A DNA stretch of 64,000 bases from a bacterium. Its GTDB lineage: Bacteria > Orphanbacterota > Orphanbacteria > Orphanbacterales > Orphanbacteraceae. Location of the stretch: positions 204,501-268,500 of the forward strand of contig JALGYY010000043.1 of assembly GCA_025782575.1 (NCBI GenBank). Reading direction: 5' to 3'. The notes below the pieces were generated by a model. It saw only the letters and a list, made by a program, of their open reading frames with translations, did no database searches and was not told the DNA's origin. Below are positions 1-64,000 of this stretch, piece after piece (within the stretch, counting starts at the first letter, position 1; each line of letters opens with the position of its first letter). The position numbers were made by a program, and so were the translations under genes.

Positions 1-476
1 CGGGGGCGCTTTTCCAACCGGAGAAACTGATAGATAAGAAGAAGGTTCAGGAATACGCCCACGGAGGTGGGGATCAGAAACGTGTCAAAGAAGAGAAGGG
101 GCTTGTAGAAGCCACCGATCAGCATGGCGATCAGGCCCACCGGCCGGCCGGCGATACGACTCCCGATCAGATAGAGCAACCAGATCGATCCGAGCCCCAG
201 AAGCATCTGAAAGATTACGACAGGCAAAACCGATCGACCGAATACTTTATAGAACGCACCTAAAAAGTATGGATAAAAAGGATTGGAAGCGAATACCGGC
301 AGGGGATAGCCGTCCCCCTCCGCGATCCGGGCGCCCAGCTCGTCATAAACCTGTGCGTCTACCATGGGATGGTGAAAGAGAGGCTGTTGCCAGGAGTTTA
401 TCAGATAGGCGGCTTTCCATCCGCCAAAGAACAGCAGAAGCACAGCGACAAGAACAGGTGGTCTCAGGACTTTCAC
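1..476 (-). CDS. Membrane glycosyltransferase-like protein (GT39/ArnT type), N-terminal part
   Basis: This is a partial gene that runs off the left edge; about 158 residues are visible. The proposed GTG start overlaps the TGA of the beta-helix gene upstream (GTGA), suggesting translational coupling. The protein opens with a hydrophobic segment at residues 6-20. A periplasmic stretch with a VYDELGARIAEGDGYP-like block and FASNPFYPYFL follows, then further membrane helices. That layout is typical of dolichyl-phosphate-mannose-type glycosyltransferases (PMT/GT39, ArnT), which move sugars from polyprenyl carriers at the outer face of the inner membrane. The substrate cannot be inferred. The family is inferred from the N-terminal pattern only, since most of the enzyme is outside the window. 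Confidence 0.6.
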   Translation of the reverse strand, partial: MKVLRPPVLVAVLLLFFGGWKAAYLINSWQQPLFHHPMVDAQVYDELGARIAEGDGYPLPVFASNPFYPYFLGAFYKVFGRSVLPVVIFQMLLGLGSIWLLYLIGSRIAGRPVGLIAMLIGGFYKPLLFFDTFLIPTSVGVFLNLLLIYQFLRLEKRP

Positions 477-1690
477 TGGCCACCTGTCTGAACGAGAGCG
501 GGTTCACCGGACGGAGGATCCTCGCCGCAACTTACGGAATAGCAACCGACCGGCGTCTCACCGGCGCAAGGGGATCCGGGACGGAGCCGCTGGTCGTTCT
601 GCTCGTCGCAGAGGAGCGGATCGGCCCATGTAGCCTGAACGTCATCGAGCGCACCCTCTGCCTCGCCGGCGCCGAACAGGATGTTCCTCCGCGTTTCGAT
701 CGCGCTCTCCCCATCCCGGTAGAACCAGGGACCGGAAGTGCGGACGATCAGGTTTCCTTCGATGCGCGTCTCCCCTTCCTCGTCGATCCGAATCCCCCCT
801 GTCAGGGCACTGTAGTTCCGGACCAGGGTGTTCCGGATGATCCGGGGAGAGCTCTTCCAGGAATAGATCGCTCCTCCTTTGTAGCCGCAATCGTTATATA
901 TCATCAGGTTCCGATCCAGTTCCACTTCAACGCCCTGGAGAAAGGAGACGGCGCCCCCTCTCATCATCGCCTTGTTTTCAACGAAAGTGTTTCCCCGGAT
1001 CACCCCTTTTGAGAATTTCAACATGGCGATTCCTCCACCGGAATCGAATACGACCAGGTTGTTCCGGAATATGTTCCCCGTGATTTCCGCTACGGCATTA
1101 TCGATCATGCCGATCCCGCCACCATGAAAGACTGCGGAATTGCCATCGAACAGATTGTTTCTGATTTCACCACTCGCACCGTGCATCAGACAGACGCCCC
1201 CACCATGGAAGCGGGCATAGTTATTGTAGAACCGATTATTGGTAATCGTAGAGCTCAGCTTCCCCATAACAAGCACGCCGCCACCGTTGCCGATATCGAA
1301 CCAGGCGTTTCGGAGTGTGAACCCGTCAATTGTGACATGATCCCCTTCCTGCCCCCGGCACTGGAAACAGGCACTCTCAAGCCCCTCACCATCAACGGTG
1401 GTCGTCCACTGATCGGTGTCTCTCACTGTGAACTCGTTGTTCCAGCCGCCAAGGAGCGTAAGCCCCTGCTGAATACGAACCGCTTCGTTATAGGTGCCAT
1501 GGGCGACGAGAATCGTGTCGCCGCCCGATGAGGCGTCGACAGCAGACTGAATTGTGGGGAACTGGACCGGAACTGTGTGGGTGGCTCCATGAGCAGGGAG
1601 GCAGTACAGCAGCACGCCAATAAGTGATAAGAGCGGCACCCCGATCCGGCATGAGAGAGGGGATCTCGACTGGAATTCTCGATGTGCCAT
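473..1690 (-). CDS. Secreted right-handed parallel beta-helix protein
   Basis: A 405-residue protein with a signal peptide (hydrophobic residues about 17-35, cleavage near AHG-AT). After TVPVQFPTIQSAVDASSGGDTI, the usual opening of DUF1565/pectate-lyase-like beta-helix proteins, there are repeated short units of the form I-x-x-N-x-F/L-x-x-N-x-A with GGG turns (about residues 140-330). These are the coils of a parallel beta-helix. Such proteins sit on the surface or outside the cell and may bind or cleave polysaccharides. I see no clear catalytic site, so enzymatic activity is not claimed. The gene overlaps the next gene by 4 nt. Confidence 0.8.
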   Translation of the reverse strand: MAHREFQSRSPLSCRIGVPLLSLIGVLLYCLPAHGATHTVPVQFPTIQSAVDASSGGDTILVAHGTYNEAVRIQQGLTLLGGWNNEFTVRDTDQWTTTVDGEGLESACFQCRGQEGDHVTIDGFTLRNAWFDIGNGGGVLVMGKLSSTITNNRFYNNYARFHGGGVCLMHGASGEIRNNLFDGNSAVFHGGGIGMIDNAVAEITGNIFRNNLVVFDSGGGIAMLKFSKGVIRGNTFVENKAMMRGGAVSFLQGVEVELDRNLMIYNDCGYKGGAIYSWKSSPRIIRNTLVRNYSALTGGIRIDEEGETRIEGNLIVRTSGPWFYRDGESAIETRRNILFGAGEAEGALDDVQATWADPLLCDEQNDQRLRPGSPCAGETPVGCYSVSCGEDPPSGEPALVQTGGQ

Positions 1691-1773
1691 GGGAGCGTCA
1701 TTCTATCAGGAGCCAGGGCGACCGACAAGGTGAGTGAAGTCATGGTTGCCGCGTTAGAGGGGGCCCGCCCCCT

Positions 1774-1915
1774 CCCGAGCAGAGGTCTCCTCCTCCCGAG
1801 GAGCCGCTGCGGGACTCCGACTGTCGTCCCTCGCTGGCTCGTTCGACCGGCCCATTTAGTTCCGGGGGGGTCTCGTCTCTCTAATTCTCCCGGGAGAAGG
1901 AGGCCTCTGCTCGGG
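1774..1915. repeat. Long imperfect inverted repeat in an intergenic region
   Basis: The arms at 1774-1800 and 1889-1915 are nearly complementary over 27 bases. They share the core CCCGAGCAGAGG and CTCCT-CTCCCG, and the mismatches can form G-U pairs in RNA. The pairing extends less perfectly to about 1757 and 1932. The roughly 88-nt loop contains a smaller GGGAC/GTCCC pairing. The element fills the 241-nt gap between the beta-helix gene and the first DRNGD-family gene. It has no T-run, so a simple terminator is unlikely. A dispersed palindromic repeat or a large RNA hairpin are the alternatives. Confidence 0.7.
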
Positions 1916-1931
1916 GGGGGAAGGGGGCGCT

Positions 1932-2573
1932 CTACCGTGTCAGTGTGCGGGAAGGGCGCCAGAGATACTCTGTGGGCGCGGGCGAAATACACTGGCACTC
2001 GCTCTGCACGCTGTCCACATCGCAGAACGGTCCGCTCGTAAAGGCGGTAGTAAAGTACCCGGAAAAGACGCCGTCAAGAATGAGATCGAGCGGACCATCC
2101 GACGATGCACTGTAATAGACCGTCCCGATTTTTCCCGGAGCGTCCCAGGGCGCAAGAAAGGAGAAGTCAGTCGATTGGACGATCCAGCACTTCGCCGACG
2201 GGTTCGCTCTGCTGATCCAATCGGATTGATCGGGAGGATCACTAAGCAAAGGAGAATCGGACCACCCTTCCGGGCTGTTGTAGACAAAGCTGTCCACATG
2301 CACGGCGGAACTGTCCGCGACGCAGAAAGTACAGGCGATCGATGAGAGCGGATTGGGAACACCATCGAAGAAGAGATCGAACGAGGAAGCGCCCACTCCC
2401 CCGCCACCGGGGATCGCACGACGAAGGGACATGTCGAATGCCGGATCGCACCGGAGATCGCCGTTACGATCGATCCCTATGAAAGAGCCGCCCCACGCAG
2501 AACCGCCCGGGATGAGTAGAAACGCAAGAACCCCCGCAGTTACGCGGAGGCTCCTGATCGGTCTACTCATCAA
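1932..2573 (-). CDS. Secreted DRNGD-domain protein, copy A1 (function unknown)
   Basis: A 213-residue exported protein with a signal peptide (hydrophobic residues 9-28) followed by one domain that I do not recognise from named families. Landmarks in order are FIGIDRNGDLRCD, FDLFFDG, CTFCVADS, VYNSPEGW, CWIVQSTDFSF, a GTVYY strand and LDGVFSGYF. The D-R-N-G-D-x-x-C-D segment resembles a calcium-binding loop, and the cysteines may form disulfides. The C-terminus ends YLWRPSRTLTR, a variant of the SWxxVKxLFR tail of its neighbours. It begins 4 nt after the stop of copy A2, so the two are almost certainly co-transcribed. No function is assigned. Confidence 0.8.
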   Translation of the reverse strand: MMSRPIRSLRVTAGVLAFLLIPGGSAWGGSFIGIDRNGDLRCDPAFDMSLRRAIPGGGGVGASSFDLFFDGVPNPLSSIACTFCVADSSAVHVDSFVYNSPEGWSDSPLLSDPPDQSDWISRANPSAKCWIVQSTDFSFLAPWDAPGKIGTVYYSASSDGPLDLILDGVFSGYFTTAFTSGPFCDVDSVQSECQCISPAPTEYLWRPSRTLTR

Positions 2574-2577
2574 ACTA

Positions 2578-3210
2578 CTAACGGAAGAGAGTTTTCACAT
2601 CGGACCAGCTTGTCGCCTCGGTCGATGTCGTGGCTGCACAATTGGCGAACGACCCCGTCAACCCCCCGGAGGAGAACCAACCACTGGCCGCACCATCAAG
2701 AAGAAATGTGAGGAGGCCCTCTGAGGCTACTTCGTAAGTCACTGTCGCCTGCACACCCGGACCAGTCCAGGGAGATCCGAATGTGAAATCGACCGACTGA
2801 AGAAGCCAGCATATCAGATTCGGGTAGGTCGAGATCAGATCGGCAGAGATCTCCCCCTCCGAAAAGTTGACCAGCTTAATTGGAGTGTTGGTCCAGGCTG
2901 CCGGGGTGCTGTAGGAAATCGCGGTACCAAGATCCAGGGTGACGCGATCCGAATCATTGACGCAGAAGAAGCAGTTAACCGAAAACATGCTAAGATCGTC
3001 GCTACTCCAGAAGATGTCGACTGATCTCATGACGCCCACGTCGCCAGGACCATTAACTTCGGTCATTTCGGTATTGCCATCACAGACCAGGTCACCATTA
3101 CGATCCATGCCGAGAAATTCGTTGGCGGCCCATGGCGTTCCGGCAGCCAGAATTATCCCGGCGGCAATGGCCGCCCCCCTCGCGCACTTGCTCAAAACCC
3201 CTCGCATCAT
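2578..3210 (-). CDS. Secreted DRNGD-domain protein, copy A2 (function unknown)
   Basis: A 210-residue protein from the ATG at 3210, chosen because AAGGAGC lies just upstream; an in-frame start at 3255 would add 15 poorly placed residues. After a signal peptide it carries the domain seen in A1: FLGMDRNGDLVCD, VDIFW, CFFCVNDS, AWTNTP, CWLLQSVDFTF, VTYEVASEG and LLDGAASGWFSS. It ends SWSDVKTLFR, closely matching the end of the A3 protein. A promoter at 3279-3307 precedes it, and it leads into A1. Standalone copies plus copies inside the protein at 54577-57894 show that this is a mobile domain rather than a single-gene oddity. Confidence 0.82.
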   Translation of the reverse strand: MMRGVLSKCARGAAIAAGIILAAGTPWAANEFLGMDRNGDLVCDGNTEMTEVNGPGDVGVMRSVDIFWSSDDLSMFSVNCFFCVNDSDRVTLDLGTAISYSTPAAWTNTPIKLVNFSEGEISADLISTYPNLICWLLQSVDFTFGSPWTGPGVQATVTYEVASEGLLTFLLDGAASGWFSSGGLTGSFANCAATTSTEATSWSDVKTLFR

Positions 3211-3278
3211 CAGAGCTTGCTCCTTTCCAAAACAGATCGGGAATCCCGTTTGCATGACAAAGACGAATATACGCCGCT

Positions 3279-3307
3279 ACTATAGGCAGCAGCGCAAACT
3301 GTGTCAA
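3279..3307 (-). promoter_or_regulatory. Sigma70-type promoter for the A2-A1 operon
   Basis: On the minus strand TTGACA (3307-3302) is followed by a 17-nt spacer and TATAGT (3284-3279), near-perfect housekeeping elements. The start codon at 3210 lies about 60 nt beyond any start point. The arrangement matches the promoters of the neighbouring A3 and dockerin-like genes. Confidence 0.8.
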
Positions 3308-3334
3308 CGGGATTTTCGGCGGATTGAGGGGGAT

Positions 3335-3370
3335 AAAAAAAGAGAGGCGACCCACAAGGGGCCGCCTCTC
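3335..3370 (-). terminator. Rho-independent terminator after the A3 gene
   Basis: On the minus strand GAGAGGCGGCC and GGGTCGCCTCTC form a stable stem with a short loop, immediately followed by seven T residues. It lies 36 nt past the stop of the gene at 3406-3948 and separates that gene from the A2 promoter. Confidence 0.92.
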
Positions 3371-3405
3371 GGAGCGTTCAGAGTAACTGAACGGTAGAAA
3401 TTGAT

Positions 3406-3948
3406 CTACCGGAACAGACCCTTCACAGCACCCCAGCTCGACTCTTCCGTAGCACTTCCACCGATCTGGACGCTACCACCGACATTGCCGGTGTTGAAGA
3501 GGCCGGTTCCGCCATAGTAGGAGAACCAACCGGACTGGTTGCCATCGATCGTGAGATCGTCAAGCGAGTTGTCGACAGCCGCATGGTACGTGGCCGTTCC
3601 GTGCAGGAACGGAATCGCCAGCCCAACGAACGCGAAGTCCGTCGACTGGAGAAGCACGCAAGGCGGGTTGACCTGCGGGGCGGTGTTGGTCCACGCGACT
3701 GCGTAGGCATAGCCCTGGAATTCCAGGGAACCGTCCAGGTTGCAGAGAGTGACGTTGGCCGAGATCAGGTTCGAAGGTGCCGAACCGACCACCCAGACAT
3801 CTACCGTGATGTAGTCACTTACGATCGCCACAGCTACGTCCGGACCGTTACCAAGCACGTTATCGAGATCGAGCTCGATGGTCGGCTGGGCAAGGGCAAT
3901 CCCGGCAAATAGTGCGCCGACGAAAGCAACAGCGAGAGCCTTCTTCAT
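3406..3948 (-). CDS. Secreted DRNGD-family protein, divergent copy A3
   Basis: A 180-residue protein with a clean signal peptide (MKKALAVAFVGALFAGIALA). It aligns with the second half of the A1/A2 domain: ITVDVWV, a TLCNLDGS segment, AWTNTAP, CVLLQSTDFAF, GTATYHA and IDGNQSGWFSYYGG. It ends SWGAVKGLFR, like A2. The DRNGDxxCD loop and the paired CxFC cysteines are missing or degraded, so the proposed metal-binding part has been lost or replaced by DLDNVLGNGPD. The start has AAGGAGC 8 nt upstream. It has its own promoter (4118-4147) and a strong terminator, so it is an independent transcription unit. Function unknown. Confidence 0.8.
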   Translation of the reverse strand: MKKALAVAFVGALFAGIALAQPTIELDLDNVLGNGPDVAVAIVSDYITVDVWVVGSAPSNLISANVTLCNLDGSLEFQGYAYAVAWTNTAPQVNPPCVLLQSTDFAFVGLAIPFLHGTATYHAAVDNSLDDLTIDGNQSGWFSYYGGTGLFNTGNVGGSVQIGGSATEESSWGAVKGLFR

Positions 3949-4486
3949 ATTTTATTGCTCCTTCCACTCAGTTTTAAAAAAACTGACCTTAATTACCACG
4001 CGCTGCTCAAGTTCAGGGGACCCAACCCTCTCTCTCACTTACCTCAGTCGCCTCCGAGTAGCTTCCCGAAATCTCTTCTTACGACTGAATGCACGCTACC
4101 TCTAACGGTCAAGCCAGATTGTATCAGGAGAGCGGTGCCCGTGTCAACCGAAAATCTTGGTTTTCAGCTTTATCGAACCATCGAGCCTGCAAAAAACTCA
4201 ACCCGCAACTCCAACAGAATCAGGCGTTTGCCTGAAAACTGCCCTTTTTCCCGCGCCAGGGGTTTTAACCATAGTTGAAATCTTTCCATGGATGCCGACC
4301 CCGGCTGACCGGCAGAACGAGAAGACGGGGCGAGCGCTTCAAGCCCCCGCCCCGCGCTCTCCGAGGCTTGCGCCTCAAAGCGTGGTAGCATGGACTCCTG
4401 GCCATCACCCCCTCTCGACCTGTTTGTGTTTTGTGTAGTCATTATACCAAAGGTCGTCCATTCCTGTCAAACCGTTAGTCCCCACG
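3949..4486. other. Intergenic region with the A3 leader and promoter
   Basis: No credible protein-coding gene is visible here. The region contains the promoter at 4118-4147 and a leader of about 165 nt. A small CAGTTTT/AAAACTG inverted repeat lies just before the ribosome-binding site of the A3 gene. The rest, 4148-4486, has no structure I can name. Confidence 0.6.
4118..4147 (-). promoter_or_regulatory. Sigma70-type promoter for the A3 gene
   Basis: TTGACA (4147-4142), an 18-nt spacer and TACAAT (4123-4118) on the minus strand point into the A3 gene. Confidence 0.78.
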
Positions 4487-4518
4487 AAAAAGGCCCTTCC
4501 CGTGGGAAGAGCCCTTTG
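4487..4518 (-). terminator. Rho-independent terminator after the dockerin-like gene
   Basis: On the minus strand AAAGGGCTCTTCCC and GGGAAGGGCCTTT form a hairpin with a small loop, running into a T-rich end (CCTTTTTC). It lies about 65 nt past the stop of the gene at 4584-5303. Confidence 0.85.
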
Positions 4519-4583
4519 ACTTAATACAGATCAACCTGATGGACAGTTCAGAAATCAGGTTAATGACTACACACTTCAGCTCC

Positions 4584-5303
4584 CTAAGGGAGGATCGGTG
4601 CTGAGCAGTCAGCGCCCGCAAAAGTGTTCCCAACACTGAATCCGGCACAGGCCGAACCCGCGCTCAGGTCGGGCAGGTACCTGAACGTATCGAAGAAGTT
4701 AACTGCCGGTGAAGCACAGTTCATGTTTCCGGACCAACCACTACCCGAACTCAACTGGGGCAGATACTTGAATGTGTCGAAGAAGTTGATGTTCCCCGAG
4801 CCGTTGAAGTCGGTCGACTTGACGCAGAGCGTATCGACCTGTGCGCACAATTCCACTTCCGGATCTGCGCATTCAGCCGTAACGGACCAGGTCAGCTCAA
4901 GCTGACCGGCGCCGCCGCCAACAACGTAGAAGCGGGCCGTACCGTTGGCATCGGTCAGAGCAGTAGCGGAACCTGTGCCACAGAGCCAGCCGTTGGTGCC
5001 GCCGCCGTTTTCATTCTGAGGATCGAACGCGCCGGAATAATCGAAACGGACCGAGCAAGTCTCGATGGCCGCACCGAGGCAGTCGCGAACTGTGACTGCG
5101 ATGCAAAGGGAGTCAAAGTTAACCTGACCATAGGAAAAGAGCACGTCGGTGGTAGGATTAGTAGCCCCGGCATGACAGTTTGAGTGCTGGGCCACCGTGA
5201 GTTCACAGCTCGAGTAAGCCGCGCACGGTAATCCTGCGAACGCGGAACCGGCAATCGCAACACTCGCGAGAGCCAGGAGACCGAGTACGAAGCCTTTCTT
5301 CAT
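4584..5303 (-). CDS. Secreted protein with a C-terminal dockerin-like calcium module
   Basis: A 239-residue protein. The ATG at 5303 is chosen because AGGAGGT sits 8 nt upstream, rather than the in-frame start at 5342. The signal peptide spans residues 1-23 (MKKGFVLGLLALASVAIAGS). The middle part is a cysteine-rich Ig-like region containing DANGTARFYV, as in Big_1/invasin-like domains. The C-terminus has DFNGSGNINFFDTFKYL, which fits the dockerin type I calcium loop D-x-N-x-S-G-x-I-N-x-x-D. A second, weaker half follows (VNFFDTFRYLPDL) in which the acidic calcium ligands are mostly lost. Dockerins dock to cohesins in cellulosomes, but in this group isolated dockerin-like repeats are common on secreted proteins, so a cellulosome is not implied. 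Confidence 0.82.
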   Translation of the reverse strand: MKKGFVLGLLALASVAIAGSAFAGLPCAAYSSCELTVAQHSNCHAGATNPTTDVLFSYGQVNFDSLCIAVTVRDCLGAAIETCSVRFDYSGAFDPQNENGGGTNGWLCGTGSATALTDANGTARFYVVGGGAGQLELTWSVTAECADPEVELCAQVDTLCVKSTDFNGSGNINFFDTFKYLPQLSSGSGWSGNMNCASPAVNFFDTFRYLPDLSAGSACAGFSVGNTFAGADCSAPILP

Positions 5304-5745
5304 TGGTGTCTTTACCTCCTGCAGAAATACAAATACGGACAAAAATCCACGAATGGAAACCGAACTCGAATCACCTCACCAGACCACGGTGCGTGGAAGG
5401 GGCGAGGCGTCTATCGAAAAAGCCGTCTTATAGGATTTTCGATATGACAAACCGCTACCCTGCACCTCCTTTCGCACATAATCTGGGTGTTCTTCGGCTG
5501 TGGGAGAACTCAATCGCGAGCTTAGTAGCAAGGACCACTATACCAAGGATTCTGGCTCGCTGTCAAGACGAAACCTTATCTCCCGCTGAGGTCTGCCCCC
5601 CTCGGCCGGTCCTTTCACTTCGGTCTGAACCTTACCAGATGGCGGAGTGGGAAGTCAACCGCTTTGTCTCGGTAACTGCAGCATAATTCAAGGCTTCCGG
5701 GAATTATCCTGTTCCCGGATACTTGCCGGAAAAGGTCACAACATC
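5304..5745. other. Intergenic leader region between the dockerin-like gene and tRNA-Val
   Basis: No protein-coding gene is supported. The stretch contains the promoter at 5537-5566 and therefore a long leader of about 230 nt for the dockerin-like gene. I could not fold this leader into a named riboswitch class by eye. Confidence 0.6.
5537..5566 (-). promoter_or_regulatory. Sigma70-type promoter for the dockerin-like gene
   Basis: TTGACA (5566-5561), an 18-nt spacer and TATAGT (5542-5537) on the minus strand form a near-consensus promoter. Confidence 0.8.
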
Positions 5746-5819
5746 TGGGCGAAACAGGATTCGAACCTGTGACCTCCTGCTTGTAAGGCAGGCGCTCTAA
5801 CCAACTGAGCTATTCGCCC
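5746..5819 (-). tRNA. tRNA-Val (anticodon TAC)
   Basis: A complete 74-nt cloverleaf on the minus strand. The acceptor GGGCGAA pairs with TTCGCCC and the discriminator is A. The D arm (GCTC/GAGC), an anticodon stem CCTGC/GCAGG around the loop CTTACAA, and a T arm ACAGG-TTCGAAT-CCTGT are all present. The loop gives anticodon UAC, reading GUA and probably other GUN valine codons. CCA is not encoded. It follows the small membrane-protein gene by about 20 nt and may be read from the same transcript. Confidence 0.97.
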
Positions 5820-5840
5820 GATCTAACTTATTGAAAGAAA

Positions 5841-6068
5841 CTACTTTAGAGCAATCGCAAGAGGAATGATCACGCAATAACCCGCCACCAGAAGCAGAGG
5901 GGCAATGGTAATCGAATTGCGGCTCAGGAACAGGTATCCGAGAAGGATTACCGCGATTCCCACTGAAAACAGTACGTAGTTCTTTTTCTTGAACGGGAGC
6001 GAATTGTCCGCCCGGCCCGACGTAGTCCTGGTCGGTTTCTTCTTCGGCTTGATCGACTGCTTGGCCAT
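5841..6068 (-). CDS. Small two-helix membrane protein, DUF3098-like
   Basis: 75 residues. A lysine-rich N-terminal tail (MAKQSIKPKKKPTRTT) leads to LPFKKKNYVLFSVGIAVILLGYLFL and then a second hydrophobic helix ending PLAIALK. This pattern, a short basic tail, a KKNY motif and two membrane helices, matches the DUF3098-type proteins that lie near cell-envelope genes in FCB bacteria. The function is unknown. It is at the end of the mltG-ruvX block, 50 nt after mltG. Confidence 0.7.
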   Translation of the reverse strand: MAKQSIKPKKKPTRTTSGRADNSLPFKKKNYVLFSVGIAVILLGYLFLSRNSITIAPLLLVAGYCVIIPLAIALK

Positions 6069-6118
6069 TCTCTCTCTCCCTCGAATTGACAGATGGAATC
6101 ATCGCCCCGCTGAATCTG

Positions 6119-7135
6119 TCAAGGTCTTTCGGCGCGCTGCTTCACCTGACGCCGGGCTCGTTCATGTTCCCGGCCTGATTTTGAAAAGATGTGGCGCCCA
6201 CTCTCCCTCGCAGCCACGAAGTAGAGTTCATCAGAGTTCTCGGCGGGATAGAGCGCCGAATGAATCGAAGCTGCCCCCGGGGAGCAGATCGGCCCGGGGG
6301 GCAGTCCGGACACTACATATGTATTGTATGGGGAGTCAATTGCCAGATGGCGGGTAAACAGACGTTTCCGGTTCCCTCTGGCATATTGGACCGTCGGGTC
6401 AGCCTGCAGTCTCCAGCCAAGCCGAAGTCGATTGTGAAATACGGCCGATATCCTTGATCTCTCATCAGCCACCACCGCCTCCGCCTCGATAATCGATGCC
6501 AAAGTGATCACTTCGCGCACCGTCATCCCGATCTCAGCCGCCCGGACTCGCTCCGCCTCGCCGAATTCACGGTGGAAAGCCTGGATCATCGTATGGAGAA
6601 TCGCCTCAGGGGCGATCCCTCTCTGAAGCAAATAGGTATCAGGAAAGAGATATCCTTCCAAGGTCGGCCCGGGCACCTTCCAGTTTAGAAGGAGTTCGGC
6701 ATCGCCGGCGATCGAGTCCAGTTCAGCCCGGTCGACTCCCAGTTCACGAGCGAGAATATCGAGAGTTTCAGTGAGCCAGAGCCCTTCCGGGATTGTCACC
6801 TTCTCGAGCACATTCGGGCCTTCCCGAAGCCGATCGAGCAGTTTCCCGGGAGAGGTGCCAAGGGGGACCTGGTACCAGCCTGCCCGGATCTGCCTGTCCG
6901 CCCCTTCCAGGCGGGCTACTAACCGAAACAGGCGAGGTCGGTCGAGCACACCCCCTCCTGTCAGGATCTCGACAGCCTGGCTGAAGCCGGCCCCGTCCGG
7001 GATACGAAACTCCACCGATTCGCCCAGCAATCTCTCACCGCCGCCCACGCGAAATCCCTGATGTGAAATACCGGCAAGGGCCATCATCCCGAGAACGAAT
7101 ACCGCCATCCAACCCAGAATGATCGCCGGTTTCAT
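6119..7135 (-). CDS. mltG: Endolytic murein transglycosylase MltG (YceG)
   Basis: A 338-residue inner-membrane lytic transglycosylase that cuts nascent peptidoglycan strands and sets glycan length. It has an N-terminal membrane anchor (residues 3-20) and a LysM-like region containing IPEGLWLTET. The catalytic domain shows LASIIEAEA, with the essential glutamate of the family. It also has VFHNRLRLGW, LQADPTVQYA, SPYNTYVVSGLPPGPICSPG and a terminal FSKSGREHERA, all family hallmarks. The length is normal. The start overlaps the stop of ruvX by 4 nt (ATGA); the ruvX-mltG order is a common pairing. Confidence 0.95.
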   Translation of the reverse strand: MKPAIILGWMAVFVLGMMALAGISHQGFRVGGGERLLGESVEFRIPDGAGFSQAVEILTGGGVLDRPRLFRLVARLEGADRQIRAGWYQVPLGTSPGKLLDRLREGPNVLEKVTIPEGLWLTETLDILARELGVDRAELDSIAGDAELLLNWKVPGPTLEGYLFPDTYLLQRGIAPEAILHTMIQAFHREFGEAERVRAAEIGMTVREVITLASIIEAEAVVADERSRISAVFHNRLRLGWRLQADPTVQYARGNRKRLFTRHLAIDSPYNTYVVSGLPPGPICSPGAASIHSALYPAENSDELYFVAARESGRHIFSKSGREHERARRQVKQRAERP

Positions 7136-7602
7136 TGAGATGCCCTCCTCCGGCGGTCAAGGAAGGACTGCAGTATCAGTACAGCGGCAATCCGGTCGAC
7201 ATCGCTCTTCTCCCCCCGCCGCGCCTTTCCCCGCTTCCGACCGGGACGACCACCCTTCCTGGTTTCGCCCCCCCTTCCATATCGAAGGGTCCGCTCTGCC
7301 TGTACCGAGGTGAGCCTCTCGTCACATGTCTCCACCGGTATGTCCAGGACATCGGATAGTCTCGTCACGAATCGAACTACTCTTTCGGCACTCTCACCCA
7401 TGGAACCATCCATATTGACAGGCATGCCGATCACGACCGTCTCCGCAGCTTCCTCGTCGACGAGAGCGGCGATGGCCCGAACGAGTTTTCGCTGATCGGC
7501 GCCGTCAAGGACCGGTCCCGCTACAGCCACCCGGCCTTCCGGGTCGCTCATGGACGTGCCCACGCGCTTCTCACCGAAATCGATGCCGATCACGACTCCC
7601 AT
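7132..7602 (-). CDS. ruvX: RuvX/YqgF-family Holliday-junction resolvase-like nuclease
   Basis: 156 residues with an RNase H-like fold. It shows GIDFGEKRVGTSMSDP near the N-terminus (first catalytic Asp), VIGMPVNMDGSMG, the ETCDERLTSVQAE motif (catalytic Glu) and a C-terminal DxxAAVLILQSFLD with the last acidic residue. The family acts on pre-16S rRNA 5' ends and has been proposed as a Holliday-junction resolvase. Most members are about 138-145 residues. This one has a very basic insertion (GRGGETRKGGRPGRKRGKAR) between the Glu motif and the C-terminal helix, which probably increases nucleic-acid affinity. It is coupled to mltG by a 4-nt overlap. Confidence 0.93.
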   Translation of the reverse strand: MGVVIGIDFGEKRVGTSMSDPEGRVAVAGPVLDGADQRKLVRAIAALVDEEAAETVVIGMPVNMDGSMGESAERVVRFVTRLSDVLDIPVETCDERLTSVQAERTLRYGRGGETRKGGRPGRKRGKARRGEKSDVDRIAAVLILQSFLDRRRRASQ

Positions 7603-7608
7603 CGGTCC

Positions 7609-8484
7609 CTAAAGGTCCTTCCTCTTAAATATTCTGTCAGCGAAGCCGAGAAATAGAGCTGACCAGATAACAGCACCTGGAACAGCCAACCGGTCGGCAT
7701 CGGGGAAAACCTCCCGACCGAGCGCCCAGTCGATACCGACACTCTGAACATTGGCGATGGGAGGAAACAGCCGCACGAAACCGCGGAGAACCGAAGCCAT
7801 GAACCCGGCCGGCTCTCCCGCAAGATAAGGTTCGAGGAGAGGATACCACCAAGCGCCCATGCTTTCCGCAGGCGCGCGAACATCGAACAGATAGGCTTCC
7901 AGAAGATCGAGGGAAAGAAACCAGCTTGCCGCCCATGCGAGGAGCGCGGCAAATGCTCCCCATGCTCCGAGCCAGAGCCGAAGCAACAGAAGAAGGGCCA
8001 GCAAAAGAACCTGACCAAGTAGTAAAAGAATTGCCCCACCGATCACCCGGAAGAGCCCCACCCCGCCGGATGACAGAAGTGAGGGAGAGAAAAGTTGCTG
8101 GAGGAATAGAGCGGCCACCCAGATCGCGGCAAAGACCGAGAGCACACCCAGAATACGTCCGAAGAGAAACCGCGTCCGGCTGATCGGGGCCGTCAGATCG
8201 AACGGGGTGCCGCCGCGATCCGCACCTGCGAGAATAAATGTCGGTCCGCGGAAGAGCAAAAGCGCCATCCCGAACCAGGCGATAGCCCGGAGACCGAACC
8301 CGATCGCAACGCGGGAGCGCAGACCTTCCCCGATCGCCACCTCCTCCCCGTTCCAGAAGAACGATCCCTCGAGCCCAGCCATTCCCTTTACGATCCACGC
8401 AATCAAGAGAAGAGTGCAAAGAGTAAGGATCGGCCCGCTCCCTCGAGTAAATTGAATCCAGACAGCTCGATGAAGCGCTCTCAC
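7609..8484 (-). CDS. ABC-2 type transporter permease
   Basis: A 291-residue integral membrane protein with about six hydrophobic helices. A large extracytoplasmic loop follows the first helix, a topology typical of ABC-2 permeases such as GldF/CcmB-like or NatB-like proteins. The TPFDLTAPISRTRFLFGRILGVL segment contains the cytoplasmic R-x-x-x-x-G-[KR] contact region near helix 3 where the ATPase docks. The GTG start overlaps the stop of the ATPase gene (GTGA), so the two subunits are co-translated. The substrate is unknown; drug export, polysaccharide export and gliding-related roles are all possible. Confidence 0.85.
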   Translation of the reverse strand: MRALHRAVWIQFTRGSGPILTLCTLLLIAWIVKGMAGLEGSFFWNGEEVAIGEGLRSRVAIGFGLRAIAWFGMALLLFRGPTFILAGADRGGTPFDLTAPISRTRFLFGRILGVLSVFAAIWVAALFLQQLFSPSLLSSGGVGLFRVIGGAILLLLGQVLLLALLLLLRLWLGAWGAFAALLAWAASWFLSLDLLEAYLFDVRAPAESMGAWWYPLLEPYLAGEPAGFMASVLRGFVRLFPPIANVQSVGIDWALGREVFPDADRLAVPGAVIWSALFLGFADRIFKRKDL

Positions 8485-9359
8485 TTCAAGATCCTTCCCA
8501 TGGCATCACGAAGGGACGCCGGTCGGAATGAAGATTGCCGAATTGCCCGCCCGGACTGCTCCAGCGATTGAATGACTCGATCGCCGTCCTGGCGGTCCGA
8601 AACAAAAACGCGCACCCTCCCCGATTCCGGAGTGATCACCGCCTCGCGACCGGCGAGAGACCGGTCGAGGTCCTCCGGCCATTGATCGAAACTGAGGTCC
8701 AGAATAAAAGGAGCGGGGAGCAGATCGGCAGGAGGCGCGCAGATCCGAAGCGCCCCTTTCTCGATCACTCCGATCCGGTCGCACACGCGTTCTACTTCGG
8801 AAAGAATGTGGGATGAGAGAAAAAGCGTAGCCCCTTCGCGCCTGGCCTGCAGAAGAACATTCTCGACCAGTTCCCGGCCGGCCACATCCAGATCGGCGGT
8901 CGGCTCGTCCAGCAGCCATATACCGGGACGCATCGCGAGAAGTAGAAGGAGCCCCGTCCGGCGCTTCATCCCTTTGGAGAGTGACCCGGCCGGATCACCC
9001 AACCGGTCGGCCAGGCCGACCCTCTCAGCCGCCGATTCGATGGACGAGACGTCTCCGTTTCGGAGGGCGACCTGATAGCGAAGCCATTCTCTCAACCGAA
9101 TCCTCGGAGGGAGCGGAATCTCTTCGGGAAGATAGCCGAGAGAGCGCCTGCTCGACGGATTTCCGGCCGGCACGCCGTCCAGTGTGACCTCACCACTGTC
9201 GGGGCGTACGAGCCCCACGGCAATCTTGAGCGCTGTCGTTTTCCCCGCCCCGTTCGGTCCCAGAAATCCGAAAATCTCTCCCGGCGAAACTTCGATGTCG
9301 AGGCCGGAGAGTGCCTGAATCCCGCCATATTGTTTTGTTACGGCGCTCCACTTAATCAA
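8481..9359 (-). CDS. ABC transporter ATP-binding protein
   Basis: 292 residues from a TTG at 9359, which overlaps the stop of the phosphatase gene and has GGGAAGGGAG just upstream. Reading from 9425 would add 22 arginine-rich residues that are unlike the family. It contains Walker A (GPNGAGKTT), a Q-loop-like YLPEE, a signature SLSKGMKRR (in place of LSGGQ), Walker B LLDEPTADLD and the switch His (SSHIL). The SKGM form is typical of exporters paired with ABC-2 permeases. A C-terminal DUF4162-like extension follows. It energises the permease encoded directly downstream. Confidence 0.93.
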   Translation of the reverse strand: MIKWSAVTKQYGGIQALSGLDIEVSPGEIFGFLGPNGAGKTTALKIAVGLVRPDSGEVTLDGVPAGNPSSRRSLGYLPEEIPLPPRIRLREWLRYQVALRNGDVSSIESAAERVGLADRLGDPAGSLSKGMKRRTGLLLLLAMRPGIWLLDEPTADLDVAGRELVENVLLQARREGATLFLSSHILSEVERVCDRIGVIEKGALRICAPPADLLPAPFILDLSFDQWPEDLDRSLAGREAVITPESGRVRVFVSDRQDGDRVIQSLEQSGRAIRQSSFRPASLRDAMGRILK

Positions 9360-11682
9360 CCGGAACTCCCTTCCCGGCGACCAGTGATCCGGCTTTCTCC
9401 TCGATCTCGGTCGGCGTTTCCCCATCGGGAGAAGCGCGGAGAATGATCATCGTGAAATCATCGGAAAAACTCCGGCCACCATTGAACCGGGAGACCTCCT
9501 CCCGCACTTTGCCGAGAATTTGCTCCGCACTTTCGTGGCGATGGGCCAGAAGGATTTCCGTCAGTCGATCCTCACCGAAGAGATGATCTTCATCCTCCGG
9601 ATCGAATTCCTCGGTAACTCCATCGGTATAAAATGCGAGAAGATCACCCGGCTCGAGCGGCACAGCCTCCTCCTCGTAGCCTGCATCAGCCAGCATGCCG
9701 AGGACGAGACCGCCCGCCTCCAGTTCGGAAACTGATCCATCATTTCGTATGAGGAGCGGGAAATTGTGTCCCCCGTTGGAGAAGCGAAACCGGCCGTCCT
9801 CCGGCTCATAAACGCCGAAAAAGAATGTGGCGAATTTTTCGGGCGAAGTGGATCGACAGAGAATGCGATTCATGCGCTCCATAACCGGCCCGAGTGAGGG
9901 AGAGCCGATCATCTGGGCATGAAGAGCGGCGTGGAGCATGGACATGAGGAGCGCAGCCGGTACACCCTTCCCCGATACGTCCCCGATGGCAATTCCCGAT
10001 CGGCCGCCGGGAAGGGGAATCAGATCGTAATAATCTCCTCCCACCTGCCTGCTCGGAATGCTCACAGCTGCGACATCGAGCCCGGCGAGCCGGCGCGTTT
10101 TCTGTGGCAGGATGGACTGCTGGATCGAGCGGGCCATGGCGAGTTCCTCATCGACCAGGCGGCGCTCAACCGCCTCTTCGTGCAGGCGAGCGTTCCGAAT
10201 CGCGATACCCAACTGGGTTGCGAGGAGTGACAGGAGCGATACGTCTTCCGCGTTGAATCGTGCGCCTGTCACTTTAGGCCCAAATGATAAAAAACCGATA
10301 CATCCACCCCCTTCGGGAAGATGAATCGGAACGAGCAGACGGGAACCGAGGGCTCGAGTGAGATCACGAGCCTCGTCCCTCTCAGCACTGTCGGCAATAT
10401 CGTCCACCAGATCCCGGGCGAGTTCCGGATCACTTGTACGCGCCAGTCGACGGGCAAGCGGGTGCTCCCGGGGAATTTCTCTAATCTCGACATTCCGGCC
10501 TTTTCCTCGAACTGTAAAATATTCTTCTCCCGGATCGAGAATGGCAAGATCAGCCCGATCCACAGCCATCGCCTCACGAAGGGAATTCAGGATCGTCTCT
10601 TCGAGTCTGTCCCGATTGAGAATGGCGGTCATTTCACGGCCCAATCGCCGCATGACATTTCGATGAGCCACCCGATCACCGGCAAGAAGCCGGTCGGCTG
10701 TCGACTCCATTCTCCCCATCAGGGGATGGAAGAAAATGATCGCGGTGAGAACAAAGAGGGTTTGAAAAACTGGAAAGGCGACGCCCAGGCTGGTGTCGAG
10801 GAGCCTGTCGAGCTGGCGTGCGGAGAAGAAATAGACCAGTACCAGAAACGTGGAGGTCGCCGAAAGAAGGATCCCCCGGCGGACGACTGTCCCCACGTCG
10901 AGAAAGCTTCGTCCCACGATCGCGAATGCGATCGCCCCCGTGCCGATCAACAGGCCGGCAGTCACCGTGATCAGCCTGATCACTTCGGGTACTTGATAGG
11001 AGAAGAGGACCGGGAAAGGGACGGCAATAGCATAGAGGCCGACGCATGTGGCGAGGCCGAACAGGATCACGGAGAGTTGCCGCCGAATCTTGGGGCTCTC
11101 CAGTACGCGAAAACTACGGTACAGCAGAAAGATCGCCGCACCACTGTAGACGATGTCGACAAGCGAGAAAAAACGGATGTGGAATCGCGTGAGAAGTCCG
11201 GCTCCCAGATTAAGCAGTGTGGCGCTGACCGCGAGAGTCCTGTCGATCACTCCCCCGCCCGTCTCGGCGCCGACGTCCCAGATCGTGAAGGCTCCGCCGA
11301 CCGATGCAAAGAGGAGAACAAGCAGGAGGTGAAATATATGGGGGCCGAACAGAAACACGGAAAATCTGTGGAAGCGGCGCAGGATCGGTCGTTCGGTCGG
11401 GTAGACAAGGGCGAAAAGGAGGAGAGAGGGAAAGAAAAACTGCCATACACAGGCGAATGTAGTAGCGACGTTTTCGGACAGGCGAAATCCGGCGGGGCCG
11501 TAGAGAATGAGAAGTGTCCCGAGCCCGGCGAGCAGAGGGCCGGAACCACCGAAGAACATCATGGTGGCCGTGATCCGATGAAGCCGTTCGTCGGGGCTCT
11601 CTCTCAGGATCAGGATACCGAGGAGAAGGACCGCCCCCCCGCAGGCGAGAAAAAGTGAGGCTCCGAGTAGATTCAGCGTCAT
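9352..11682 (-). CDS. Membrane-bound PP2C (SpoIIE/RsbU-type) phosphatase with GAF domain
   Basis: 776 residues in three parts. Residues 1-325 hold about eight hydrophobic helices forming a membrane sensor. Residues 345-500 resemble a GAF domain (EETILNSLREAMAVDRADLAI to IAIRNARL). Residues 515-750 are a PPM/PP2C SpoIIE-type phosphatase with ARSIQQSILP, VGGDYYDLIPL, AIGDVSGKGVPAALLMS, FSNGGHN and SDDFTMIIL, in which the metal-binding aspartates are intact. Phosphatases of this type dephosphorylate STAS anti-sigma antagonists. Both partners, a STAS protein and an RsbW-like kinase, are encoded immediately upstream, so a complete partner-switching module is present. No sigma factor gene is seen nearby. 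Confidence 0.92.
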   Translation of the reverse strand: MTLNLLGASLFLACGGAVLLLGILILRESPDERLHRITATMMFFGGSGPLLAGLGTLLILYGPAGFRLSENVATTFACVWQFFFPSLLLFALVYPTERPILRRFHRFSVFLFGPHIFHLLLVLLFASVGGAFTIWDVGAETGGGVIDRTLAVSATLLNLGAGLLTRFHIRFFSLVDIVYSGAAIFLLYRSFRVLESPKIRRQLSVILFGLATCVGLYAIAVPFPVLFSYQVPEVIRLITVTAGLLIGTGAIAFAIVGRSFLDVGTVVRRGILLSATSTFLVLVYFFSARQLDRLLDTSLGVAFPVFQTLFVLTAIIFFHPLMGRMESTADRLLAGDRVAHRNVMRRLGREMTAILNRDRLEETILNSLREAMAVDRADLAILDPGEEYFTVRGKGRNVEIREIPREHPLARRLARTSDPELARDLVDDIADSAERDEARDLTRALGSRLLVPIHLPEGGGCIGFLSFGPKVTGARFNAEDVSLLSLLATQLGIAIRNARLHEEAVERRLVDEELAMARSIQQSILPQKTRRLAGLDVAAVSIPSRQVGGDYYDLIPLPGGRSGIAIGDVSGKGVPAALLMSMLHAALHAQMIGSPSLGPVMERMNRILCRSTSPEKFATFFFGVYEPEDGRFRFSNGGHNFPLLIRNDGSVSELEAGGLVLGMLADAGYEEEAVPLEPGDLLAFYTDGVTEEFDPEDEDHLFGEDRLTEILLAHRHESAEQILGKVREEVSRFNGGRSFSDDFTMIILRASPDGETPTEIEEKAGSLVAGKGVPVD

Positions 11683-11818
11683 CGTTCCGCTCGTTCCGAT
11701 CGAGTCGAGGCGTCGGGAGCCCGCGTTCCGGGTGGGCCGCTCTTTCGAAACAGATACGGCGGAAAGGAGATTGGGGTTTCCTCTTTCCGAAGGCGCCCCG
11801 GACCTCTGCCGTCGATGA

Positions 11819-12274
11819 TCAGCTCGCGGTCTGGGCTTTCGCCCCGAGGTTCTTGACCAGCTGCACGGTAGTGCCGCCCGCCGGGTCGAAACGATAGTTC
11901 ACTTCGTCCATGAATGCGCGAAGGATGAAGATACCTCTTCCCCGCTCGCGCAACAGGTTTTCGGGCTTTACGGGATCGTCGACAAGCTTGAGATCAAACC
12001 CCTTGCCCTCGTCTGTCACGGTAACGCTGAAGGCCTCTGCATCGTACTCGAAGCGGATCTTGACAGTCTTGGAAGGGTCCTCCCGATTGCCATGCTCAAT
12101 CGCATTGGTACACGCTTCAATGACCGCAGTAGTCAGCGTGTCCTTCAACGCCTCGTCCACTTCGAGGCGTGTAGCGATCTCCTCGGCAACACCGTTTACG
12201 AGCGAGAGGTAGTCCATACTGCTCGGCAGGTTGAGATCGAGGGTTTCCCTGGCGGACGGAGGCATTCGGCTCAT
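11819..12274 (-). CDS. RsbW-like anti-sigma factor / HATPase serine kinase
   Basis: 151 residues of the GHKL ATPase fold: N-box EACTNAIEHGN, G1 box DEGKGFD and G2 box RGRGIFIL. These are the hallmarks of RsbW/SpoIIAB/BtrW switch kinases, which sequester a sigma factor and phosphorylate the partner STAS protein. The ATG overlaps the stop of the STAS gene by 4 nt (ATGA). The membrane phosphatase follows after 136 nt. Its sigma factor or other client is not in the window. Confidence 0.93.
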   Translation of the reverse strand: MSRMPPSARETLDLNLPSSMDYLSLVNGVAEEIATRLEVDEALKDTLTTAVIEACTNAIEHGNREDPSKTVKIRFEYDAEAFSVTVTDEGKGFDLKLVDDPVKPENLLRERGRGIFILRAFMDEVNYRFDPAGGTTVQLVKNLGAKAQTAS

Positions 12275-12615
12275 TCCCCTCCGAAGCTTTCCACCGCATC
12301 ATCCACTGTCTTGTGTGTTTCGAAGACCGTCGTAAGCTTCGTGATCATCAGAATCGATTCAATCCGGCTCGCCACGGCGGCAAGTTTCAGGACACCCCCC
12401 GCGTTCTTGACCGACGAGTATCCCGAAATGAGAATGCCGAGGCCTGTCGAGTTTACCCAGCTCAAAGACTTGAGATCGGCAACCAGGTTCTTCCGATCCG
12501 CCCCCAGAAGGTCCTTGATCATATCCTGAAACAGGACCGAGTCCGGCCCTCCCATTAGCTTTCCACTCAGTACGAGGACGGTCACGTCCCCACGGTCCAC
12601 ACGCTTGAGATTCAC
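12271..12615 (-). CDS. STAS-domain anti-sigma factor antagonist (RsbV-like)
   Basis: 114 residues, a complete single STAS domain. The phosphorylation-site region reads WVNSTGLGILI, with Ser in the canonical NSTGLG position. The N-terminal strand is VTVLVLSGKL, as in RsbV/SpoIIAA. In its dephosphorylated form such a protein binds the RsbW-like kinase and releases the sigma factor. It is coupled to the kinase by a 4-nt overlap. Confidence 0.93.
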   Translation of the reverse strand: MNLKRVDRGDVTVLVLSGKLMGGPDSVLFQDMIKDLLGADRKNLVADLKSLSWVNSTGLGILISGYSSVKNAGGVLKLAAVASRIESILMITKLTTVFETHKTVDDAVESFGGE

Positions 12616-12741
12616 ACCGGCCCCCTCTTGGTTTCCAACTCTCTTCCTGCTCGCGACTCACCCGTCGCAATATTGAATCTGATTCTACCCAAAATCCGGC
12701 CTTCCAGCCCCCCTTTTCTCTGCATCCTCAACGAGACGTCA

Positions 12742-13701
12742 CTACGGACCATCTCGCTCCTGCCGCAGAAACTGGATGAGCGCCTGCATATCGGCCGGCA
12801 AAGGCGCCTCAAACTGCGCCCACTCGCCCGTCTCCGGATGAGGAAACCCGAGCCTGGCAGCGTGAAGGGCCTGGCGATCGATCAGAGAGAGCGCCTCCGC
12901 CGCCGCTCGTCTCCTGTCATGGGCCATTCCTCGTATTGCCTTTTCCCTTCCTCCATATGCCGGATCGCCGAACAGGGCGTGATTGCGATGACTGAAGTGA
13001 ACGCGGATCTGATGGGTGCGGCCGGTATCGAGCGTGACGTCAAGAAGCGAGGTGAACCGGAACGCCTCGCCGAGCTGGTAATGGGACCGGGCGTGCCGGC
13101 CGTTGTTCACCACCGCCATCCGTGTCCGGTCAGACGAAGAGCGCCCGACCGGCGCCTCGATCGTTCCCCGGTCGTCCATCACTCCCCAGACGACCGCGCA
13201 GTACTCCCGCTTCACTTCCCTCCGTCGAATCGCCTCGCCGAGGCACGCGTGGGCAGCCGGATGGCGGGCGACTACGAGCAGACCGGTCGTATCTTTGTCC
13301 AGGCGGTGGACGATGCCTGGCCGCTCGGCGTCCTCTCCCCCGTCGATCCGCCCGACGTGATGCAGGAGTGCATGAACGAGCGTTCCCGTGCGCGCACCCA
13401 CTCCGGGATGAACGACCAGCCCGGCCTGCTTGTTGACCACGACAATATCCTCGTCCATATGAATAATGTCGAGGGGGATGTCCTCCGGCAGCAGGTGACT
13501 CGGCTCCGGGGCGGGGATCTCGACACTGATCTCTTCGCCTGGCGAGACTTTATGGCTCGCTTTGACCGGGACGCCGTCTATCTGCACCAGTCCTTCTCGA
13601 ATGAGCTTCTGCGCGAACGCGCGGGAATGGACAACATCCCTGTCAGCGAGGAAGCGGTCGAGCCTGGTGGGGGGAGTATCCGGAGGAACGCTAACCAGCA
13701 T
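12742..13701 (-). CDS. rluD: RluA-family 23S rRNA pseudouridine synthase (RluD-like)
   Basis: 319 residues with an N-terminal S4 RNA-binding domain (RLDRFLADRD to KASHKVSPGEEI). The RluA catalytic domain contains VVNKQAGLVVHPG, HRLDKDTTGLLVVA with the nucleophilic Asp, and GRTHQIRVHFSHRNHALFGD. RluD converts uridines in helix 69 of 23S rRNA. The gene order lspA then rluD is widely conserved, which supports the RluD assignment over other RluA paralogues. Confidence 0.93.
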   Translation of the reverse strand: MLVSVPPDTPPTRLDRFLADRDVVHSRAFAQKLIREGLVQIDGVPVKASHKVSPGEEISVEIPAPEPSHLLPEDIPLDIIHMDEDIVVVNKQAGLVVHPGVGARTGTLVHALLHHVGRIDGGEDAERPGIVHRLDKDTTGLLVVARHPAAHACLGEAIRRREVKREYCAVVWGVMDDRGTIEAPVGRSSSDRTRMAVVNNGRHARSHYQLGEAFRFTSLLDVTLDTGRTHQIRVHFSHRNHALFGDPAYGGREKAIRGMAHDRRRAAAEALSLIDRQALHAARLGFPHPETGEWAQFEAPLPADMQALIQFLRQERDGP

Positions 13702-13738
13702 ATTTTACCAGCTTGTCTGAGGGCATGGTCCCGCTCCG

Positions 13739-14239
13739 TCAGCCTTGATCAGGAAGGGCTCCAGCGGCCGAGTCCGGCCGGCCGGTCAGAATGAGAAAGA
13801 GTAACACGCCGCTGACTACCGACATATCGGCCACGTTGAACACAGGCCAGCGGAGCCCGCCGATACCGATGTCAACGAAATCGACGACTGTCTCGAGCCG
13901 GAAGCGATCGATCAGGTTGCCGGCGGCACCGCCAAGCAGGAGCCCGAGAGCGATACGGATGCCCCCCTGACGGGCTGCCATTCTCGCCGCGATAATCAGG
14001 ATGACGGCGACGGCGATTAGAGAGAGGAGCGAGAACGGGACTCCCCGGTCCCTCAGTAGACCGAAAGCGCCGCCTGAATTCTGCACATGAGTGAGGCGCA
14101 CGAAGTCACCCACCACATCGATGCTCCTCCCTCGAGGCAAGCCGGTGACGACAAGAAGCTTGGTCACCTGATCGAGGAGAACGACACCGGCAGCAATGGC
14201 AATCGAGAGAAGGGGGAAACGCCAATGAGGGAAATTCAC
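13739..14239 (-). CDS. lspA: Lipoprotein signal peptidase (signal peptidase II)
   Basis: 166 residues with four membrane helices. Family motifs are visible: LLDQVTKLL near the start, VQNSGGAFG, GGAAGNLIDR, VVDFVD with the first catalytic Asp, and FNVADMSV with the second. It cleaves prolipoprotein signal peptides after lipidation. Lipoprotein substrates include the predicted lipoprotein at 37015-38685. The start overlaps the stop of the zinc-finger gene by 4 nt. Confidence 0.96.
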   Translation of the reverse strand: MNFPHWRFPLLSIAIAAGVVLLDQVTKLLVVTGLPRGRSIDVVGDFVRLTHVQNSGGAFGLLRDRGVPFSLLSLIAVAVILIIAARMAARQGGIRIALGLLLGGAAGNLIDRFRLETVVDFVDIGIGGLRWPVFNVADMSVVSGVLLFLILTGRPDSAAGALPDQG

Positions 14240-14610
14240 CTCTTCTGGCTGTCTTCCTTCTCCTTGCAGGAGATGCAGAGCCGTGCGTGGGGCACCACTT
14301 CCAGCCGTGTGTGCGCGATCTCTTCATTGCAAGTTTCGCAGGTGCCGTAGATCCCTTTATGAATCCTTTCGAGCGCCTGATCGATATGGTAGAGAAGCCG
14401 GGTATCCCGCGAGGCGAGGTGAAAGCGTGTCTCCCTCACGTTGGCATCCGTCCCCGCGTCCGCCATGTGAAACGAATAAGCGGAGAGATCACCGGACGAT
14501 TCGCGTTGCGGATTCGTGGTCGTTTCTTCCAACTGTCCGATGTCTTTCAGCAGGATCGCCCTCTCTTCCAGAAGACGCTTCTCAAAGTGATTGCTTTGTT
14601 TCTGATCCAT
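14236..14610 (-). CDS. TraR/DksA-family zinc-finger protein
   Basis: 124 residues. An N-terminal coiled coil (residues about 5-90, rich in L, E and R) leads to a C4 zinc finger, YGTCETCNEEI and LCISCKEKE. This is the DksA/TraR architecture. Family members act in the RNA polymerase secondary channel and, with ppGpp, modulate transcription. The coiled-coil tip DAGTDAN is close to the DxxDxA tip motif. It sits between ileS and lspA, the position occupied by such genes in several phyla. Confidence 0.9.
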   Translation of the reverse strand: MDQKQSNHFEKRLLEERAILLKDIGQLEETTTNPQRESSGDLSAYSFHMADAGTDANVRETRFHLASRDTRLLYHIDQALERIHKGIYGTCETCNEEIAHTRLEVVPHARLCISCKEKEDSQKR

Positions 14611-14639
14611 CTCTTGTTCACTCCTTCAGTCGGAGAGTA

Positions 14640-17600
14640 TCAGACTCTCTCTTCGGAGACGCGGGCGATGGAGACGACGGCTGCTTCACCGTTCAGATCC
14701 CACTCGCGAGCGCTGTCTCCGTCCGGCTCACCGGTCTCCAGGGACACACTGAGAGTATCGGCGCGGATCGTATCGGCATGACGGGTGATGGCGGCGATGA
14801 GCCGCTCGCTCCCGCCGTAAACCACCTGAATACGATCAACCACATCGAAGCCGGCATCTTTGCGCATGAATTGAATCTTGTTGACCATTTCCCTGGCAAA
14901 GCCTTCCTGTAAAAGGTCTTCGTCCAATTCGGTATTCAGAAAAACGGCGAGTCTGTCCCCATTTTCCATCTCATAGGGCGCGACCGCACGCTCTTCGACA
15001 TCCATGTAGTCGATCTTCAGGAGGACCGATTCCCCTTCAATTTCGACAGTAGCTTCCCCTTTCTCACGAATGGTGCGGATGAGGTCTGACGACAGGTTCC
15101 TGATGGCGTTTCCGACACCCTTCGCCTGCTTTCCGAACAGGGGCCCGAATGCCGGGAACAACGGCTTCGCCACGAAACCGAGCAGGTCCGCTCCGTCGCT
15201 CCGAAAGTCGAGCTTCCGTGTGTTCAGTTCGTTGGCGATCACGTCTTCCAGATCCATAAGGCCGGGACGATCCACATCGCGGACGATCACCAGAATCTCG
15301 CTCACAGGCTGTCTGGTCTTGATCGTTTTGCGCATCCTGATCGCCCGCCCCAGATTGACCGCCTCACGAGCGAGAGCCATGCTCCTCTCGAGCCCCTCAT
15401 CGATCATCGCTTCATCCGCCACCGGGTAGTCGGCAAGATGTACGGACTCGGGCGCTTCGCTCTGAAACGGCGTGACGAGTCCCAGATAGAGAACCTCACT
15501 CTGAAACGGGATCATCGGCGCCGCCAGCCGGGCGATCGTTTCGAGACAATCATATAGTGTCTCGAAAGCCGCCCGTTTCTCGTCGTCCATTTCACTCTTC
15601 CAGAAACGCCGACGATTCCGGCGAACGTACCAGTTGCTGAGGTCATCAACCACGAACTCCTGGATGAGACGGGCGGCACGATTCAGATCATATGAGGCCA
15701 TTTGAGAATCGACCTCGCGAACCGTCGTGTGGAGCCGGGAGAGTATCCAGCGGTCGATACGCGTACGCCCCGATTCCACCCGGTCAGTGGGATGCGGGAC
15801 GAATTCGTCCAGCGAGGCATAAAGAACAAAGAACGAGTAAGTATTCCGAAGGGTGTCCAGGAACTTATGCCCGATTTCGCGAAGAGCATCGAGACTGAAT
15901 CGCCGAGGCAGATGGAGAGGGGACGCCCAGAAGAGATACCATCGGAGAGCGTCGGCACCATGAATCCTCAGAACGTCCCACGGATCGACGGCGTTTCCTT
16001 TGGACTTCGACATCTTCTTTCCTTCTTCATCCTGAATGTGACCCAGGACGAAGCAGGTCTTGTAGCTGCTCTCCCCCGACATGTGCGTCGCAACAGCGAG
16101 CATCGAGTGAAACCATCCTCGCGTCTGATCGATCGCCTCGGCAATGAAGTCGGCAGGGAACTGGCTCTCGAACCGGCCGTCGGATTCGAACGGGTAGTGG
16201 TACTGCGCATACGGCATGCACCCCGAGTCGAACCAGACGTCGATCACTTCGGGAACCCGTTCCATCGTTCCGCCGCACTTTGCACAAGCCCACGAAATCT
16301 CATCGATCCATGGACGGTGAAGATCGATCGGCTCGGGTAAATTGCCCGCCTTTTCCCGGAGCTCGGCGATACTGCCCACGCAGTCCCGCTCATCGCAGCC
16401 ATCGCACTCCCAGACGTTCAGAGGCGTGCCCCAATACCGATTACGGGACAACGCCCAATCCACATTGTTCTCCAGCCAGCGACCGAGCCGGTTCGCACCG
16501 ACCTCCGCCGGCACCCAGTGAATTCCGGCGTTGTTCTCCAGCATTTCCTGCCGCATGGCTGTCGTCCTGATGAACCAGCTCTCCCGGGCGTAGTAGAGTA
16601 GCGGCGAAGCGCAGCGCCAGCAGTGCGGATAACTATGCTCGATCGTTTCGTGACGAAAAAGAAGACCTCGATCATTCAAATCAGAAACGATGTCAGGATC
16701 CGCGTCTTTCACGAATCGACCGGCCCATGGCGTCACCTCCGGCTTGAAGTTCCCCGCATCGTCCACCAGATTGATTATAGGGAGCCCTTCCGTCAGCCCC
16801 ACTTTATAGTCATCCTCGCCGAACGCCGGCGCCATGTGGACGATTCCGGTCCCCTCTTCCAGGGAGACGAAGTCCGCGGCGATCACTTTCCAGGCGCTTT
16901 CGTTCTCATCGGCAAATGAAAAGAGACGTTCGTAACGCTGTCCGACTAGATCGCTTCCCTTCATCTTTTCGATGATTTTCGGGGCTGACTCCTCGCCGAA
17001 ACACGCACTGAGCCGGGCCTCGGCAAGAATCAGACGCTCCCCTTCCGATTCGACCACCACGTATGTCTCTTTCGCCGCCACGGCGATCGCGGCGTTCGAA
17101 GGAAGTGTCCAGGGGGTGGTCGTCCAGACTAGAAAGCTGGTGTTCTCCCGCTCGGAATGCTTCATCCGTACAGTGATCGAGGGATCTTTCACATCGGCGT
17201 ACCCGAGGGCGACTTCATGACTCGACAGAGGCGTTCCACATCGGGGGCAATAGGGGATCACCTTGTGGCCCTTGTAGATCTTGTCCGACTTCCAGAAGCT
17301 CTGGAGTATGTGCCAGACAGTCTCGATATAGTCGTTGTCGAGCGTAATGTACGGATCCTTCATATCCACCCAGAAGCCGATCCGGTCAGACATGCGTTCC
17401 CATTCCTCAGCAAACCGAAACACCCGATCCCGGCACTTCTTGTTGAACGGGCCGACGCCGAAGGCCTCGACTTCGCTCTTGCTCTTCATGCCGAGTTCCT
17501 TCTCCACTTCGAGTTCCACGGGAAGGCCGTGAGTATCCCAGCCCGCCTTGCGGATAACCTGGCGACCTTTCATCGTCCAGTAACGGCAGGCGAGATCCTT

Positions 17601-17804
17601 CACAACCCGTGTGGAGGCGTGGTGAATTCCCGGGTGGGCGTTGGCGGTCGGCGGCCCCTCATAGAAGACAAAACGGGGTGCTCCCTCGCGCAGTTCCACA
17701 CTCTTCCGGAAGATCTCCCGTTCCTTCCAGAACAGCAGGATCTCTTCTTCCCGTTCGGGCGCCCGTTTCTCACTCGGTTTGGTAAATTTCTGTTTTTTAT
17801 TCAT
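14640..17804 (-). CDS. ileS: Isoleucyl-tRNA synthetase
   Basis: 1054 residues, full length. Class I motifs are present: the HIGH equivalent in NAHPGIHHAS, GWDTHGLPVELEVEKELG, the editing-domain segment WTTTPWTLPSNAA, FVLGHIQDEEGKKMSKSKGN with the KMSKS loop, and a C-terminal anticodon-binding region. CPRCGTPLSSHE and CDGCDERDC-type cysteine pairs may bind zinc. The sequence style and the length above 1000 residues resemble the eukaryote-like type 2 IleRS, often associated with mupirocin tolerance, but this needs an alignment. No T-box leader is seen in the 41-nt gap upstream. Confidence 0.97.
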   Translation of the reverse strand: MNKKQKFTKPSEKRAPEREEEILLFWKEREIFRKSVELREGAPRFVFYEGPPTANAHPGIHHASTRVVKDLACRYWTMKGRQVIRKAGWDTHGLPVELEVEKELGMKSKSEVEAFGVGPFNKKCRDRVFRFAEEWERMSDRIGFWVDMKDPYITLDNDYIETVWHILQSFWKSDKIYKGHKVIPYCPRCGTPLSSHEVALGYADVKDPSITVRMKHSERENTSFLVWTTTPWTLPSNAAIAVAAKETYVVVESEGERLILAEARLSACFGEESAPKIIEKMKGSDLVGQRYERLFSFADENESAWKVIAADFVSLEEGTGIVHMAPAFGEDDYKVGLTEGLPIINLVDDAGNFKPEVTPWAGRFVKDADPDIVSDLNDRGLLFRHETIEHSYPHCWRCASPLLYYARESWFIRTTAMRQEMLENNAGIHWVPAEVGANRLGRWLENNVDWALSRNRYWGTPLNVWECDGCDERDCVGSIAELREKAGNLPEPIDLHRPWIDEISWACAKCGGTMERVPEVIDVWFDSGCMPYAQYHYPFESDGRFESQFPADFIAEAIDQTRGWFHSMLAVATHMSGESSYKTCFVLGHIQDEEGKKMSKSKGNAVDPWDVLRIHGADALRWYLFWASPLHLPRRFSLDALREIGHKFLDTLRNTYSFFVLYASLDEFVPHPTDRVESGRTRIDRWILSRLHTTVREVDSQMASYDLNRAARLIQEFVVDDLSNWYVRRNRRRFWKSEMDDEKRAAFETLYDCLETIARLAAPMIPFQSEVLYLGLVTPFQSEAPESVHLADYPVADEAMIDEGLERSMALAREAVNLGRAIRMRKTIKTRQPVSEILVIVRDVDRPGLMDLEDVIANELNTRKLDFRSDGADLLGFVAKPLFPAFGPLFGKQAKGVGNAIRNLSSDLIRTIREKGEATVEIEGESVLLKIDYMDVEERAVAPYEMENGDRLAVFLNTELDEDLLQEGFAREMVNKIQFMRKDAGFDVVDRIQVVYGGSERLIAAITRHADTIRADTLSVSLETGEPDGDSAREWDLNGEAAVVSIARVSEERV

Positions 17805-17845
17805 ATCATCAGAGTTGGGTAATTCATACCTGGATGGAGAAAGTA

Positions 17846-18541
17846 CTAAGAAGTCTCTTCGTGTGTCGTTTCCGGCCTGTCCTCTGCAGCCTGCTCCCGA
17901 TTCACGGGGACTCCGTATTCAGGGTCACCGATTGACAGATCTGCAACGGTCTCCGCCACGACATTCCGTTCAGGCTGATCCGGTTCGTGAATCAGGGCCG
18001 CGCTCTTCGTCCCGGATCTGTCGTCAGCATCGCCCCGCTCAAACAGCTCCCTCTGAATCTCTTCGAGCCGTCTCAGATTGTCCTCGTCTTCGAACTCTAC
18101 CTGCTTCAGGTCGAGCATGCGAAGCTGAGTTTCCACAAGGAGCCGGAACCGGGTGACGTAATCCCGCCTCTGCCGTGCCAGATCGAGAAGATCATTCTGC
18201 ACACCACCGAGAATTCCCCTTGCCGACTCGACCGATCGCTGGGCACGATGCTGTGCATCTCTCAAGGTGATCTCCACTTCCTTGTCGGCGTTCTGCTTCG
18301 TCTCCCTTGCGACTTTTTCGGCTGTGACCAATGCATTCCGAAGTGCCTCTTCGATCTTCTGATAATTCTCCACCTGGACATCCATCGCACTCAGTTGATC
18401 ACGCAGAGTACGATTCTCATGGTGGAAGTCCTCCACCTGTGAGGCGATCAATTCGAGAAAAGCGTTCACCTCATGCTCATCATAGCCGCGCAGAGTTTTA
18501 CGAAAGACCTGCTTCCGAATGTCGAGTGCGGAGATTTTCAC
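17846..18541 (-). CDS. DivIVA-domain cell-division/polarity protein
   Basis: 231 residues from the GTG at 18541, chosen for AAAGGAG 6 nt upstream; reading from 18577 would add residues that lie before the conserved start. The N-terminus KISALDIRKQVFRKTLRGYDEHEVNAFLELI is the DivIVA membrane-binding module, which recognises curved membranes. A long coiled coil follows (residues about 30-160), then an acidic low-complexity tail. The yggS-yggT-divIVA-ileS order is the same cell-division-linked arrangement known from Gram-positives and some other phyla. Confidence 0.92.
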   Translation of the reverse strand: MKISALDIRKQVFRKTLRGYDEHEVNAFLELIASQVEDFHHENRTLRDQLSAMDVQVENYQKIEEALRNALVTAEKVARETKQNADKEVEITLRDAQHRAQRSVESARGILGGVQNDLLDLARQRRDYVTRFRLLVETQLRMLDLKQVEFEDEDNLRRLEEIQRELFERGDADDRSGTKSAALIHEPDQPERNVVAETVADLSIGDPEYGVPVNREQAAEDRPETTHEETS

Positions 18542-18645
18542 GGCGTACTCCTTTGCGAGGGCACTAGCACGGCCCACGAATTCAAGCCATCACAATAGCC
18601 GATCGGCTCCTTCCCGCCAAGGGAAAAGCTCGTGAGATATCAAGG

Positions 18646-19233
18646 CTAGAGGAGGAGCGACCTGATGGCGTTCTTCACGAAACCGAGTAGAAAGAAGAGC
18701 ACGATCGGCGAGAAATCGATCCCGCCGAAAGAGGGCAGAAGGCCCCGGAAGATGGCCAGAATAGGCTCTGTCGTGTCGTAAACAAACCGGGTGATCTTAC
18801 CCCCTGCATTATAACCGACCCGTATCCATGAAAAGAGAATCCGCAAGATGACGAGCGTCGTGAAGATTGAGACAGCGCCGTACATAAGGTATCCGAGCGC
18901 CTGGATCGGAGCCCCGGCCATCAGGCCGCCTAAGAACCCGAAGAGCGATGCCAGAAGGTCGTCCACAATTCCGAGGAAGAAGTAGGCGACGAGCATAGCC
19001 GCGAATATCGATAGGATCGCGGCTACGGCGAGCGACGTGCCGTAGGGAAGCATGGAGTGGATAGGCAGGACGATCGGGTCGGTCAGGCGGGATAGCCGCG
19101 ACAGAAGGGACTCCGTTCCCAATTGCGTTCGGGGGGGCATGAAAAGCCGCACGACGAGCAGAAGAATGAGCGCGATCGTGACGTATTGAACTGTCGTATG
19201 CAGCAGGGGGCGGACGATCGAAAAGGCTTCCAT
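18646..19233 (-). CDS. yggT: YggT-family membrane protein (two YggT modules)
   Basis: 195 residues with four or more membrane helices. Two similar halves each contain a helix, an L-x-x-x-T-x-P-[IL] turn and another helix: LSRLTDPIVLPIHSMLP and VYDTTEPILAIFRGLLP. This is the YggT repeat, associated with cell-envelope integrity and division. It lies between yggS and divIVA as expected. Confidence 0.9.
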   Translation of the reverse strand: MEAFSIVRPLLHTTVQYVTIALILLLVVRLFMPPRTQLGTESLLSRLSRLTDPIVLPIHSMLPYGTSLAVAAILSIFAAMLVAYFFLGIVDDLLASLFGFLGGLMAGAPIQALGYLMYGAVSIFTTLVILRILFSWIRVGYNAGGKITRFVYDTTEPILAIFRGLLPSFGGIDFSPIVLFFLLGFVKNAIRSLLL

Positions 19234-19274
19234 CTCTTCTCCTCTAATGGTCCCCGAAATGTCTTACGTGGTGG

Positions 19275-19967
19275 TCAGGCTCGCTGTCCGAAGATGGCAC
19301 TTCCCACGCGCACGATTGTGGCGCCCTCTTCGATCCCGATCTCGAAATCGCCCGACATTCCCATCGATAGATGCTTGATTTCGATCCCGGTGATGGGACG
19401 CGCGTTTATCTCCTCCGCCCCTTCCCGAAGTCTCCGGAACGCGGAGCGAATTTCTTCGCGATCATCTGTAAGCGGTCCGATTGTCATAAGGCCTTCCACT
19501 TTTATCCCTTCGAGAGGAGCAATCTCCTCGAGAACGGCTCGAAGAACGTCCGGCGCCAGGCCGGATTTCGACGCTTCGCCACTCACATTCACTTCTACGA
19601 GTACCGGAATCGTTCGCCCGAGGGCCTCTGCCCTCCTGGAGACGGCGCCCGCCAACCGGACACTATCGATCGAGTCGATTCGATCGAAGAGTTCGACGGC
19701 CCGGCCTGCCTTGTTCCTCTGCAGATGTCCGATCAGATGGCGTACCGGACCTTCCCGGACCTCATCGAATTTGTCCCGCGCTTCCTGTACTCGATTTTCG
19801 CCGATCGCAGTGACCCCCGCCTCAATCGCCTCATTGATCCGAGCGGGAGAAATCGTCTTCGTAACGGCCACGAGAAGAATCTCACCAGGATTCCTTCCGG
19901 TCCGATCCGCCGCTGCCGCAATTCTGGCTTCGACGGCACGCAATCGTTCTTTCACGCTCTCGGCCAT
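19275..19967 (-). CDS. yggS: YggS-family pyridoxal-phosphate homeostasis protein
   Basis: 230 residues with a TIM-barrel alanine-racemase-like fold. LLVAVTKTI carries the PLP lysine. GENRVQEARDK, HLIGHLQRNKA, VLVEVNVSGEASKSG, EGLMTIGPL, LSMGMSGDFEIGIEEGATIVRVGSAIFG are the family blocks in order. It buffers PLP and influences amino-acid and coenzyme A pools rather than racemising amino acids. Confidence 0.95.
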   Translation of the reverse strand: MAESVKERLRAVEARIAAAADRTGRNPGEILLVAVTKTISPARINEAIEAGVTAIGENRVQEARDKFDEVREGPVRHLIGHLQRNKAGRAVELFDRIDSIDSVRLAGAVSRRAEALGRTIPVLVEVNVSGEASKSGLAPDVLRAVLEEIAPLEGIKVEGLMTIGPLTDDREEIRSAFRRLREGAEEINARPITGIEIKHLSMGMSGDFEIGIEEGATIVRVGSAIFGQRA

Positions 19968-19997
19968 CCCCTCCTCCTCATCGGGACCGATCGCAGG

Positions 19998-21230
19998 TTA
20001 GCACCCGCCCCCTGCGCCTGCAACGGATTTGGAAGTCACCCGGGCGATCAGCCCTTTCAAGTACTCGGACTCGGGGAAGTGCAGATCCACGGGATGATCA
20101 GGCGGTTGGGACAGGCTCTCCAGAATCTGAACACATTTTCCGGCATCGGCCGCAGCCCAGGCAACGATTTCATGAAAAGAATCACGCTTCAAACCGCCTG
20201 AACAGGAAAAGGTCGCGAGCAGGCCTCCCGGCCTCAGAAGCTTCATCGCCGACAGATTGATATCTTTGTACGCGCGGGCCCCTTTCTCGGAGTGAGCGCG
20301 AGTCGGAGCAAGTTTGGGAGGATCGATTACGATGAGATCGTATTCCTCCCCCTTGTTCCGTAGTTGCCTCAGCACCTCGAACGCGTTTCCCCGAATGAAT
20401 TCGGCCGACCGTCCTTCCAGGGAGAGGCGGGCGACATCGAGTGCGCCTGCAGCGGAGTCGACCAGAGTGGCGCTCTTCGCGCCCCCTTCAAACGCCTCCC
20501 TGGCAAAACCGCCCGTAAAGCAGAAGACATCAAGCATTTTCGCGCCGGCTGCATAGGCGGCGACTCGCTTTCGATTGTACCGCTGATCCAGAAACGCTCC
20601 TGTCTTCTGGCCTCCGGCGATCCGGACGGGATGAGGGACCCCTGACAAGTCGATAATCAATGTTTCAGGCGGCTCCATGCCGGCAACCAGGACGCACCGC
20701 GATGAGAGTCCTTCCAGAGCGCGCACCTCAGCGTCACTCCGCTCGTAGATTCCCCGAGGGGCGTACATTTCATCAAGCAGCCGGACCAGCCGGTCCCGAT
20801 TCCGTTCCATCCCTGCGCTTGCGACCTGCAGAACGAGATAATCCCCATATCGGTCGACCACCAGCCCGGGAAGGCCGTCCGACTCTCCGAACACAAGGCG
20901 GCATGCACGATCCCAATCTGCGGGACAGGCCAGTCGCCGAAGCTCCCGGGCACTCTCCAGCTTCTCACGCCACCAGTCGTCGCAATCGGGCCGGGCCCTC
21001 TTCCGTCGATCCAGAATCCTCACTCGAATTCGCGACTCGGGACTCCACTGTCCCCACGCGAGAAAATGCCCCTCTCCGTCAATGACGTGTACAAGGTCGC
21101 CCGGCTCCGCCTCCCCTTCGATCGAGCCGACGGCGCCCGAGAAAATCCAGGGATGATTGCGTTCCCGAACGCTTCTCTTTCTCTTTTTGAGGACCACACG
21201 AGGGGTTCTGGTGTGCAAGTTAGAGTTCAT
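19998..21230 (-). CDS. rlmI: Class I SAM-dependent 23S rRNA cytosine methyltransferase (RlmI-like)
   Basis: 410 residues: an N-terminal PUA domain (RERNHPWIFSGAV to EGHFLAWGQW), an intermediate RlmI-like domain (LPGLVVDRYGDYLVLQ), then a Rossmann methyltransferase with GAFLDQRYNR, MLDVFCFTGGFA and VIDPPKLAPTR. The DPPKL and FSCSGG segments match RlmI, which makes m5C1962 in 23S rRNA. Length and domain order fit. It begins the long minus-strand block and starts back to back with the RelA/SpoT-like gene. Confidence 0.88.
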   Translation of the reverse strand: MNSNLHTRTPRVVLKKRKRSVRERNHPWIFSGAVGSIEGEAEPGDLVHVIDGEGHFLAWGQWSPESRIRVRILDRRKRARPDCDDWWREKLESARELRRLACPADWDRACRLVFGESDGLPGLVVDRYGDYLVLQVASAGMERNRDRLVRLLDEMYAPRGIYERSDAEVRALEGLSSRCVLVAGMEPPETLIIDLSGVPHPVRIAGGQKTGAFLDQRYNRKRVAAYAAGAKMLDVFCFTGGFAREAFEGGAKSATLVDSAAGALDVARLSLEGRSAEFIRGNAFEVLRQLRNKGEEYDLIVIDPPKLAPTRAHSEKGARAYKDINLSAMKLLRPGGLLATFSCSGGLKRDSFHEIVAWAAADAGKCVQILESLSQPPDHPVDLHFPESEYLKGLIARVTSKSVAGAGGGC

Positions 21231-21316
21231 GACCAGTCAGTATAGTAGGGCGGATCGATCGCAGGGTGACTTTTCCCCCACTCCTCCGCTATGGTGCAAA
21301 CGGCTTCGGGGGGAGT

Positions 21317-21359
21317 CGGCGTCCACGCCGCCTCCCCGCGGGGCCTCCCTCAGGGAGGC
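21317..21359 (+). promoter_or_regulatory. Row of three hairpins ahead of the RelA/SpoT-like gene
   Basis: Three short inverted repeats follow each other: GGCGT-CC-ACGCC (21318-21329), CCCCGCGGGG (21334-21343) and GCCTCCCT-C-AGGGAGGC (21343-21359). The last one contains GGGAGG, the best ribosome-binding site for a TTG start at 21364. If that start is right, the hairpin would hide the site. If translation instead begins upstream at 21229, these are merely GC-rich codons. Confidence 0.45.
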
Positions 21360-21363
21360 AATT

Positions 21364-22632
21364 TTGCAGTCTTCTGAAACGCTATCTGAAGTTTCCGCCG
21401 CCTATCGAGTCCATCCGCTGCTCGACCCGAAGCTCCCGTCTCACCAGCCGGCAGTCGCCAAGATGTGGTTAACCGCCTACAAACGAATCAAGCGGGATCC
21501 GAGCGCCGAGCGCTATCTCAGCCGGGCCTATTCAATGGATCCGGGTGGGCCCGATGAGACTCTTCGTATTCTCGAGGGATTTTGCCGGGACGCCGATGTC
21601 TATCTGGATGATCTCTTGCGACTGCTGCCCGATGATGTCGTCCGGGAACTCCAGCCCCTTCCCGAAACACGCGAGGGGAACCAGCTTCGCCTGCTCTTTC
21701 TGACCACTTTCGAATCGAAGGACCCTCGAGTACGCTACGAAGCGCAGCGCAAGCTGTACCTCGCCAAATTGCTGTTTGATGTCGACCATTGCCGCTCGGT
21801 ACGAGATGCGCCCATGCACAAAGATAGCTTCGAGGCGTTGCTGGACGACGTTCTCTGGTCGGACGCCGTCAACGGAAAATCGGTGGAGATCTGCTGCCTC
21901 CTGCGGGAAAACGGAGACGGCGCGAGCCATCTGGATGTGGGAGTACCTCAATCCAGCGCGTCCCGGTGCTGGCGATTCGATGTCAGGCGCCTTCCCGGAC
22001 GGCGCGGGCGGCCGGACATCGAAGTCTATCATTATAAGAGCCGCTTCAAGAAGGACGCCACACCGGCGCCAGACCCGGAAGTGAAGACCGGCCTGTGGCA
22101 CATGCTCGAAAAGCCACGCTGGCCCCAGCTCGGGAGACGGAGCGGCTCGATCGTGAGTAAGATGATCCGCCGGGGGATCGACGATCCCCGCATGATCCAG
22201 GACCTGCTGGGCGCCATGTTCATCGTCGGCAGCCGAGCGGATGCCTACGCCCTCGAGCGGAGGCTGATCCATGGTCTCGGCGGGCCGTTCCGGTGGCGGG
22301 ACCGAGTCGATACGCTGGCCGGCGAAGGGGATCGCGAGTGGCTCGGTCAGCAGTCGTCCTCCGGATTCCGCGTGCTGAAGCAGATCGTCGATATCCTGGT
22401 GGATGATTCCGGCAAGGCGGCCCCCTACCTCTTCCCCGTGGAAATCCAGATCTATCCTGTAGAAGATTATCTGCGGACTCTTTACGACACTCACTTTGCA
22501 AGCCACACTTCTTACAAACGTCGGCAATTCCTGCAGGAACTGATGCCTCTTCTTTTCCCTGCGGAAATCTATGGGAAGGTCGTCCGCCGGCTCGCCGACG
22601 AGGCGAACGAAACGGGCGAAAACGGCGAATGA
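21364..22632 (+). CDS. Divergent RelA/SpoT nucleotidyltransferase-like protein
   Basis: 422 residues from the TTG at 21364 (GGGAGG 6 nt upstream). The frame is open further up, with an ATG at 21229, but that extension is low-complexity. The C-terminal half matches the order of RelA/SpoT synthetase motifs. LGRRSGSIVSKMIRRG corresponds to the substrate-binding R-x-K...S-I-x-x-K-M segment. IQDLLGAMFIVGSRADAY corresponds to the D-x-x-G-x-R-I-I-V strand with the catalytic Asp. SSSGFRVLKQI is in the place of GYxSLH, and VEIQIYPVEDYLRT..HFASHTSYKRRQ is in the place of E-I-Q-I-R-T...H-x-x-Y-K. The N-terminal half is helical and unrecognised. The role is inferred only: (p)ppGpp or another pyrophosphorylated nucleotide, or an RNA-targeting relative. 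It overlaps the GNAT gene by 4 nt. Confidence 0.6.
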   Translation: MQSSETLSEVSAAYRVHPLLDPKLPSHQPAVAKMWLTAYKRIKRDPSAERYLSRAYSMDPGGPDETLRILEGFCRDADVYLDDLLRLLPDDVVRELQPLPETREGNQLRLLFLTTFESKDPRVRYEAQRKLYLAKLLFDVDHCRSVRDAPMHKDSFEALLDDVLWSDAVNGKSVEICCLLRENGDGASHLDVGVPQSSASRCWRFDVRRLPGRRGRPDIEVYHYKSRFKKDATPAPDPEVKTGLWHMLEKPRWPQLGRRSGSIVSKMIRRGIDDPRMIQDLLGAMFIVGSRADAYALERRLIHGLGGPFRWRDRVDTLAGEGDREWLGQQSSSGFRVLKQIVDILVDDSGKAAPYLFPVEIQIYPVEDYLRTLYDTHFASHTSYKRRQFLQELMPLLFPAEIYGKVVRRLADEANETGENGE

Positions 22633-23075
22633 GCCGGCCGGCGAATCAGATCCGGGAACTGAACCCTCAGGACTTTGACAGAGTCATCGCCCTCTGGAAG
22701 AAGGCCGGCCTCCACTCGCTGAAGCCCCACGGTAGAGACAGCCGTGACTCGTTCGAGCAACAGATTACTTCAGGGATCAGTTGTGTTCTGGGGCTGGAGC
22801 AGGGAGATCACCTGATCGGCGTGGTCACGACGAGTCATGACAGCCGGAAAGGTTGGATCAACCGACTGGCTATCGACCCGGCCGAGCGCCACAAGGGTTG
22901 GGCCCGGGCTCTTCTCAGCGCAGCCGAAGAGAAGCTCCGCTCTCAGGAAATCAGGATTATCGCCGCTTTGATCGAACCGGGAAACGAGCCGTCCTATCAT
23001 CTTTTTCAGAGCTCAGGCTACATTGAGTTCCCGGGCATGCGCTATCTCACTAAGCGGGAAAGTGATGATGTCTGA
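22629..23075 (+). CDS. GNAT-family N-acetyltransferase
   Basis: 148 residues with a complete GNAT fold. The N-terminal strand is IRELNPQDFDRVIALWKKAGL. Strand 4 WINRLAIDPAERHKGWARALL contains the acetyl-CoA pyrophosphate-binding R-x-x-G-x-A/G signature. The C-terminal part is ALIEPGNEPSYHLFQSSGYIE. It probably acetylates a small molecule or a protein; the substrate is unknown. The ATG overlaps the stop of the RelA/SpoT-like gene (ATGA), so the two are coupled. Confidence 0.88.
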   Translation: MSRPANQIRELNPQDFDRVIALWKKAGLHSLKPHGRDSRDSFEQQITSGISCVLGLEQGDHLIGVVTTSHDSRKGWINRLAIDPAERHKGWARALLSAAEEKLRSQEIRIIAALIEPGNEPSYHLFQSSGYIEFPGMRYLTKRESDDV

Positions 23076-23240
23076 TGGCTTATCGAATCGATTGAGCAAG
23101 AGGCGTCTCATGCGCATGGCGGCGCGGGAAACCGCTTGCCTCATATCCTGGTGAACTACCTTCGCAAACGTGCTATTCCCTTCTCTTAGTGTGACTGATA
23201 TCCGGCAACAAACGATTAACTCGTGGAAATGAGGAGAAAA

Positions 23241-24479
23241 GTGTCGGACAGCGAAAAGATACTTTTCTGCTATGTGAGCGGCATGGATGTTCGCCGGATC
23301 GATGAGGCGCGAACTCCGTTCCTGCATGCCTGGTTCGGGAACTACCCGCTGGCGCCGTTTCAGAATCTGCCGAGCAACGAACTTCTTCCGACGATGATTA
23401 CGGGTGTCGATCCCACGGTCCACGGCGTCTGGGGGGTGAAGCTGAAGGATGATTCGACTTCGAGCGGGTGGGAGCGTTTTCTCGATCGGATTCCGGATTC
23501 GGTGACCACCGGAGTGCAGTGCATTCTTCATCGACTGACAGGAGAGTTCGATCTCTCGGCGATCCCACCGGGAAGGCGTAGACGATTCGTGATCACGCGC
23601 ACGAAGTACAAGCGGCGAAGGGGCGAGCCCGACGCACTGGTGAACATCAATGGGGTCGACACTTTGTTCGGCATTCTGGGGCGAGAGAACTGCCGCTATC
23701 GCTTTCACGGATCGGAGAACCTGGACAAATTACTCACCACCTACGAACCGGGAGCATATGCTCTCGATCTTCTGGAACTCTACTCGCTCGATCGCTTTCA
23801 GCAATGGCACCTCGATCGGCCGGAGTCTGTGGACCGATACTATGGCCGGATCGACGATTGCCTTCGAGTACTGCACGACAAGTGTCGGCTGTCGGGGGTT
23901 ACCCTCCTCATTGTTTCCGACCACGGCCATGAAGCCATTTCGAATTCAATCGATCTCATGGAAGGGCTGCGCGGCCTCGGGCTGGAGAAAAGCGAATATA
24001 GTTACTTTCTTGAAGTATCGAGTGTGCGCCTCTGGTTCCACACAGAAGAAGCCCGCCGGAAAATCGGGGATTATCTGCGCAGACTCTCAGAGGGGACATT
24101 GATTCATTTCAGCGAGATGGAACGCTATTCGATCCCCCTTTCCGATTCCAGCTACGGCGAACTTTTCTTCTTCCTCCACCCCGGGCACATCTTCTTTCCG
24201 CACGATTTCCAGAACTCTCTTACCAATTTCTATTTCTCACTCTCCGATTCGATGCAGCGGGGGCGCTTCCTGAATCCGAGGCATCGGGGAAATCACGGGC
24301 ACCTGCCGCACTTCGATGCGGAGAAGTCGTTTGCGCTCCTTCTGGACGACCGCTTTACGTGCGCGGGGCACGATGGTCACGTGCTTGATATGGCTCCTAC
24401 TATCCTCTCTCTCCTCGGGCGACACGCACACCCCCCCATGACCGGACGCCCCCTGTTCGTACAGAAGGAGATCGAGTGA
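23241..24479 (+). CDS. Alkaline-phosphatase-superfamily hydrolase (phosphodiesterase/nucleotide pyrophosphatase-like)
   Basis: 412 residues from the GTG at 23241, preceded by AGGAG; in-frame starts at 23223 and 23229 lack a good site. Metal-site motifs of the superfamily are visible: LPSNELLPTMITGVDPTVHG holds the candidate Thr/Ser nucleophile and His, VSDHGHEA is the classic D-H-G-H metal motif, and GNHGHLPHFDAEKSFALLL and DMAPTILSLLG complete the C-terminal core. No signal peptide is seen, so it appears cytoplasmic. Similar enzymes hydrolyse nucleotide, phospholipid or phosphonate esters. It is coupled to the oxidoreductase downstream (GTGA overlap). Confidence 0.75.
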   Translation: MSDSEKILFCYVSGMDVRRIDEARTPFLHAWFGNYPLAPFQNLPSNELLPTMITGVDPTVHGVWGVKLKDDSTSSGWERFLDRIPDSVTTGVQCILHRLTGEFDLSAIPPGRRRRFVITRTKYKRRRGEPDALVNINGVDTLFGILGRENCRYRFHGSENLDKLLTTYEPGAYALDLLELYSLDRFQQWHLDRPESVDRYYGRIDDCLRVLHDKCRLSGVTLLIVSDHGHEAISNSIDLMEGLRGLGLEKSEYSYFLEVSSVRLWFHTEEARRKIGDYLRRLSEGTLIHFSEMERYSIPLSDSSYGELFFFLHPGHIFFPHDFQNSLTNFYFSLSDSMQRGRFLNPRHRGNHGHLPHFDAEKSFALLLDDRFTCAGHDGHVLDMAPTILSLLGRHAHPPMTGRPLFVQKEIE

Positions 24480-25483
24480 AAACCGGTCTCGTCGGGTGTG
24501 GCCACATCGCTCATGCACACGTCCGCGCCATCAAGAAAGTTCGCGGAGTACGGATCGCCGGCGTCTGCGATATCGACGGGCAGGCCGCAGAACAATTTGC
24601 TCGTCAATATTCCATCCCCCACTGGTACTCCTGTCTGGATGATCTGATTCATGAGGAACGGCCGGGCGCTCTCCACATCCTGACTCCCCCCCAGACCCAT
24701 CTCGAAACTGCGCGAACCGGCCTGCAGGGTGGTTGTCACCTCCTGATCGAAAAGCCGTTAGCCATGTGCAAACGGGAATCCGAAGAGATCGCAACGGAAG
24801 CGCGATCCGCAAAGCTCCACGTAGCCGTCTGCCACAACTATCTGAACGTCCCCGCCTACTTGAAAGCCGGGCGATTGATAGACAAAGGCTTTGTGGGGAA
24901 AGTTGTTTCTGCCGAAGTCTACTGGCGGGGCTCATCTTCCGCGGTCGGGGACCGGTACGAATCCACGGAGTGGGTCAACAAGATGCCCGGTGGCCCGTTT
25001 CAAGAAATTGCGCCCCACTGCGTTTACATGTTGAGTGACGTTCTCGGCCCATTGACATTTTCATCGGCGTCGGTGCGGACCCGGGATGGCGAACTGAAAG
25101 CTCTTTACGAGTCAAAAAGCGGCCTTGCCTCAATGTCCATTTCCTTGCGGTCTAATCCGGTCCGCAAGGTTCTTCGCATTCATGGGACGGAAGCGTCTCT
25201 CCATGTCGACCTCAGTACGAGCACGCTCATCCGCCTCCGGGCGAAGAGAGACAGCATGCAATCCCGAACGACGGTCAATCTTCACCAGGCATTTCAGTGG
25301 GCGGCAGAGACCGGCATGAACATAGGACGCACGATTCTAGGCCGACTGCCACGGGGACACGAGTCACTGATTGCCGGGTTCTACTCTTCCCTCGCCCGGG
25401 GGGAGGCCCCTTTTCCCGACATCGAAAGCGGCATCTCGACCATAGCCGCTATCGATCCTCTATGGGAGGCACTTCGAAGATAA
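24476..25483 (+). CDS. Gfo/Idh/MocA-family NAD(P)-dependent oxidoreductase
   Basis: 335 residues. The N-terminal Rossmann fold has TGLVGCGHIAHAHVRA in place of GxGxxG, then VCDIDGQAAEQFA, LHILTPPQTHLE and LLIEKPLAM with the conserved E-K-P. The C-terminal alpha/beta domain carries GGPFQEIAPHCVYML, which fits the substrate-site His region. Such enzymes oxidise or epimerise sugars, often nucleotide sugars or inositols. The GTG start overlaps the stop of the phosphatase-superfamily gene, suggesting a joint pathway, possibly on a phosphorylated sugar. Confidence 0.88.
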   Translation: MKTGLVGCGHIAHAHVRAIKKVRGVRIAGVCDIDGQAAEQFARQYSIPHWYSCLDDLIHEERPGALHILTPPQTHLETARTGLQGGCHLLIEKPLAMCKRESEEIATEARSAKLHVAVCHNYLNVPAYLKAGRLIDKGFVGKVVSAEVYWRGSSSAVGDRYESTEWVNKMPGGPFQEIAPHCVYMLSDVLGPLTFSSASVRTRDGELKALYESKSGLASMSISLRSNPVRKVLRIHGTEASLHVDLSTSTLIRLRAKRDSMQSRTTVNLHQAFQWAAETGMNIGRTILGRLPRGHESLIAGFYSSLARGEAPFPDIESGISTIAAIDPLWEALRR

Positions 25484-25541
25484 TGAAGGGGGCGAGGCCG
25501 GTCTGATCCTGCTATGCTCCGGCAATGCTGGAGTTCCCCCG

Positions 25542-28211
25542 TTGAGTCGAACGCCGAAAGAGGATCGTCAGGTTCCGGCCATCCCCGGTGATCGCGTCGG
25601 CCGCTATATGATCGTGGAAGAGATCGGTCATGGCGGAATGGGTGTCGTATTTCGCGCCACAGATGTTGAACTCGGACGGGATGTGGCGCTCAAGTTCCCC
25701 TGGGCAGACCTGGAGGAGAGTGATCACGGCATCCGGCGGTTCCGCCGGGAAGCGAAATCCTCTTCCAGGCTGAGCCATCCCAACATCGTCCCCGTTATCG
25801 AAATCCTGGAACATAAAGGTTCCCCCTGCATCGTTCTTCAACTGGTGGAAGGGGAGGATCTGCGGAACTATCTGAAGCGGATCGGCTCGATCGAATCGGG
25901 CCGCATTCTCCGTTTGAGCGAAGACATCGGGAAGGGGCTCGCTCATGCTCACTCCCAACGGATCCTTCATCGCGATGTGAATCCCAAAAACATCATGATC
26001 ACTCCTGAAGGACGGGCTCTCCTGACCGACTTCGGCCTGGCCCGCCTCCTCCCCGGCCCAGAGGTTCTCTCGGCCGACACGACAGTCTCCACCAGCCTGA
26101 CCGCCAAAGGCGCGGCCATCGGCACGCCCCGCTACATGTCTCCGGAGCAGGCGCTCGGCCGCACGCTTGATGAGCGAAGCGATATATTCTCCCTCGGCAC
26201 GGTGATGTATGAAATGTGCACGGGGAGCCCGGCATTTTCAGGCGGCGAAATGGGTGAGCTTTATGATCGAATTATTCATGGTGCACCTAAGCCGATTTCG
26301 AAATTTACGTCTGCTGTCCCGGCCGAACTCGAAAGAGTCATTCGAAAGTGTATGGCCAAGCGACCCGACGAGCGGTATCAGAACGTGGAGGATCTACTGG
26401 TTGACCTCCGTTCGCTCCGCAGGGAACTTGACCATGAGACGTACCCGGGCAGCCATGGGATCGGTGATAGAAGAGGGGTTGATCGCCGTAAAGGGCAACG
26501 GAGCATCTGGATACCGGCGTTACTCGCCCTCCCCCTGATTGCCGGCGGGATCTGGTACGCGTTTTTCCGTGATAGTGACGCATTGCCGAAAGGTCGGCCG
26601 ATCCAGATAACCAGCAACGCGGCATGGGAAGGGATGCCATCCCTTTCTCCCGATGGAAACCAGATCGCCTATGTCTCCAACGCCTCGGGAAACCTCGACA
26701 TCTATTTGATCGGCGTCGAAGGAGGAGAGTCGCTTCAACTTACTGACGATGCTGGTGAGGATCGCAATCCTTTCTGGTTTCCCGACGGCAGCTCGGTAGG
26801 ATTCGCGTCCAATCGAAGCGGGGACTGGGGAGTGTGGAAGGTCGGGCGGTTCGGAGGAGGCCCCATAATGGTCGTTTCTCATGCAACGTACGGCGCAATC
26901 TCTCCTGAGGGTGATCGAATGGCTGTGGAGACCAAGACAGAACCGATCGGTTCTGTCGGTATCGGACTGGTTGACATGATCAGGCCGGCCGAACCGCGAC
27001 TCCTGACAATTGCCGAAGACGGGTCCTGGAAACATGAAACGCCGAGCTGGTCACCCGACGGGGAGCGGATCTGCTATGCCGATCTCAATTCCCTCCGGCT
27101 CGTATCTTCTGACGGTGGTCGGGGACGACGACTGATCGCCGATGGGGGGCCCGACTTCCACCCGGCCTGGTCGCCTTCGGGCAGGCACATCTACTTCTCC
27201 TCCAGCCGGGCCGGCACCCCGGCAATCTGGAGACTGCATATTTCCTCGGGGAAACTGGAGCGGGTCACAATGGGAACGGGGCCCGAGAGCTGGCCCGATA
27301 TTTCGGCCGATGGCAAAAAGCTCGCCTATGGAACCGGAGCCGCCGACCGGGATGTAGTTCTTCTCGACCGCGAACGGGGCTTATTAACCCGAATCCCGGG
27401 GGTGAGCCAGGTTATGGCGATCGGACCTCGCGCCGACCGCATTCTCTTTGCGCGACCGTGGTCGCGGGGCCGCGTCGATCTGTGGGAGCTGCTGCTGGAG
27501 GGAGGCCTTCCGGCGGGTCCACCGAGAAAACTGACCGATCATCCCGGAGTGTCAACCCATCCCTGCCTCTCCCCCGACGGTAAGTGGATTGCCTACTATC
27601 GGGTGCTGGAAGGGCAGCGAAAAGTATGGGTGATCCCGGCCCGGGGTGGCGAACCGGTTTTGCTCGACAACGACGGGGGGTTCAGCATGCTTCCCGTCTG
27701 GTCGCCCGACGGATCACGTCTTGCCTACTTGTCGAAGCGAGGAGGAGTGTGGAGAGTACGAACCCTCGCCATGGCGGAAGGCCGGGCAACCAGTGAACCT
27801 CGAGCAATCACACCCGCCGGGATGGTTGCCTCCGGTGTCGCCTGGTCGCCGGACGGGAAATCTCTCGCAGTCGTGGGAATGACGGATGACAAAAAGGAGG
27901 TCTTCGTGATTCCCGCCGGTGGGGGCAGTCCGATTCAGATCACATGGGGAGCTGAACCCCACTCTGTGCGCTGGGATCCGGCGACCGGCCGGCTTCTTGT
28001 CAGCGGCAGTTGGGGAGGAGACAGAATCCGGCTCCGCTCCATCCCGTCCGGCGGGGGAAAACCGGACCCCCTCGATCCATTGATCGAGTTCGGTGGACTT
28101 GATGCGCCCGCTCTCTTCGATATCGATGAACAAGGCAAGCTACTCATTTACTCGAGAAGTAACCTGCACGGTGATATCTGGCTTCTTGCAACAGAAGAAG
28201 GGAGCTACTGA
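25542..28211 (+). CDS. Membrane Ser/Thr protein kinase with C-terminal PD40/TolB-like beta-propeller
   Basis: 889 residues from a TTG start. Residues 22-295 form a Hanks-type kinase: GHGGMG glycine loop, VALK lysine K51, E70, catalytic loop HRDVNPKN at 143-150, DFG at 163-165 and an APE-like SPEQ. The usual catalytic-loop Lys is Asn147, a variant seen in other bacterial kinases (HRDVSP/HRDVNP), so activity remains plausible. One membrane helix spans 321-342. Residues 360-885 hold many PD40/WD40-like units (SPDGxxIAYxSxRxG), a TolB-type propeller that would lie outside the membrane as sensor or binding platform. It probably transduces an envelope signal. Confidence 0.93.
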   Translation: MSRTPKEDRQVPAIPGDRVGRYMIVEEIGHGGMGVVFRATDVELGRDVALKFPWADLEESDHGIRRFRREAKSSSRLSHPNIVPVIEILEHKGSPCIVLQLVEGEDLRNYLKRIGSIESGRILRLSEDIGKGLAHAHSQRILHRDVNPKNIMITPEGRALLTDFGLARLLPGPEVLSADTTVSTSLTAKGAAIGTPRYMSPEQALGRTLDERSDIFSLGTVMYEMCTGSPAFSGGEMGELYDRIIHGAPKPISKFTSAVPAELERVIRKCMAKRPDERYQNVEDLLVDLRSLRRELDHETYPGSHGIGDRRGVDRRKGQRSIWIPALLALPLIAGGIWYAFFRDSDALPKGRPIQITSNAAWEGMPSLSPDGNQIAYVSNASGNLDIYLIGVEGGESLQLTDDAGEDRNPFWFPDGSSVGFASNRSGDWGVWKVGRFGGGPIMVVSHATYGAISPEGDRMAVETKTEPIGSVGIGLVDMIRPAEPRLLTIAEDGSWKHETPSWSPDGERICYADLNSLRLVSSDGGRGRRLIADGGPDFHPAWSPSGRHIYFSSSRAGTPAIWRLHISSGKLERVTMGTGPESWPDISADGKKLAYGTGAADRDVVLLDRERGLLTRIPGVSQVMAIGPRADRILFARPWSRGRVDLWELLLEGGLPAGPPRKLTDHPGVSTHPCLSPDGKWIAYYRVLEGQRKVWVIPARGGEPVLLDNDGGFSMLPVWSPDGSRLAYLSKRGGVWRVRTLAMAEGRATSEPRAITPAGMVASGVAWSPDGKSLAVVGMTDDKKEVFVIPAGGGSPIQITWGAEPHSVRWDPATGRLLVSGSWGGDRIRLRSIPSGGGKPDPLDPLIEFGGLDAPALFDIDEQGKLLIYSRSNLHGDIWLLATEEGSY

Positions 28212-28257
28212 CAGTATCCCCCGGAAGGAATACAACGCACTCAGCTGAAGGCGATGC

Positions 28258-28286
28258 TGGACATATGGGAAAGATTGTGATATTCT
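28258..28286 (+). promoter_or_regulatory. Putative promoter for the PNPFNP-tailed gene at 28376
   Basis: TGGACA (28258-28263), a 17-nt spacer and TATTCT (28281-28286) match the housekeeping pattern at 9 of 12 positions. It lies about 85 nt before the GTG start. Confidence 0.5.
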
Positions 28287-28375
28287 GCAACAAATTTCCT
28301 CTTATGATTCACTTGTCGTAGGCTGCATCCGTCCGCCTCTGGCGAGCCAATAGGAACACCGGGAGGTAGGGACGG

Positions 28376-28921
28376 GTGTATCGTTCCGTGATCCTTCTCA
28401 CTCTTGCATCTTTGGGGCTTCTATGGGCTCCTTCAATCGACGCGGCCGGATTCGAGCTGAAGTCCTCTGTAATCGGGGCAGCCGGTTCACCCGGATCGAG
28501 TGCGAGCTTCAATTCGAACGGCACTCTTGGTCAATCCTCCTCCATTGGGCCGGGAGGGAGCACTACATTTGTTCTGACAGGCGGTTTCTGGAGTAAGCTT
28601 CAAACGGCAACCGGCATCTTCGAAGCGGCTATCCCTCCTATCTTCCGGAACGCTTTGCTTCCCAATGCTCCGAACCCGTTCAACCCCGTTACATCGATCA
28701 ACTTTGAAGTAAGCAAACAATCTCCGGTCATCATTACCATTTTCAACATAAAGGGCCAGGCAGTACGAAACCTGGTCCGGGAAGTAAGAGAGCCGGGCCG
28801 GTACGAGATCCTGTGGGACGGAAAGAACAACCAAGGCAGACAGCTCGCTTCGGGCGTTTTCTTCTGCCAGTTTCAGGTCGGCGAGTTCAGCGACGTCAGA
28901 AAAATGCTTCTATTGAAATAG
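28376..28921 (+). CDS. Short secreted protein with C-terminal FlgD-like sorting domain
   Basis: 181 residues from a GTG preceded by GGGAGG. The signal peptide ends near SIDA-AGF. A glycine/serine-rich stretch follows (residues 30-75, with SxGxLGQSSSIGPG). A FlgD_ig/T9SS-type C-terminal domain spans about 95-181: LPNAPNPFNPVTSINFEV, IFNIKGQAVRNL, GRYEILWDGKNNQGRQLASGVFFCQ, ending RKMLLLK. The same tail occurs on three large secreted proteins in this window and is presumably an export/anchoring module. It is followed after 13 nt by the fibre-like protein, so the two are likely an operon. Confidence 0.82.
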   Translation: MYRSVILLTLASLGLLWAPSIDAAGFELKSSVIGAAGSPGSSASFNSNGTLGQSSSIGPGGSTTFVLTGGFWSKLQTATGIFEAAIPPIFRNALLPNAPNPFNPVTSINFEVSKQSPVIITIFNIKGQAVRNLVREVREPGRYEILWDGKNNQGRQLASGVFFCQFQVGEFSDVRKMLLLK

Positions 28922-28934
28922 GAAGGAACGTCTC

Positions 28935-30863
28935 GTGAGAACCTCCATCATCATCTGTTTGAGTGTTTGCACCTTGCTTTTTTTCATGACTTCGCCTCTG
29001 GAGGCACAGATTCCCAGGCTCATCAATTACCAGGGGATTCTGACGGACACAGGCGGCAGCCCGATTACCGGCAGCCACGCTCTGATTTTTTCGCTCTACT
29101 CTGACAGCGCGGCAAGCGCGACCCTGCTCTGGACGGATTCCTATCCGGCCGTTTCGGTCGATGAAGGTCTCTTTCACGTGATTCTCGGCAATGGGGCGGC
29201 CATTCCTGATTCCGCGTTCGTGGAACTCGCCCTCTGGCTCGGCATACAGGTCGACGCCGACCCTGAGATCGCACCCCGCTCCCAGATCACCTCGACCCCC
29301 TGGTCGATTCGGGCCGCCATGGCCGACAGCGCCGGGATGGTCGGCGCTCACAGTCATGACGATCTCTATTTCACTGAATCGGAGTTGAGTACGCCGGGCG
29401 CACTGAACGATGGGGGGAACCCGGTGGACTGGACCAAGCTGAAGGGTGTGCCGGGCGGCTTCGCCGACGGGACCGACGATGTCGGAGGCCCCGACGGGGA
29501 CTGGACGATTAACGGATCCGACATGTCGTCAGCTGTAGCCGGCAACGTCGGAATCGGAACTCCTACGCCGAGCGTGAAGCTGGAAGTAGCCGGCATGCTC
29601 CAGACCGACACGCTCAAGATCCCGACCGGCGCAGCCGCCGGGTTGATTCTGACTACGGATGCGAACGGGGTGGCATCGTGGCAGCCGGCGCCAGGCACGG
29701 GCGACATTACTGCGGTGTTCGCAGGTACGGGACTCACCGGCGGCGGCACAGGTGGCGACGTGACCATGAACGCCGACCTTGCCGGAAGCGGCGCGGCTAC
29801 CACGGTCGCCCGCAGCGATCATGAACATGACGCTTATTCCGATACCGCTCATGCACACGATAATCGTTATTTTACGGAGTCCGAGCTGAATACATCCGGT
29901 GTCTTGAACGACGCCGGGAATCCGGTGGATTGGACAAGATTAAAAGGTGTGCCGGCCGACTTCGCTGATGGTACCGATGACATCAGCACGGATACCGACT
30001 GGACCATCAATGTCAATGAGATGTATTCCGGTGTATCGGGCAATGTAGGTGTCGGAACGAACTCTCCCGCAGCTAAACTCCACGTATTAAACAGCAACGG
30101 GAACTACGTCCATCTTGGTCACGACACTTACGGCGTGTTCGGATATCACCAGACAGGAGCCAACTTCGGGTACATCGGTTCGTCTCAATACGGCGTCTAC
30201 GGCAAAGATTCCAACACGGGAAGCTACGGTTTTCTCGGGGGCGGAAACACGGGTGTGGCCGGACACAGTTCGACTGCTGCCGGTATTTCCGGGACGAGTA
30301 CGAGCGGATACGGCATCTACGGATTCAGCGATTTCTCCTGGGCCGGGTTCTTCCAGGGGGATATCCGCGTCGTCGGTTCGGTCACCGAAGGTGCGGCTTT
30401 CTCGCTGATCGATCATCCCCTCGATCCGGAAAACATGTTGCTCCGAAACAAAGTCGTTGTATCGCCTGAGAACCTGCTGATCTATCGCGGAAAAGTCACC
30501 CTGGATGAAAGCGGAGAGGCGATTGTCACGATGCCCGGCTACTTCAAAGCCCTCGCCAGGGAGGAAGAGGCGACGGTCACGCTCACTTCGGTGGGAAGAC
30601 CGTTTCTTACCGGCTACGAGTGGCGCAGCGATGGCGCCGCTTTCATCGTATATGGCGACCCCGGCCGGGACGTCTCGTGGACAGCACTCGCCGGGCGCGA
30701 TGACCCGGTAAGCCGCCAGCTCGCCATGCCTGTGGAAGAAGAAAAGGGGCCGGATAACGGTGTTTGTGATCGCGGAGAGTTTCTCTATCCCGCAGCCTAC
30801 GGCTATCCGGCCAACCGGGGAGCGGACTACCAGACTCAGCAGGAGCTGGCCCCGGAGAAATAG
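28935..30863 (+). CDS. Secreted fibre-like protein with tandem tail-fibre-type modules
   Basis: 642 residues from a GTG preceded by AGGAAGG. A signal peptide (residues 1-24) leads to a PRLINYQGILTDTGG start common in FCB surface proteins. Two copies of a roughly 85-residue module follow. Both contain H-x-H-D...YFTESEL, NPVDWTKLKGVP, FADGTDD, DWTIN, and GNVGIGT..P..KL.V, the pattern of phage tail-fibre shafts. Residues about 395-480 repeat the short unit YGVxGxxxTGxxG, probably a beta-helical or trimeric fibre. A C-terminal beta domain ends the protein. It probably forms a surface fibre. No chaperone or peptidase domain was recognised. Confidence 0.8.
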   Translation: MRTSIIICLSVCTLLFFMTSPLEAQIPRLINYQGILTDTGGSPITGSHALIFSLYSDSAASATLLWTDSYPAVSVDEGLFHVILGNGAAIPDSAFVELALWLGIQVDADPEIAPRSQITSTPWSIRAAMADSAGMVGAHSHDDLYFTESELSTPGALNDGGNPVDWTKLKGVPGGFADGTDDVGGPDGDWTINGSDMSSAVAGNVGIGTPTPSVKLEVAGMLQTDTLKIPTGAAAGLILTTDANGVASWQPAPGTGDITAVFAGTGLTGGGTGGDVTMNADLAGSGAATTVARSDHEHDAYSDTAHAHDNRYFTESELNTSGVLNDAGNPVDWTRLKGVPADFADGTDDISTDTDWTINVNEMYSGVSGNVGVGTNSPAAKLHVLNSNGNYVHLGHDTYGVFGYHQTGANFGYIGSSQYGVYGKDSNTGSYGFLGGGNTGVAGHSSTAAGISGTSTSGYGIYGFSDFSWAGFFQGDIRVVGSVTEGAAFSLIDHPLDPENMLLRNKVVVSPENLLIYRGKVTLDESGEAIVTMPGYFKALAREEEATVTLTSVGRPFLTGYEWRSDGAAFIVYGDPGRDVSWTALAGRDDPVSRQLAMPVEEEKGPDNGVCDRGEFLYPAAYGYPANRGADYQTQQELAPEK

Positions 30864-31109
30864 GAATCGGCCTCTGATCGGAATCGCATCCGGCTTCTCC
30901 CCGGAAGTACGTGTACGGAGTCGGTGCGCGTCAAAGTATTATCACCTCCGGACCCTGTATGACCTCTCCTCTACGCATTTGATCTCTAGATTTATCGAAG
31001 AATCAAGGCTAGAATACCACAGTAACTCCCCCGGACAGGCCGAGCCTCCTCAATACTGCCGCCAGACCGGGACAGGGTCGCTTCCGACAACTCTTGCAAA
31101 GGAACTGGC

Positions 31110-32489
31110 ATGCCACTCTCACCCGTAGTCGTAACGGGGGTCGGGCCGGTGAGCGCCATCGGGTGCGGCCGGAACGAGTTCTGGGATTCTCTCGTAAACG
31201 GCAGGGACGGCTTCGGCCCGATCACCCTGTGCGATGCTTCTGAATCTCCCTCGAAGATCGGCGCCGAAGTATCGGGCTTCGCTCTAGAGGACTTCGTTGC
31301 GAAGGGTCACATCATGGGACGTCGAACCCCTCGAGCTGTTCAGCTCGCCCTCGCTTCCGCCGTGCTGGCGCTTCACGACGCCGAGATCGATCTCGACTCA
31401 TGCGATGCGGATCGATTCGGTGTGTACGTCGGCACTTCGATGGGAAATATTGACGTAATTCTCAGCTTGAATGCTCGATTGATCAAGCAGGGCAACGTCC
31501 CTGCCCATGCCGCATTTCACGCATTCAATCACTCGGCGGCGTGTGTGATTTCTTCGTTCTTCAATATTCGAGGGCCCATTCAGACAGCCACTTCGGGGTG
31601 TAACTCCGGGATCGACGCGGTCGGCCAGGCGACGAGAATGATCCAGGCAGGTGCAGTCGACGCCATGCTCGTCATCGGCACTGATTGCGAGCTCGTATCA
31701 GAGGTGCTCGCCGCAATGAACGCATCGAATTCACTGACCACCAGATACAACGATGATCCCTCCCGCGCCTCACGACCATGGGACAAGGGGCGTGACGGCA
31801 ATGTGATCGGCGAGGGAGCCGCAGGGCTCCTGCTCGAATCCGAGTCCCATGCCCGTTCACGAAACGCACGGATCTATGCGAGCGTCAAGGGATACCAGGT
31901 TTCATCAGCCGGCCAGAACCGCCAGTACAGTCACGATTCTCCCGAAATCGACATCCGTCCGTGTGTGCGTGCGATGAAAGCCGCAATGGCTGAGGCCCGC
32001 TGGGATGCGAGCGAGGTCGATCTTGTTAACGCAAACGGATCTTCTTCTGTTCTCTACGACAAACTCGAGGGACTCGCGATGGCGGAGGTGTTCGGGAACC
32101 GTCTTTCAGAAACGCGGATCCATTCGCAGAAGTCGATGATGGGACAGCATGGCGCCGGATCGTCCGCCCTGCAGGCGGTGGGAGCCTGTCTGTCGATCAG
32201 GAGGGGAACGGCACCACCGACAATCAATTGTGATGATCCCGATCCCGAATGTGGCCCCCTTCGCATTTCGGGTAAAGCGGAGACTTTCTGGCCTGAACGT
32301 GTCCTGGTTCATTCGATCGGCCTTGGTGGCTTCTACTATTCCGCCGCCGCATTCGAGGCGGTCGAAGATAGCGGATCGATGCAGACCGGCGCGATCAGCG
32401 TTAAGTGGAGCGATGAGAAACACCCGATCTTCCAGCCCACAGAAGAGTTCCAGAAACCGCTCACACCGTGGGAGCCCCGCCGAGACTGA
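31110..32489 (+). CDS. Beta-ketoacyl-synthase-like protein with both catalytic histidines replaced
   Basis: 459 residues with the thiolase fold of FabF-type enzymes. The nucleophile region is TATSGCNSGIDAVG (Cys164), and EGAAGLLLES and SIGLGGFYYSAAAF are conserved landmarks. Where FabF has NAHGTST the protein has NANGSSS (Asn309), and where FabF has KSMxGH it has KSMMGQH (Gln346, His347). A Cys-His-His triad is therefore apparently Cys-Asn-Gln. It may prime or acyl-transfer without decarboxylation, or bind acyl groups as a regulator. This needs an alignment. No acyl carrier protein is nearby. Its stop overlaps the ATG of the kinase gene (TGATG). Confidence 0.82.
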   Translation: MPLSPVVVTGVGPVSAIGCGRNEFWDSLVNGRDGFGPITLCDASESPSKIGAEVSGFALEDFVAKGHIMGRRTPRAVQLALASAVLALHDAEIDLDSCDADRFGVYVGTSMGNIDVILSLNARLIKQGNVPAHAAFHAFNHSAACVISSFFNIRGPIQTATSGCNSGIDAVGQATRMIQAGAVDAMLVIGTDCELVSEVLAAMNASNSLTTRYNDDPSRASRPWDKGRDGNVIGEGAAGLLLESESHARSRNARIYASVKGYQVSSAGQNRQYSHDSPEIDIRPCVRAMKAAMAEARWDASEVDLVNANGSSSVLYDKLEGLAMAEVFGNRLSETRIHSQKSMMGQHGAGSSALQAVGACLSIRRGTAPPTINCDDPDPECGPLRISGKAETFWPERVLVHSIGLGGFYYSAAAFEAVEDSGSMQTGAISVKWSDEKHPIFQPTEEFQKPLTPWEPRRD

Positions 32490-35400
32490 TGTCGAATCCC
32501 TCCAGGTATCCGAGCAGGATCGCTCAATTCCGGCTTCTCGAAAAGCTGGGCCGGGGAGGCATGGGCGTGGTATTCAAGGCGCACGATACGCGCCTCGGGC
32601 GGAGTGTGGCCCTCAAGCTATTGAATACCGAGCATGCCGGCGAAGCGGTGTCTCGGAAACGATTGATATCGGAAGCGCAGGCGGCCGCCGCGCTGAACCA
32701 TCCTCATATCGCCACGCTGTACGAGATGATCGAGTCCGATCAGGGCCTCTGTCTGGTAATGGAGTATGTGCCGGGTGCGACTCTGGAGAATCTCCTCCGG
32801 CAGAGTCCGGCGACGCCGGACCGGATTATCGTCTGGGCGCGTGCGATCGCCGAGGCAATCGCCGAAGCCCATCGGCACGGGATCGTGCATCGGGACATCA
32901 AAGCGGCGAATGTAATGGTCACGCCGCGCGATTCGATCAAGATTCTCGACTTCGGGCTTGCCCACATGACGAACCGCCTGCTCCAATCAAACAAGGAGGG
33001 TGCGGATCGTCTCACCGAAGACGGCACGATCGTCGGCACTGTAGACTACCTGGCGCCCGAACTCTTGAGAGGTGAACCGGCTTCACCGGGGAGCGATGTA
33101 TTTGCGCTCGGTGTCCTTTTCTATCTGATGACCGGCGGCGCGCTGCCGTTCCGCGGCCGGACCCCCGCTGTGATTCTTACAAAGATACTGAACGAGGACG
33201 CACCCCCGCTTGAGTGCGAGCCGGGTTCGCCGCTCCAGGCGCTGCATGGTGTGATCCGAAAAGCGCTCGCGAAACAGGCAAGTGAACGATACACCGACGC
33301 GGGTGAGCTGGCGACTGATCTCGAAGCCTCAGTCGAATCGCGGAGAATTACCGGCACAGAAGTCGGTGACAAGGGCAAAGAAATTGCCGTCCCACCGAAC
33401 AACCTGCCGTCCGACCTGACCCCCTTCATCGGTCACTCGATCGAACTGGACGAACTGGATGCTGCGATCGAAACCGGTCGGCTCATCACACTCACCGGGC
33501 TCGGAGGGACGGGCAAGTCGAGGCTCGCCATTGAACTCGGTCGCCGTCTGATCGATCGCTTTCCGGGCGGAGTGTTCCATATCGATTTCGCCTCCCTCCA
33601 GCCGGATGGTGACGGCATGAGCTTGATCGCCACTGCCGTCGGAATACGCGAGGAATCGCCGAGAACGGTTCTCGATCAATTGATCGATTCGTTTCGCGAT
33701 CACCCGACCCTTCTTCTTTTCGATAATTGTGAGCATGTTCTGGATGTGGCAGGGGACTCGGCACGCCGACTTCTGGAAGCCTCCCCCCTTCTTTGTGTGA
33801 TCGCGACGAGCCGGGATCGTCTCGAAGTGCCTGGCGAATCGGTTCACCCGGTTCGCGCACTCTCCCTTCCCGATCCGGGCACCAAAAATCTTTCGATAGA
33901 AGAGTTACTGGAGTACGAGTCCGTCCGGCTTTTTGTAGACCGAGCTCTCGCCTCTCACTCTGGCTTCGCCGTGAGCGAGAAGAATGGTGACGCCGTCGTC
34001 AGCATCTGCAGAAAACTCGACGGGATTCCCCTCGCAATTGAACTTGCCGCGGCTCGGACTCGTGTCCTCTCGATCGAACAGATCGATAAACGACTTGAAA
34101 ACCGGTTTCACCTGCTGACCTCCCGGAACCGTAGGACCTCCGCCCGCCATCAGACGTTACGAGCGACGATCGACTGGAGCGTCGATCTTCTGGACGACCT
34201 CGAGAAGCTCCTGTTTTTTCGATCAGGCATATTCCCCGGCAGTTTCGATCTCGGCGCGGCTGAGGTGATCTGTTCAGGCGGGGTGATCGAGGAGTTCGAC
34301 GTACTGGACCTTATCTCGACGCTCGTCGACCGCTCGATTGTAGTGGCCGAAGAAGGGGCGGACGGAACGGTTCGATACAGACTCTATGAAACTCTTCGAG
34401 CCTATGCTTCGGGCGAGCTCGCCGCTGCTGAAATTGAGCCGCTCGGCATTCGCTATGAGAACTATTATTCCGATCTCGCCATGAACGCGGCGGCCGAGCT
34501 GACGGGCCCTGACCAACTCGCCTGGTTTGCGCGGCTTGACCGTGAGTTTGTCAACCTGCGAACCATGCTGGATCGGGCGGCCACGCGAAACGATTCGGAA
34601 ACTCTCCTCGAGACGACCGCCGCACTCGGCCGGTACTGGCTCGTACGAGGGCACCTGTCTGAGGGGCGCCGTCATTCGGAGCGAGCCCTCCAGTTGGCAA
34701 GAAAATCTCGGACTGACGATCTTGTGGCACAGGTGCTTCTCTTTGCCGGCTCCCTCGCGAATGACCAGGGGGATTATGAAACCGCGATTGAACGACTGGA
34801 AGCGGCCCTTGATATGAGAAAGAAACTGAAAGACAGGAGCGGTGCCGCCGAAGCGGCAGTCAGCCTGGGAATTACCGCCAGGGACCAGGGGGACTATGAA
34901 AGGGCCGGCCGATTCCTGACCGAGGCAGTTGCGGCGACGAAGAAACTGGGTGAACCGGCGCGGGTCGCCCAGTCAATTCATGCGCTCGGGATCACCCGGC
35001 ATCGTGAAGGCGAGTGCGAACGGGCTGCCGCTCTGTTCGAGGAGGGCCTTGCCATTCGGGAGAGCCTCGGAGATCCGAGAGGAATCGCCGCGTTTCACGC
35101 TCATCTCGGAAGCGTCGCCTACGACCAGGGAGACCTCGACCGATCGACTGAACTGCTGGAACGGGGACTCGCCACGTTTCGTGAAGTAGGAAACAGTCGG
35201 GGTATTGTTTATGCGTTACTCTATCTGGGCGGTATCGATCGCCGGCATGGTCGCTACGAGGAGGCCCGCACCCGATTCAAGGAATGCCTCGATACATCGT
35301 ATGAACTGGGTGACCGACTTCACGTCGCTCGTTCGATCGAATCATTCGCTCAGCTTGCTGCTGAAGAAGGAAACGGGGAAATTGCCCTTAAGTTAGCGGG

Positions 35401-35584
35401 GGCGGCTGACTCGATTCGATCGTCTCTCGGATCTCTCCGCCCGCCGATCGAAGAGACCGCTTTCCGTGAATCCCTCGCCATGGCGCGAGAACAGGCAGGC
35501 GAGAAGCGGACGAGGGAATTGATGGAGGCCGGTGCCGCAATATCTTCTGACTCGCAGGGAATCTGTTCTATGCTCACCGACTGA
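32489..35584 (+). CDS. Ser/Thr protein kinase fused to STAND-type ATPase and TPR repeats
   Basis: 1031 residues from the ATG at 32489, which overlaps the ketosynthase-like stop; a start at 32468 is possible. Residues 12-285 are a complete Hanks kinase: K43, E62, HRDIKAAN at 134-141, DFG at 154-156. Residues about 308-600 resemble AfsR/MalT-like STAND ATPases, with FIGHSIELDEL, Walker A GLGGTGKS at 337-344, Walker B LLLFDNCEH, and DGIPLAIELAAARTR. From about 650 to the end are tandem TPRs of 40 residues (for example LGxxxxDQGDYExAxxxxEEAL). No membrane helix is seen, so it is cytoplasmic. It likely integrates a ligand or partner signal through the STAND switch. Confidence 0.9.
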   Translation: MSNPSRYPSRIAQFRLLEKLGRGGMGVVFKAHDTRLGRSVALKLLNTEHAGEAVSRKRLISEAQAAAALNHPHIATLYEMIESDQGLCLVMEYVPGATLENLLRQSPATPDRIIVWARAIAEAIAEAHRHGIVHRDIKAANVMVTPRDSIKILDFGLAHMTNRLLQSNKEGADRLTEDGTIVGTVDYLAPELLRGEPASPGSDVFALGVLFYLMTGGALPFRGRTPAVILTKILNEDAPPLECEPGSPLQALHGVIRKALAKQASERYTDAGELATDLEASVESRRITGTEVGDKGKEIAVPPNNLPSDLTPFIGHSIELDELDAAIETGRLITLTGLGGTGKSRLAIELGRRLIDRFPGGVFHIDFASLQPDGDGMSLIATAVGIREESPRTVLDQLIDSFRDHPTLLLFDNCEHVLDVAGDSARRLLEASPLLCVIATSRDRLEVPGESVHPVRALSLPDPGTKNLSIEELLEYESVRLFVDRALASHSGFAVSEKNGDAVVSICRKLDGIPLAIELAAARTRVLSIEQIDKRLENRFHLLTSRNRRTSARHQTLRATIDWSVDLLDDLEKLLFFRSGIFPGSFDLGAAEVICSGGVIEEFDVLDLISTLVDRSIVVAEEGADGTVRYRLYETLRAYASGELAAAEIEPLGIRYENYYSDLAMNAAAELTGPDQLAWFARLDREFVNLRTMLDRAATRNDSETLLETTAALGRYWLVRGHLSEGRRHSERALQLARKSRTDDLVAQVLLFAGSLANDQGDYETAIERLEAALDMRKKLKDRSGAAEAAVSLGITARDQGDYERAGRFLTEAVAATKKLGEPARVAQSIHALGITRHREGECERAAALFEEGLAIRESLGDPRGIAAFHAHLGSVAYDQGDLDRSTELLERGLATFREVGNSRGIVYALLYLGGIDRRHGRYEEARTRFKECLDTSYELGDRLHVARSIESFAQLAAEEGNGEIALKLAGAADSIRSSLGSLRPPIEETAFRESLAMAREQAGEKRTRELMEAGAAISSDSQGICSMLTD

Positions 35585-35638
35585 TTACCGGGTGATCGAG
35601 TCGCCGTCCAGTGATTCTCTCCTGAGAGGTGCCTTAGC

Positions 35639-37018
35639 TTGTTAAAGAAAATCTCGTCGAATCTCGGGCTTGGAGGCGGGTTCCGCCGTCTTACTGGAGA
35701 GATCTGTTTCGCGCTCGTCCTCATGGTAATGATACCTGCTGTTGTCTCGGGCGCCCCGGCAGGTAACGGGACTTCTCCGACCGATTCCACTGCGGACGCC
35801 GCCGACAACCGGTCCATCAGGGGGACGGAGCGTCCCATCGGACGAAACGCGTCTCCTCTGCAGTGGACCGGGCGCACCCTCCTCTTCGTTCCGTATGCCG
35901 CCACTCGGATGGTCACATTCCCACTGGAACGACTCACATGGGCGAATGAACGATACCGCCTGTCGGAGAAGATCGCCGCGACTCTCTTCGGCACATACGA
36001 ATATGGACGAACTGAAGTGGGGACCTTTTTCGGTTACGAAACCGGGATCGGATTCACACTCGCCGGACTCTCTCTCAGGCAGGAAGATTTCATTCTACCC
36101 GGCACGCAACTCGACTTGAAGGGGGGATACTTTTCGCCCGATCAGAATGTCGTCTCCCTCCATTACAGGGGAGTGCCCCGAACGATCCAGCCGTGGCTCG
36201 TCGGTCGCTTCGACAACCGGGAAGATCGCCCGATCCACGGCATCGGTCCCGGAAGCGGCGAGGACGACTTCGAAGTGAACATGAAAAGGGTTGCCGCTGA
36301 AGGTGGAGTAGTAGTCGGGGCGAACGGCGAGTTTCAGGCAATGGTGACCGGTTTCATTCGAACGCACGATCTCTCGGAACCGAGCAGCGAGAATGACGCC
36401 GCCATCGCCTTTCCGGAAATCTCCGCGGTGGCCGAAGAGAGCCGGTACGCGGGGGGAGAAGTGGCGATTGCATGGGACGGCCGGAACAACGGACCGTTCT
36501 CTTCGAAAGGCGGATATCTCAAGGTCGCTGCCGGATTCGACCAGGCTCTATCTGATGAGGATGAGGATTACGATCATCACAGTGTCGAAGCGCAGGGTTT
36601 CTTAAATCTCTTCAATGACAGCCGCGTTCTGGCGTTCCGTGCCTTCGCCGAAGGGATCCGAACAGACGACGCGGCCCAGGTCCCCTGGACGGAGCAGGAA
36701 CACCTTGGCGGACGGGACGGGATCCGAGGGTACAGCCGGAACCGGTTTACCGACTTGAAGATGCTTCAGCTCACCGCCGAGTATCGCTATCGGGTGACCG
36801 AGCACGTGTTCGGCGCACTCTTCGGTGACTGGGGAGCGGTCGCCCCCGGCTGGGAGGAGATCCACCCGAATGACCTCGAGTCGGCAATCGGTCTCAGGCT
36901 GCTCTTCGGCGGACGGGGAGATCGCTTCGCGGTCAGCGTAGCCCGCGGCCGTGAAGAGATCGCCATCTACGTCGGAACGGAATCGGTATTCTCAACGCGG
37001 CCCAGGAGATTCCGATGA
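35639..37018 (+). CDS. Omp85/BamA-like outer-membrane beta-barrel protein
   Basis: 459 residues from a TTG. A signal segment is at about 19-40. Residues 100-455 alternate as expected for barrel strands. A GRDGIRGYSRNRF segment fits the [VI]RG[FY] loop motif of the Omp85 superfamily (D15/surface-antigen type). The N-terminal region is too short for a POTRA array, so it is a stripped-down barrel like patatin-associated or TamA-like stand-alone barrels. It overlaps the lipoprotein gene by 4 nt (ATGA), so both products probably act together at the outer membrane. Confidence 0.78.
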   Translation: MLKKISSNLGLGGGFRRLTGEICFALVLMVMIPAVVSGAPAGNGTSPTDSTADAADNRSIRGTERPIGRNASPLQWTGRTLLFVPYAATRMVTFPLERLTWANERYRLSEKIAATLFGTYEYGRTEVGTFFGYETGIGFTLAGLSLRQEDFILPGTQLDLKGGYFSPDQNVVSLHYRGVPRTIQPWLVGRFDNREDRPIHGIGPGSGEDDFEVNMKRVAAEGGVVVGANGEFQAMVTGFIRTHDLSEPSSENDAAIAFPEISAVAEESRYAGGEVAIAWDGRNNGPFSSKGGYLKVAAGFDQALSDEDEDYDHHSVEAQGFLNLFNDSRVLAFRAFAEGIRTDDAAQVPWTEQEHLGGRDGIRGYSRNRFTDLKMLQLTAEYRYRVTEHVFGALFGDWGAVAPGWEEIHPNDLESAIGLRLLFGGRGDRFAVSVARGREEIAIYVGTESVFSTRPRRFR

Positions 37019-38685
37019 GAAGAGACGGGGGGAATTCCCGCAGGAGCTCGATCCTGCTTGCATGCTTGCTGACAACGGGGATACTGGCGTGCGCGTCACC
37101 ACCGGTCAGGTTCGACGGCGGTGCCCCGGTCACCGAGATCGTTGATAGGAAGAACGTAGAAGAGCCGATTGAAACAGAATTTTACAGACAGACCCACCAT
37201 CTGAATAACTTCATCGACCGCCAGATTCGTGTCGGCCTCGACCCGCTCCCCCCTTTGGCCTCGAAAGATGTGAACCGTTATGGCGAGGTCCCGAATTCCA
37301 CATGGTACGAGAATCGAAGTGACCGGATCACGCCTGAGAGCGTCGGGCAGGGCGCAGGTGGTGACGATCCGGGACCCGAATCGTACCTGCCCTGGACGAT
37401 AGTTCGCATGAAAAGTGGCGGGCGGAATCCCGGATTCATTTTCGAAGATAGTCGGGGGGTAGGCTACATCTGCAAATTCGACAAGCCAGGTGAACCGGTG
37501 ATCGCGACCGGAGCGGGAGCGGTTTCAGTGAGACTCTTCTGGGCGCTCGGCTACCACGTGCCGGACGACCGGATCGTCCAGTTCGACAGGGACGAACTCA
37601 TGATCGGCGAAGGGGCGGTCAAAAAGCTGTCAGACGGCAAAAAGGTGCCGATCGAGAAGCAGGATATCGACCGGATGCTCTCCGCTACAGCGACCAGGCT
37701 CGATGACGGATCGTATCGCGCGCTGGTCAGTCGCTTTCTTCCCGGTCGTCCGGTAGGAGGCTACAGCTATCGCGGCACAAGGGAAGAAGATCCGAATGAC
37801 CGGGTACCACACCAGGACCGGCGCTCTCTCCGCGCCCTTCGGGTGTTCGGCGCCTGGCTGAACCATGGTGACCAGAAGATCGACAACACGCTTGACCTGT
37901 ATGTCGAAGAGAATGGTATCAACTTCATCCGGCACTATATGGTCGATTTCGACGGCTGTCTCGGCGGCTACTGGGCGGCACGCCACGAAGAGCGGATCGG
38001 ATTCGCCTACGAACTGGATATGGGGGAGATGATTTCCGGGATCCCGGCGCTCGGGCTGATCCGGCGCCCCTATGAAAACATGGGAGCTCCCGTTCATCCT
38101 GAAATCGGCCTGTTTGAGTCGGATCGGTTTGATCCGGAGTCGTGGAAGCCGAACTACTTCAATGATCAACTGACTTCGCTTAAAGCCGCGGACACCTACT
38201 GGGCCGGTACCATTCTCGCCGGGATCGACTCCTCACACATCCGAGAAGCTGTGAAAGCGGCGCGCTTTTCTGACCAGGACGCCGAGACGATTCTCGCGAA
38301 CATCCTGGAAGAGCGGCGGATCAAAACGGTCGACTGGGCGCTCCGGCAGGTCACACCCGTTTTCAATCTCGATCGGCTCAAGCAATCGGGTATGGAGCTT
38401 CGAATTCTAGCGGGGGATGGATTGGTTGATGCGGGTCTTCAATCAGACCTGCAGTACATCGTGGAGTATCTTGACGGGAATGGCCAATCGATTGAGAGAC
38501 GAAAAGCGCCGGCATCGTCGCCGGAAACCGCGATTGCAATTGACCGGCTCAGCGGACTCGAATATTTGATCGTTCGCTGGACTGCGCGGGATCAGAACGG
38601 CCGCAAACTCCCTCCCACCGAAGCACATTACATTATGGATCAAGCAGATTGGCGACTCGCAGGAATTCTTCGGGACGGCGAGTAA
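37015..38685 (+). CDS. Lipoprotein with atypical-kinase-like motifs (function unknown)
   Basis: 556 residues. The signal peptide ends in a lipobox, TTGILAC, with Cys26. Residues 130-330 contain elements that resemble a kinase core in order: a beta-strand lysine in VGYICKFDKP (K154), a helix after GAGAVSVRLFWALGY, HGDQKIDNTL at 284-293 in place of HRDxKxxN (D286, K288, N291), and MVDFDG at 309-314 in place of DFG. The pattern recalls HipA/FAM20/CotH-type atypical kinases, but I cannot name the family. Being a lipoprotein, any kinase activity would lie outside the cytoplasm. It is translationally coupled to the barrel gene. Confidence 0.7.
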   Translation: MRRDGGNSRRSSILLACLLTTGILACASPPVRFDGGAPVTEIVDRKNVEEPIETEFYRQTHHLNNFIDRQIRVGLDPLPPLASKDVNRYGEVPNSTWYENRSDRITPESVGQGAGGDDPGPESYLPWTIVRMKSGGRNPGFIFEDSRGVGYICKFDKPGEPVIATGAGAVSVRLFWALGYHVPDDRIVQFDRDELMIGEGAVKKLSDGKKVPIEKQDIDRMLSATATRLDDGSYRALVSRFLPGRPVGGYSYRGTREEDPNDRVPHQDRRSLRALRVFGAWLNHGDQKIDNTLDLYVEENGINFIRHYMVDFDGCLGGYWAARHEERIGFAYELDMGEMISGIPALGLIRRPYENMGAPVHPEIGLFESDRFDPESWKPNYFNDQLTSLKAADTYWAGTILAGIDSSHIREAVKAARFSDQDAETILANILEERRIKTVDWALRQVTPVFNLDRLKQSGMELRILAGDGLVDAGLQSDLQYIVEYLDGNGQSIERRKAPASSPETAIAIDRLSGLEYLIVRWTARDQNGRKLPPTEAHYIMDQADWRLAGILRDGE

Positions 38686-38709
38686 GAATCGCTCCTAACT
38701 CCGGGAACA

Positions 38710-39687
38710 TCATCTCCTGGCTGCTAGCTCACCGAGCAGGACATCCGCCACAGCGGCGTGCCCCCCTGCCGTCCAGTGCTGGTTCCAGGGATAGTAGAGA
38801 TAAGGATCGCTCTCCCCTCTTTTGCGGAGCACGCTGAGCAGGTCAACCACCGGAACGCTGAGAGACGCGCCAATCCGGCGAATGCGCTCCTGGGGCGCGT
38901 CACGGTTCCATCGCCTCTCGTCTGCAATGGGATGACGGTCTATGAACTCTTCCCATAGTTCGGGATACACCTGAAACGGCTGAGGAACAACGACGAGACG
39001 AAGCGAAGCACCCGCCTGTTCGACCTCATCTCGAATCGCGGAGATCAGGCCGCCCATCTCCTGGAAGAGCATGTCCGTCTTTGCATCTAAAGACTCCATG
39101 AAGAGCGACGCCTCTTCTCCGTAACCCGCTTTCCGCTTCCCGATGATCTCATTCTCTTCGAGTACTCGGCGAAACCAATCGATCCGCGCCCCGGCCAGAA
39201 GCGTGCTGCTGACCAGTCCCGACCGCGCCGCCTGTCGGCGAAGATAGGGCGCTGCCTGGTCAACCGATTCGGTGATCTCCCCCATCCCGACCTTTGGAAC
39301 CGGTGTGTTGGTCGCCATGAACCGACCATCAGCCTCTTTCACAACCCGCGGTTTCGGGTAGCCATACCGGACAGTGGCCACGTTGTCGTAAAGATCGTTC
39401 TCCGGATAGATGAACAGGATGACGTCGTCCGGCGCGAAGCGCGCTCCCAGCAAGCGCCAGAGGAGCAGTTCCTGGCCGTTGCCGTAGCCTGACACCCCAA
39501 GATTCACTACCTCCAAACCGGTCGTCGATTCGACTTCCATGACGCGCGTGAACAGCTGCTCTTCTTCTACGCCGTAACCCCACACGAACGAGTCTCCCAG
39601 CACGACAACCCGTCGGCGATCAGTCCGCTCGAACGGATGTTCCGAGCCTCGAAAACCGTAGCGGTTCTGGCGCACCTCGTGATGCAC
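38710..39687 (-). CDS. SGNH/GDSL-type hydrolase, body of a split gene
   Basis: 325 residues from the GTG at 39687. Block I is VVVLGDSFVWGYGV (nucleophile Ser), followed by VVNLGVSGYGNGQEL (block II Gly), IYPENDLYDN (block III Asn) and WNQHWTAGGHAAVADVL near the C-terminus (catalytic D/H region, here N-Q-H). Such enzymes deacetylate or acyl-transfer on polysaccharides or lipids. The open frame continues upstream to a TAA at 39838-39840. Beyond the TAA the same frame encodes a start and membrane segment (39838-39927), so the present GTG is probably internal and the original protein was membrane-anchored. Confidence 0.78.
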   Translation of the reverse strand: MHHEVRQNRYGFRGSEHPFERTDRRRVVVLGDSFVWGYGVEEEQLFTRVMEVESTTGLEVVNLGVSGYGNGQELLLWRLLGARFAPDDVILFIYPENDLYDNVATVRYGYPKPRVVKEADGRFMATNTPVPKVGMGEITESVDQAAPYLRRQAARSGLVSSTLLAGARIDWFRRVLEENEIIGKRKAGYGEEASLFMESLDAKTDMLFQEMGGLISAIRDEVEQAGASLRLVVVPQPFQVYPELWEEFIDRHPIADERRWNRDAPQERIRRIGASLSVPVVDLLSVLRKRGESDPYLYYPWNQHWTAGGHAAVADVLLGELAARR

Positions 39688-39837
39688 ATCAAGAGCCGTA
39701 AAAGTGGCCGACAGATTCGATTTGCCGACCCACCCGAGCTCCGCATTATAGGTGCAGAATTTTCCCCGCTCGGACTCGATCAGTCCCTGCAGAACAAAAA
39801 GCTGACGCGAATCCGGACGGACCGTACGCAGGGCGAC

Positions 39838-39927
39838 TTAGCCCAGTCCGAGGGCAATGACCGCTGCGATCGCGGCTGTTAGCCAGTGGAGCAAACGGGC
39901 AGACCCGGTATCTGCAGTTTTTGACAT
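39838..39927 (-). pseudogene. N-terminal membrane anchor of the SGNH hydrolase, cut off by an in-frame TAA
   Basis: In the same frame as the hydrolase body, an ATG at 39927 begins MSKTADTGSARLLHWL, a membrane helix ending VIALGLG, then TAA (39840-39838), and continues as VALRTVRPDSRQLF into the body. The text on both sides of the stop looks like one signal-anchored SGNH protein. The stop is a nonsense mutation, a base error, or a readthrough site. Confidence 0.6.
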
Positions 39928-40081
39928 GATGTACCTATGCTTCTATGAAATCCGAGGCGTCGCCATTCACGAGTGACAGCCGGCGGCACCACAATGACAG
40001 ACTAGCAAGATCCCCATCCTCGGCGGAAGCGGAGAGGTCGGATGCAGAAGAACCTGTTTGGTTCGGAAACTCCTTTCACTG

Positions 40082-40110
40082 TTGACATTTCCCGGATAAG
40101 TTGCTACATT
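40082..40110 (+). promoter_or_regulatory. Sigma70-type promoter for the GbsR-like regulator
   Basis: TTGACA (40082-40087), a 17-nt spacer and TACATT (40105-40110). Just downstream, TTCTGTAACAACAGGAA (40113-40129) is an imperfect palindrome in the operator position, a possible autoregulatory site. Confidence 0.75.
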
Positions 40111-40136
40111 TTATTCTGTAACAACAGGAAATACTG

Positions 40137-40655
40137 ATGAAACTGACGCCGATAATGAGCAAATACATCCTTCACTGGGGGGAGATGGGCTCCCGCTGGG
40201 GTGTGAATCGGACCGTTTCGCAGATCCACGCGTTGCTCTACCTCGCGCCCATGCCTATGCCGGCTGAAGAGTTGGCGGAAACGTTGTCTGTGGCACGCTC
40301 CAATGTAAGCGCCAGTCTGAAGGAACTTCAGAACTGGGGAATCGTCCGAATGACACACGTGATGGGGGACCGCCGCGACCACTTCGAAGCGGTGAAGGAC
40401 AACTGGGATCTGCTGATCGTGATTATCGATGAGCGAAAACGTCGCGAACTCGATCCTACTCTTGCCATGCTGAGTGAATGCGTTGAGCAGGCAGAGAACG
40501 ATAAAGTGACAGATCCGGAAATCAAGGGTCGAATCAAGGAGATGTTGGAGTTCACCGAGACACTAAGCACCTGGTCGGATCAAATAAGAAAACTCCCCAA
40601 GCCGACGCTGATCAAGCTGATGAAAATGGGGGCGAAAATAACGAAGTTTGTCTAA
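40137..40655 (+). CDS. GbsR/MarR-family winged-helix transcriptional regulator
   Basis: 172 residues. The N-terminal part has the GbsR pattern GSRWGVNRTVSQIHALLYLAPMPMPAEELAE, followed by a winged helix with recognition helix VARSNVSASLKELQNWGIV and wing MGDRRDHFEAVKDNW. A C-terminal helical dimerisation part follows. GbsR proteins repress osmoprotectant (glycine betaine) genes in Bacillus, but family members elsewhere control membrane or efflux functions. Two membrane-protein genes follow in the same direction, after a block of 9-bp repeats, and are the likely targets. Confidence 0.88.
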   Translation: MKLTPIMSKYILHWGEMGSRWGVNRTVSQIHALLYLAPMPMPAEELAETLSVARSNVSASLKELQNWGIVRMTHVMGDRRDHFEAVKDNWDLLIVIIDERKRRELDPTLAMLSECVEQAENDKVTDPEIKGRIKEMLEFTETLSTWSDQIRKLPKPTLIKLMKMGAKITKFV

Positions 40656-40672
40656 TAGGTCATTTTTTTGAG

Positions 40673-40708
40673 CAGTTATTTCAGTAAATACAGTAATTGC
40701 AGTTATAA
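40673..40708 (+). repeat. Four 9-bp direct repeats (CAGTWAWWW) upstream of a membrane-protein gene
   Basis: CAGTTATTT, CAGTAAATA, CAGTAATTG and CAGTTATAA begin at 40673, 40682, 40691 and 40700, an exact period of 9. The block is AT-rich within GC-rich DNA and lies 22 nt before the GTG of the membrane-protein gene. It is an operator-like or iteron-like array. The first unit begins 18 nt after the stop of the GbsR-like gene. Confidence 0.75.
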
Positions 40709-40730
40709 CGGCACATAGAGGAGGTGGACA

Positions 40731-41378
40731 GTGTTTACCAAGCGCAGCATCGAACGCCTTGCAGGTGCATGCCTGATATCAGGCCTGATGGCTTTCCTGG
40801 CCCACGGCCTCACTCTAGGCCGAGGCGTAGGTCCCATGACCATTCTGCTCGTTCTGATGTACGGTTTCCTCACTATCCTGTCTGCTGTAGCCGTCTACAT
40901 GGTTTTTAATTCTCGGGAGCGGTTCCTTGCCATTATCGGCGCTTTCGGGTTGGGAGGGCACGGGTTGTTCGTAGTCCTTGTCAGTGCATTGCTCGTAGCA
41001 CAGTTAGAGTTTGCCAGGGAGTTCACTACCACGGGTGAGCCTGGCACTGACTCCGTTACCGCTGCAGCCAGATCCCTGGCGTTGACCATGGGGAGTATTC
41101 GTGCCTTCGCGTTTCTCTTTCTCGGATTTGGCCTGGCGTCGCTGGGCGGCCTGATTGCCTGGAGCGGAGCCTTCGCCCGATGGTTGGGCTGGCTCGGAGT
41201 TTTCGCAGGTGTCCTGGGATTCCTTGGCGCACTAATGGTCATCTTCAACGTCGCCCTGAGCCCTTTCATATTCATGACCGGCGTGTTCCTGATGTTTGTT
41301 TTCATTCTTGCCCTGGGTATCCGGTTGCTTGTGCGGAGGACTCGGGAGAAGGCTGTCAAAGTAGGAGGCCAGGAATGA
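40731..41378 (+). CDS. Six-helix membrane protein, DUF4386-like
   Basis: 215 residues from a GTG preceded by GAGGAGGT. About six hydrophobic helices are spread over residues 10-200, with a short charged C-terminal tail. The arrangement, including RLAGACLISGLMAFL at the start, resembles the DUF4386 family of uncharacterised membrane proteins. It overlaps the next gene by 4 nt (ATGA). The repeat array and the GbsR-like regulator directly upstream suggest regulated expression, possibly in a membrane-stress response. Confidence 0.72.
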   Translation: MFTKRSIERLAGACLISGLMAFLAHGLTLGRGVGPMTILLVLMYGFLTILSAVAVYMVFNSRERFLAIIGAFGLGGHGLFVVLVSALLVAQLEFAREFTTTGEPGTDSVTAAARSLALTMGSIRAFAFLFLGFGLASLGGLIAWSGAFARWLGWLGVFAGVLGFLGALMVIFNVALSPFIFMTGVFLMFVFILALGIRLLVRRTREKAVKVGGQE

Positions 41379-41839
41379 GTAAATCGATCGCACCACGAGG
41401 ACTAACGCGCGGAGTAGCGATCTCACTCGGCACCGTGTTTGCACTGTTGTCTGCGTTCCATATCGTCGGCGCGTTCGGCGTCCTGGATCTCCCTATTCTC
41501 CCTACCATGCCCGACAGACCTCCTGATCTGCCATCGCCTCAGGCGCCGAGTTTCGCCTGGTTGACTGTTGCCGTGGCTCTCGCTCTCGCGGCATTGGTCG
41601 TTTTCGCTCGCGCCGACTTGATTCTCACTTCAATACCGACAAGGCTCTCGACGCTGGGATGCCTGGTAGTTGGCGCGATCTTCGCTCTCCGGGCAATCGG
41701 AGAATTCGAGGCGCTCGGCTTTTTCAGATCCATCAAGGAAACTGACTTTGCTTTTTGGGACATGTGGCTATACACACCACTCTCTCTGGTGCTCGGGCTG
41801 AGTACGTTGTGGCTGGCAATGACGCCTCGGTCCCGTTGA
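41375..41839 (+). CDS. Four-helix membrane protein, DUF3995-like
   Basis: 154 residues from the ATG that overlaps the stop of the preceding gene. Four hydrophobic helices are separated by short loops, with the TP loop segment LPTMPDRPPDLPSPQAP after helix 1. The last part (GFFRSIKETDFAFWDMWLYTPLSLVLG) resembles the DUF3995 family, in which an FWxxD-like and a Y-T/S-P-L-x-L motif precede the last helix. The function is unknown. It forms an operon with the DUF4386-like gene. Confidence 0.72.
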   Translation: MSKSIAPRGLTRGVAISLGTVFALLSAFHIVGAFGVLDLPILPTMPDRPPDLPSPQAPSFAWLTVAVALALAALVVFARADLILTSIPTRLSTLGCLVVGAIFALRAIGEFEALGFFRSIKETDFAFWDMWLYTPLSLVLGLSTLWLAMTPRSR

Positions 41840-41876
41840 CCTCCGGTTCCCCTGCAATGAGCAGGGTGATACGCAA

Positions 41877-41902
41877 TGGACCCACCATCCCTGGCGGGTC
41901 CA
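41877..41902. terminator. Candidate hairpin terminator between convergent genes
   Basis: TGGACCC (41877-41883) pairs with GGGTCCA (41896-41902), with CC/GG continuing inward. It lies between the stops at 41839 (plus) and 41935 (minus). No long T-run follows on either side, so termination efficiency is uncertain. Confidence 0.4.
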
Positions 41903-41934
41903 CTCCTTCTATCTGTTTTCAGTCCGGCAGCAGG

Positions 41935-42756
41935 CTAAAGGGGATTCTGGCTGGTATCCGGAACGTGCTCCGATGCTCCGGTATCCTCCGAGAGCTCCTC
42001 AAGACTCTTGTTCAGTTCCGTGACCTGCTCGTACAGCGTCTCAGCTGTTTTCACCGCCTCCCTTGTCTGATTGATCACATCGATCGTCACACCGGGAGCG
42101 GCAATGATAAGCTCAGCCATATGCTTCGTTGCGTTCAGCGTGTCCACCGACCAGTCAGCGAGCCACTTGCCGTCCGCCATGAGCGAATCGGCTGTCTCCT
42201 TCGTCAAACCGCCGGCCCACTTCGCCTCACCGGAGGCAAACGCAACTCCTTTATTCGCCTGCTCGAGCGGCGTGGGGTTGCCCGGAACAGGATCGGTGAT
42301 CCCCGGTCCCGTGAGCTGTTCGAAGTGCCCTTCTACTTTATCTCCGAGACTCTGCCGTCCCCGAATTTCCTCGATCTTGGCCTGCATCGCCTCGAACGGT
42401 CCTGTTGCCGTGTCGATCACATCGGTCACATAGTCCGTGACTGTTGACTTGATCCCCTTGATCTGGCCGGCGAGCTTGGCGCCGGTCTCGGCGACTTCTT
42501 CAGCCTGCTTCCCGACAGACTCAACCTTGTCCATATCGGGCGCGGTGAGGTCTGTATTCTCCGCTTTTTCCGCCCCATCGGTCATCAGCTTGTTCAGTTT
42601 GGAATCCTGGTTTTTCTCGAGCCTCCTCGCCGAATCGCCGACCAGAAAGTCGATCTTCATTCGGGATGTCCCGCCGCTCCCCTTCTTCCCCGACTTCGCC
42701 TTCTTACCAGGGTTCGGAAGCTTGATCTTCGGGGCCTGAATACTCGGGATCTTCAT
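41935..42756 (-). CDS. Uncharacterised cytoplasmic helical protein
   Basis: 273 residues that I do not recognise. The N-terminal 35 residues are basic and proline-rich (MKIPSIQAPKIKLPNPGKKAK), without a signal peptide. The rest is predicted mainly helical with long amphipathic stretches (about 60-135 and 180-260), and a glycine/proline break around TGPGITDPVPGNPTP. The SD-like GGAAGGAGC 7 nt before the ATG supports the start. It may be a partner of secreted or phage-like effectors, but nothing in the sequence proves that. Confidence 0.6.
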   Translation of the reverse strand: MKIPSIQAPKIKLPNPGKKAKSGKKGSGGTSRMKIDFLVGDSARRLEKNQDSKLNKLMTDGAEKAENTDLTAPDMDKVESVGKQAEEVAETGAKLAGQIKGIKSTVTDYVTDVIDTATGPFEAMQAKIEEIRGRQSLGDKVEGHFEQLTGPGITDPVPGNPTPLEQANKGVAFASGEAKWAGGLTKETADSLMADGKWLADWSVDTLNATKHMAELIIAAPGVTIDVINQTREAVKTAETLYEQVTELNKSLEELSEDTGASEHVPDTSQNPL

Positions 42757-42928
42757 CGTTTCTGCTCCTTCCCGGCCGGGCGGGCCAGGTTTCCGGTTTC
42801 TGTGCTATTCGTGATTGACGTCTAACCGGATTGTTTGGGAAGCAGGATGAATCTCCCTCAGGAATAGTCGGAATCTGTTTTTGTGCGGAGTTTCAACTGA
42901 CAGAGGGGCAGACCGACGCTCGGCCAAC

Positions 42929-44602
42929 TCAGCGCACCAGCATGACCTTCTTCGTCATTCTCGATCCGACGTCGACAGTCAGGAAATACGTCCCACTCGG
43001 CGCATCACGTCCGCTGTTGTCGCGGCCGTCCCAGGCAATCTCGATCTCACCTGCGGGCCCGTTTGACCGGATCGAACGGACGAGCCGCCCGGCGACGTCG
43101 TGGATCGACAGTTCGTATCGCCCCGATTGCCCGAGGGTGAACCGTACTGTCGTCATCGGATTGAACGGGTTCGGTGAGATTGTAAACGCTCTCGCCGACG
43201 GAAGATCATTATAGGCGATGCTCGTGCTGACGGACGTATTCATCTGAAGATCGTATCGCTGGATGTCATCGCCAGTACCGGTCTTTCGGAAAACTCGAAT
43301 AATAAAAGCTCCCGCATACGGGAGCTGTACTGAACTCATCAATTCGGTCTCTCCGAGTCCCGCCGATGTTCCCGACGCGATCAGCGTCGTCCCGAGACTG
43401 TCATAGAGCTCGACGTCCGGATCAGAAATCATATCGGTGGAGATCGAAACAGGGGGCGGACCGTTTTGAATCCCGAGAAGATAGGTCGATCCCACCGGAA
43501 TGACTGCGATGTCTACGAACGGGTCGTTCATTACGACAATGTAATAGTCGTCCTCCGCCCCATGATCGATCGAGAGATCAGTAACAAGAAGACTGTCGAC
43601 CAGAGTGTCGAGGAATGCAGCGGTCGATGGAATATCATTGTTTTCGTAGAGGTCGCCGTAGAGAAGCTGAGCACCCCGGATATCGTCGTCGAATGGACCA
43701 AGCCCTCCAAGACCCACAAAGGCTTCCATCAGCTTGGTTCCATCTACCGGCGTTACATGGCCAAGCCCCATCCCGTGGCCGTGCTCGTGCATCGTCACGT
43801 TTTTGAGGAATGTGAAATCGTTCGTGGGATTGGCGAATGCGGCGGCATCATCGGTGTCCAACACCATGTCGCCGCCGTTGAACGGAAAGTTATTATACGC
43901 GAGAATTCCCGAGTTGCCGTCGATCGACCGCCCACCGATTCGAATATCAGGCCGAACGCCGACGATTCCGGGGGAGTCCGGGAAAGATGCGCTGTCGTCG
44001 TAGGTCACTTCCAGATAGGTCGTGCCGAGCAGCCCGTCCCAGCGGGCCATCGCTTTCCTCATCTTTCTCTTCCACTGGTTCGGGTTTCCGAATGTGGATC
44101 CGAATACTAAATTGGCAATGTTCGGCCCACCCGGTTCCATGATCTCCGCGTCGCTTGCGATGAAAACACTATCCGGCATAAACCCCCAAAGGAGAGTAAC
44201 GGGATCACCTTCAATGCCGGTGGGGCCATCTGTGGCGGTTGTAGTCCAGCGTCCCCATATGCGGTAGTTCGTTTTTCCGGTGACGGAGTACTTTCGACCC
44301 AGTCTCTCCATAAGTTCGGCGAGGCGCTCTGGCTCGGTATTCGGGTCGAGGATGATGTGAGTCGTCTCGAGTTCGAGACAGGCGGGGTGAATATCGGCCC
44401 CCTCTTCGTAATACTTTCGTGACAGAACTGATCTGGTCGTTTCCAGGACGATCCGATCGAATGGATCGGGAGACTGAAGCAGCTCCGCGATTCGTTCCGG
44501 TCGAGATTCCGGATCGCCTTGGTCAGGTGTCAACAGTCTGGCGGACGTGAGGCCGCCTGCGAGGATCAGAAGACAGAGTATCGCTGCCGGGCGCTTACTC
44601 AT
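42929..44602 (-). CDS. Secreted matrixin-type metalloprotease with FlgD-like sorting domain
   Basis: 557 residues. A signal peptide lies at 1-20. A pro-like region reaches about 110. The catalytic domain carries the metzincin zinc site HEHGHGMGLGH (His272, Glu273, His276, His282) followed by a Met-turn in GTKLMEAF (Met292), as in matrixins. Residues 320-450 look like a pre-peptidase C-terminal (PPC-type) beta domain: YENNDIPSTAAFLD, DDYYIVV and FIIRVFR. The C-terminal 80 residues form the PNPFNPMTTVRF sorting domain ending KKVMLVR. It is likely an exported zinc endoprotease. Confidence 0.9.
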   Translation of the reverse strand: MSKRPAAILCLLILAGGLTSARLLTPDQGDPESRPERIAELLQSPDPFDRIVLETTRSVLSRKYYEEGADIHPACLELETTHIILDPNTEPERLAELMERLGRKYSVTGKTNYRIWGRWTTTATDGPTGIEGDPVTLLWGFMPDSVFIASDAEIMEPGGPNIANLVFGSTFGNPNQWKRKMRKAMARWDGLLGTTYLEVTYDDSASFPDSPGIVGVRPDIRIGGRSIDGNSGILAYNNFPFNGGDMVLDTDDAAAFANPTNDFTFLKNVTMHEHGHGMGLGHVTPVDGTKLMEAFVGLGGLGPFDDDIRGAQLLYGDLYENNDIPSTAAFLDTLVDSLLVTDLSIDHGAEDDYYIVVMNDPFVDIAVIPVGSTYLLGIQNGPPPVSISTDMISDPDVELYDSLGTTLIASGTSAGLGETELMSSVQLPYAGAFIIRVFRKTGTGDDIQRYDLQMNTSVSTSIAYNDLPSARAFTISPNPFNPMTTVRFTLGQSGRYELSIHDVAGRLVRSIRSNGPAGEIEIAWDGRDNSGRDAPSGTYFLTVDVGSRMTKKVMLVR

Positions 44603-44798
44603 CCGGGGCTCCTTGTTTTGACGAACATTAGAATGCGGGATATCGAGGGCCTTGCCTGGATTATATCACAAGCGATACAGATCGAGGGGATCGAGGGGGA
44701 TCACTTCCAGAGCTGTTCCGGTATTGATTGATTGCGGTAGCTCGAGGGAGACCTGGTTGAGACTCCCTCGAGCCCGATGCTGGAGCCGGCCGATCTGC

Positions 44799-44918
44799 TC
44801 ATGTCAAACCCTGAGGCCCTTTGGTCTTCTTGGATTTCTTTTCCGCTCTTTTCTCTTTCAGGGTTTTTGACGACTTCTTCTTGGGATCTTTCTTTCGGGC
44901 ATCCCTTCCCTTGGCCAT
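44799..44918 (-). CDS. Small highly basic protein (39 residues)
   Basis: A 39-residue frame from the ATG at 44918, with GGAGG 6 nt upstream. The sequence begins MAKGRDARKKDPKKKSS and contains KTLKEKRAEKKSKKTKG. Nearly half the residues are K or R. Small proteins starting MAKG-x-D and containing K-T-L-K-E-K-R-A occur in several phyla, usually without known function, and a nucleic-acid or ribosome association is plausible. It is easily missed because of its size. It lies in the gap between the metalloprotease and cytochrome genes. Confidence 0.7.
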   Translation of the reverse strand: MAKGRDARKKDPKKKSSKTLKEKRAEKKSKKTKGPQGLT

Positions 44919-45020
44919 GAGCTTCCTCCTCTATTAAGTGCTGGGAACATCTCGCTCCAATCTGCACCGGATCGACATAAAATGCAAGAACCTCTGAGCA
45001 GAAGCGGCATCAGTACCGCG

Positions 45021-45050
45021 CTGACAGGAAACCACTTTGTAGGGTACAAT
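45021..45050 (+). promoter_or_regulatory. Sigma70-type promoter for the cytochrome gene
   Basis: CTGACA (45021-45026), an 18-nt spacer and TACAAT (45045-45050), about 33 nt before the ATG at 45084. Confidence 0.7.
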
Positions 45051-45083
45051 TAAGCGAGGTACTGACGATCAAGAGGGCCACAG

Positions 45084-45737
45084 ATGGCATGCAGAGACCG
45101 CGAACGATATCGGCGTCGAACAGCTGCGGCAATTGCGGTCGGTCTGGCAGCCATTCTCCTCGCTCCGATCGATACCATCCATGCTTTTCACGAAGGCGGA
45201 GTCGGTAGCTGCAAGAGCTGTCACATTATGCACCCGACCAAGGACGGCGTGCCGATTGAAACCAACGACATGCTCTTACTCACCGACAACGCAACTGACA
45301 TTTGTCTCACATGCCATGCTACCGCGAACGGTTCCGTCCTGGGTTCGGATCCACTCAACCCACCTCCCGAGGTGGGGGGAGGGAACTTCGTCTATCTTCT
45401 CGAGGACAATATCAACGATGCTCCCGGGGGCTCCCTCAATCCGATTTCCGGGAACCACGCAGGTCACAACGTGGTCTCGTTGGCATGGGGGATCCAGGAA
45501 GACCCGGACCATCCCACCGCCCCGGGTGGCAGCTATCCATCGAGTGAACTCGGCTGCACAAGTTGTCACGACCCGCATGGGAACGGGAACTTTCGCATGC
45601 TCTATGGCGCCGGCCAGGTAGCGGCTGGTGACTATCTATTTCTCAACCCGGCCCCTTTGGGAGACGGAATTCCGCTCGAAGGAAGTCAGGAGCGCCCCGA
45701 TCTTCACACGGCCTATAACCAGAACTGGTCCGTCTAG
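45084..45737 (+). CDS. Multiheme cytochrome c, N-terminal part (frame stops at an in-frame TAG)
   Basis: 217 residues before the TAG at 45735-45737. After a signal peptide (hydrophobic residues 14-30) there are three CXXCH heme sites: CKSCH at 43-47 followed by HIMH, CLTCH at 74-78, and CTSCH at 158-162 followed by DPHG, the doubled-CXXCH pattern. The frame continues directly after the stop with TGC ATG AAC TGC CAC, a fourth heme site, so this is the front of one heptaheme protein. Periplasmic or surface electron transfer is the likely role. Whether the full protein is made depends on readthrough or on the stop being an error. Confidence 0.85.
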   Translation: MACRDRERYRRRTAAAIAVGLAAILLAPIDTIHAFHEGGVGSCKSCHIMHPTKDGVPIETNDMLLLTDNATDICLTCHATANGSVLGSDPLNPPPEVGGGNFVYLLEDNINDAPGGSLNPISGNHAGHNVVSLAWGIQEDPDHPTAPGGSYPSSELGCTSCHDPHGNGNFRMLYGAGQVAAGDYLFLNPAPLGDGIPLEGSQERPDLHTAYNQNWSV

Positions 45738-45740
45738 TGC

Positions 45741-46190
45741 ATGAACTGCCACGTCTCCTTCAGAGACCACGGCCCCGGATTCGAACATGATGTGGATCAC
45801 GTACTGGAGAGTGATGAGCGTGACTCCTACAATCGTTACAATGGTGACAGCGATCCGCTCGGAGCGGATCTATCGACAGCCTACCTGCCGGAAGTGCCCA
45901 TCGAAGATCGAGCGGCGGCAATTTCGAGTACGCTCGGAGCCTGGTCATCCAATCGAGTCTCCTGCATGAGCTGTCACCGTGCCCACGCCACGAGCGCTCC
46001 GAAGGCCGGTCGCTGGGATTTCAACGTCCTTCGTCTGGGGGACGATGGAGTTGAATCAGGATCCTACCCGATACCCAATCCGTACGCGGACCCCGATCAG
46101 CGCCAGCTCTGCGTCAAGTGCCACTATAATGAAGCAGAGGATCATGGGTGGGATCGCGCCTGCATCGAGTGTCATCGCGAATCGCATTAA
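45741..46190 (+). CDS. Multiheme cytochrome c, C-terminal part after the in-frame TAG
   Basis: 149 residues in the same frame as the upstream cytochrome part. It contains the rest of a CMNCH site (its first Cys codon is just before the ATG) plus CMSCH, CVKCH and CIECH, all with full CXXCH spacing. It has no signal peptide or separate ribosome-binding site, so it would not be exported for heme attachment alone. It is best read as the second half of one gene. A strong hairpin terminator follows. Confidence 0.8.
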   Translation: MNCHVSFRDHGPGFEHDVDHVLESDERDSYNRYNGDSDPLGADLSTAYLPEVPIEDRAAAISSTLGAWSSNRVSCMSCHRAHATSAPKAGRWDFNVLRLGDDGVESGSYPIPNPYADPDQRQLCVKCHYNEAEDHGWDRACIECHRESH

Positions 46191-46203
46191 GACTATTCAT
46201 ACA

Positions 46204-46238
46204 AATTGCGGGCGGCCCGAATCGGACCGCCCGCAATT
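46204..46238. terminator. Bidirectional hairpin terminator
   Basis: A perfect 12-bp stem, AATTGCGGGCGG (46204-46215) with CCGCCCGCAATT (46227-46238), separates the convergent cytochrome and caspase-like protease genes. The AATT ends give short A/T flanks on both strands. Confidence 0.78.
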
Positions 46239-46265
46239 GATCAGCCTTCCTCTCTCGCCGATCGC

Positions 46266-48662
46266 TTACCGGACGAGTATCATCTTGCGACTTTCGACAC
46301 CGCTATCGGCCTCCATCCGATAGAGGTAGACACCGGAGCCGACCGGGTCGCCGGCGGCTGTTCGGCCGTCCCACGTCACTTCGTGCACACCGGCATCACG
46401 GCGCTCATCCAAAAGAGTTCGCACGAGACGCCCGCCGAGCGTGTAGACGGAGACATTCACCCGCTCGGAACGGTCCAGGTCGAACCGAATCCTGGTCGTC
46501 GGATTAAACGGGTTCGGTGTGGCCGGATGGAGCCGCGTATCGGGCAGCTGCGGTGCCGTCGACGGGTCCACGCTGGTCGGCACGACAAGGGCTTCGCCAG
46601 GCATCATCACGATGGCGTCCCACTCGATGGCGTCTGGGCCGAATACATCAATCGTCAGGAAGAGCGGCTCGGGGAAGATCGTTCCCAGATTGACGATCGA
46701 CTGAGACGGAGCAGCCGCTTTTTGCGTCCCGCCGAGAAAATCGTCCGGTCCGATCGTCGTTGAGAACTGAATCGAACCGCCGCCCATGGACGGTTGCCAG
46801 ATACTGACAAACACTTCAGTGAACCCCGCCGGTATCCCCCCGAAAGGATCGACCAGGTCGGCTGCACCGAGAATGAGCACCGTGCTGTCGGCGAATCCCT
46901 GTAGCGGATCGCCTGAGTTGTAGAGCCACGGCCGATCGGGATCGATTTCCATGGGCAGCTCCACTTGGAATTGCTGGAACCAGTTCGGGCCGGTCGTTGC
47001 CGGCACCTCGTCCGTTAACGTGCCGGGAAACCATCCATAATTATAGAATCCGAATGTACCTTGTCCGAGTGTGTCATTGAATTCTGCCGCTGAAGCGTCC
47101 AACCAGCCGATCGAGTGGTTGTTGTAGCGGGATCCGAATGGAGTCGGCGTCACCGGCTCTGACGTATCCCGAAGCCACGTAGCTAGCATGCGTACGCCCG
47201 GTTTGTTGGAGTGCATCACTACTTTGTACTTGCCGGTGGCGTTCGCTGTGCCGTTCCTTCGAAAATAGATCGACTTGCCCAGATTCCAGTTATACGTGCT
47301 CGAGTTGACCCAGCTGGTTCCGGTCCCGCTCGAAACTTCACACTGCAACGTAAAATTGCCGCACGTATCGGAGCTGGCCCCACCGGGGAAGCGGAGACAG
47401 ACAGTGGAACACGCTTCACCGATCTGGAAGCAGAACGGTTCACCTTTGGCGTCATCGAAAGTGTGGACATAGCCGCCAGTTGTGTTGTTGTTCTTGCAGT
47501 CATTCAGCCACTTTCGCCAGTTCGTCGAGTCCGGTCCGTTCTTCAGCGCTTCGGTAATTGCCGTGACCGCTGAATCGGCCCACTCAAATGCTTCGATCCC
47601 GGTGAGACCCTGTTGGATGCAATCCCATAAGGCCAACGGGAATATTGACCCGTCAACCGCATCGCCGTCGCTCTGGAGGAAGTAGCAGGAACTATTGGCG
47701 CCGTCACTCGACATGGAATGAAAGCCGTTTACCTTCTTTTCCGCGAGCTCGTCGAGGAGTGAGCCGGAATGACACGCTTCAACTATTACGCAATACTCAT
47801 CGGCCGCCTGATCCTTCAGCTTGCAGGCGAACTCTTTTGCCGTGATGAACTTCCCGCCGGGCAGCCATAGTGTGTCGGGCGTGCCGTGGCCGGTCCAGAA
47901 GACATAAAGCTTGTCACATCCCTGCGGCAGGGCATCGATCGCGCTGAGAATTTCAGCTTTCGTCTTGCCCACCTGAACATCCGGTGTGACTCCGAGCGAT
48001 TCGAAGCTCTCAATGGCACAACGAATATCGGCACCGAATTCTTTGTCCGCCGCCGTATCGTACGGCGTGATGATGATGCCCCAGACATCAGCGGCTTCGG
48101 TTTTCGGCACGATGTTTTGGCGCTTGATGTCGTCCGGGATCTCAATTCGTGGGAACCGGAAGCGGCCGTCCTCCGTTCCCGGAATAGCCCCACCCGAACC
48201 GAACGATGTTAGGAAGGCATCGGCCGTCAGATCACGGTCCACGTTCGTCGCGTAGAGCTCCACCCCTCCGACCGACGGCCACCATTGGCCGTCAGCCGTC
48301 CAGGCGATGGTGCCGCTCGCATCGTCGACGAGCACGAACTTTGTGGGATGCCCGAACTGGGCGCGAGGGTTCAGATCGAGCCAGATGAACCATGACGATG
48401 ATACGGTCGTGGTGAGTGTATCGATTGTGTTTTGTGCGATAAAAGTTCCGCCGGGGATAGTGACTTGCATGGCGAAACCGTTAAGCGCGTAGTTCACGCT
48501 CAGCGTGTCGATAATATCGGTTGTGACAAGATCGATAGCGTCTTGCCGGGTGATGGCGCCGGCTGGTGATACCGCGCCGAGAATCGGCAGGAACAGTGTC
48601 AGGAAGATTATGGCACTGATCCGTTTGTCACTGCTTGAGCGGGGCGTATTGGTTCCGATCAT
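46266..48662 (-). CDS. Secreted caspase/legumain-like cysteine protease with FlgD-like sorting domain
   Basis: 798 residues from the ATG at 48662 (GAGGAGGT upstream; a start at 48698 is possible). A signal peptide is at 13-36. Residues 190-330 show the CD-clan protease core: a strand GIIITPYDTAA, YVFWTGHGTPDTLWLPGG with catalytic His259, and CVIVEACHSGSLLD with catalytic Cys297. The pattern fits C13/C14/gingipain-like peptidases. A beta-rich region follows, with a PPC-like or Ig-like stretch near 430-530 and further sandwich domains. The C-terminus has ATPNPFNPTTRIRF and ends RKMILVR, the sorting domain. It is probably exported and processed. Confidence 0.88.
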   Translation of the reverse strand: MIGTNTPRSSSDKRISAIIFLTLFLPILGAVSPAGAITRQDAIDLVTTDIIDTLSVNYALNGFAMQVTIPGGTFIAQNTIDTLTTTVSSSWFIWLDLNPRAQFGHPTKFVLVDDASGTIAWTADGQWWPSVGGVELYATNVDRDLTADAFLTSFGSGGAIPGTEDGRFRFPRIEIPDDIKRQNIVPKTEAADVWGIIITPYDTAADKEFGADIRCAIESFESLGVTPDVQVGKTKAEILSAIDALPQGCDKLYVFWTGHGTPDTLWLPGGKFITAKEFACKLKDQAADEYCVIVEACHSGSLLDELAEKKVNGFHSMSSDGANSSCYFLQSDGDAVDGSIFPLALWDCIQQGLTGIEAFEWADSAVTAITEALKNGPDSTNWRKWLNDCKNNNTTGGYVHTFDDAKGEPFCFQIGEACSTVCLRFPGGASSDTCGNFTLQCEVSSGTGTSWVNSSTYNWNLGKSIYFRRNGTANATGKYKVVMHSNKPGVRMLATWLRDTSEPVTPTPFGSRYNNHSIGWLDASAAEFNDTLGQGTFGFYNYGWFPGTLTDEVPATTGPNWFQQFQVELPMEIDPDRPWLYNSGDPLQGFADSTVLILGAADLVDPFGGIPAGFTEVFVSIWQPSMGGGSIQFSTTIGPDDFLGGTQKAAAPSQSIVNLGTIFPEPLFLTIDVFGPDAIEWDAIVMMPGEALVVPTSVDPSTAPQLPDTRLHPATPNPFNPTTRIRFDLDRSERVNVSVYTLGGRLVRTLLDERRDAGVHEVTWDGRTAAGDPVGSGVYLYRMEADSGVESRKMILVR

Positions 48663-48758
48663 GTGACCTCCTCTTTTCCGGGAGAGTGTCGGCCGCATTC
48701 CGGGGATAGCGGTGAGGAGTGCGGCTCTCCCCCCGCCGATTGATCCATGGATATAGTA

Positions 48759-48774
48759 CGGACCGATCGGTCCG
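48759..48774. promoter_or_regulatory. Perfect 16-bp palindrome in a divergent promoter region
   Basis: CGGACCGATCGGTCCG is a perfect dyad between the divergent caspase-like protease (minus) and kinase (plus) genes. It lies about 100 nt from each start codon. Its position suits an operator for a dimeric regulator acting on both genes. Confidence 0.6.
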
Positions 48775-48874
48775 ATATTGCGGACTGAAATCGAATGGCG
48801 AAATAGATATCGGGATTTGCATACTGTCGAGGTAATATACCATCCTATAAAGAGCTTAACCGATAGGTGCTGTT

Positions 48875-51826
48875 ATGTCCGATAATGATGACAAAACTCA
48901 ACCTGCCTTCCAGCCCGATGTGGGGAAGATGGTCAACCACTATCTTATTCTCGCCAAACTCGGCGCGGGTGGCATGGGAGAGGTCTATCTTGCGGAGGAC
49001 GCCAAACTCTCTCGAAGTGTAGCCCTCAAATTTCTTCCCCCTTCGCTAGCCACCGACTCTACAATCCGCGCACGCTTTGCCCGCGAAGCAAAAGCAGCCG
49101 CCTCGCTCCATCACCCGAACATCGTCCATGTATATGAGGTTGGCGAGCATGAAGGCCGTCCCTATATTGCAATGGAGCATGTCGATGGTTCCCCGTTGCG
49201 AAAGGTTCTGTCAGAAGGTCCGGTCGCGCTGGAGACGGCCATTGCCTATGCTGAGGCTTTGGCGGGCGCGGTGGAAGAAGCGCATCGCGCCGGAGTCATT
49301 CACCGCGATATCAAACCGGGCAATATCGTAGTTGATTCGAATGACCGGCCGAAGCTGCTCGATTTCGGACTCGCGGCGCTCCCCCGCGCTGAAGCGATCA
49401 CGAAGACGGGAACTACACTAGGTACCGTCGGCTACATGGCACCGGAACAGGCGCGCGGCGACAGTGTGGACCAACGATCGGATCTCTTCTCGCTCGGCGT
49501 GGTTCTCTACGAAATGATTGCGGGGCACCAGCCGTTTCAAGCCGACACAGAGGTCGCCACACTCGATCTGGTTCTGCATCGGGTACAGGATCCGCTTGCT
49601 CGGTACCGCGCGGGTGTTCCGATCGGGTTGGAGCAGATCGTATCCAAGCTTCTCGAGAAGGATCCCGCACTGCGCTACCAGACTGCCGCCGACCTCGCAG
49701 CGGATATCAGGCGAGAACGGAAAGTTCAGGACGGATCCATCCAGGCATCAGCACTGGATATTCCCCGAAAGAACGATCGACCCGGTTGGCTGACTCCCGC
49801 GATCATCGCCGGTACTCTTGTCGTTGCCGGATTGCTCTGGAAACCCTGGAACCGTGGACCCGTGATCGTGGCACCTGCAGAGGCGAGTCAGAGCCGGCTC
49901 GTTATTTTTGACTTTGAAAACCTCGTCAGGGATGAAGGAAGCAAGAACCTCGGCATGATCATATCCAGCCTTCTCGTTGCCGACCTATCAGAATCCCATT
50001 TCCTGCAGGTCATCTCGCGGCAGCGCATCTTCGATGTGGCCAAATCACTCGGCCACGATTCCACCCTCCCGATCGATGGAGGTCTCTCTGAAGCGGTCGC
50101 ACGGAAAGCGGGCGGGCAATGGATGCTGACGGGCACGATTCTCCAGACAGAACCCGTTCTCGTGCTCACGAGTCAGGTCGCGGATGTGGCGAGCGGAAAC
50201 GTCTCGACCTCACAGAGAGTCGTCGGCAAACCGAGTGAAGACATATTTGCAGTCGTCGACAGATTGACCAGTGAGCTGAAGCGCGATCTCGATCTGCCGG
50301 ATGATTCAGAGCACGAACCGGATCCCAGGGTTTCGGAGATTACCACGGACTCGCCTGAAGCCTACCGCCACTTTGTCCTCGGCGTTGATAAGTTGCAACA
50401 GTTCTCCAAGATTGAAGCGTTCGAGGAGCTGACCCGGGCTGTCGAGATTGACTCAACATTTGCTTCAGCATATTACATGTTGTCCGTCTTGAGATTGACC
50501 GAACAGAGGGACAAGGATGCGCTTATCTACATTCAGGCCGCGCTTCGCCACATCGACCGGACGACCTGGCGAGAGCGACTGGAAATCCAGGCCCTCGATT
50601 TCGAACTTCACGGAGAGCTCAATGCCGCGACGGCAAAACTCCGAGAGATTACAGATCGGCTCCCTGATGATCCGACTGCCTGGTTTAAGCTCGGGATGGC
50701 ACACGAGTCGAACTCATTGAAAGCCCTTGAGGCGTACGAACGGGCGATTATCGCCGATTCGTCGCACGCGCCGGCGTATAATCAGCTCGCTTATGCCTAT
50801 CAGAAGGTCGGTCGGTGGGATGATGCGATCCAGGCAATCAACAGATACATCGACTTGCGGCCGAACGAACCGAATCCTCGCGATAGTCGTGGCGATCTCT
50901 ACGCGCTGCAGGGTCGTCTCGAAGAGGCACGCGCTTCTTACGAAAAGGCGCGCGCCATCAAGCCCGACTTCATGCCGAGTTCTCGCTATAAGCTTGCAAT
51001 AGTGAATCTATTGCTGGGTGACGACGTCGAGGCCATACGGATCTTCCGCGAGCTCGCGGATGGGAGCATCGATAACGGCGGACGCCTGGGGAAACGGGGC
51101 TTGATCGAAGTCCTTTTGTATCAAGGCCGTTATCAAGCAGCACTACAACGCCTGCAGACTGAGATTGCGCATGCCGAAGCTCGCGGAGACTACGATATGT
51201 GGGCCTTCCTCACACAGTACTCCGCTTTCGCTTACTCGATTCTCGAACAACACAAAGATGCACTCCATGCGATTCGGTCGGCTATCGCGATCGCCAGTGA
51301 TCACGAGACTCACGATTTCCACTGGATGTACGAGGCTGCAATATGGGTCTCCCTTCGCGCCGGGCGGGTGGATCTGGCGGATGACCATGTCGAAACCCTG
51401 AGAGAACTGGCCCTGTTGACTCGGAGTACGGAAGAGCATTACCTCGGGGCACGGGGCGCCCTTGCAGAGGCACACGGAGACTTTGGGGAGATGGCGCGAT
51501 TCTACCGCCTTTGCGTCGATCAGCAGAAGGACCTGTACTGGTTCTATCGCCTAGGTAAAGCATCGCGCCTGGTCGGGCGTCTCGACGAGGCGGTCGAGTG
51601 GCTGGTCATGGCACGGGACTACGTCGACATGGATCGACTGTCTCTATTTCCGTTTTCGATTCTTGTCTACTACGAACTTGGCCTCGCCTACGAGGCGTCC
51701 GGCTGGAACGAAAAGGCGATCGACTCCTTCGAGACTTTCCTGCAGATCTGGCAGAATGCAGACTACCGCCCTCCGGAAATGAACGATGCGGAACAGCAGT
51801 TAACCAAGCTCAGGTCTGATTCCTAA
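48875..51826 (+). CDS. Membrane Ser/Thr protein kinase with C-terminal TPR array
   Basis: 983 residues. Residues 22-290 are a Hanks kinase with all landmarks: GAGGMG loop, K52, E71, HRDIKPGN at 143-150, DFG at 163-165 and MAPEQ. One membrane helix spans about 304-322. Residues 340-470 resemble the FlgO/TolB-amino-terminal-type fold often found before TPRs in such kinases (LVIFDFENLV and GGQWMLTGTI). From about 490 to the end are TPRs, including YNQLAYAYQKVGRWDDAIQ and LGLAYEASGWNEKAIDSF. It is paired across a divergent region with the caspase-like protease, so a regulatory link is possible. Confidence 0.92.
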   Translation: MSDNDDKTQPAFQPDVGKMVNHYLILAKLGAGGMGEVYLAEDAKLSRSVALKFLPPSLATDSTIRARFAREAKAAASLHHPNIVHVYEVGEHEGRPYIAMEHVDGSPLRKVLSEGPVALETAIAYAEALAGAVEEAHRAGVIHRDIKPGNIVVDSNDRPKLLDFGLAALPRAEAITKTGTTLGTVGYMAPEQARGDSVDQRSDLFSLGVVLYEMIAGHQPFQADTEVATLDLVLHRVQDPLARYRAGVPIGLEQIVSKLLEKDPALRYQTAADLAADIRRERKVQDGSIQASALDIPRKNDRPGWLTPAIIAGTLVVAGLLWKPWNRGPVIVAPAEASQSRLVIFDFENLVRDEGSKNLGMIISSLLVADLSESHFLQVISRQRIFDVAKSLGHDSTLPIDGGLSEAVARKAGGQWMLTGTILQTEPVLVLTSQVADVASGNVSTSQRVVGKPSEDIFAVVDRLTSELKRDLDLPDDSEHEPDPRVSEITTDSPEAYRHFVLGVDKLQQFSKIEAFEELTRAVEIDSTFASAYYMLSVLRLTEQRDKDALIYIQAALRHIDRTTWRERLEIQALDFELHGELNAATAKLREITDRLPDDPTAWFKLGMAHESNSLKALEAYERAIIADSSHAPAYNQLAYAYQKVGRWDDAIQAINRYIDLRPNEPNPRDSRGDLYALQGRLEEARASYEKARAIKPDFMPSSRYKLAIVNLLLGDDVEAIRIFRELADGSIDNGGRLGKRGLIEVLLYQGRYQAALQRLQTEIAHAEARGDYDMWAFLTQYSAFAYSILEQHKDALHAIRSAIAIASDHETHDFHWMYEAAIWVSLRAGRVDLADDHVETLRELALLTRSTEEHYLGARGALAEAHGDFGEMARFYRLCVDQQKDLYWFYRLGKASRLVGRLDEAVEWLVMARDYVDMDRLSLFPFSILVYYELGLAYEASGWNEKAIDSFETFLQIWQNADYRPPEMNDAEQQLTKLRSDS

Positions 51827-51940
51827 GGCGTTAGTCCGGGCCAGCATGAAACGGGGGTACGAAGCTCGGCCTCGTCGCCAAGAACAAGACGCCTTTTGAT
51901 TAGTCACACCGGAAGAGTCAGCTGATATTGGAGGAATTCG

Positions 51941-52735
51941 GTGGTCCCGGACATTGATGCCGCCGCGTGGCTGCTGAAAAGCGAAATCGAATATTTCTCA
52001 TTGGACGCAGAGCGTGAGTCTCTCCGGCCCGGACTATTGTTCCGAGCGCACGGCGCCGAATCGTTCCCGCCGGGAGCGGTTGCGTTTCTCGGTTCGGGCG
52101 AGGGCGCTGCCACGAGCGACTGGGTTCAGCGAACCGAAGAACGGTTTCGAGAGATCGGCGCCGGATTGGCGCGGATTTATACACCAATCGATTTCATTGG
52201 TAGCGATCGACTTCTACAAGCCGGTTTCAATCATCGAATAGAGGTCGGCTACTTCGCCAGGCCGATCCATACGGCCTCTCGACATCACAAAACGTTCCGA
52301 TTGATAGCGGATGAACGCGACTGGGCATTGAAGCTCACGATTCACCAAGCTGGAGAAGGAGTCCCCGACGGCCATGAGATCCCGGCAGAAGACTGGGTCG
52401 CGATCGAAAAACGCAAGAGCACAACAGGCGGAATTCAGATGTTCCTGGTCGAAGTCGACGGAGAGCCACGTGCGACTGTCGGTCTTATGGAATTCGAATT
52501 CGCGCTGCGGCTGAAGAACCTGCTGGTTCATCCTGATCACAGGAGAAGCGGAGTCGGTGGTGAGATCCTGCGTGCCGCCCGTAGAGCGGCCCGCGAGAGG
52601 GATCTCGCCGGTGTCGGATGCTTCGCGATCGCGGGCGAGGAGGGGGAGGCCCTTTACAAGGGTGAGAACTTCCAACCCGTCTGCGCCCAGATGGAGTGGA
52701 CTAAAATGATGGTACCGGAGGGAACGAGGAAATGA
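51941..52735 (+). CDS. GNAT-family acetyltransferase with N-terminal extension
   Basis: 264 residues from a GTG with GGAGG 6 nt upstream. The C-terminal half (residues 150-255) is a GNAT domain: MFLVEVDGEPRATVGLM, LKNLLVHPDHRRSGVGGEILRAA carries the acetyl-CoA-binding R-R-S-G-V-G-G, and YKGENFQPV is the end. The N-terminal half (VDPD to about 140) may be a second, degenerate GNAT-like fold. The substrate is unknown. The gene overlaps the PhyH gene by 4 nt, implying a joint pathway. Confidence 0.82.
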   Translation: MVPDIDAAAWLLKSEIEYFSLDAERESLRPGLLFRAHGAESFPPGAVAFLGSGEGAATSDWVQRTEERFREIGAGLARIYTPIDFIGSDRLLQAGFNHRIEVGYFARPIHTASRHHKTFRLIADERDWALKLTIHQAGEGVPDGHEIPAEDWVAIEKRKSTTGGIQMFLVEVDGEPRATVGLMEFEFALRLKNLLVHPDHRRSGVGGEILRAARRAARERDLAGVGCFAIAGEEGEALYKGENFQPVCAQMEWTKMMVPEGTRK

Positions 52736-53499
52736 CCAAAGGCCTAAGCAAGGAGCAAATCGAGCAGTTCGGTGCGGAGGGCTACCTGAAACTCGATCGT
52801 CAATTCGACGAGAAAGAAGTGGCGATCATGCGAGCGGAGAGTGAGCGAATATTCGCGGACTCTTCACTTGCCGACATCGCTAATCTCCGCGCTTATACCC
52901 GGAACACTCTCTCAGGAGAGCCCGTCATCGACCGATTCGATCCGGTGAGAGACCTCTCGCCCCAATTCGACGCGTTATCCCGCGACAAGAGGATGATCGC
53001 CGCCGCCGCCGATCTTCTTGGCGAAGATGTACTCCTGTTCAAGGATAAGTTGATTGCCAAATTTCCAGGCGTTTGTGGTTACTCCCTTCATCAGGACTTT
53101 GCCTATTGGCAGGGAGTGGGCATTCCCGCCGAAGATATCATCACCGCCTACATATCCATCGACAAGGCGGGAGCCGATAACGGAGCGATGGAGCTCTTTC
53201 TCGGCTATCACGACATTGTATTCAACCGACCGGGCAAGATGGATGACATCGAGGAAGACCGGATCGATACGTCGAATGCTCTCCTTCTTGAAACAGAACC
53301 GGGTGATGTCGTTTTCTTTCATACTCTCGTTCCCCATCGCTCCGGGCCGAATCGATCCGATCGACACCGAAGATACCTCTATTTCAGTTACTCGCCGGCC
53401 AGACATGGCGATCTTTACGATCGCTATTATGAGACCTATCGAGAGCGCCGGTTGCGTGAACTACCTGGGGACCTCCGCGACCGAGCTTACTTCCGGTAG
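52732..53499 (+). CDS. Phytanoyl-CoA dioxygenase (PhyH)-family Fe(II)/2-oxoglutarate oxygenase
   Basis: 255 residues with a double-stranded beta-helix. The iron ligands are SLHQDFAYW (H-x-D) and TLVPHRSGPNRS (distal His with the following Arg/Ser that bind 2-oxoglutarate). FGAEGYLKLDRQF and GAMELFLGYH are usual family blocks. PhyH enzymes hydroxylate small molecules, including ectoine, and secondary metabolites. Coupled to a GNAT gene, it may modify the same small molecule. Confidence 0.9.
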   Translation: MTKGLSKEQIEQFGAEGYLKLDRQFDEKEVAIMRAESERIFADSSLADIANLRAYTRNTLSGEPVIDRFDPVRDLSPQFDALSRDKRMIAAAADLLGEDVLLFKDKLIAKFPGVCGYSLHQDFAYWQGVGIPAEDIITAYISIDKAGADNGAMELFLGYHDIVFNRPGKMDDIEEDRIDTSNALLLETEPGDVVFFHTLVPHRSGPNRSDRHRRYLYFSYSPARHGDLYDRYYETYRERRLRELPGDLRDRAYFR

Positions 53500-53533
53500 C
53501 CGGCGCGGATGACACCGCAGGTGCCAAGGCAGG

Positions 53534-54490
53534 CTATAGCTTGAATCGCTCCAGCTCTTCCGCCACATGATACCCGCGTGCCTCGATCTCACTGCGAGCA
53601 TCGGAACCCCTCCAGATAGCCCGGTTCGTGTGATTCAAATGGATGAAGCGCACCTTCGCGCGCTCACTTGCAGGCAACGATTCAAAACGTCGCATGCTAT
53701 GTCTGATAAAAGGGTGCGGAAAGCCGGACATATCGCGGCCCGGGATTTCACCGTTATCAAAGAAAGTGCCGTCCAGATAAGCGACATCAACGTCCGCGAT
53801 CATCTCTTCGATTCTCGTTCCCCACTCGTCCCATGTTTCCCAGCTATCGATGTCGGGAATGAAGAGCGCAGCCCGTTCCGGACCATGAATGACATACCCG
53901 ACGACTTCGGAAAACTCCTGGCGGTGTGGCACGAGAACAGGCTTTACCCGGAGTCGCCTGTTCAACTCTAATTCTCTATCCTCTTCGAGAGATCGAAGAG
54001 AAATATTCTTATAGCTAACGAGCTGACTCCAGGGGCCGTTTGTGGTCAGGTACTCGTGCATTCGCGGCATGGCGAAGACAGGTACCTCTTTCGCGCCGAG
54101 CGACTCGTGGCCGAGAAACATCAGCCCGGTATAGTGGCCGATATGGGCGTGCGTCAAAAAGATGCCGTCCAGACCCGGCTTTTCTTCAGCGGGGGCGATT
54201 CTGTCGAGCATCTGGAGCTGCTCCCGGAAGTCAGGCGTCGCTTCAAACATCCAGCGCTCGGAGCTTGCCGGGTCGACAACGGCAAGGCTGACGACCCGGC
54301 GGCGCCTTGCTTCGTCGATCCAGCCGGGATGCTCTTTTGTACCTGCTTGCGGCACCCCTCCGTCCTGGGCAATACCGAGCACGACAATATACGGCGACAA
54401 CTTCTTATCGTGCGAGTCTGCTCCGACGCCTGAGGCTGCCAGAGCAAGAAGCGCGGCTAGTACCAGATAAGATGGGATTGAGACTGTCAT
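53534..54490 (-). CDS. Secreted metallo-beta-lactamase-fold protein (PqqB-like)
   Basis: 318 residues with a signal peptide (residues 1-24). The metal motif reads FLTHAHIGHYTGL, that is H-x-H-x-G-H, in which the Asp of the usual HxHxDH is Gly. The rest follows the fold: VVLGIAQDGGVPQAG at the start, PDIDSWETWDE with a metal-ligand Asp, and FIHLNHTNRAIW near the end. The THAHxGH form occurs in PqqB-related proteins, but no other pqq gene is near and the family contains non-PQQ members. A hydrolase role in the envelope is plausible. Confidence 0.8.
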   Translation of the reverse strand: MTVSIPSYLVLAALLALAASGVGADSHDKKLSPYIVVLGIAQDGGVPQAGTKEHPGWIDEARRRRVVSLAVVDPASSERWMFEATPDFREQLQMLDRIAPAEEKPGLDGIFLTHAHIGHYTGLMFLGHESLGAKEVPVFAMPRMHEYLTTNGPWSQLVSYKNISLRSLEEDRELELNRRLRVKPVLVPHRQEFSEVVGYVIHGPERAALFIPDIDSWETWDEWGTRIEEMIADVDVAYLDGTFFDNGEIPGRDMSGFPHPFIRHSMRRFESLPASERAKVRFIHLNHTNRAIWRGSDARSEIEARGYHVAEELERFKL

Positions 54491-54505
54491 ACTGTCACGG
54501 CCCGA

Positions 54506-54534
54506 TTGACCTCCCTACGGTTACATGCTAAACT
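54506..54534 (+). promoter_or_regulatory. Sigma70-type promoter for the multidomain secreted protein
   Basis: TTGACC (54506-54511), a 17-nt spacer and TAAACT (54529-54534), about 43 nt before the ATG at 54577, which itself has AAAAGGAG upstream. Confidence 0.72.
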
Positions 54535-54576
54535 ATTCTGGTCGCGGAATATATAAATTCTAAAAGGAGTGTCACC

Positions 54577-57500
54577 ATGGTCTCCGGTCACAGGAGTCAT
54601 CCCCCGGCATTCTTCATTTGTTTTTTCCTCGCGTTCCTATGCCCGAAAGTATCCGCCGATTTCATAGGTCTCGACAGAAACGGGGACTTGCTCTGTGACT
54701 CCCCTTCGGACATGGGGGTCGCCACCGGAGTCGCGGGCGTCCGCGATACATTCGATCTCTTTATGGATGCCTCGGTGGGAATATTTTCTTGGGGCTGCAC
54801 TTTCTGCGTCAACGACTCGAACTCTATCATTATTGACACATTTCTCTACAACGCCCCACAGAACTGGACACAGATCGATCTGCACAGCGTCACAGTGCCG
54901 CTCGAATTGCGCGCCTTCTTCCCGAGAGCGAAGTGCCTGATCGCTCAGGCAGTTGACTTCGACCTTACGAACCCGATTCAATTGCCGGCACGACTCGGGT
55001 CATTCGCCTACGAGATTGCAGAGGCCACATGCGTCGGTTTTGTGATCGACGGTTCACTCAGCGGTTATTTTTCGACCGGTCTTCAATCAGTTGTTTTTGA
55101 TAACCCGGCCGATGTCTGCTCGCAGCAACCGTGCGGACTCTCCCTGACCGTCAATGGAGTCTCTCCTGAATGTCCGGTTCCACCCGGTCATGTCGGCGAG
55201 ACTTATCCCGGCGAAGTTGTATTCACGGCAGCGGGCGGGTCCCCCCCTTACACATGGTCCCAAACCGGTATGCCCACCGGGCTCGACATCGACCCACCGA
55301 CCGGCGAGGTGGTCGGCACGCCGACCACCATGGGCGATTTCTCGTTTGTCGCTACCGTGACCGACAGTCTGGGCGATCAGGCATCGCGTGCCTGTTCGCT
55401 CGTGATAGTCGAAGATGTCATGGTCGATCCCGACAATCCTGCTTGCCCCCTTCCCCATGGGATGAGGACGGAACCGTACTCTGAGAGCGTGCAATTCAAG
55501 GCACTCGGAGGAGCGCCGCCATACATATGGTCGAGCGTCGGCCTCCCGACAGGGATGGCAATCATTTCGAATACGGGATTTGTCGTCGGCATACCGGCAA
55601 ATACCGGGAAATACGTATTTACGGTAACCGTGGCGGACTCGGAACTGAAGCAGTTCGCATCCACCGATTCACGAACCTGCTCGATGCGCGTCTTTCGAGA
55701 ACTCAAAGTTGGTACGCTCCAGCCCGAGTGCCCGATTCCACCAGCGACGCCTGGCGAGCCGTACCCCGCAGGGACGACGTTCCAGGCTTCGGGAGGGCTT
55801 CCCCCCTATGGCTGGACCGCGTCCGGGTTACCCACGGGGATTTTCATATCGCCGTCCGGCGAAATCAGCGGTCAGACAAATGAGACAGGCCCGTTCTTAT
55901 TTACTGTAACCGTCACCGACTCTTTGGGGCAATCCGACAACCGCGAATGTTCCATCGATGCTGGATTCCCCGTATTGATCGACACGTTAGATCCGATCTG
56001 TCCACTGCCTTTCGTCCTCCGCGGCGCGCCGATTCCGGCGGCGTATTCTTTCCATTTCTTTGAGGGCATTCCCCCGATCGGCTGGTCGGCTTCCGGACTG
56101 CCTCCAGGCGTCACGATCGATCCAGGGTCCGGGCAGCTGGTCGGCAGCGCGACTTCCGTCGAAAACTATCCTTTCACCGTTTCCGTTACAGACAAGTACG
56201 TCACCAGCTCTCGTGATTGTGCACTGCGTGTGGTGGATCCACTCCAGATCGACGAAAGCGTCCCCGCCTGCCCCCTTCCCACCTCAGATCCGAACGAGCC
56301 ATACCCGGCCGGGTCAGTCTTTTCCGCGAACGGAGGGCTGAATCCTTACATCTGGTCACAAGCCGGTCTACCCGGAGGAATGCTTATTGACTCTCTTAGC
56401 GGGGAGATCGGCGGCACGCCCCTAGAGGCGGGCACATTCTTGTTCGAAGTCTCGGCGGTCGACCAGTTGGGACTGACAGACACTGTAAGCTGCGAAGTCA
56501 CCATCGGCCCCAGCTTTCTGGGGTTCGACCGGAACGGCGACATGCTCTGTGATCCCTCCGTCGATCTGGGAACAATCCTTGCTCCGATCGGCTCGGTCGA
56601 TACTCTTGATCTGTTCATCGATGGATTCGCTTCGACCACCAGCTGGGCATGTACATTCTGCCTGCTCGATTCCAATTCCGTTCTTCTCGACACGTTCATC
56701 TACAACACTCCACCCGCATGGACCGATATTCCTTTGCAGTCCGCCGCCGTTCCGGCTGAGCTCCAGAGTCAGTACCCCTTGATGAACTGCTTCATCGTAC
56801 AATCGACCGACTTCAGTTTCACAGAGCCGGTTGCCATTCCATCAACTCTCGGTTCGCTCATCTATGAAGTCGCCTCGGAACCATGCGTCGGTTTCCTGCT
56901 TCACGGTCCTGGGTCCGGATATCTGTCGACCGAGCTCGAGCCCGTAATTTTCACCGACCCTCACTCTACGTGCGGAACGTATTCCGATTGCGCTGTCACG
57001 GTCGCAATCGACGAACAGGACCCGGTCTGCCCGCTTCCACAGGCGAAACGGAATCAACCGTACGTCGCGCCAGGCCCGTTCATCGCCGCCGAGGGATTCC
57101 CGCCGTTCACCTGGTCCCAGGTCGGACTTCCGAGCGGTCTGGATATTGATCCTCAAACGGGCCTTGTCTCAGGAACGTCGAGCGCCGGGCGCGGCACCTA
57201 TCCGTTTACGGTTACGATGCAGGATGAGTTTGACAGAGTTGCAACACGGGAATGCCGGGTCAGACTTTGCGCCGGCGCGCTTTGCACGTTTTTCCCGATG
57301 CAGGTCGAGATCGGCGGAATCACTCTGGTCGAGCAGGAAGCTGGGGTCAGAGTAAACTGGACGGTAGTTGACGTATCACAATTCCTGCGAGTCCATCTGA
57401 TCGGCGGTCCCGCTCCGTCAGGTGACTACGAAGTTCTAGCTACCGAAGATGTGTCCCTCTTGAGTGGGGGAGCAGGCTTCGTGTATTTCGATTCGATCGC

Positions 57501-57894
57501 GCCTCTCGATCGAGAATACTACCTGCAAGGCGATTTGATAACCGGCGGGGTTGAAACGTATGGGCCGGTACTCAGAGTTTCGGCAACCGGCCTGCCGGGA
57601 TCCGAAGTGCCGGCACCCGGCAAGCTCACAATCAGGAGCGAGCCGAATCCGTTCAATCCAACGACGACGTTGTCATTCGCTCTCTCCGGAGCTGGCCATG
57701 TCCGGCTCGACATCTATGACGCCCGCGGATCGCATGTGAAGCGGTTGGTGGACGAGAGCCTCTTGTCCGGGGCGCATCAGATCGTATGGGGAGGGAAACG
57801 TTCGGGCGGAAGCGCCGCGCCGTCCGGAATCTACTTTGCCAGGCTACGCGTCGGAGACAAAAGGGTCGTGACGAAGCTGGTGCTTATCAGATAG
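54577..57894 (+). CDS. Multidomain secreted protein: two DRNGD domains, six Ig-like repeats, FlgD-like sorting domain
   Basis: 1105 residues. A signal peptide (1-27) is followed by DRNGD domain B1 (about 28-180: FIGLDRNGDLLCD, CTFCVNDS, LDGxLSGYFST equivalent IDGSLSGYFST). Five repeats of about 90 residues follow. Each starts with C-P-x-P and contains GGxPPYxWSxxGLPxGxxI and an FxxTVTDSLG-type strand, as in the He_PIG/cadherin-like putative Ig domain. Domain B2 (about 645-800: LGFDRNGDMLCD, CTFCLLDS, QSTDFSF) comes next, followed by a sixth repeat. The C-terminal part is an Ig-like stretch plus PNPFNPTTTLSF ending TKLVLIR. The paired cysteines suggest disulfides. It probably acts as a surface adhesin or scaffold. 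No catalytic site is visible. Confidence 0.85.
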   Translation: MVSGHRSHPPAFFICFFLAFLCPKVSADFIGLDRNGDLLCDSPSDMGVATGVAGVRDTFDLFMDASVGIFSWGCTFCVNDSNSIIIDTFLYNAPQNWTQIDLHSVTVPLELRAFFPRAKCLIAQAVDFDLTNPIQLPARLGSFAYEIAEATCVGFVIDGSLSGYFSTGLQSVVFDNPADVCSQQPCGLSLTVNGVSPECPVPPGHVGETYPGEVVFTAAGGSPPYTWSQTGMPTGLDIDPPTGEVVGTPTTMGDFSFVATVTDSLGDQASRACSLVIVEDVMVDPDNPACPLPHGMRTEPYSESVQFKALGGAPPYIWSSVGLPTGMAIISNTGFVVGIPANTGKYVFTVTVADSELKQFASTDSRTCSMRVFRELKVGTLQPECPIPPATPGEPYPAGTTFQASGGLPPYGWTASGLPTGIFISPSGEISGQTNETGPFLFTVTVTDSLGQSDNRECSIDAGFPVLIDTLDPICPLPFVLRGAPIPAAYSFHFFEGIPPIGWSASGLPPGVTIDPGSGQLVGSATSVENYPFTVSVTDKYVTSSRDCALRVVDPLQIDESVPACPLPTSDPNEPYPAGSVFSANGGLNPYIWSQAGLPGGMLIDSLSGEIGGTPLEAGTFLFEVSAVDQLGLTDTVSCEVTIGPSFLGFDRNGDMLCDPSVDLGTILAPIGSVDTLDLFIDGFASTTSWACTFCLLDSNSVLLDTFIYNTPPAWTDIPLQSAAVPAELQSQYPLMNCFIVQSTDFSFTEPVAIPSTLGSLIYEVASEPCVGFLLHGPGSGYLSTELEPVIFTDPHSTCGTYSDCAVTVAIDEQDPVCPLPQAKRNQPYVAPGPFIAAEGFPPFTWSQVGLPSGLDIDPQTGLVSGTSSAGRGTYPFTVTMQDEFDRVATRECRVRLCAGALCTFFPMQVEIGGITLVEQEAGVRVNWTVVDVSQFLRVHLIGGPAPSGDYEVLATEDVSLLSGGAGFVYFDSIAPLDREYYLQGDLITGGVETYGPVLRVSATGLPGSEVPAPGKLTIRSEPNPFNPTTTLSFALSGAGHVRLDIYDARGSHVKRLVDESLLSGAHQIVWGGKRSGGSAAPSGIYFARLRVGDKRVVTKLVLIR

Positions 57895-58068
57895 AGAGGC
57901 ACCTTTCAGGATCAGCTCTCATCCTACCGGTTGGAATCCCGTTCTCGCTGTGGTGCGACTTACTCCCAGCACGGGGAGAAGCACCAGCGGTACTTCCTGA
58001 GTCAGAGCGTCCACCAGCGCCTTGAACGGTGGATACCCTGCCGATCGCTGTGCTACTATTAAGATCGT

Positions 58069-59475
58069 ATGCTTTTCAACTCATCGATATTCGCCGTTTT
58101 CATCGCCCTTCTGCTCCCGCTCTACGCGATCCTTCCTGCATCCCGTCCCCGGAAGCTTCTACTGCTTGTAGCGAGTTACCTCTTCTATGCCAACTGGGAT
58201 TGGCGTTATCTATCGCTCCTGCTCATTTCCACGGCGATCGACTACCACGCCGGAAAACGTCTTGCGAGGACGGATCGTCTCGGCGCGCGGCGTGGCTGGC
58301 TCTTCGCAAGTCTATTCACCAACTTAGGCTTTCTTGGTGTTTTCAAGTACGGGAACTTCTTTATTGAACTTGCTGAGCCGATCTGGTCATCGCTCGGCAT
58401 AGTGCCGATTCGTTTCCCGGGAAACATCCCCGTTGGAATATCGTTCTACACGTTCCAGACAATGAGCTACACGATCGATATATATCGGAAGAAAACGTCA
58501 CCTTGTGGCTGCCTTCTCGATTTCGCGCTCTACGTTTCGTTTTTCGCGCAGCTCGTGGCGGGGCCGATCGTGCGGAGTACGCAGTTCCTCCCTCAAATCG
58601 TATCGATGAAGCAACTGCGCATGGGAAACGTTTCGAGCGGCACGCATCGCTTCCTGCTCGGTCTCTTCAAGAAGGTAGCAATCGCCGACAACGTAGGTCT
58701 CTTCGTCGACACCATATTTCAAGCCCCCGGAGGTTACGGAGCAATCACGCTCTGGGGCGGCGCTTTCGCATTCGTGCTCCAGGTATACTGCGATTTCTCC
58801 GCCTACTCCGACATGGCGGTCGGTATCGGCCGCGCGTTCGGCATCAAACTCCCTGAGAACTTCAAGAATCCGTATCTGGCACGATCGATCACCGAGTTCT
58901 GGCAGCGGTGGCATATCTCGCTCTCCACGTGGCTGCGCGACTATCTGTTCATCCCGCTCGGCGGAAGCAGGAAAGGTCTTTCCCGCACTTATGCGAATCT
59001 CTTTATCACCATGTTCCTCGGGGGGCTCTGGCACGGTGCAGCGCTTACCTATGTCGTATGGGGCGGGTTGCACGGGCTGATCCTGATGCTGGAGAGGATC
59101 CTCGGGATCGGCACCAGCGTAAGAGACGAGAATCGCGGTGGCTTCTTCGGAGTCGTGCGCGGAATCATCACCGTCAGCATTCACGCGGTGGGGCTCGTCA
59201 TCTTTCGATCGGCCGACCTCCCGACGGCGTGGCAATACATCACGCGAATGGTGACCGCGTGGGAGAGTCTGGGGGGGGAACAGATGGCGCTCGGTTGGAC
59301 GGGCGCGCTCATTCTGCTCTGCACAGGACAGTACTTCATCGAGCGGCACGGAATCGACCGTCCGCTCTGGATTGAGATGCCGGCGGCAGTACAAGGCGCT
59401 GCGCTCGCTATGTTGCTCTATCTGACCGCATGGTTTCAGGCGGACAAAGTGGCGTTCATTTACTTTCAATTCTAG
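58069..59475 (+). CDS. MBOAT-family O-acyltransferase (AlgI-like)
   Basis: 468 residues with about eleven membrane helices. The MBOAT signature is clear: the PVGISFYTFQTMSYTIDIYR segment, GPIVRSTQFLPQ, WQRWHISLSTWLRDYLFIPLGG, and FLGGLWHGAALTYVVWGGLHG with the catalytic His. AlgI and PatA/DltB-type proteins transfer acetyl groups across the membrane for exopolysaccharide, peptidoglycan or teichoic acid modification. The downstream SGNH gene starts 8 nt after the stop, the classical AlgI/AlgJ pairing. The modified polymer cannot be named from the sequence. Confidence 0.92.
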   Translation: MLFNSSIFAVFIALLLPLYAILPASRPRKLLLLVASYLFYANWDWRYLSLLLISTAIDYHAGKRLARTDRLGARRGWLFASLFTNLGFLGVFKYGNFFIELAEPIWSSLGIVPIRFPGNIPVGISFYTFQTMSYTIDIYRKKTSPCGCLLDFALYVSFFAQLVAGPIVRSTQFLPQIVSMKQLRMGNVSSGTHRFLLGLFKKVAIADNVGLFVDTIFQAPGGYGAITLWGGAFAFVLQVYCDFSAYSDMAVGIGRAFGIKLPENFKNPYLARSITEFWQRWHISLSTWLRDYLFIPLGGSRKGLSRTYANLFITMFLGGLWHGAALTYVVWGGLHGLILMLERILGIGTSVRDENRGGFFGVVRGIITVSIHAVGLVIFRSADLPTAWQYITRMVTAWESLGGEQMALGWTGALILLCTGQYFIERHGIDRPLWIEMPAAVQGAALAMLLYLTAWFQADKVAFIYFQF

Positions 59476-59483
59476 GGGCGAGA

Positions 59484-60569
59484 TTGAACAAGGCGACGAA
59501 AGCTCTGATCTGGTGTGCGGCGCTCATGATCGCGAGTGAGGTCGGCATTCGAACTCTCGAATCGGGGCCGATCCGGGTCGTCGATGACGCGCCGAGTTTC
59601 GAAACCAGACGCCCATTCGTTTTCGTGCTTGGCACATCGCGGGTGCGGCGCGGCATCTGGCCGAGGGTAATCGAAAAAGCATGGGCGGAAGAGACAGGGC
59701 ATCGGCCGTGGGTCGCGAGTATCTGGGAGCTGGCGGTTACCAACATCGGCCTCTACAAGATCTACTTAGACGAAATCCGGCCGTGGGCCAAGAAGTCGAC
59801 AATCCCCAACGGTGTGCTCGCCATCGAGATCTGCGGTGCCTCGATGAACGACTCGTACATGCGAGACGAAGAGGCACGCTACGCACATGTGAGCACATTC
59901 GGTAAGCACTTGCGTGCCGGCGATCTGAGCGACGCCTCGAGCCAGCTCCTTGTCAGTTCCGCCCGATTCACCGAGATTAAGGGAATCATCGAGGATCGAT
60001 TCGGGAAGGGCGAGCGGCAGGAGGAGATCCGGATCGAGGATGGCGAAAAAATGGAGGACAATGGGGAAAGCGCCCCCCAGTCCGGGAAACGAAAGACATC
60101 GCTTGCCCAATATCTGCATCGCTATTCATGGGGGCGAGGTTACAAAGGATTCGACCCGCACCACGGCACGATGGATGACCTCAGGCTCGAAAAGATCCGG
60201 GAGCAGTACACAGGGACGCTACTCAAGGACTACGCGCTCGGCGGCATCCAGATAAAGTATTTAAAAAAACTGGTAAAGTCCGCACGGGAAGACGGCCTGA
60301 AAGTCGTCTTCTTCATTTTGCCGATCACCGCTGATCATAGAGAATTCTGGGACGGGGACATGTACGCGGCGTATGTAGCGGCGGCGGAAGAAGTGGCCGC
60401 CGAACTCGGCGTGCCGCTCCATAACTTCGATCGCGATTTCGAAATCTCTCCCGACGAGTTCCGCGACACCAATCACCTGAAGGAGGTCGGCGCGGTAAGA
60501 TTGTCGCGGGAATTCGCAAGCCGGCTGCTTGGAGACGGATTAGTGCCTGAGGCTGGGAATCAAAACTAA
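59484..60569 (+). CDS. SGNH-hydrolase-like periplasmic acyltransferase partner (AlgJ/AlgX/DltD-like)
   Basis: 361 residues from the TTG at 59484, which has AGGGGCGAGA upstream; an in-frame start inside the MBOAT gene at 59430 is less likely. A signal-anchor helix spans about 8-22. Block I is VFVLGTSRVRRG (Ser nucleophile), and the distal catalytic pair is DTNHLKEVGA near the C-terminus. An ALEI-type block (LAIEICGASMNDSY) is in between. Such proteins complete O-acetyl transfer to exopolysaccharide outside the membrane. It is coupled to the MBOAT gene. Confidence 0.82.
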   Translation: MNKATKALIWCAALMIASEVGIRTLESGPIRVVDDAPSFETRRPFVFVLGTSRVRRGIWPRVIEKAWAEETGHRPWVASIWELAVTNIGLYKIYLDEIRPWAKKSTIPNGVLAIEICGASMNDSYMRDEEARYAHVSTFGKHLRAGDLSDASSQLLVSSARFTEIKGIIEDRFGKGERQEEIRIEDGEKMEDNGESAPQSGKRKTSLAQYLHRYSWGRGYKGFDPHHGTMDDLRLEKIREQYTGTLLKDYALGGIQIKYLKKLVKSAREDGLKVVFFILPITADHREFWDGDMYAAYVAAAEEVAAELGVPLHNFDRDFEISPDEFRDTNHLKEVGAVRLSREFASRLLGDGLVPEAGNQN

Positions 60570-60610
60570 TTCAGTTAGTGGAGGCGGCCAGGCTGCGTGT
60601 TCTGTCCCTC

Positions 60611-60636
60611 GCCCTCCCCGTCTATGAAGGGAGGGC
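60611..60636. terminator. Candidate hairpin between convergent genes
   Basis: GCCCTCCC (60611-60618) pairs with GGGAGGGC (60629-60636) around a 10-nt loop. It lies 42 nt after the SGNH gene and before the convergent gene at 60756. There is no clear T-run. Confidence 0.4.
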
Positions 60637-60755
60637 CGGGATAATGAAGCGCGTGGCGACGCGGTGCATCGGAGGAGGCGACCTTTCCGTGAAACCCGGA
60701 CGACTCCGGCGACCGACATGGCGACATGCCAGGTTGCACCGCCATGCCTTCGCGA

Positions 60756-61481
60756 TCAGATGTTGTTCAGGATGGAGTCCACGTTTTTCTCGAACTTATC
60801 CAGGATCTCACTCTGCGTCTCTTTGGCCTCCGCCAACTTTTCCTCCGTGGACTGCAGTTCGCGCGCGAGTTGGCTCTCGAGGCCGCTCAGCTCCTGACTC
60901 GTTTGATCGATCAGTTCTCGGGCATCCTTGAATTTTGCCGCCCACTCGGCTGGTGAGCTGTTCTGGTCGAGATCAGCGGTCTGTTCCATGAGTCGTGTGA
61001 GTCCAGGCGATCCATCTCCCGCACCGGCCCCCAACTCCTTGAGCCGCAGGCCTGCCTTTTTGATCTCTTCCTCGTTTTCATCGCCATGCTTGCTTCCGAG
61101 GCGAACGACATACCCGAGTTCGTGATGCCTTAGCATGATATTATTAAAACGGTCGACTCTGAGTGTAAGTCTAGCCATTCTCCGCTTCGCAATCCGGATG
61201 GTCCTCCTCACGATGTTCTTCATGAGCCCGCTCAGATTTTTCGCTTTGCCCTTGCCGGCGACCGCCGCGCGGTTTCCTGCCGCCGGCTTTCCCTTGATAA
61301 GCTTCCCCATGCGGCTCGTCTTTGACTTGGTGAAGCCGGCAGCCGTCTTCCCGTGATCGGGTGCCTGGTCGACGGCAGGCTTCGTCTCTTCGCTCGTCCG
61401 TTTCTGTATCTGTTTCGAAGCGCTAGGTTTCCCGGTACGGAGCGGTGCCGTGGGTTTATTGTTCGGTCGAATCTTCGACAT
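60756..61481 (-). CDS. Uncharacterised basic coiled-coil protein
   Basis: 241 residues from the ATG at 61481, with AAAGGAG 6 nt upstream; the longer frame to 61733 runs through the attachment-site repeat and is not used. The N-terminal 85 residues are lysine-, proline- and alanine-rich and probably disordered (SKIRPNNKPTAPL). A basic patch (TIRIAKRRMARLTLRVDRF) follows, then helical, acidic coiled-coil stretches to the end (ELSGLESQLARELQSTEEKLAEAKE). No signal peptide is seen. Nucleic-acid or envelope binding is possible, but no function is assigned. Confidence 0.65.
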   Translation of the reverse strand: MSKIRPNNKPTAPLRTGKPSASKQIQKRTSEETKPAVDQAPDHGKTAAGFTKSKTSRMGKLIKGKPAAGNRAAVAGKGKAKNLSGLMKNIVRRTIRIAKRRMARLTLRVDRFNNIMLRHHELGYVVRLGSKHGDENEEEIKKAGLRLKELGAGAGDGSPGLTRLMEQTADLDQNSSPAEWAAKFKDARELIDQTSQELSGLESQLARELQSTEEKLAEAKETQSEILDKFEKNVDSILNNI

Positions 61482-62220
61482 GACGGTCTCCTTTCTCGGC
61501 GTAGGCCAGCCTGATAGGCTCAGGCTTGCAATCCGTCTATTGTGCCACGGGACAGAGTCTCCCGCAAGGCTCCGATCACTGTTGTATCGTGCAATCTGTC
61601 CGGTTAGTTGCGTGAAAACCGTCGATCGGCCTCCCTCAAAGAGAAATCCCGCTGCATGGCAACGGGTTACCTGGTGGAGGCGGCGGGAATCGAACCCGAT
61701 TGAGGCATAATTCTTAACCTGGTGATGGCGCACGGCTTACGTCCTAATTGGTTTGTACAACTGGAGTTTAGACACCTCTCGTTGTCCACGGGAGTCTACG
61801 CCAGTCCACTCCCGTACGCCCCGGTCGTGGAGATATTTTGGAGACGGATTAAAACATCTCTCCAGCGTTGGCCGTGACACTGAACGCCCCGATGACGGGG
61901 ACCCTGGCCCGGTGCTCTCGGGGGACATCTTTGGGGATCACAGGTCACCCATCTCCGACACCACCATACTCACTTCGATGGCAACCGGGTGCGACAATGC
62001 CGCGCACGTCAATACGCAGTTTCCTTACGCTCTGCTTACCGGATTCGCAGCGCTTCTGTAGTTTATAGTGGCGGGCACGACGATGCATCCCGCGTCGGGT
62101 GTCGTGGGGTGGTGGTACTGTTGGCACTGATCGTGGGTCTGACGCGCGGTGGTGAGGTCATCCAGGGAGAGCTACGTGGGGTCGCATCCTGAACAGTGCA
62201 TCCTAACCGGATGATTCCGG
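61482..62220. other. Gene-poor stretch with a 27-bp tmRNA 3'-end copy
   Basis: No protein-coding gene or other RNA gene is supported in these 739 nt, apart from the direct-repeat copy at 61672-61698. It and the pilin gene fall between the two copies of the tmRNA end. I see no integrase or transposase remnant. Confidence 0.6.
61672..61698 (-). repeat. attachment-site-like direct repeat: copy of the tmRNA 3' end
   Basis: 27 bases identical to 62927-62953, the T arm and acceptor end of the tmRNA, including the encoded CCA. Only this 3' end is present, with no 5' half, so it is not a second tmRNA or a tRNA. This is the form left by integrases that insert at the ssrA 3' end and restore it on one side. 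Confidence 0.75.
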
Positions 62221-62601
62221 TCAACGAATCTCGATGTTGTTGCCTTCGGCCGGGTAGTGCGCATGCCACTTGTTGGTCGAACCGGAGTGAGCGAGATGCA
62301 TGTGGATCGACTGCACGCCGTTCTTGAGAATTACACTGAATTTGTCCCACGTGACCCCTGGAGAGAGAGCGAATCCCGTGGAGGCTTCAAAGACGGCGTA
62401 GTTGGGAGGCAAGGAGCTGAATTGGATGGAGTAGTCTTCCAGGGCCATCATGGCTGAGTGCAAGTCGGATTTCATTGACGCGTCGAAGGCGCGGCTTTTC
62501 ATGGAGACATAATTCGGAACGGCAATCGCGGCTAGTATCCCGATGATCACGATCACGATCATGAGCTCTATGAGAGTAAAGCCCTGTTCTTGATTAGACA
62601 T
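62221..62601 (-). CDS. Type IV pilin / pseudopilin
   Basis: 126 residues. The N-terminus is a prepilin signal, MSNQEQG followed by FTLIELMIVIVIIGILAAIAVPNY, where cleavage after Gly leaves N-methylated Phe and Glu at position 5. The C-terminal 80 residues form a short beta domain ending KWHAHYPAEGNNIEIR. The size and helix fit major pilins or GspG/GspH-type pseudopilins. No assembly genes are close, and it lies inside the interval bounded by the tmRNA-end repeats, so it may be a cargo or orphan copy. Confidence 0.88.
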   Translation of the reverse strand: MSNQEQGFTLIELMIVIVIIGILAAIAVPNYVSMKSRAFDASMKSDLHSAMMALEDYSIQFSSLPPNYAVFEASTGFALSPGVTWDKFSVILKNGVQSIHMHLAHSGSTNKWHAHYPAEGNNIEIR

Positions 62602-62926
62602 AGTGAGCTCCGGCGGACGTCATCGTAGCGACTATACATGCAGGAAGTATGCCACCCCCAACCTGCCCCTTGGTTGGCTTCCCAAGCGGTCTCCAGTCAC
62701 CGGCCCGAATAGGGAGGACAAGAAGTTTGCATCTTGCAAGAGGTAGCGCCTGCCGTCATGCAGAGTACCATTACCCCCGACCGGCCGCCATTCGGAGCAC
62801 CTATTGCCGATTCATCGTGGAATTACTCAAGATCTTCGATCTTCGCATCCACGTTGTTTTTCGATAGCTCGAGAGTACTCGGGTCGGCGGCAGCGGGCGC
62901 ATTCGCCCGAGAAAAAGCAGACTTAG
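62602..62926. other. Intergenic region between the pilin gene and tmRNA
   Basis: No protein or RNA gene is evident. A CGGGCG-AATG-CGCCCG hairpin lies about 25 nt beyond the tmRNA 3' end and could help termination, although no T-run follows. Confidence 0.5.
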
Positions 62927-63283
62927 TGGTGGAGGCGGCGGGAATCGAACCCGCGTCCGAGAGTGGTTCAAAACAGGAGTCTACGTGCGTAGCCAAGTCT
63001 ATTATTGTGTCGCCTTTATCGGACTCCGGCCGGCAGGATTCCAACAAGGTCTAGCCCTAAAATTTCGCCTCTCCTCTCGGGCCGTGACTTGAGGCTAGCC
63101 TGTATAGTCGTCGCTCGAGTCCGCCCCCTACAGGCGAGGAGTGGTCGAACGCACCGCTTTAATTAAGCGGCGAGTGCCAGATCGTTATTGGCAGTTGGTT
63201 TTTGCCGCCGTTATTACAAGGTCGACGACATCCTCGGCACGCGGCCAGTCCTTACTTCACACCCGTCGAGTCCATTCGCCCCC
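62927..63283 (-). ncRNA. ssrA: tmRNA (transfer-messenger RNA)
   Basis: A 357-nt one-piece tmRNA. The 5' end GGGGGCG pairs with CGCCTCC before the encoded CCA. The T arm GGGTTCGATTCCC is present, as is the tRNA-like start GGACTCGACGGG. A reading frame near 63150-63200 ends in AAC GAT CTG GCA CTC GCC GCT TAA, giving a tag that ends ...ANNDLALAA, the usual proteolysis degron. The resume codon cannot be fixed, but in-frame TAA TAA limits the tag to at most 15 residues. The last 27 nt are repeated at 61672-61698. Confidence 0.95.
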
Positions 63284-63377
63284 ATATTGCGATGCGTGGT
63301 CCCCTGGGTGGGGCCGTTCACTATTATTATCGTTCAAATCGAGGGAAACTGCAACCAAAGCGTGGGATAAGAGATTA

Positions 63378-63450
<73 letters not shown>

Positions 63451-63522
63451 CTGAGCCACGCCGGAACGGGCCAGACGAGAAAGATAGCACCAGGGTCGAA
63501 GTTGAGTCAACGGAAAGAGGGG

Positions 63523-64000
63523 TCAGCGGGGCCTGTCTTGAGACTGTTCGATCGCACGCCGGACCTGCCCCAGATGTCGCTCGGCCTCCTCCCTCGACCC
63601 CCTCTCTTCGGGGGCAAAGAGGGGGATCGCCTCTTCGAAGGCCTCGGCCGCATGATCGAGCCGCCCCTGTTTGAAGAGAACCCAGCCGAGACTGTCGAGA
63701 TAGAAGCGCCGCCGCCCCGGCTCACGGGCGATTGCCCCCCGAATGAGCTCTTCCGCCCGATCGAGATTCCGGCCGAGTTCGGCGTACAGGAATCCAAGTG
63801 CGTTTCGAGTGAGTGGGACATCGGGATTTCTGGTAAAGGACTCTTCGAACGAAAGGACCGCCCGGTCGGGATCACCCTTCCGGTAAAACGTATCGCCGCA
63901 TAGATAATGGTAGTGCCACGACATGTCCCGATTGATGCCGAACCAGGGAAGAAGTGACAGATTGAGTACGATGAAGAAAAGCAGAATCGGACTTGCCCGT
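63523..64000 (-). CDS. Membrane protein with C-terminal TPR repeats, C-terminal part
   Basis: Partial at the right edge, with about 158 residues visible. A hydrophobic segment (RFCFFFIVLNLSLLPWFGI) precedes two to three TPR units: WHYHYLCGDTFYRKGDPDRAV, ARNALGFLYAELGRNLDRAEEL and FYLDSLGWVLFKQGRLDHAAEAFEEA. A C-terminal TPR module after many membrane helices is typical of GT39/PMT-type glycosyltransferase-like or O-antigen-ligase-like proteins in this group. Its start is outside the window. Confidence 0.6.
   Translation of the reverse strand, partial: RASPILLFFIVLNLSLLPWFGINRDMSWHYHYLCGDTFYRKGDPDRAVLSFEESFTRNPDVPLTRNALGFLYAELGRNLDRAEELIRGAIAREPGRRRFYLDSLGWVLFKQGRLDHAAEAFEEAIPLFAPEERGSREEAERHLGQVRRAIEQSQDRPR

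Follow-up and report, generated by a model that had tools for sequence, protein, structure and literature searches.

Some C-terminal sorting signals, PEP-CTERM and LPXTG among them, are short motifs on otherwise unrelated proteins that carry a signal peptide. In the type IX secretion system (T9SS), the type A C-terminal domain (CTD) requires its last 13 residues, notably the lysines of motif E, and the last 22 residues of HBP35 are enough for the export of GFP (PMC10202324). One near-invariant lysine near the C-terminus makes the only conserved contact with PorV of the translocon (PMC10994853), and the signals of Prevotella intermedia, with 40-55 residues, are the sole short ones known to the authors of that study (PMC11969387). 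Here we describe a 64,000-nucleotide stretch of bacterial DNA (the window) that encodes five copies of a secreted domain, which is probably related to cohesins, and in which two of the proteins with this domain end in a nine-residue tag.

The open reading frames lie where the original prediction had placed them, with A1 to A3 in 1932-3948 (-) and both B1 and B2 in 54577-57894 (+) (Table 1). A1, A2, B1 and B2 are homologous over their whole length and share 33-48% pairwise identity (BLASTP, E <= 1e-28 at a small database size), with 34 invariant columns in their alignment. A3 is a divergent relative of the other copies (BLASTP, E 1e-3 to 1e-9), which lacks the G-x-D-R-N-G-D sequence, the first core cysteine and the C-x-F-C pair. 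From the pattern's second half it keeps LLQSTDFAF, TATYHAA and DGNQSGWF, and it has cysteines in TLC and PPC. The proposal that all five copies share one pattern thus stands for the four homologous copies and is wrong for the DRNGD loop, because A3, with two core cysteines, has no G-x-D-R-N-G-D. A1 to A3 had also been described as three tandem copies; they are really three separate genes for secreted proteins, not tandem domains. The stop of A2 (2578) and the start of A1 (~2573) place these two genes only a few bases apart, and A3, which lies upstream with a leader of its own, is followed by a terminator-like hairpin between A3 and A2. In the 1105-aa protein, B1 starts right after the signal peptide; B2 lies in the interior, amid the He_PIG Ig-like repeats (PF05345), which form six stretches across the whole protein.

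Table 1. Genes, domains and C-terminal elements of the domain family in the window.
Feature	Position	Strand	Basis
A1 gene, 213-aa secreted protein	1932-2573	-	ORF translation
A1 DRNGD-type domain	2007..2489	-	translation, alignment, BLASTP
A1 C-terminus LWRPSRTLTR, degenerate tag counterpart	1935..1964	-	translation and comparison of relatives
A2 gene, 225-aa secreted protein	2578-3255	-	ORF translation
A2 DRNGD-type domain	2617..3123	-	translation, BLASTP, alignment
A2 C-terminal tag WSDVKTLFR, stop directly after	2581..2607	-	translation, motif search
A3 gene, 180-aa secreted protein	3406-3948	-	ORF translation
A3 A3-type domain, without DRNGD, two core Cys	3460..3885	-	translation, BLASTP
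A3 C-terminal tag WGAVKGLFR, stop directly after	3409..3435	-	translation, motif search
B1/B2 protein, 1105-residue ORF	54577-57894	+	
B1 DRNGD-type domain, mature N-terminus of the 1105-aa protein	54655..55128	+	translation, BLASTP, profile search
He_PIG Ig-like repeats between B1 and B2	55132..56511	+	Pfam PF05345, E 1e-50
B2, second DRNGD-type domain of the 1105-aa protein	56512..56985	+	translation, BLASTP, profile search
T9SS type A / FlgD-like C-terminal tail of the 1105-aa protein	57643..57891	+	HMM matches

At thresholds as loose as E <= 10, no Pfam-A or NCBIfam model matches the domain in any window copy; the Pertactin row listed with A3 (E 0.41) is far under the cut-off of that model. 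Thirty-three more family members (14 A3-type and 19 DRNGD-type), searched singly against Pfam, gave no credible match. PDB sequences contain no match to the domain, and we do not regard the few rows below the threshold, one of them an antibody light chain (E 0.27), as credible. The claim that the domain belongs to no named family is borne out in that it is unnamed in Pfam-A, NCBIfam and the PDB sequences. FG-GAP/VCBS-type Asp-rich repeats, a first guess from the Asp-rich loop, were ruled out by the lack of a Pfam match.

The profile of the four DRNGD copies matches 18 places in the window's own genome. The phylum, a Candidatus Eisenbacteria lineage, is represented by seven genomes, and all seven have matches; 53 other genomes have none. 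The A3-type profile is positive in the same seven genomes and in 0 of 379 others. Among public genome contigs the sole match carries the label Candidatus Eisenbacteria OFTM309, and no relatives were found in viral contigs. On this evidence the family is lineage-specific, with matches confined to the seven phylum genomes and OFTM309; it is real and is unnamed in the libraries searched. To judge from their profiles (hhalign 99.4%, E 5e-21), the DRNGD-type and the A3-type are two subfamilies that are certainly related to each other.

A hydrophobic stretch like that of a signal peptide begins every member whose N-terminus is readable, in agreement with the earlier view that the domain is secreted. 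At the other end, the large and the small members differ. All 14 large members with a complete C-terminus end in an Ig-like FlgD/T9SS type A tail, which in the 1105-aa protein exceeds the cut-offs of TIGR04183 (23.6 bits vs 23) and FlgD_ig (31.2 vs 27) and stays below that of PF18962 (16.8 vs 27). In the large DRNGD proteins, the domain is located at or near the mature N-terminus, which is the far tip of a C-terminally held stalk. Nearly all small single-domain members with a readable end finish with W-[GS]-x-[VI]-K-x-[LI]-F-R directly before the stop, as in A3, whose last 15 residues are ATEESSWGAVKGLFR. The exceptions are A1 and a G001 relative that ends VWKGNRSIIR, both with degenerate ends, and members that are broken by contig ends or disrupted. 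Three other ORFs of the window carry an FlgD/T9SS type A tail (28370-28918 (+), 42932-44665 (-) and 46269-48872 (-)). The 405-aa secreted protein that adjoins A1 (473-1690 (-)) has the look of a right-handed beta-helix and bears neither tag nor tail, unlike tagged beta-helix proteins elsewhere.

A pattern of the nine tag codons plus a stop has 195 matches in the seven genomes, 14 to 48 per genome. The last codon of the pattern also allows TGG, and TGG is what stands there in one match or more. The reversed pattern, used as a control, has 0 matches. The tagged ORFs with a true stop number 106, and 93 of them encode at least 100 residues. A signal-peptide-like hydrophobic start is present in 92 of these 93 proteins, as called by a hydropathy rule rather than by SignalP. 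When the signal peptide and the tag are removed, the protein bodies fall into 35 clusters (BLASTP, E <= 1e-3), and the tagged proteins include right-handed beta-helices, NHL propellers, a SnoaL/DUF4440-like protein and a pullulanase X25-like domain. Within the tag, W, K and R never vary and L occurs in 97 of 98, which is partly imposed by the search pattern; a preference for T/S-A-T-E-E-S-S upstream of the tag lies outside this pattern. The codons for K, L, F and R vary synonymously, so selection acts on the peptide; a DNA element was ruled out by this variation and by the use of all three stops.

Forty-one nine-codon matches are found in the window's own genome, and 36 fit the stop pattern, one of which reads TGG and is an internal copy in the L149 SnoaL-like protein. 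Among the other five, three are 1-2 residues short of the stop, a fourth sits inside a longer protein and the last looks like a chance match. A duplicated protein in another genome (L234, G003:C44:22300-23200) has an internal tag, WGAVKGLFRERDTY..., at its junction and the variant WGSVKQLWR at its end. Ten or more tags occur in 19 of 386 genomes. Besides the seven described here, these are twelve genomes of seven other families, in which the tag end is mostly L-Y-R; one or two matches occur in 26 further genomes among the 386. No NCBIfam or Pfam model covers the tag. Subscription papers and preprints lie outside the coverage of the literature searched, in which we found neither the tag motif as written nor a paper that links Eisenbacteria with type IX secretion. 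The tag looks like the most novel element of this system, undescribed in that literature.

The T9SS translocon protein SprA is encoded in 19 of the 19 tag-rich genomes vs 101 of 372 overall, and PorU exceeds its cut-off in 18 of 19 vs 64 of 372. The hypergeometric P values by genome (5e-12 for SprA and 3e-14 for PorU; ~2e-5 for SprA by family) overstate the case because phylogeny is ignored. The window's own genome contains SprA_N (E 6e-15) and PorU (NF033707, E 1.5e-167), both above the cut-off. In the type A tails of the family, position -6 is [KR], position -3 is L (13 of 14) and position -1 is R; the tag likewise has L and R at the latter two positions, with K at -5. T9SS tail models match neither A2, A3 nor 30 tagged C-termini, and an HMM of the lineage tails has 0 matches among all tagged proteins, in which motifs A-D are absent. 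Because the tagged proteins lack these motifs, the link to T9SS consists of genome co-occurrence, which is confounded by phylogeny, and of the likeness of the last residues. A nine-residue version of motif E is nevertheless reasonable and testable, given the published CTD ends and the shared end residues, and we propose that the tag may act as a minimal T9SS-like export signal.

The tag could also be a signal unrelated to T9SS that serves retention, membrane docking or processing by another receptor, with T9SS co-occurring through a shared group of phyla. We regard this as possible but somewhat doubtful. The lack of a folded Ig-like CTD and of motifs A-D fits such a signal, a helix would present W1, V4 and L7/F8 on the same side and could be capped by the preceding S/T, and most SprA-bearing genomes are without the tag. 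However, SprA accompanies the tag in all tag-rich genomes and PorU in nearly all, a single domain family alternates between the tag and the type A tail, both signals finish with L at -3 and R at -1, and short C-terminal pieces of the CTD are known to suffice (PMC10202324). Our reading of W-[GS]-x-[VI]-K-x-L-[FY]-R is a minimal export or sorting signal. The motif, which each genome has on dozens of unrelated secreted proteins, would replace the 70-100-residue type A domain in at least eight T9SS-bearing families and would here export private, cohesin-derived, paired surface proteins, a proposal whose chances we consider evenly balanced.

To place the domain itself, the A3-type (46 domains) was compared with 18 cohesin domains of the same genomes, which match PF00963, most of them above its cut-off. 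The two alignments match over 102 collinear columns (hhalign 91.5%, E 8.5e-7), whereas He_PIG repeats and FlgD tails, two beta-sandwich families of the same genomes used as decoys, reach at most 1.2%. An HMM of the lineage cohesins picks ten A3-type domains with E values of 1.4e-8 to 6e-4 in a 69-sequence set. The match depends on alignment depth, since it is strong only with the 46 A3-type domains and 18 cohesins; an earlier hhalign comparison with five cohesin candidates and smaller alignments was not significant (E 0.039, probability 0.7%). The DRNGD-type compared directly with the cohesins gives a weak match that is not significant (5.4%) and reaches them solely via the A3-type (99.4%). 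The PF00963 model, at E <= 10, matches none of P0001-P0004, 14 A3-type and 19 DRNGD-type members, nor four further A3-type domains that are the most cohesin-like, and the family is therefore not filed under PF00963. Domains that do match PF00963 occur in other secreted proteins of the window's genome (G000:C2 and C11, L052-L055), several of which have FlgD-type tails.

Two AlphaFold models from seven sequences are poor (pLDDT 47 and 46) with a strand order compatible with the nine-stranded jelly roll of cohesins, and a Foldseek search of the PDB with these models returned nothing significant, so that no fold is assigned. With the weak A1 model, VIA-align gives rows for mixed beta-sandwiches including cohesins, all with Z<4; type I cohesins make up 10 of 50 rows, all collinear, with Z 2.3-2.8, and the A3 rows have Z<3. 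As evidence on the fold, the A1 cohesin rows are a hint from a model of low confidence. The original prediction would have taken an independent beta-rich fold as a sign of novelty; the profile-profile comparisons speak against independence from known families by tying the DRNGD-type to cohesins through the A3-type. It is unlikely, in our view, that the domain is a new beta fold of its own, with the cohesin link arising from convergent alternating hydrophobic patterns of secreted beta-sandwiches: the silence of the Pfam cohesin model, the insignificant direct comparison of the DRNGD-type and AlphaFold models too weak to decide would all fit, but the A3-type match to cohesins is strong and collinear with both decoy families null, and the A3-type and the DRNGD-type are certainly related. 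The best reading of the sequence comparisons is that the two types form a divergent cohesin-like family, cohesin-related rather than isolated.

In 19 DRNGD-type members, none of the four core cysteines varies. Across 23 DRNGD-type domains, C14 is present in all 23, and C53, C56 and C101 are present in 21. In the 46 A3-type domains, C56 and C101 occur together in 26, are both absent in 20 and never occur singly. The joint retention or loss in 46 of 46 domains supports a C56-C101 disulfide, and we infer a second one between C14 and C53; the disulfide stabilization suggested earlier thus has co-variation behind one of its bonds. Nearly all DRNGD-type members have the loop D-x-[ND]-[GA]-D-x-x-C-x(n)-[DE]-[ML], in which the last acid sits 12-14 residues past the first Asp. 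This is the spacing of the EF-hand/dockerin calcium loop, which makes calcium binding by the DRNGD-type loop plausible. That the domain is an enzyme with this loop as its metal active site is highly improbable. The conserved acidic loop and the invariant Trp and Asp residues elsewhere would fit, but the loop is missing from the A3-type, which is certainly related and is the partner in the conserved gene pair; neither a conserved His nor any other catalytic set is present, and the (near-)invariant residues are only structural Cys, Gly, Trp and Phe plus one Asp.

An A3-type gene is followed by a DRNGD-type gene on the same strand in seven of seven genomes (A3 and A2 in the window, G001:C49, G002:C6, G003:C49, G004:C15, G005:C784 and G006:C41), with the DRNGD genes of two of the seven pairs running off contig ends. 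As in the window, an A2-like gene, here broken at a contig end, precedes an A1-like gene in G001:C34. The pair is kept across genera, which suggests that its A3-type and DRNGD-type products function together. The original prediction mentions neither this pair nor the C-terminal tag. Elsewhere, a tandem array of five tagged genes of ~190 residues each (L148, G000:C21:222900-226500) includes four that match as A3-type, and an internal TAG stop interrupts one of the four. Just upstream of A3 in the window, the gene at 4584-5342 (-) encodes a 252-aa secreted protein in which a weak Big_1-like part is followed by two EF-hand/dockerin-like segments, DFNGSGNINFFDTFKYLPQL ... AVNFFDTFRYLPDL. This dockerin-like protein is a possible partner of the adjoining cohesin-like proteins.

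The explanation that we hold for the whole, with somewhat better than even confidence, is a lineage-specific, secreted, disulfide-stabilized relative of cohesins with two subfamilies, which is exported by a tail or a T9SS-like tag and binds a partner. The Sec signal peptide would take the proteins into the periplasm, where they would fold with at least one disulfide (C56-C101), and the N-terminal aspartate/asparagine loop of the DRNGD type probably binds calcium. The type A C-terminal tail would then export the large proteins, in which an Ig-repeat stalk bears the domain at its N-terminal end, and in the stand-alone proteins the tag W-G-x-[VI]-K-x-L-F-R would be a minimal type IX-like signal. 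The domain most likely binds a partner, as cohesins do, and the side-by-side A3-type and DRNGD-type products may form or dock into one surface assembly. The family, its confinement to this lineage, the link to cohesins in sequence, the gene pair, the co-varying cysteines and the tag with its distribution are observed; calcium binding, the fold, the export route of the tagged proteins and partner binding are what we infer.

For an uncultured lineage, the domain family offers a first point of entry to the surface proteins, and the cohesin-like superfamily would gain a cysteine-rich, probably calcium-binding branch. The tag ranks above the domain in importance. If it is a T9SS signal, then its closing K-x-L-[FY]-R, which resembles motif E, would be the minimum that the machine reads, nine residues would reveal many secreted proteins in several little-studied phyla, and the idea is directly testable by reporter fusion.

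Compared with the cohesins of PF00963, the DRNGD/A3-type domain is likewise a secreted domain of ~140 residues with collinear predicted strands, its A3-type matches the lineage's own cohesins in profile-profile comparison, and cohesins too occur outside cellulosomes, including in the window's genome. Unlike them, it is below the reach of the Pfam model, and the DRNGD type adds the N-terminal Asp/Asn loop and two disulfide-forming cysteine pairs, the second presumed. The T9SS type A CTD (PF18962, TIGR04183) is carried by the window's 1105-aa protein and its large relatives. The tag shares with it L at -3, R at -1 and a basic residue at -5/-6, and differs in having nine residues (~15 with the TEESS approach) vs 70-100 and in lacking the Ig-like fold and motifs A-D. 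The Prevotella intermedia signals, the shortest that we found described, have 40-55 residues (PMC11969387). As a short C-terminal motif on unrelated signal-peptide proteins, the tag is like PEP-CTERM and LPXTG; in contrast to these, neither a transmembrane helix nor a basic cluster follows it, and the chain ends inside the motif.
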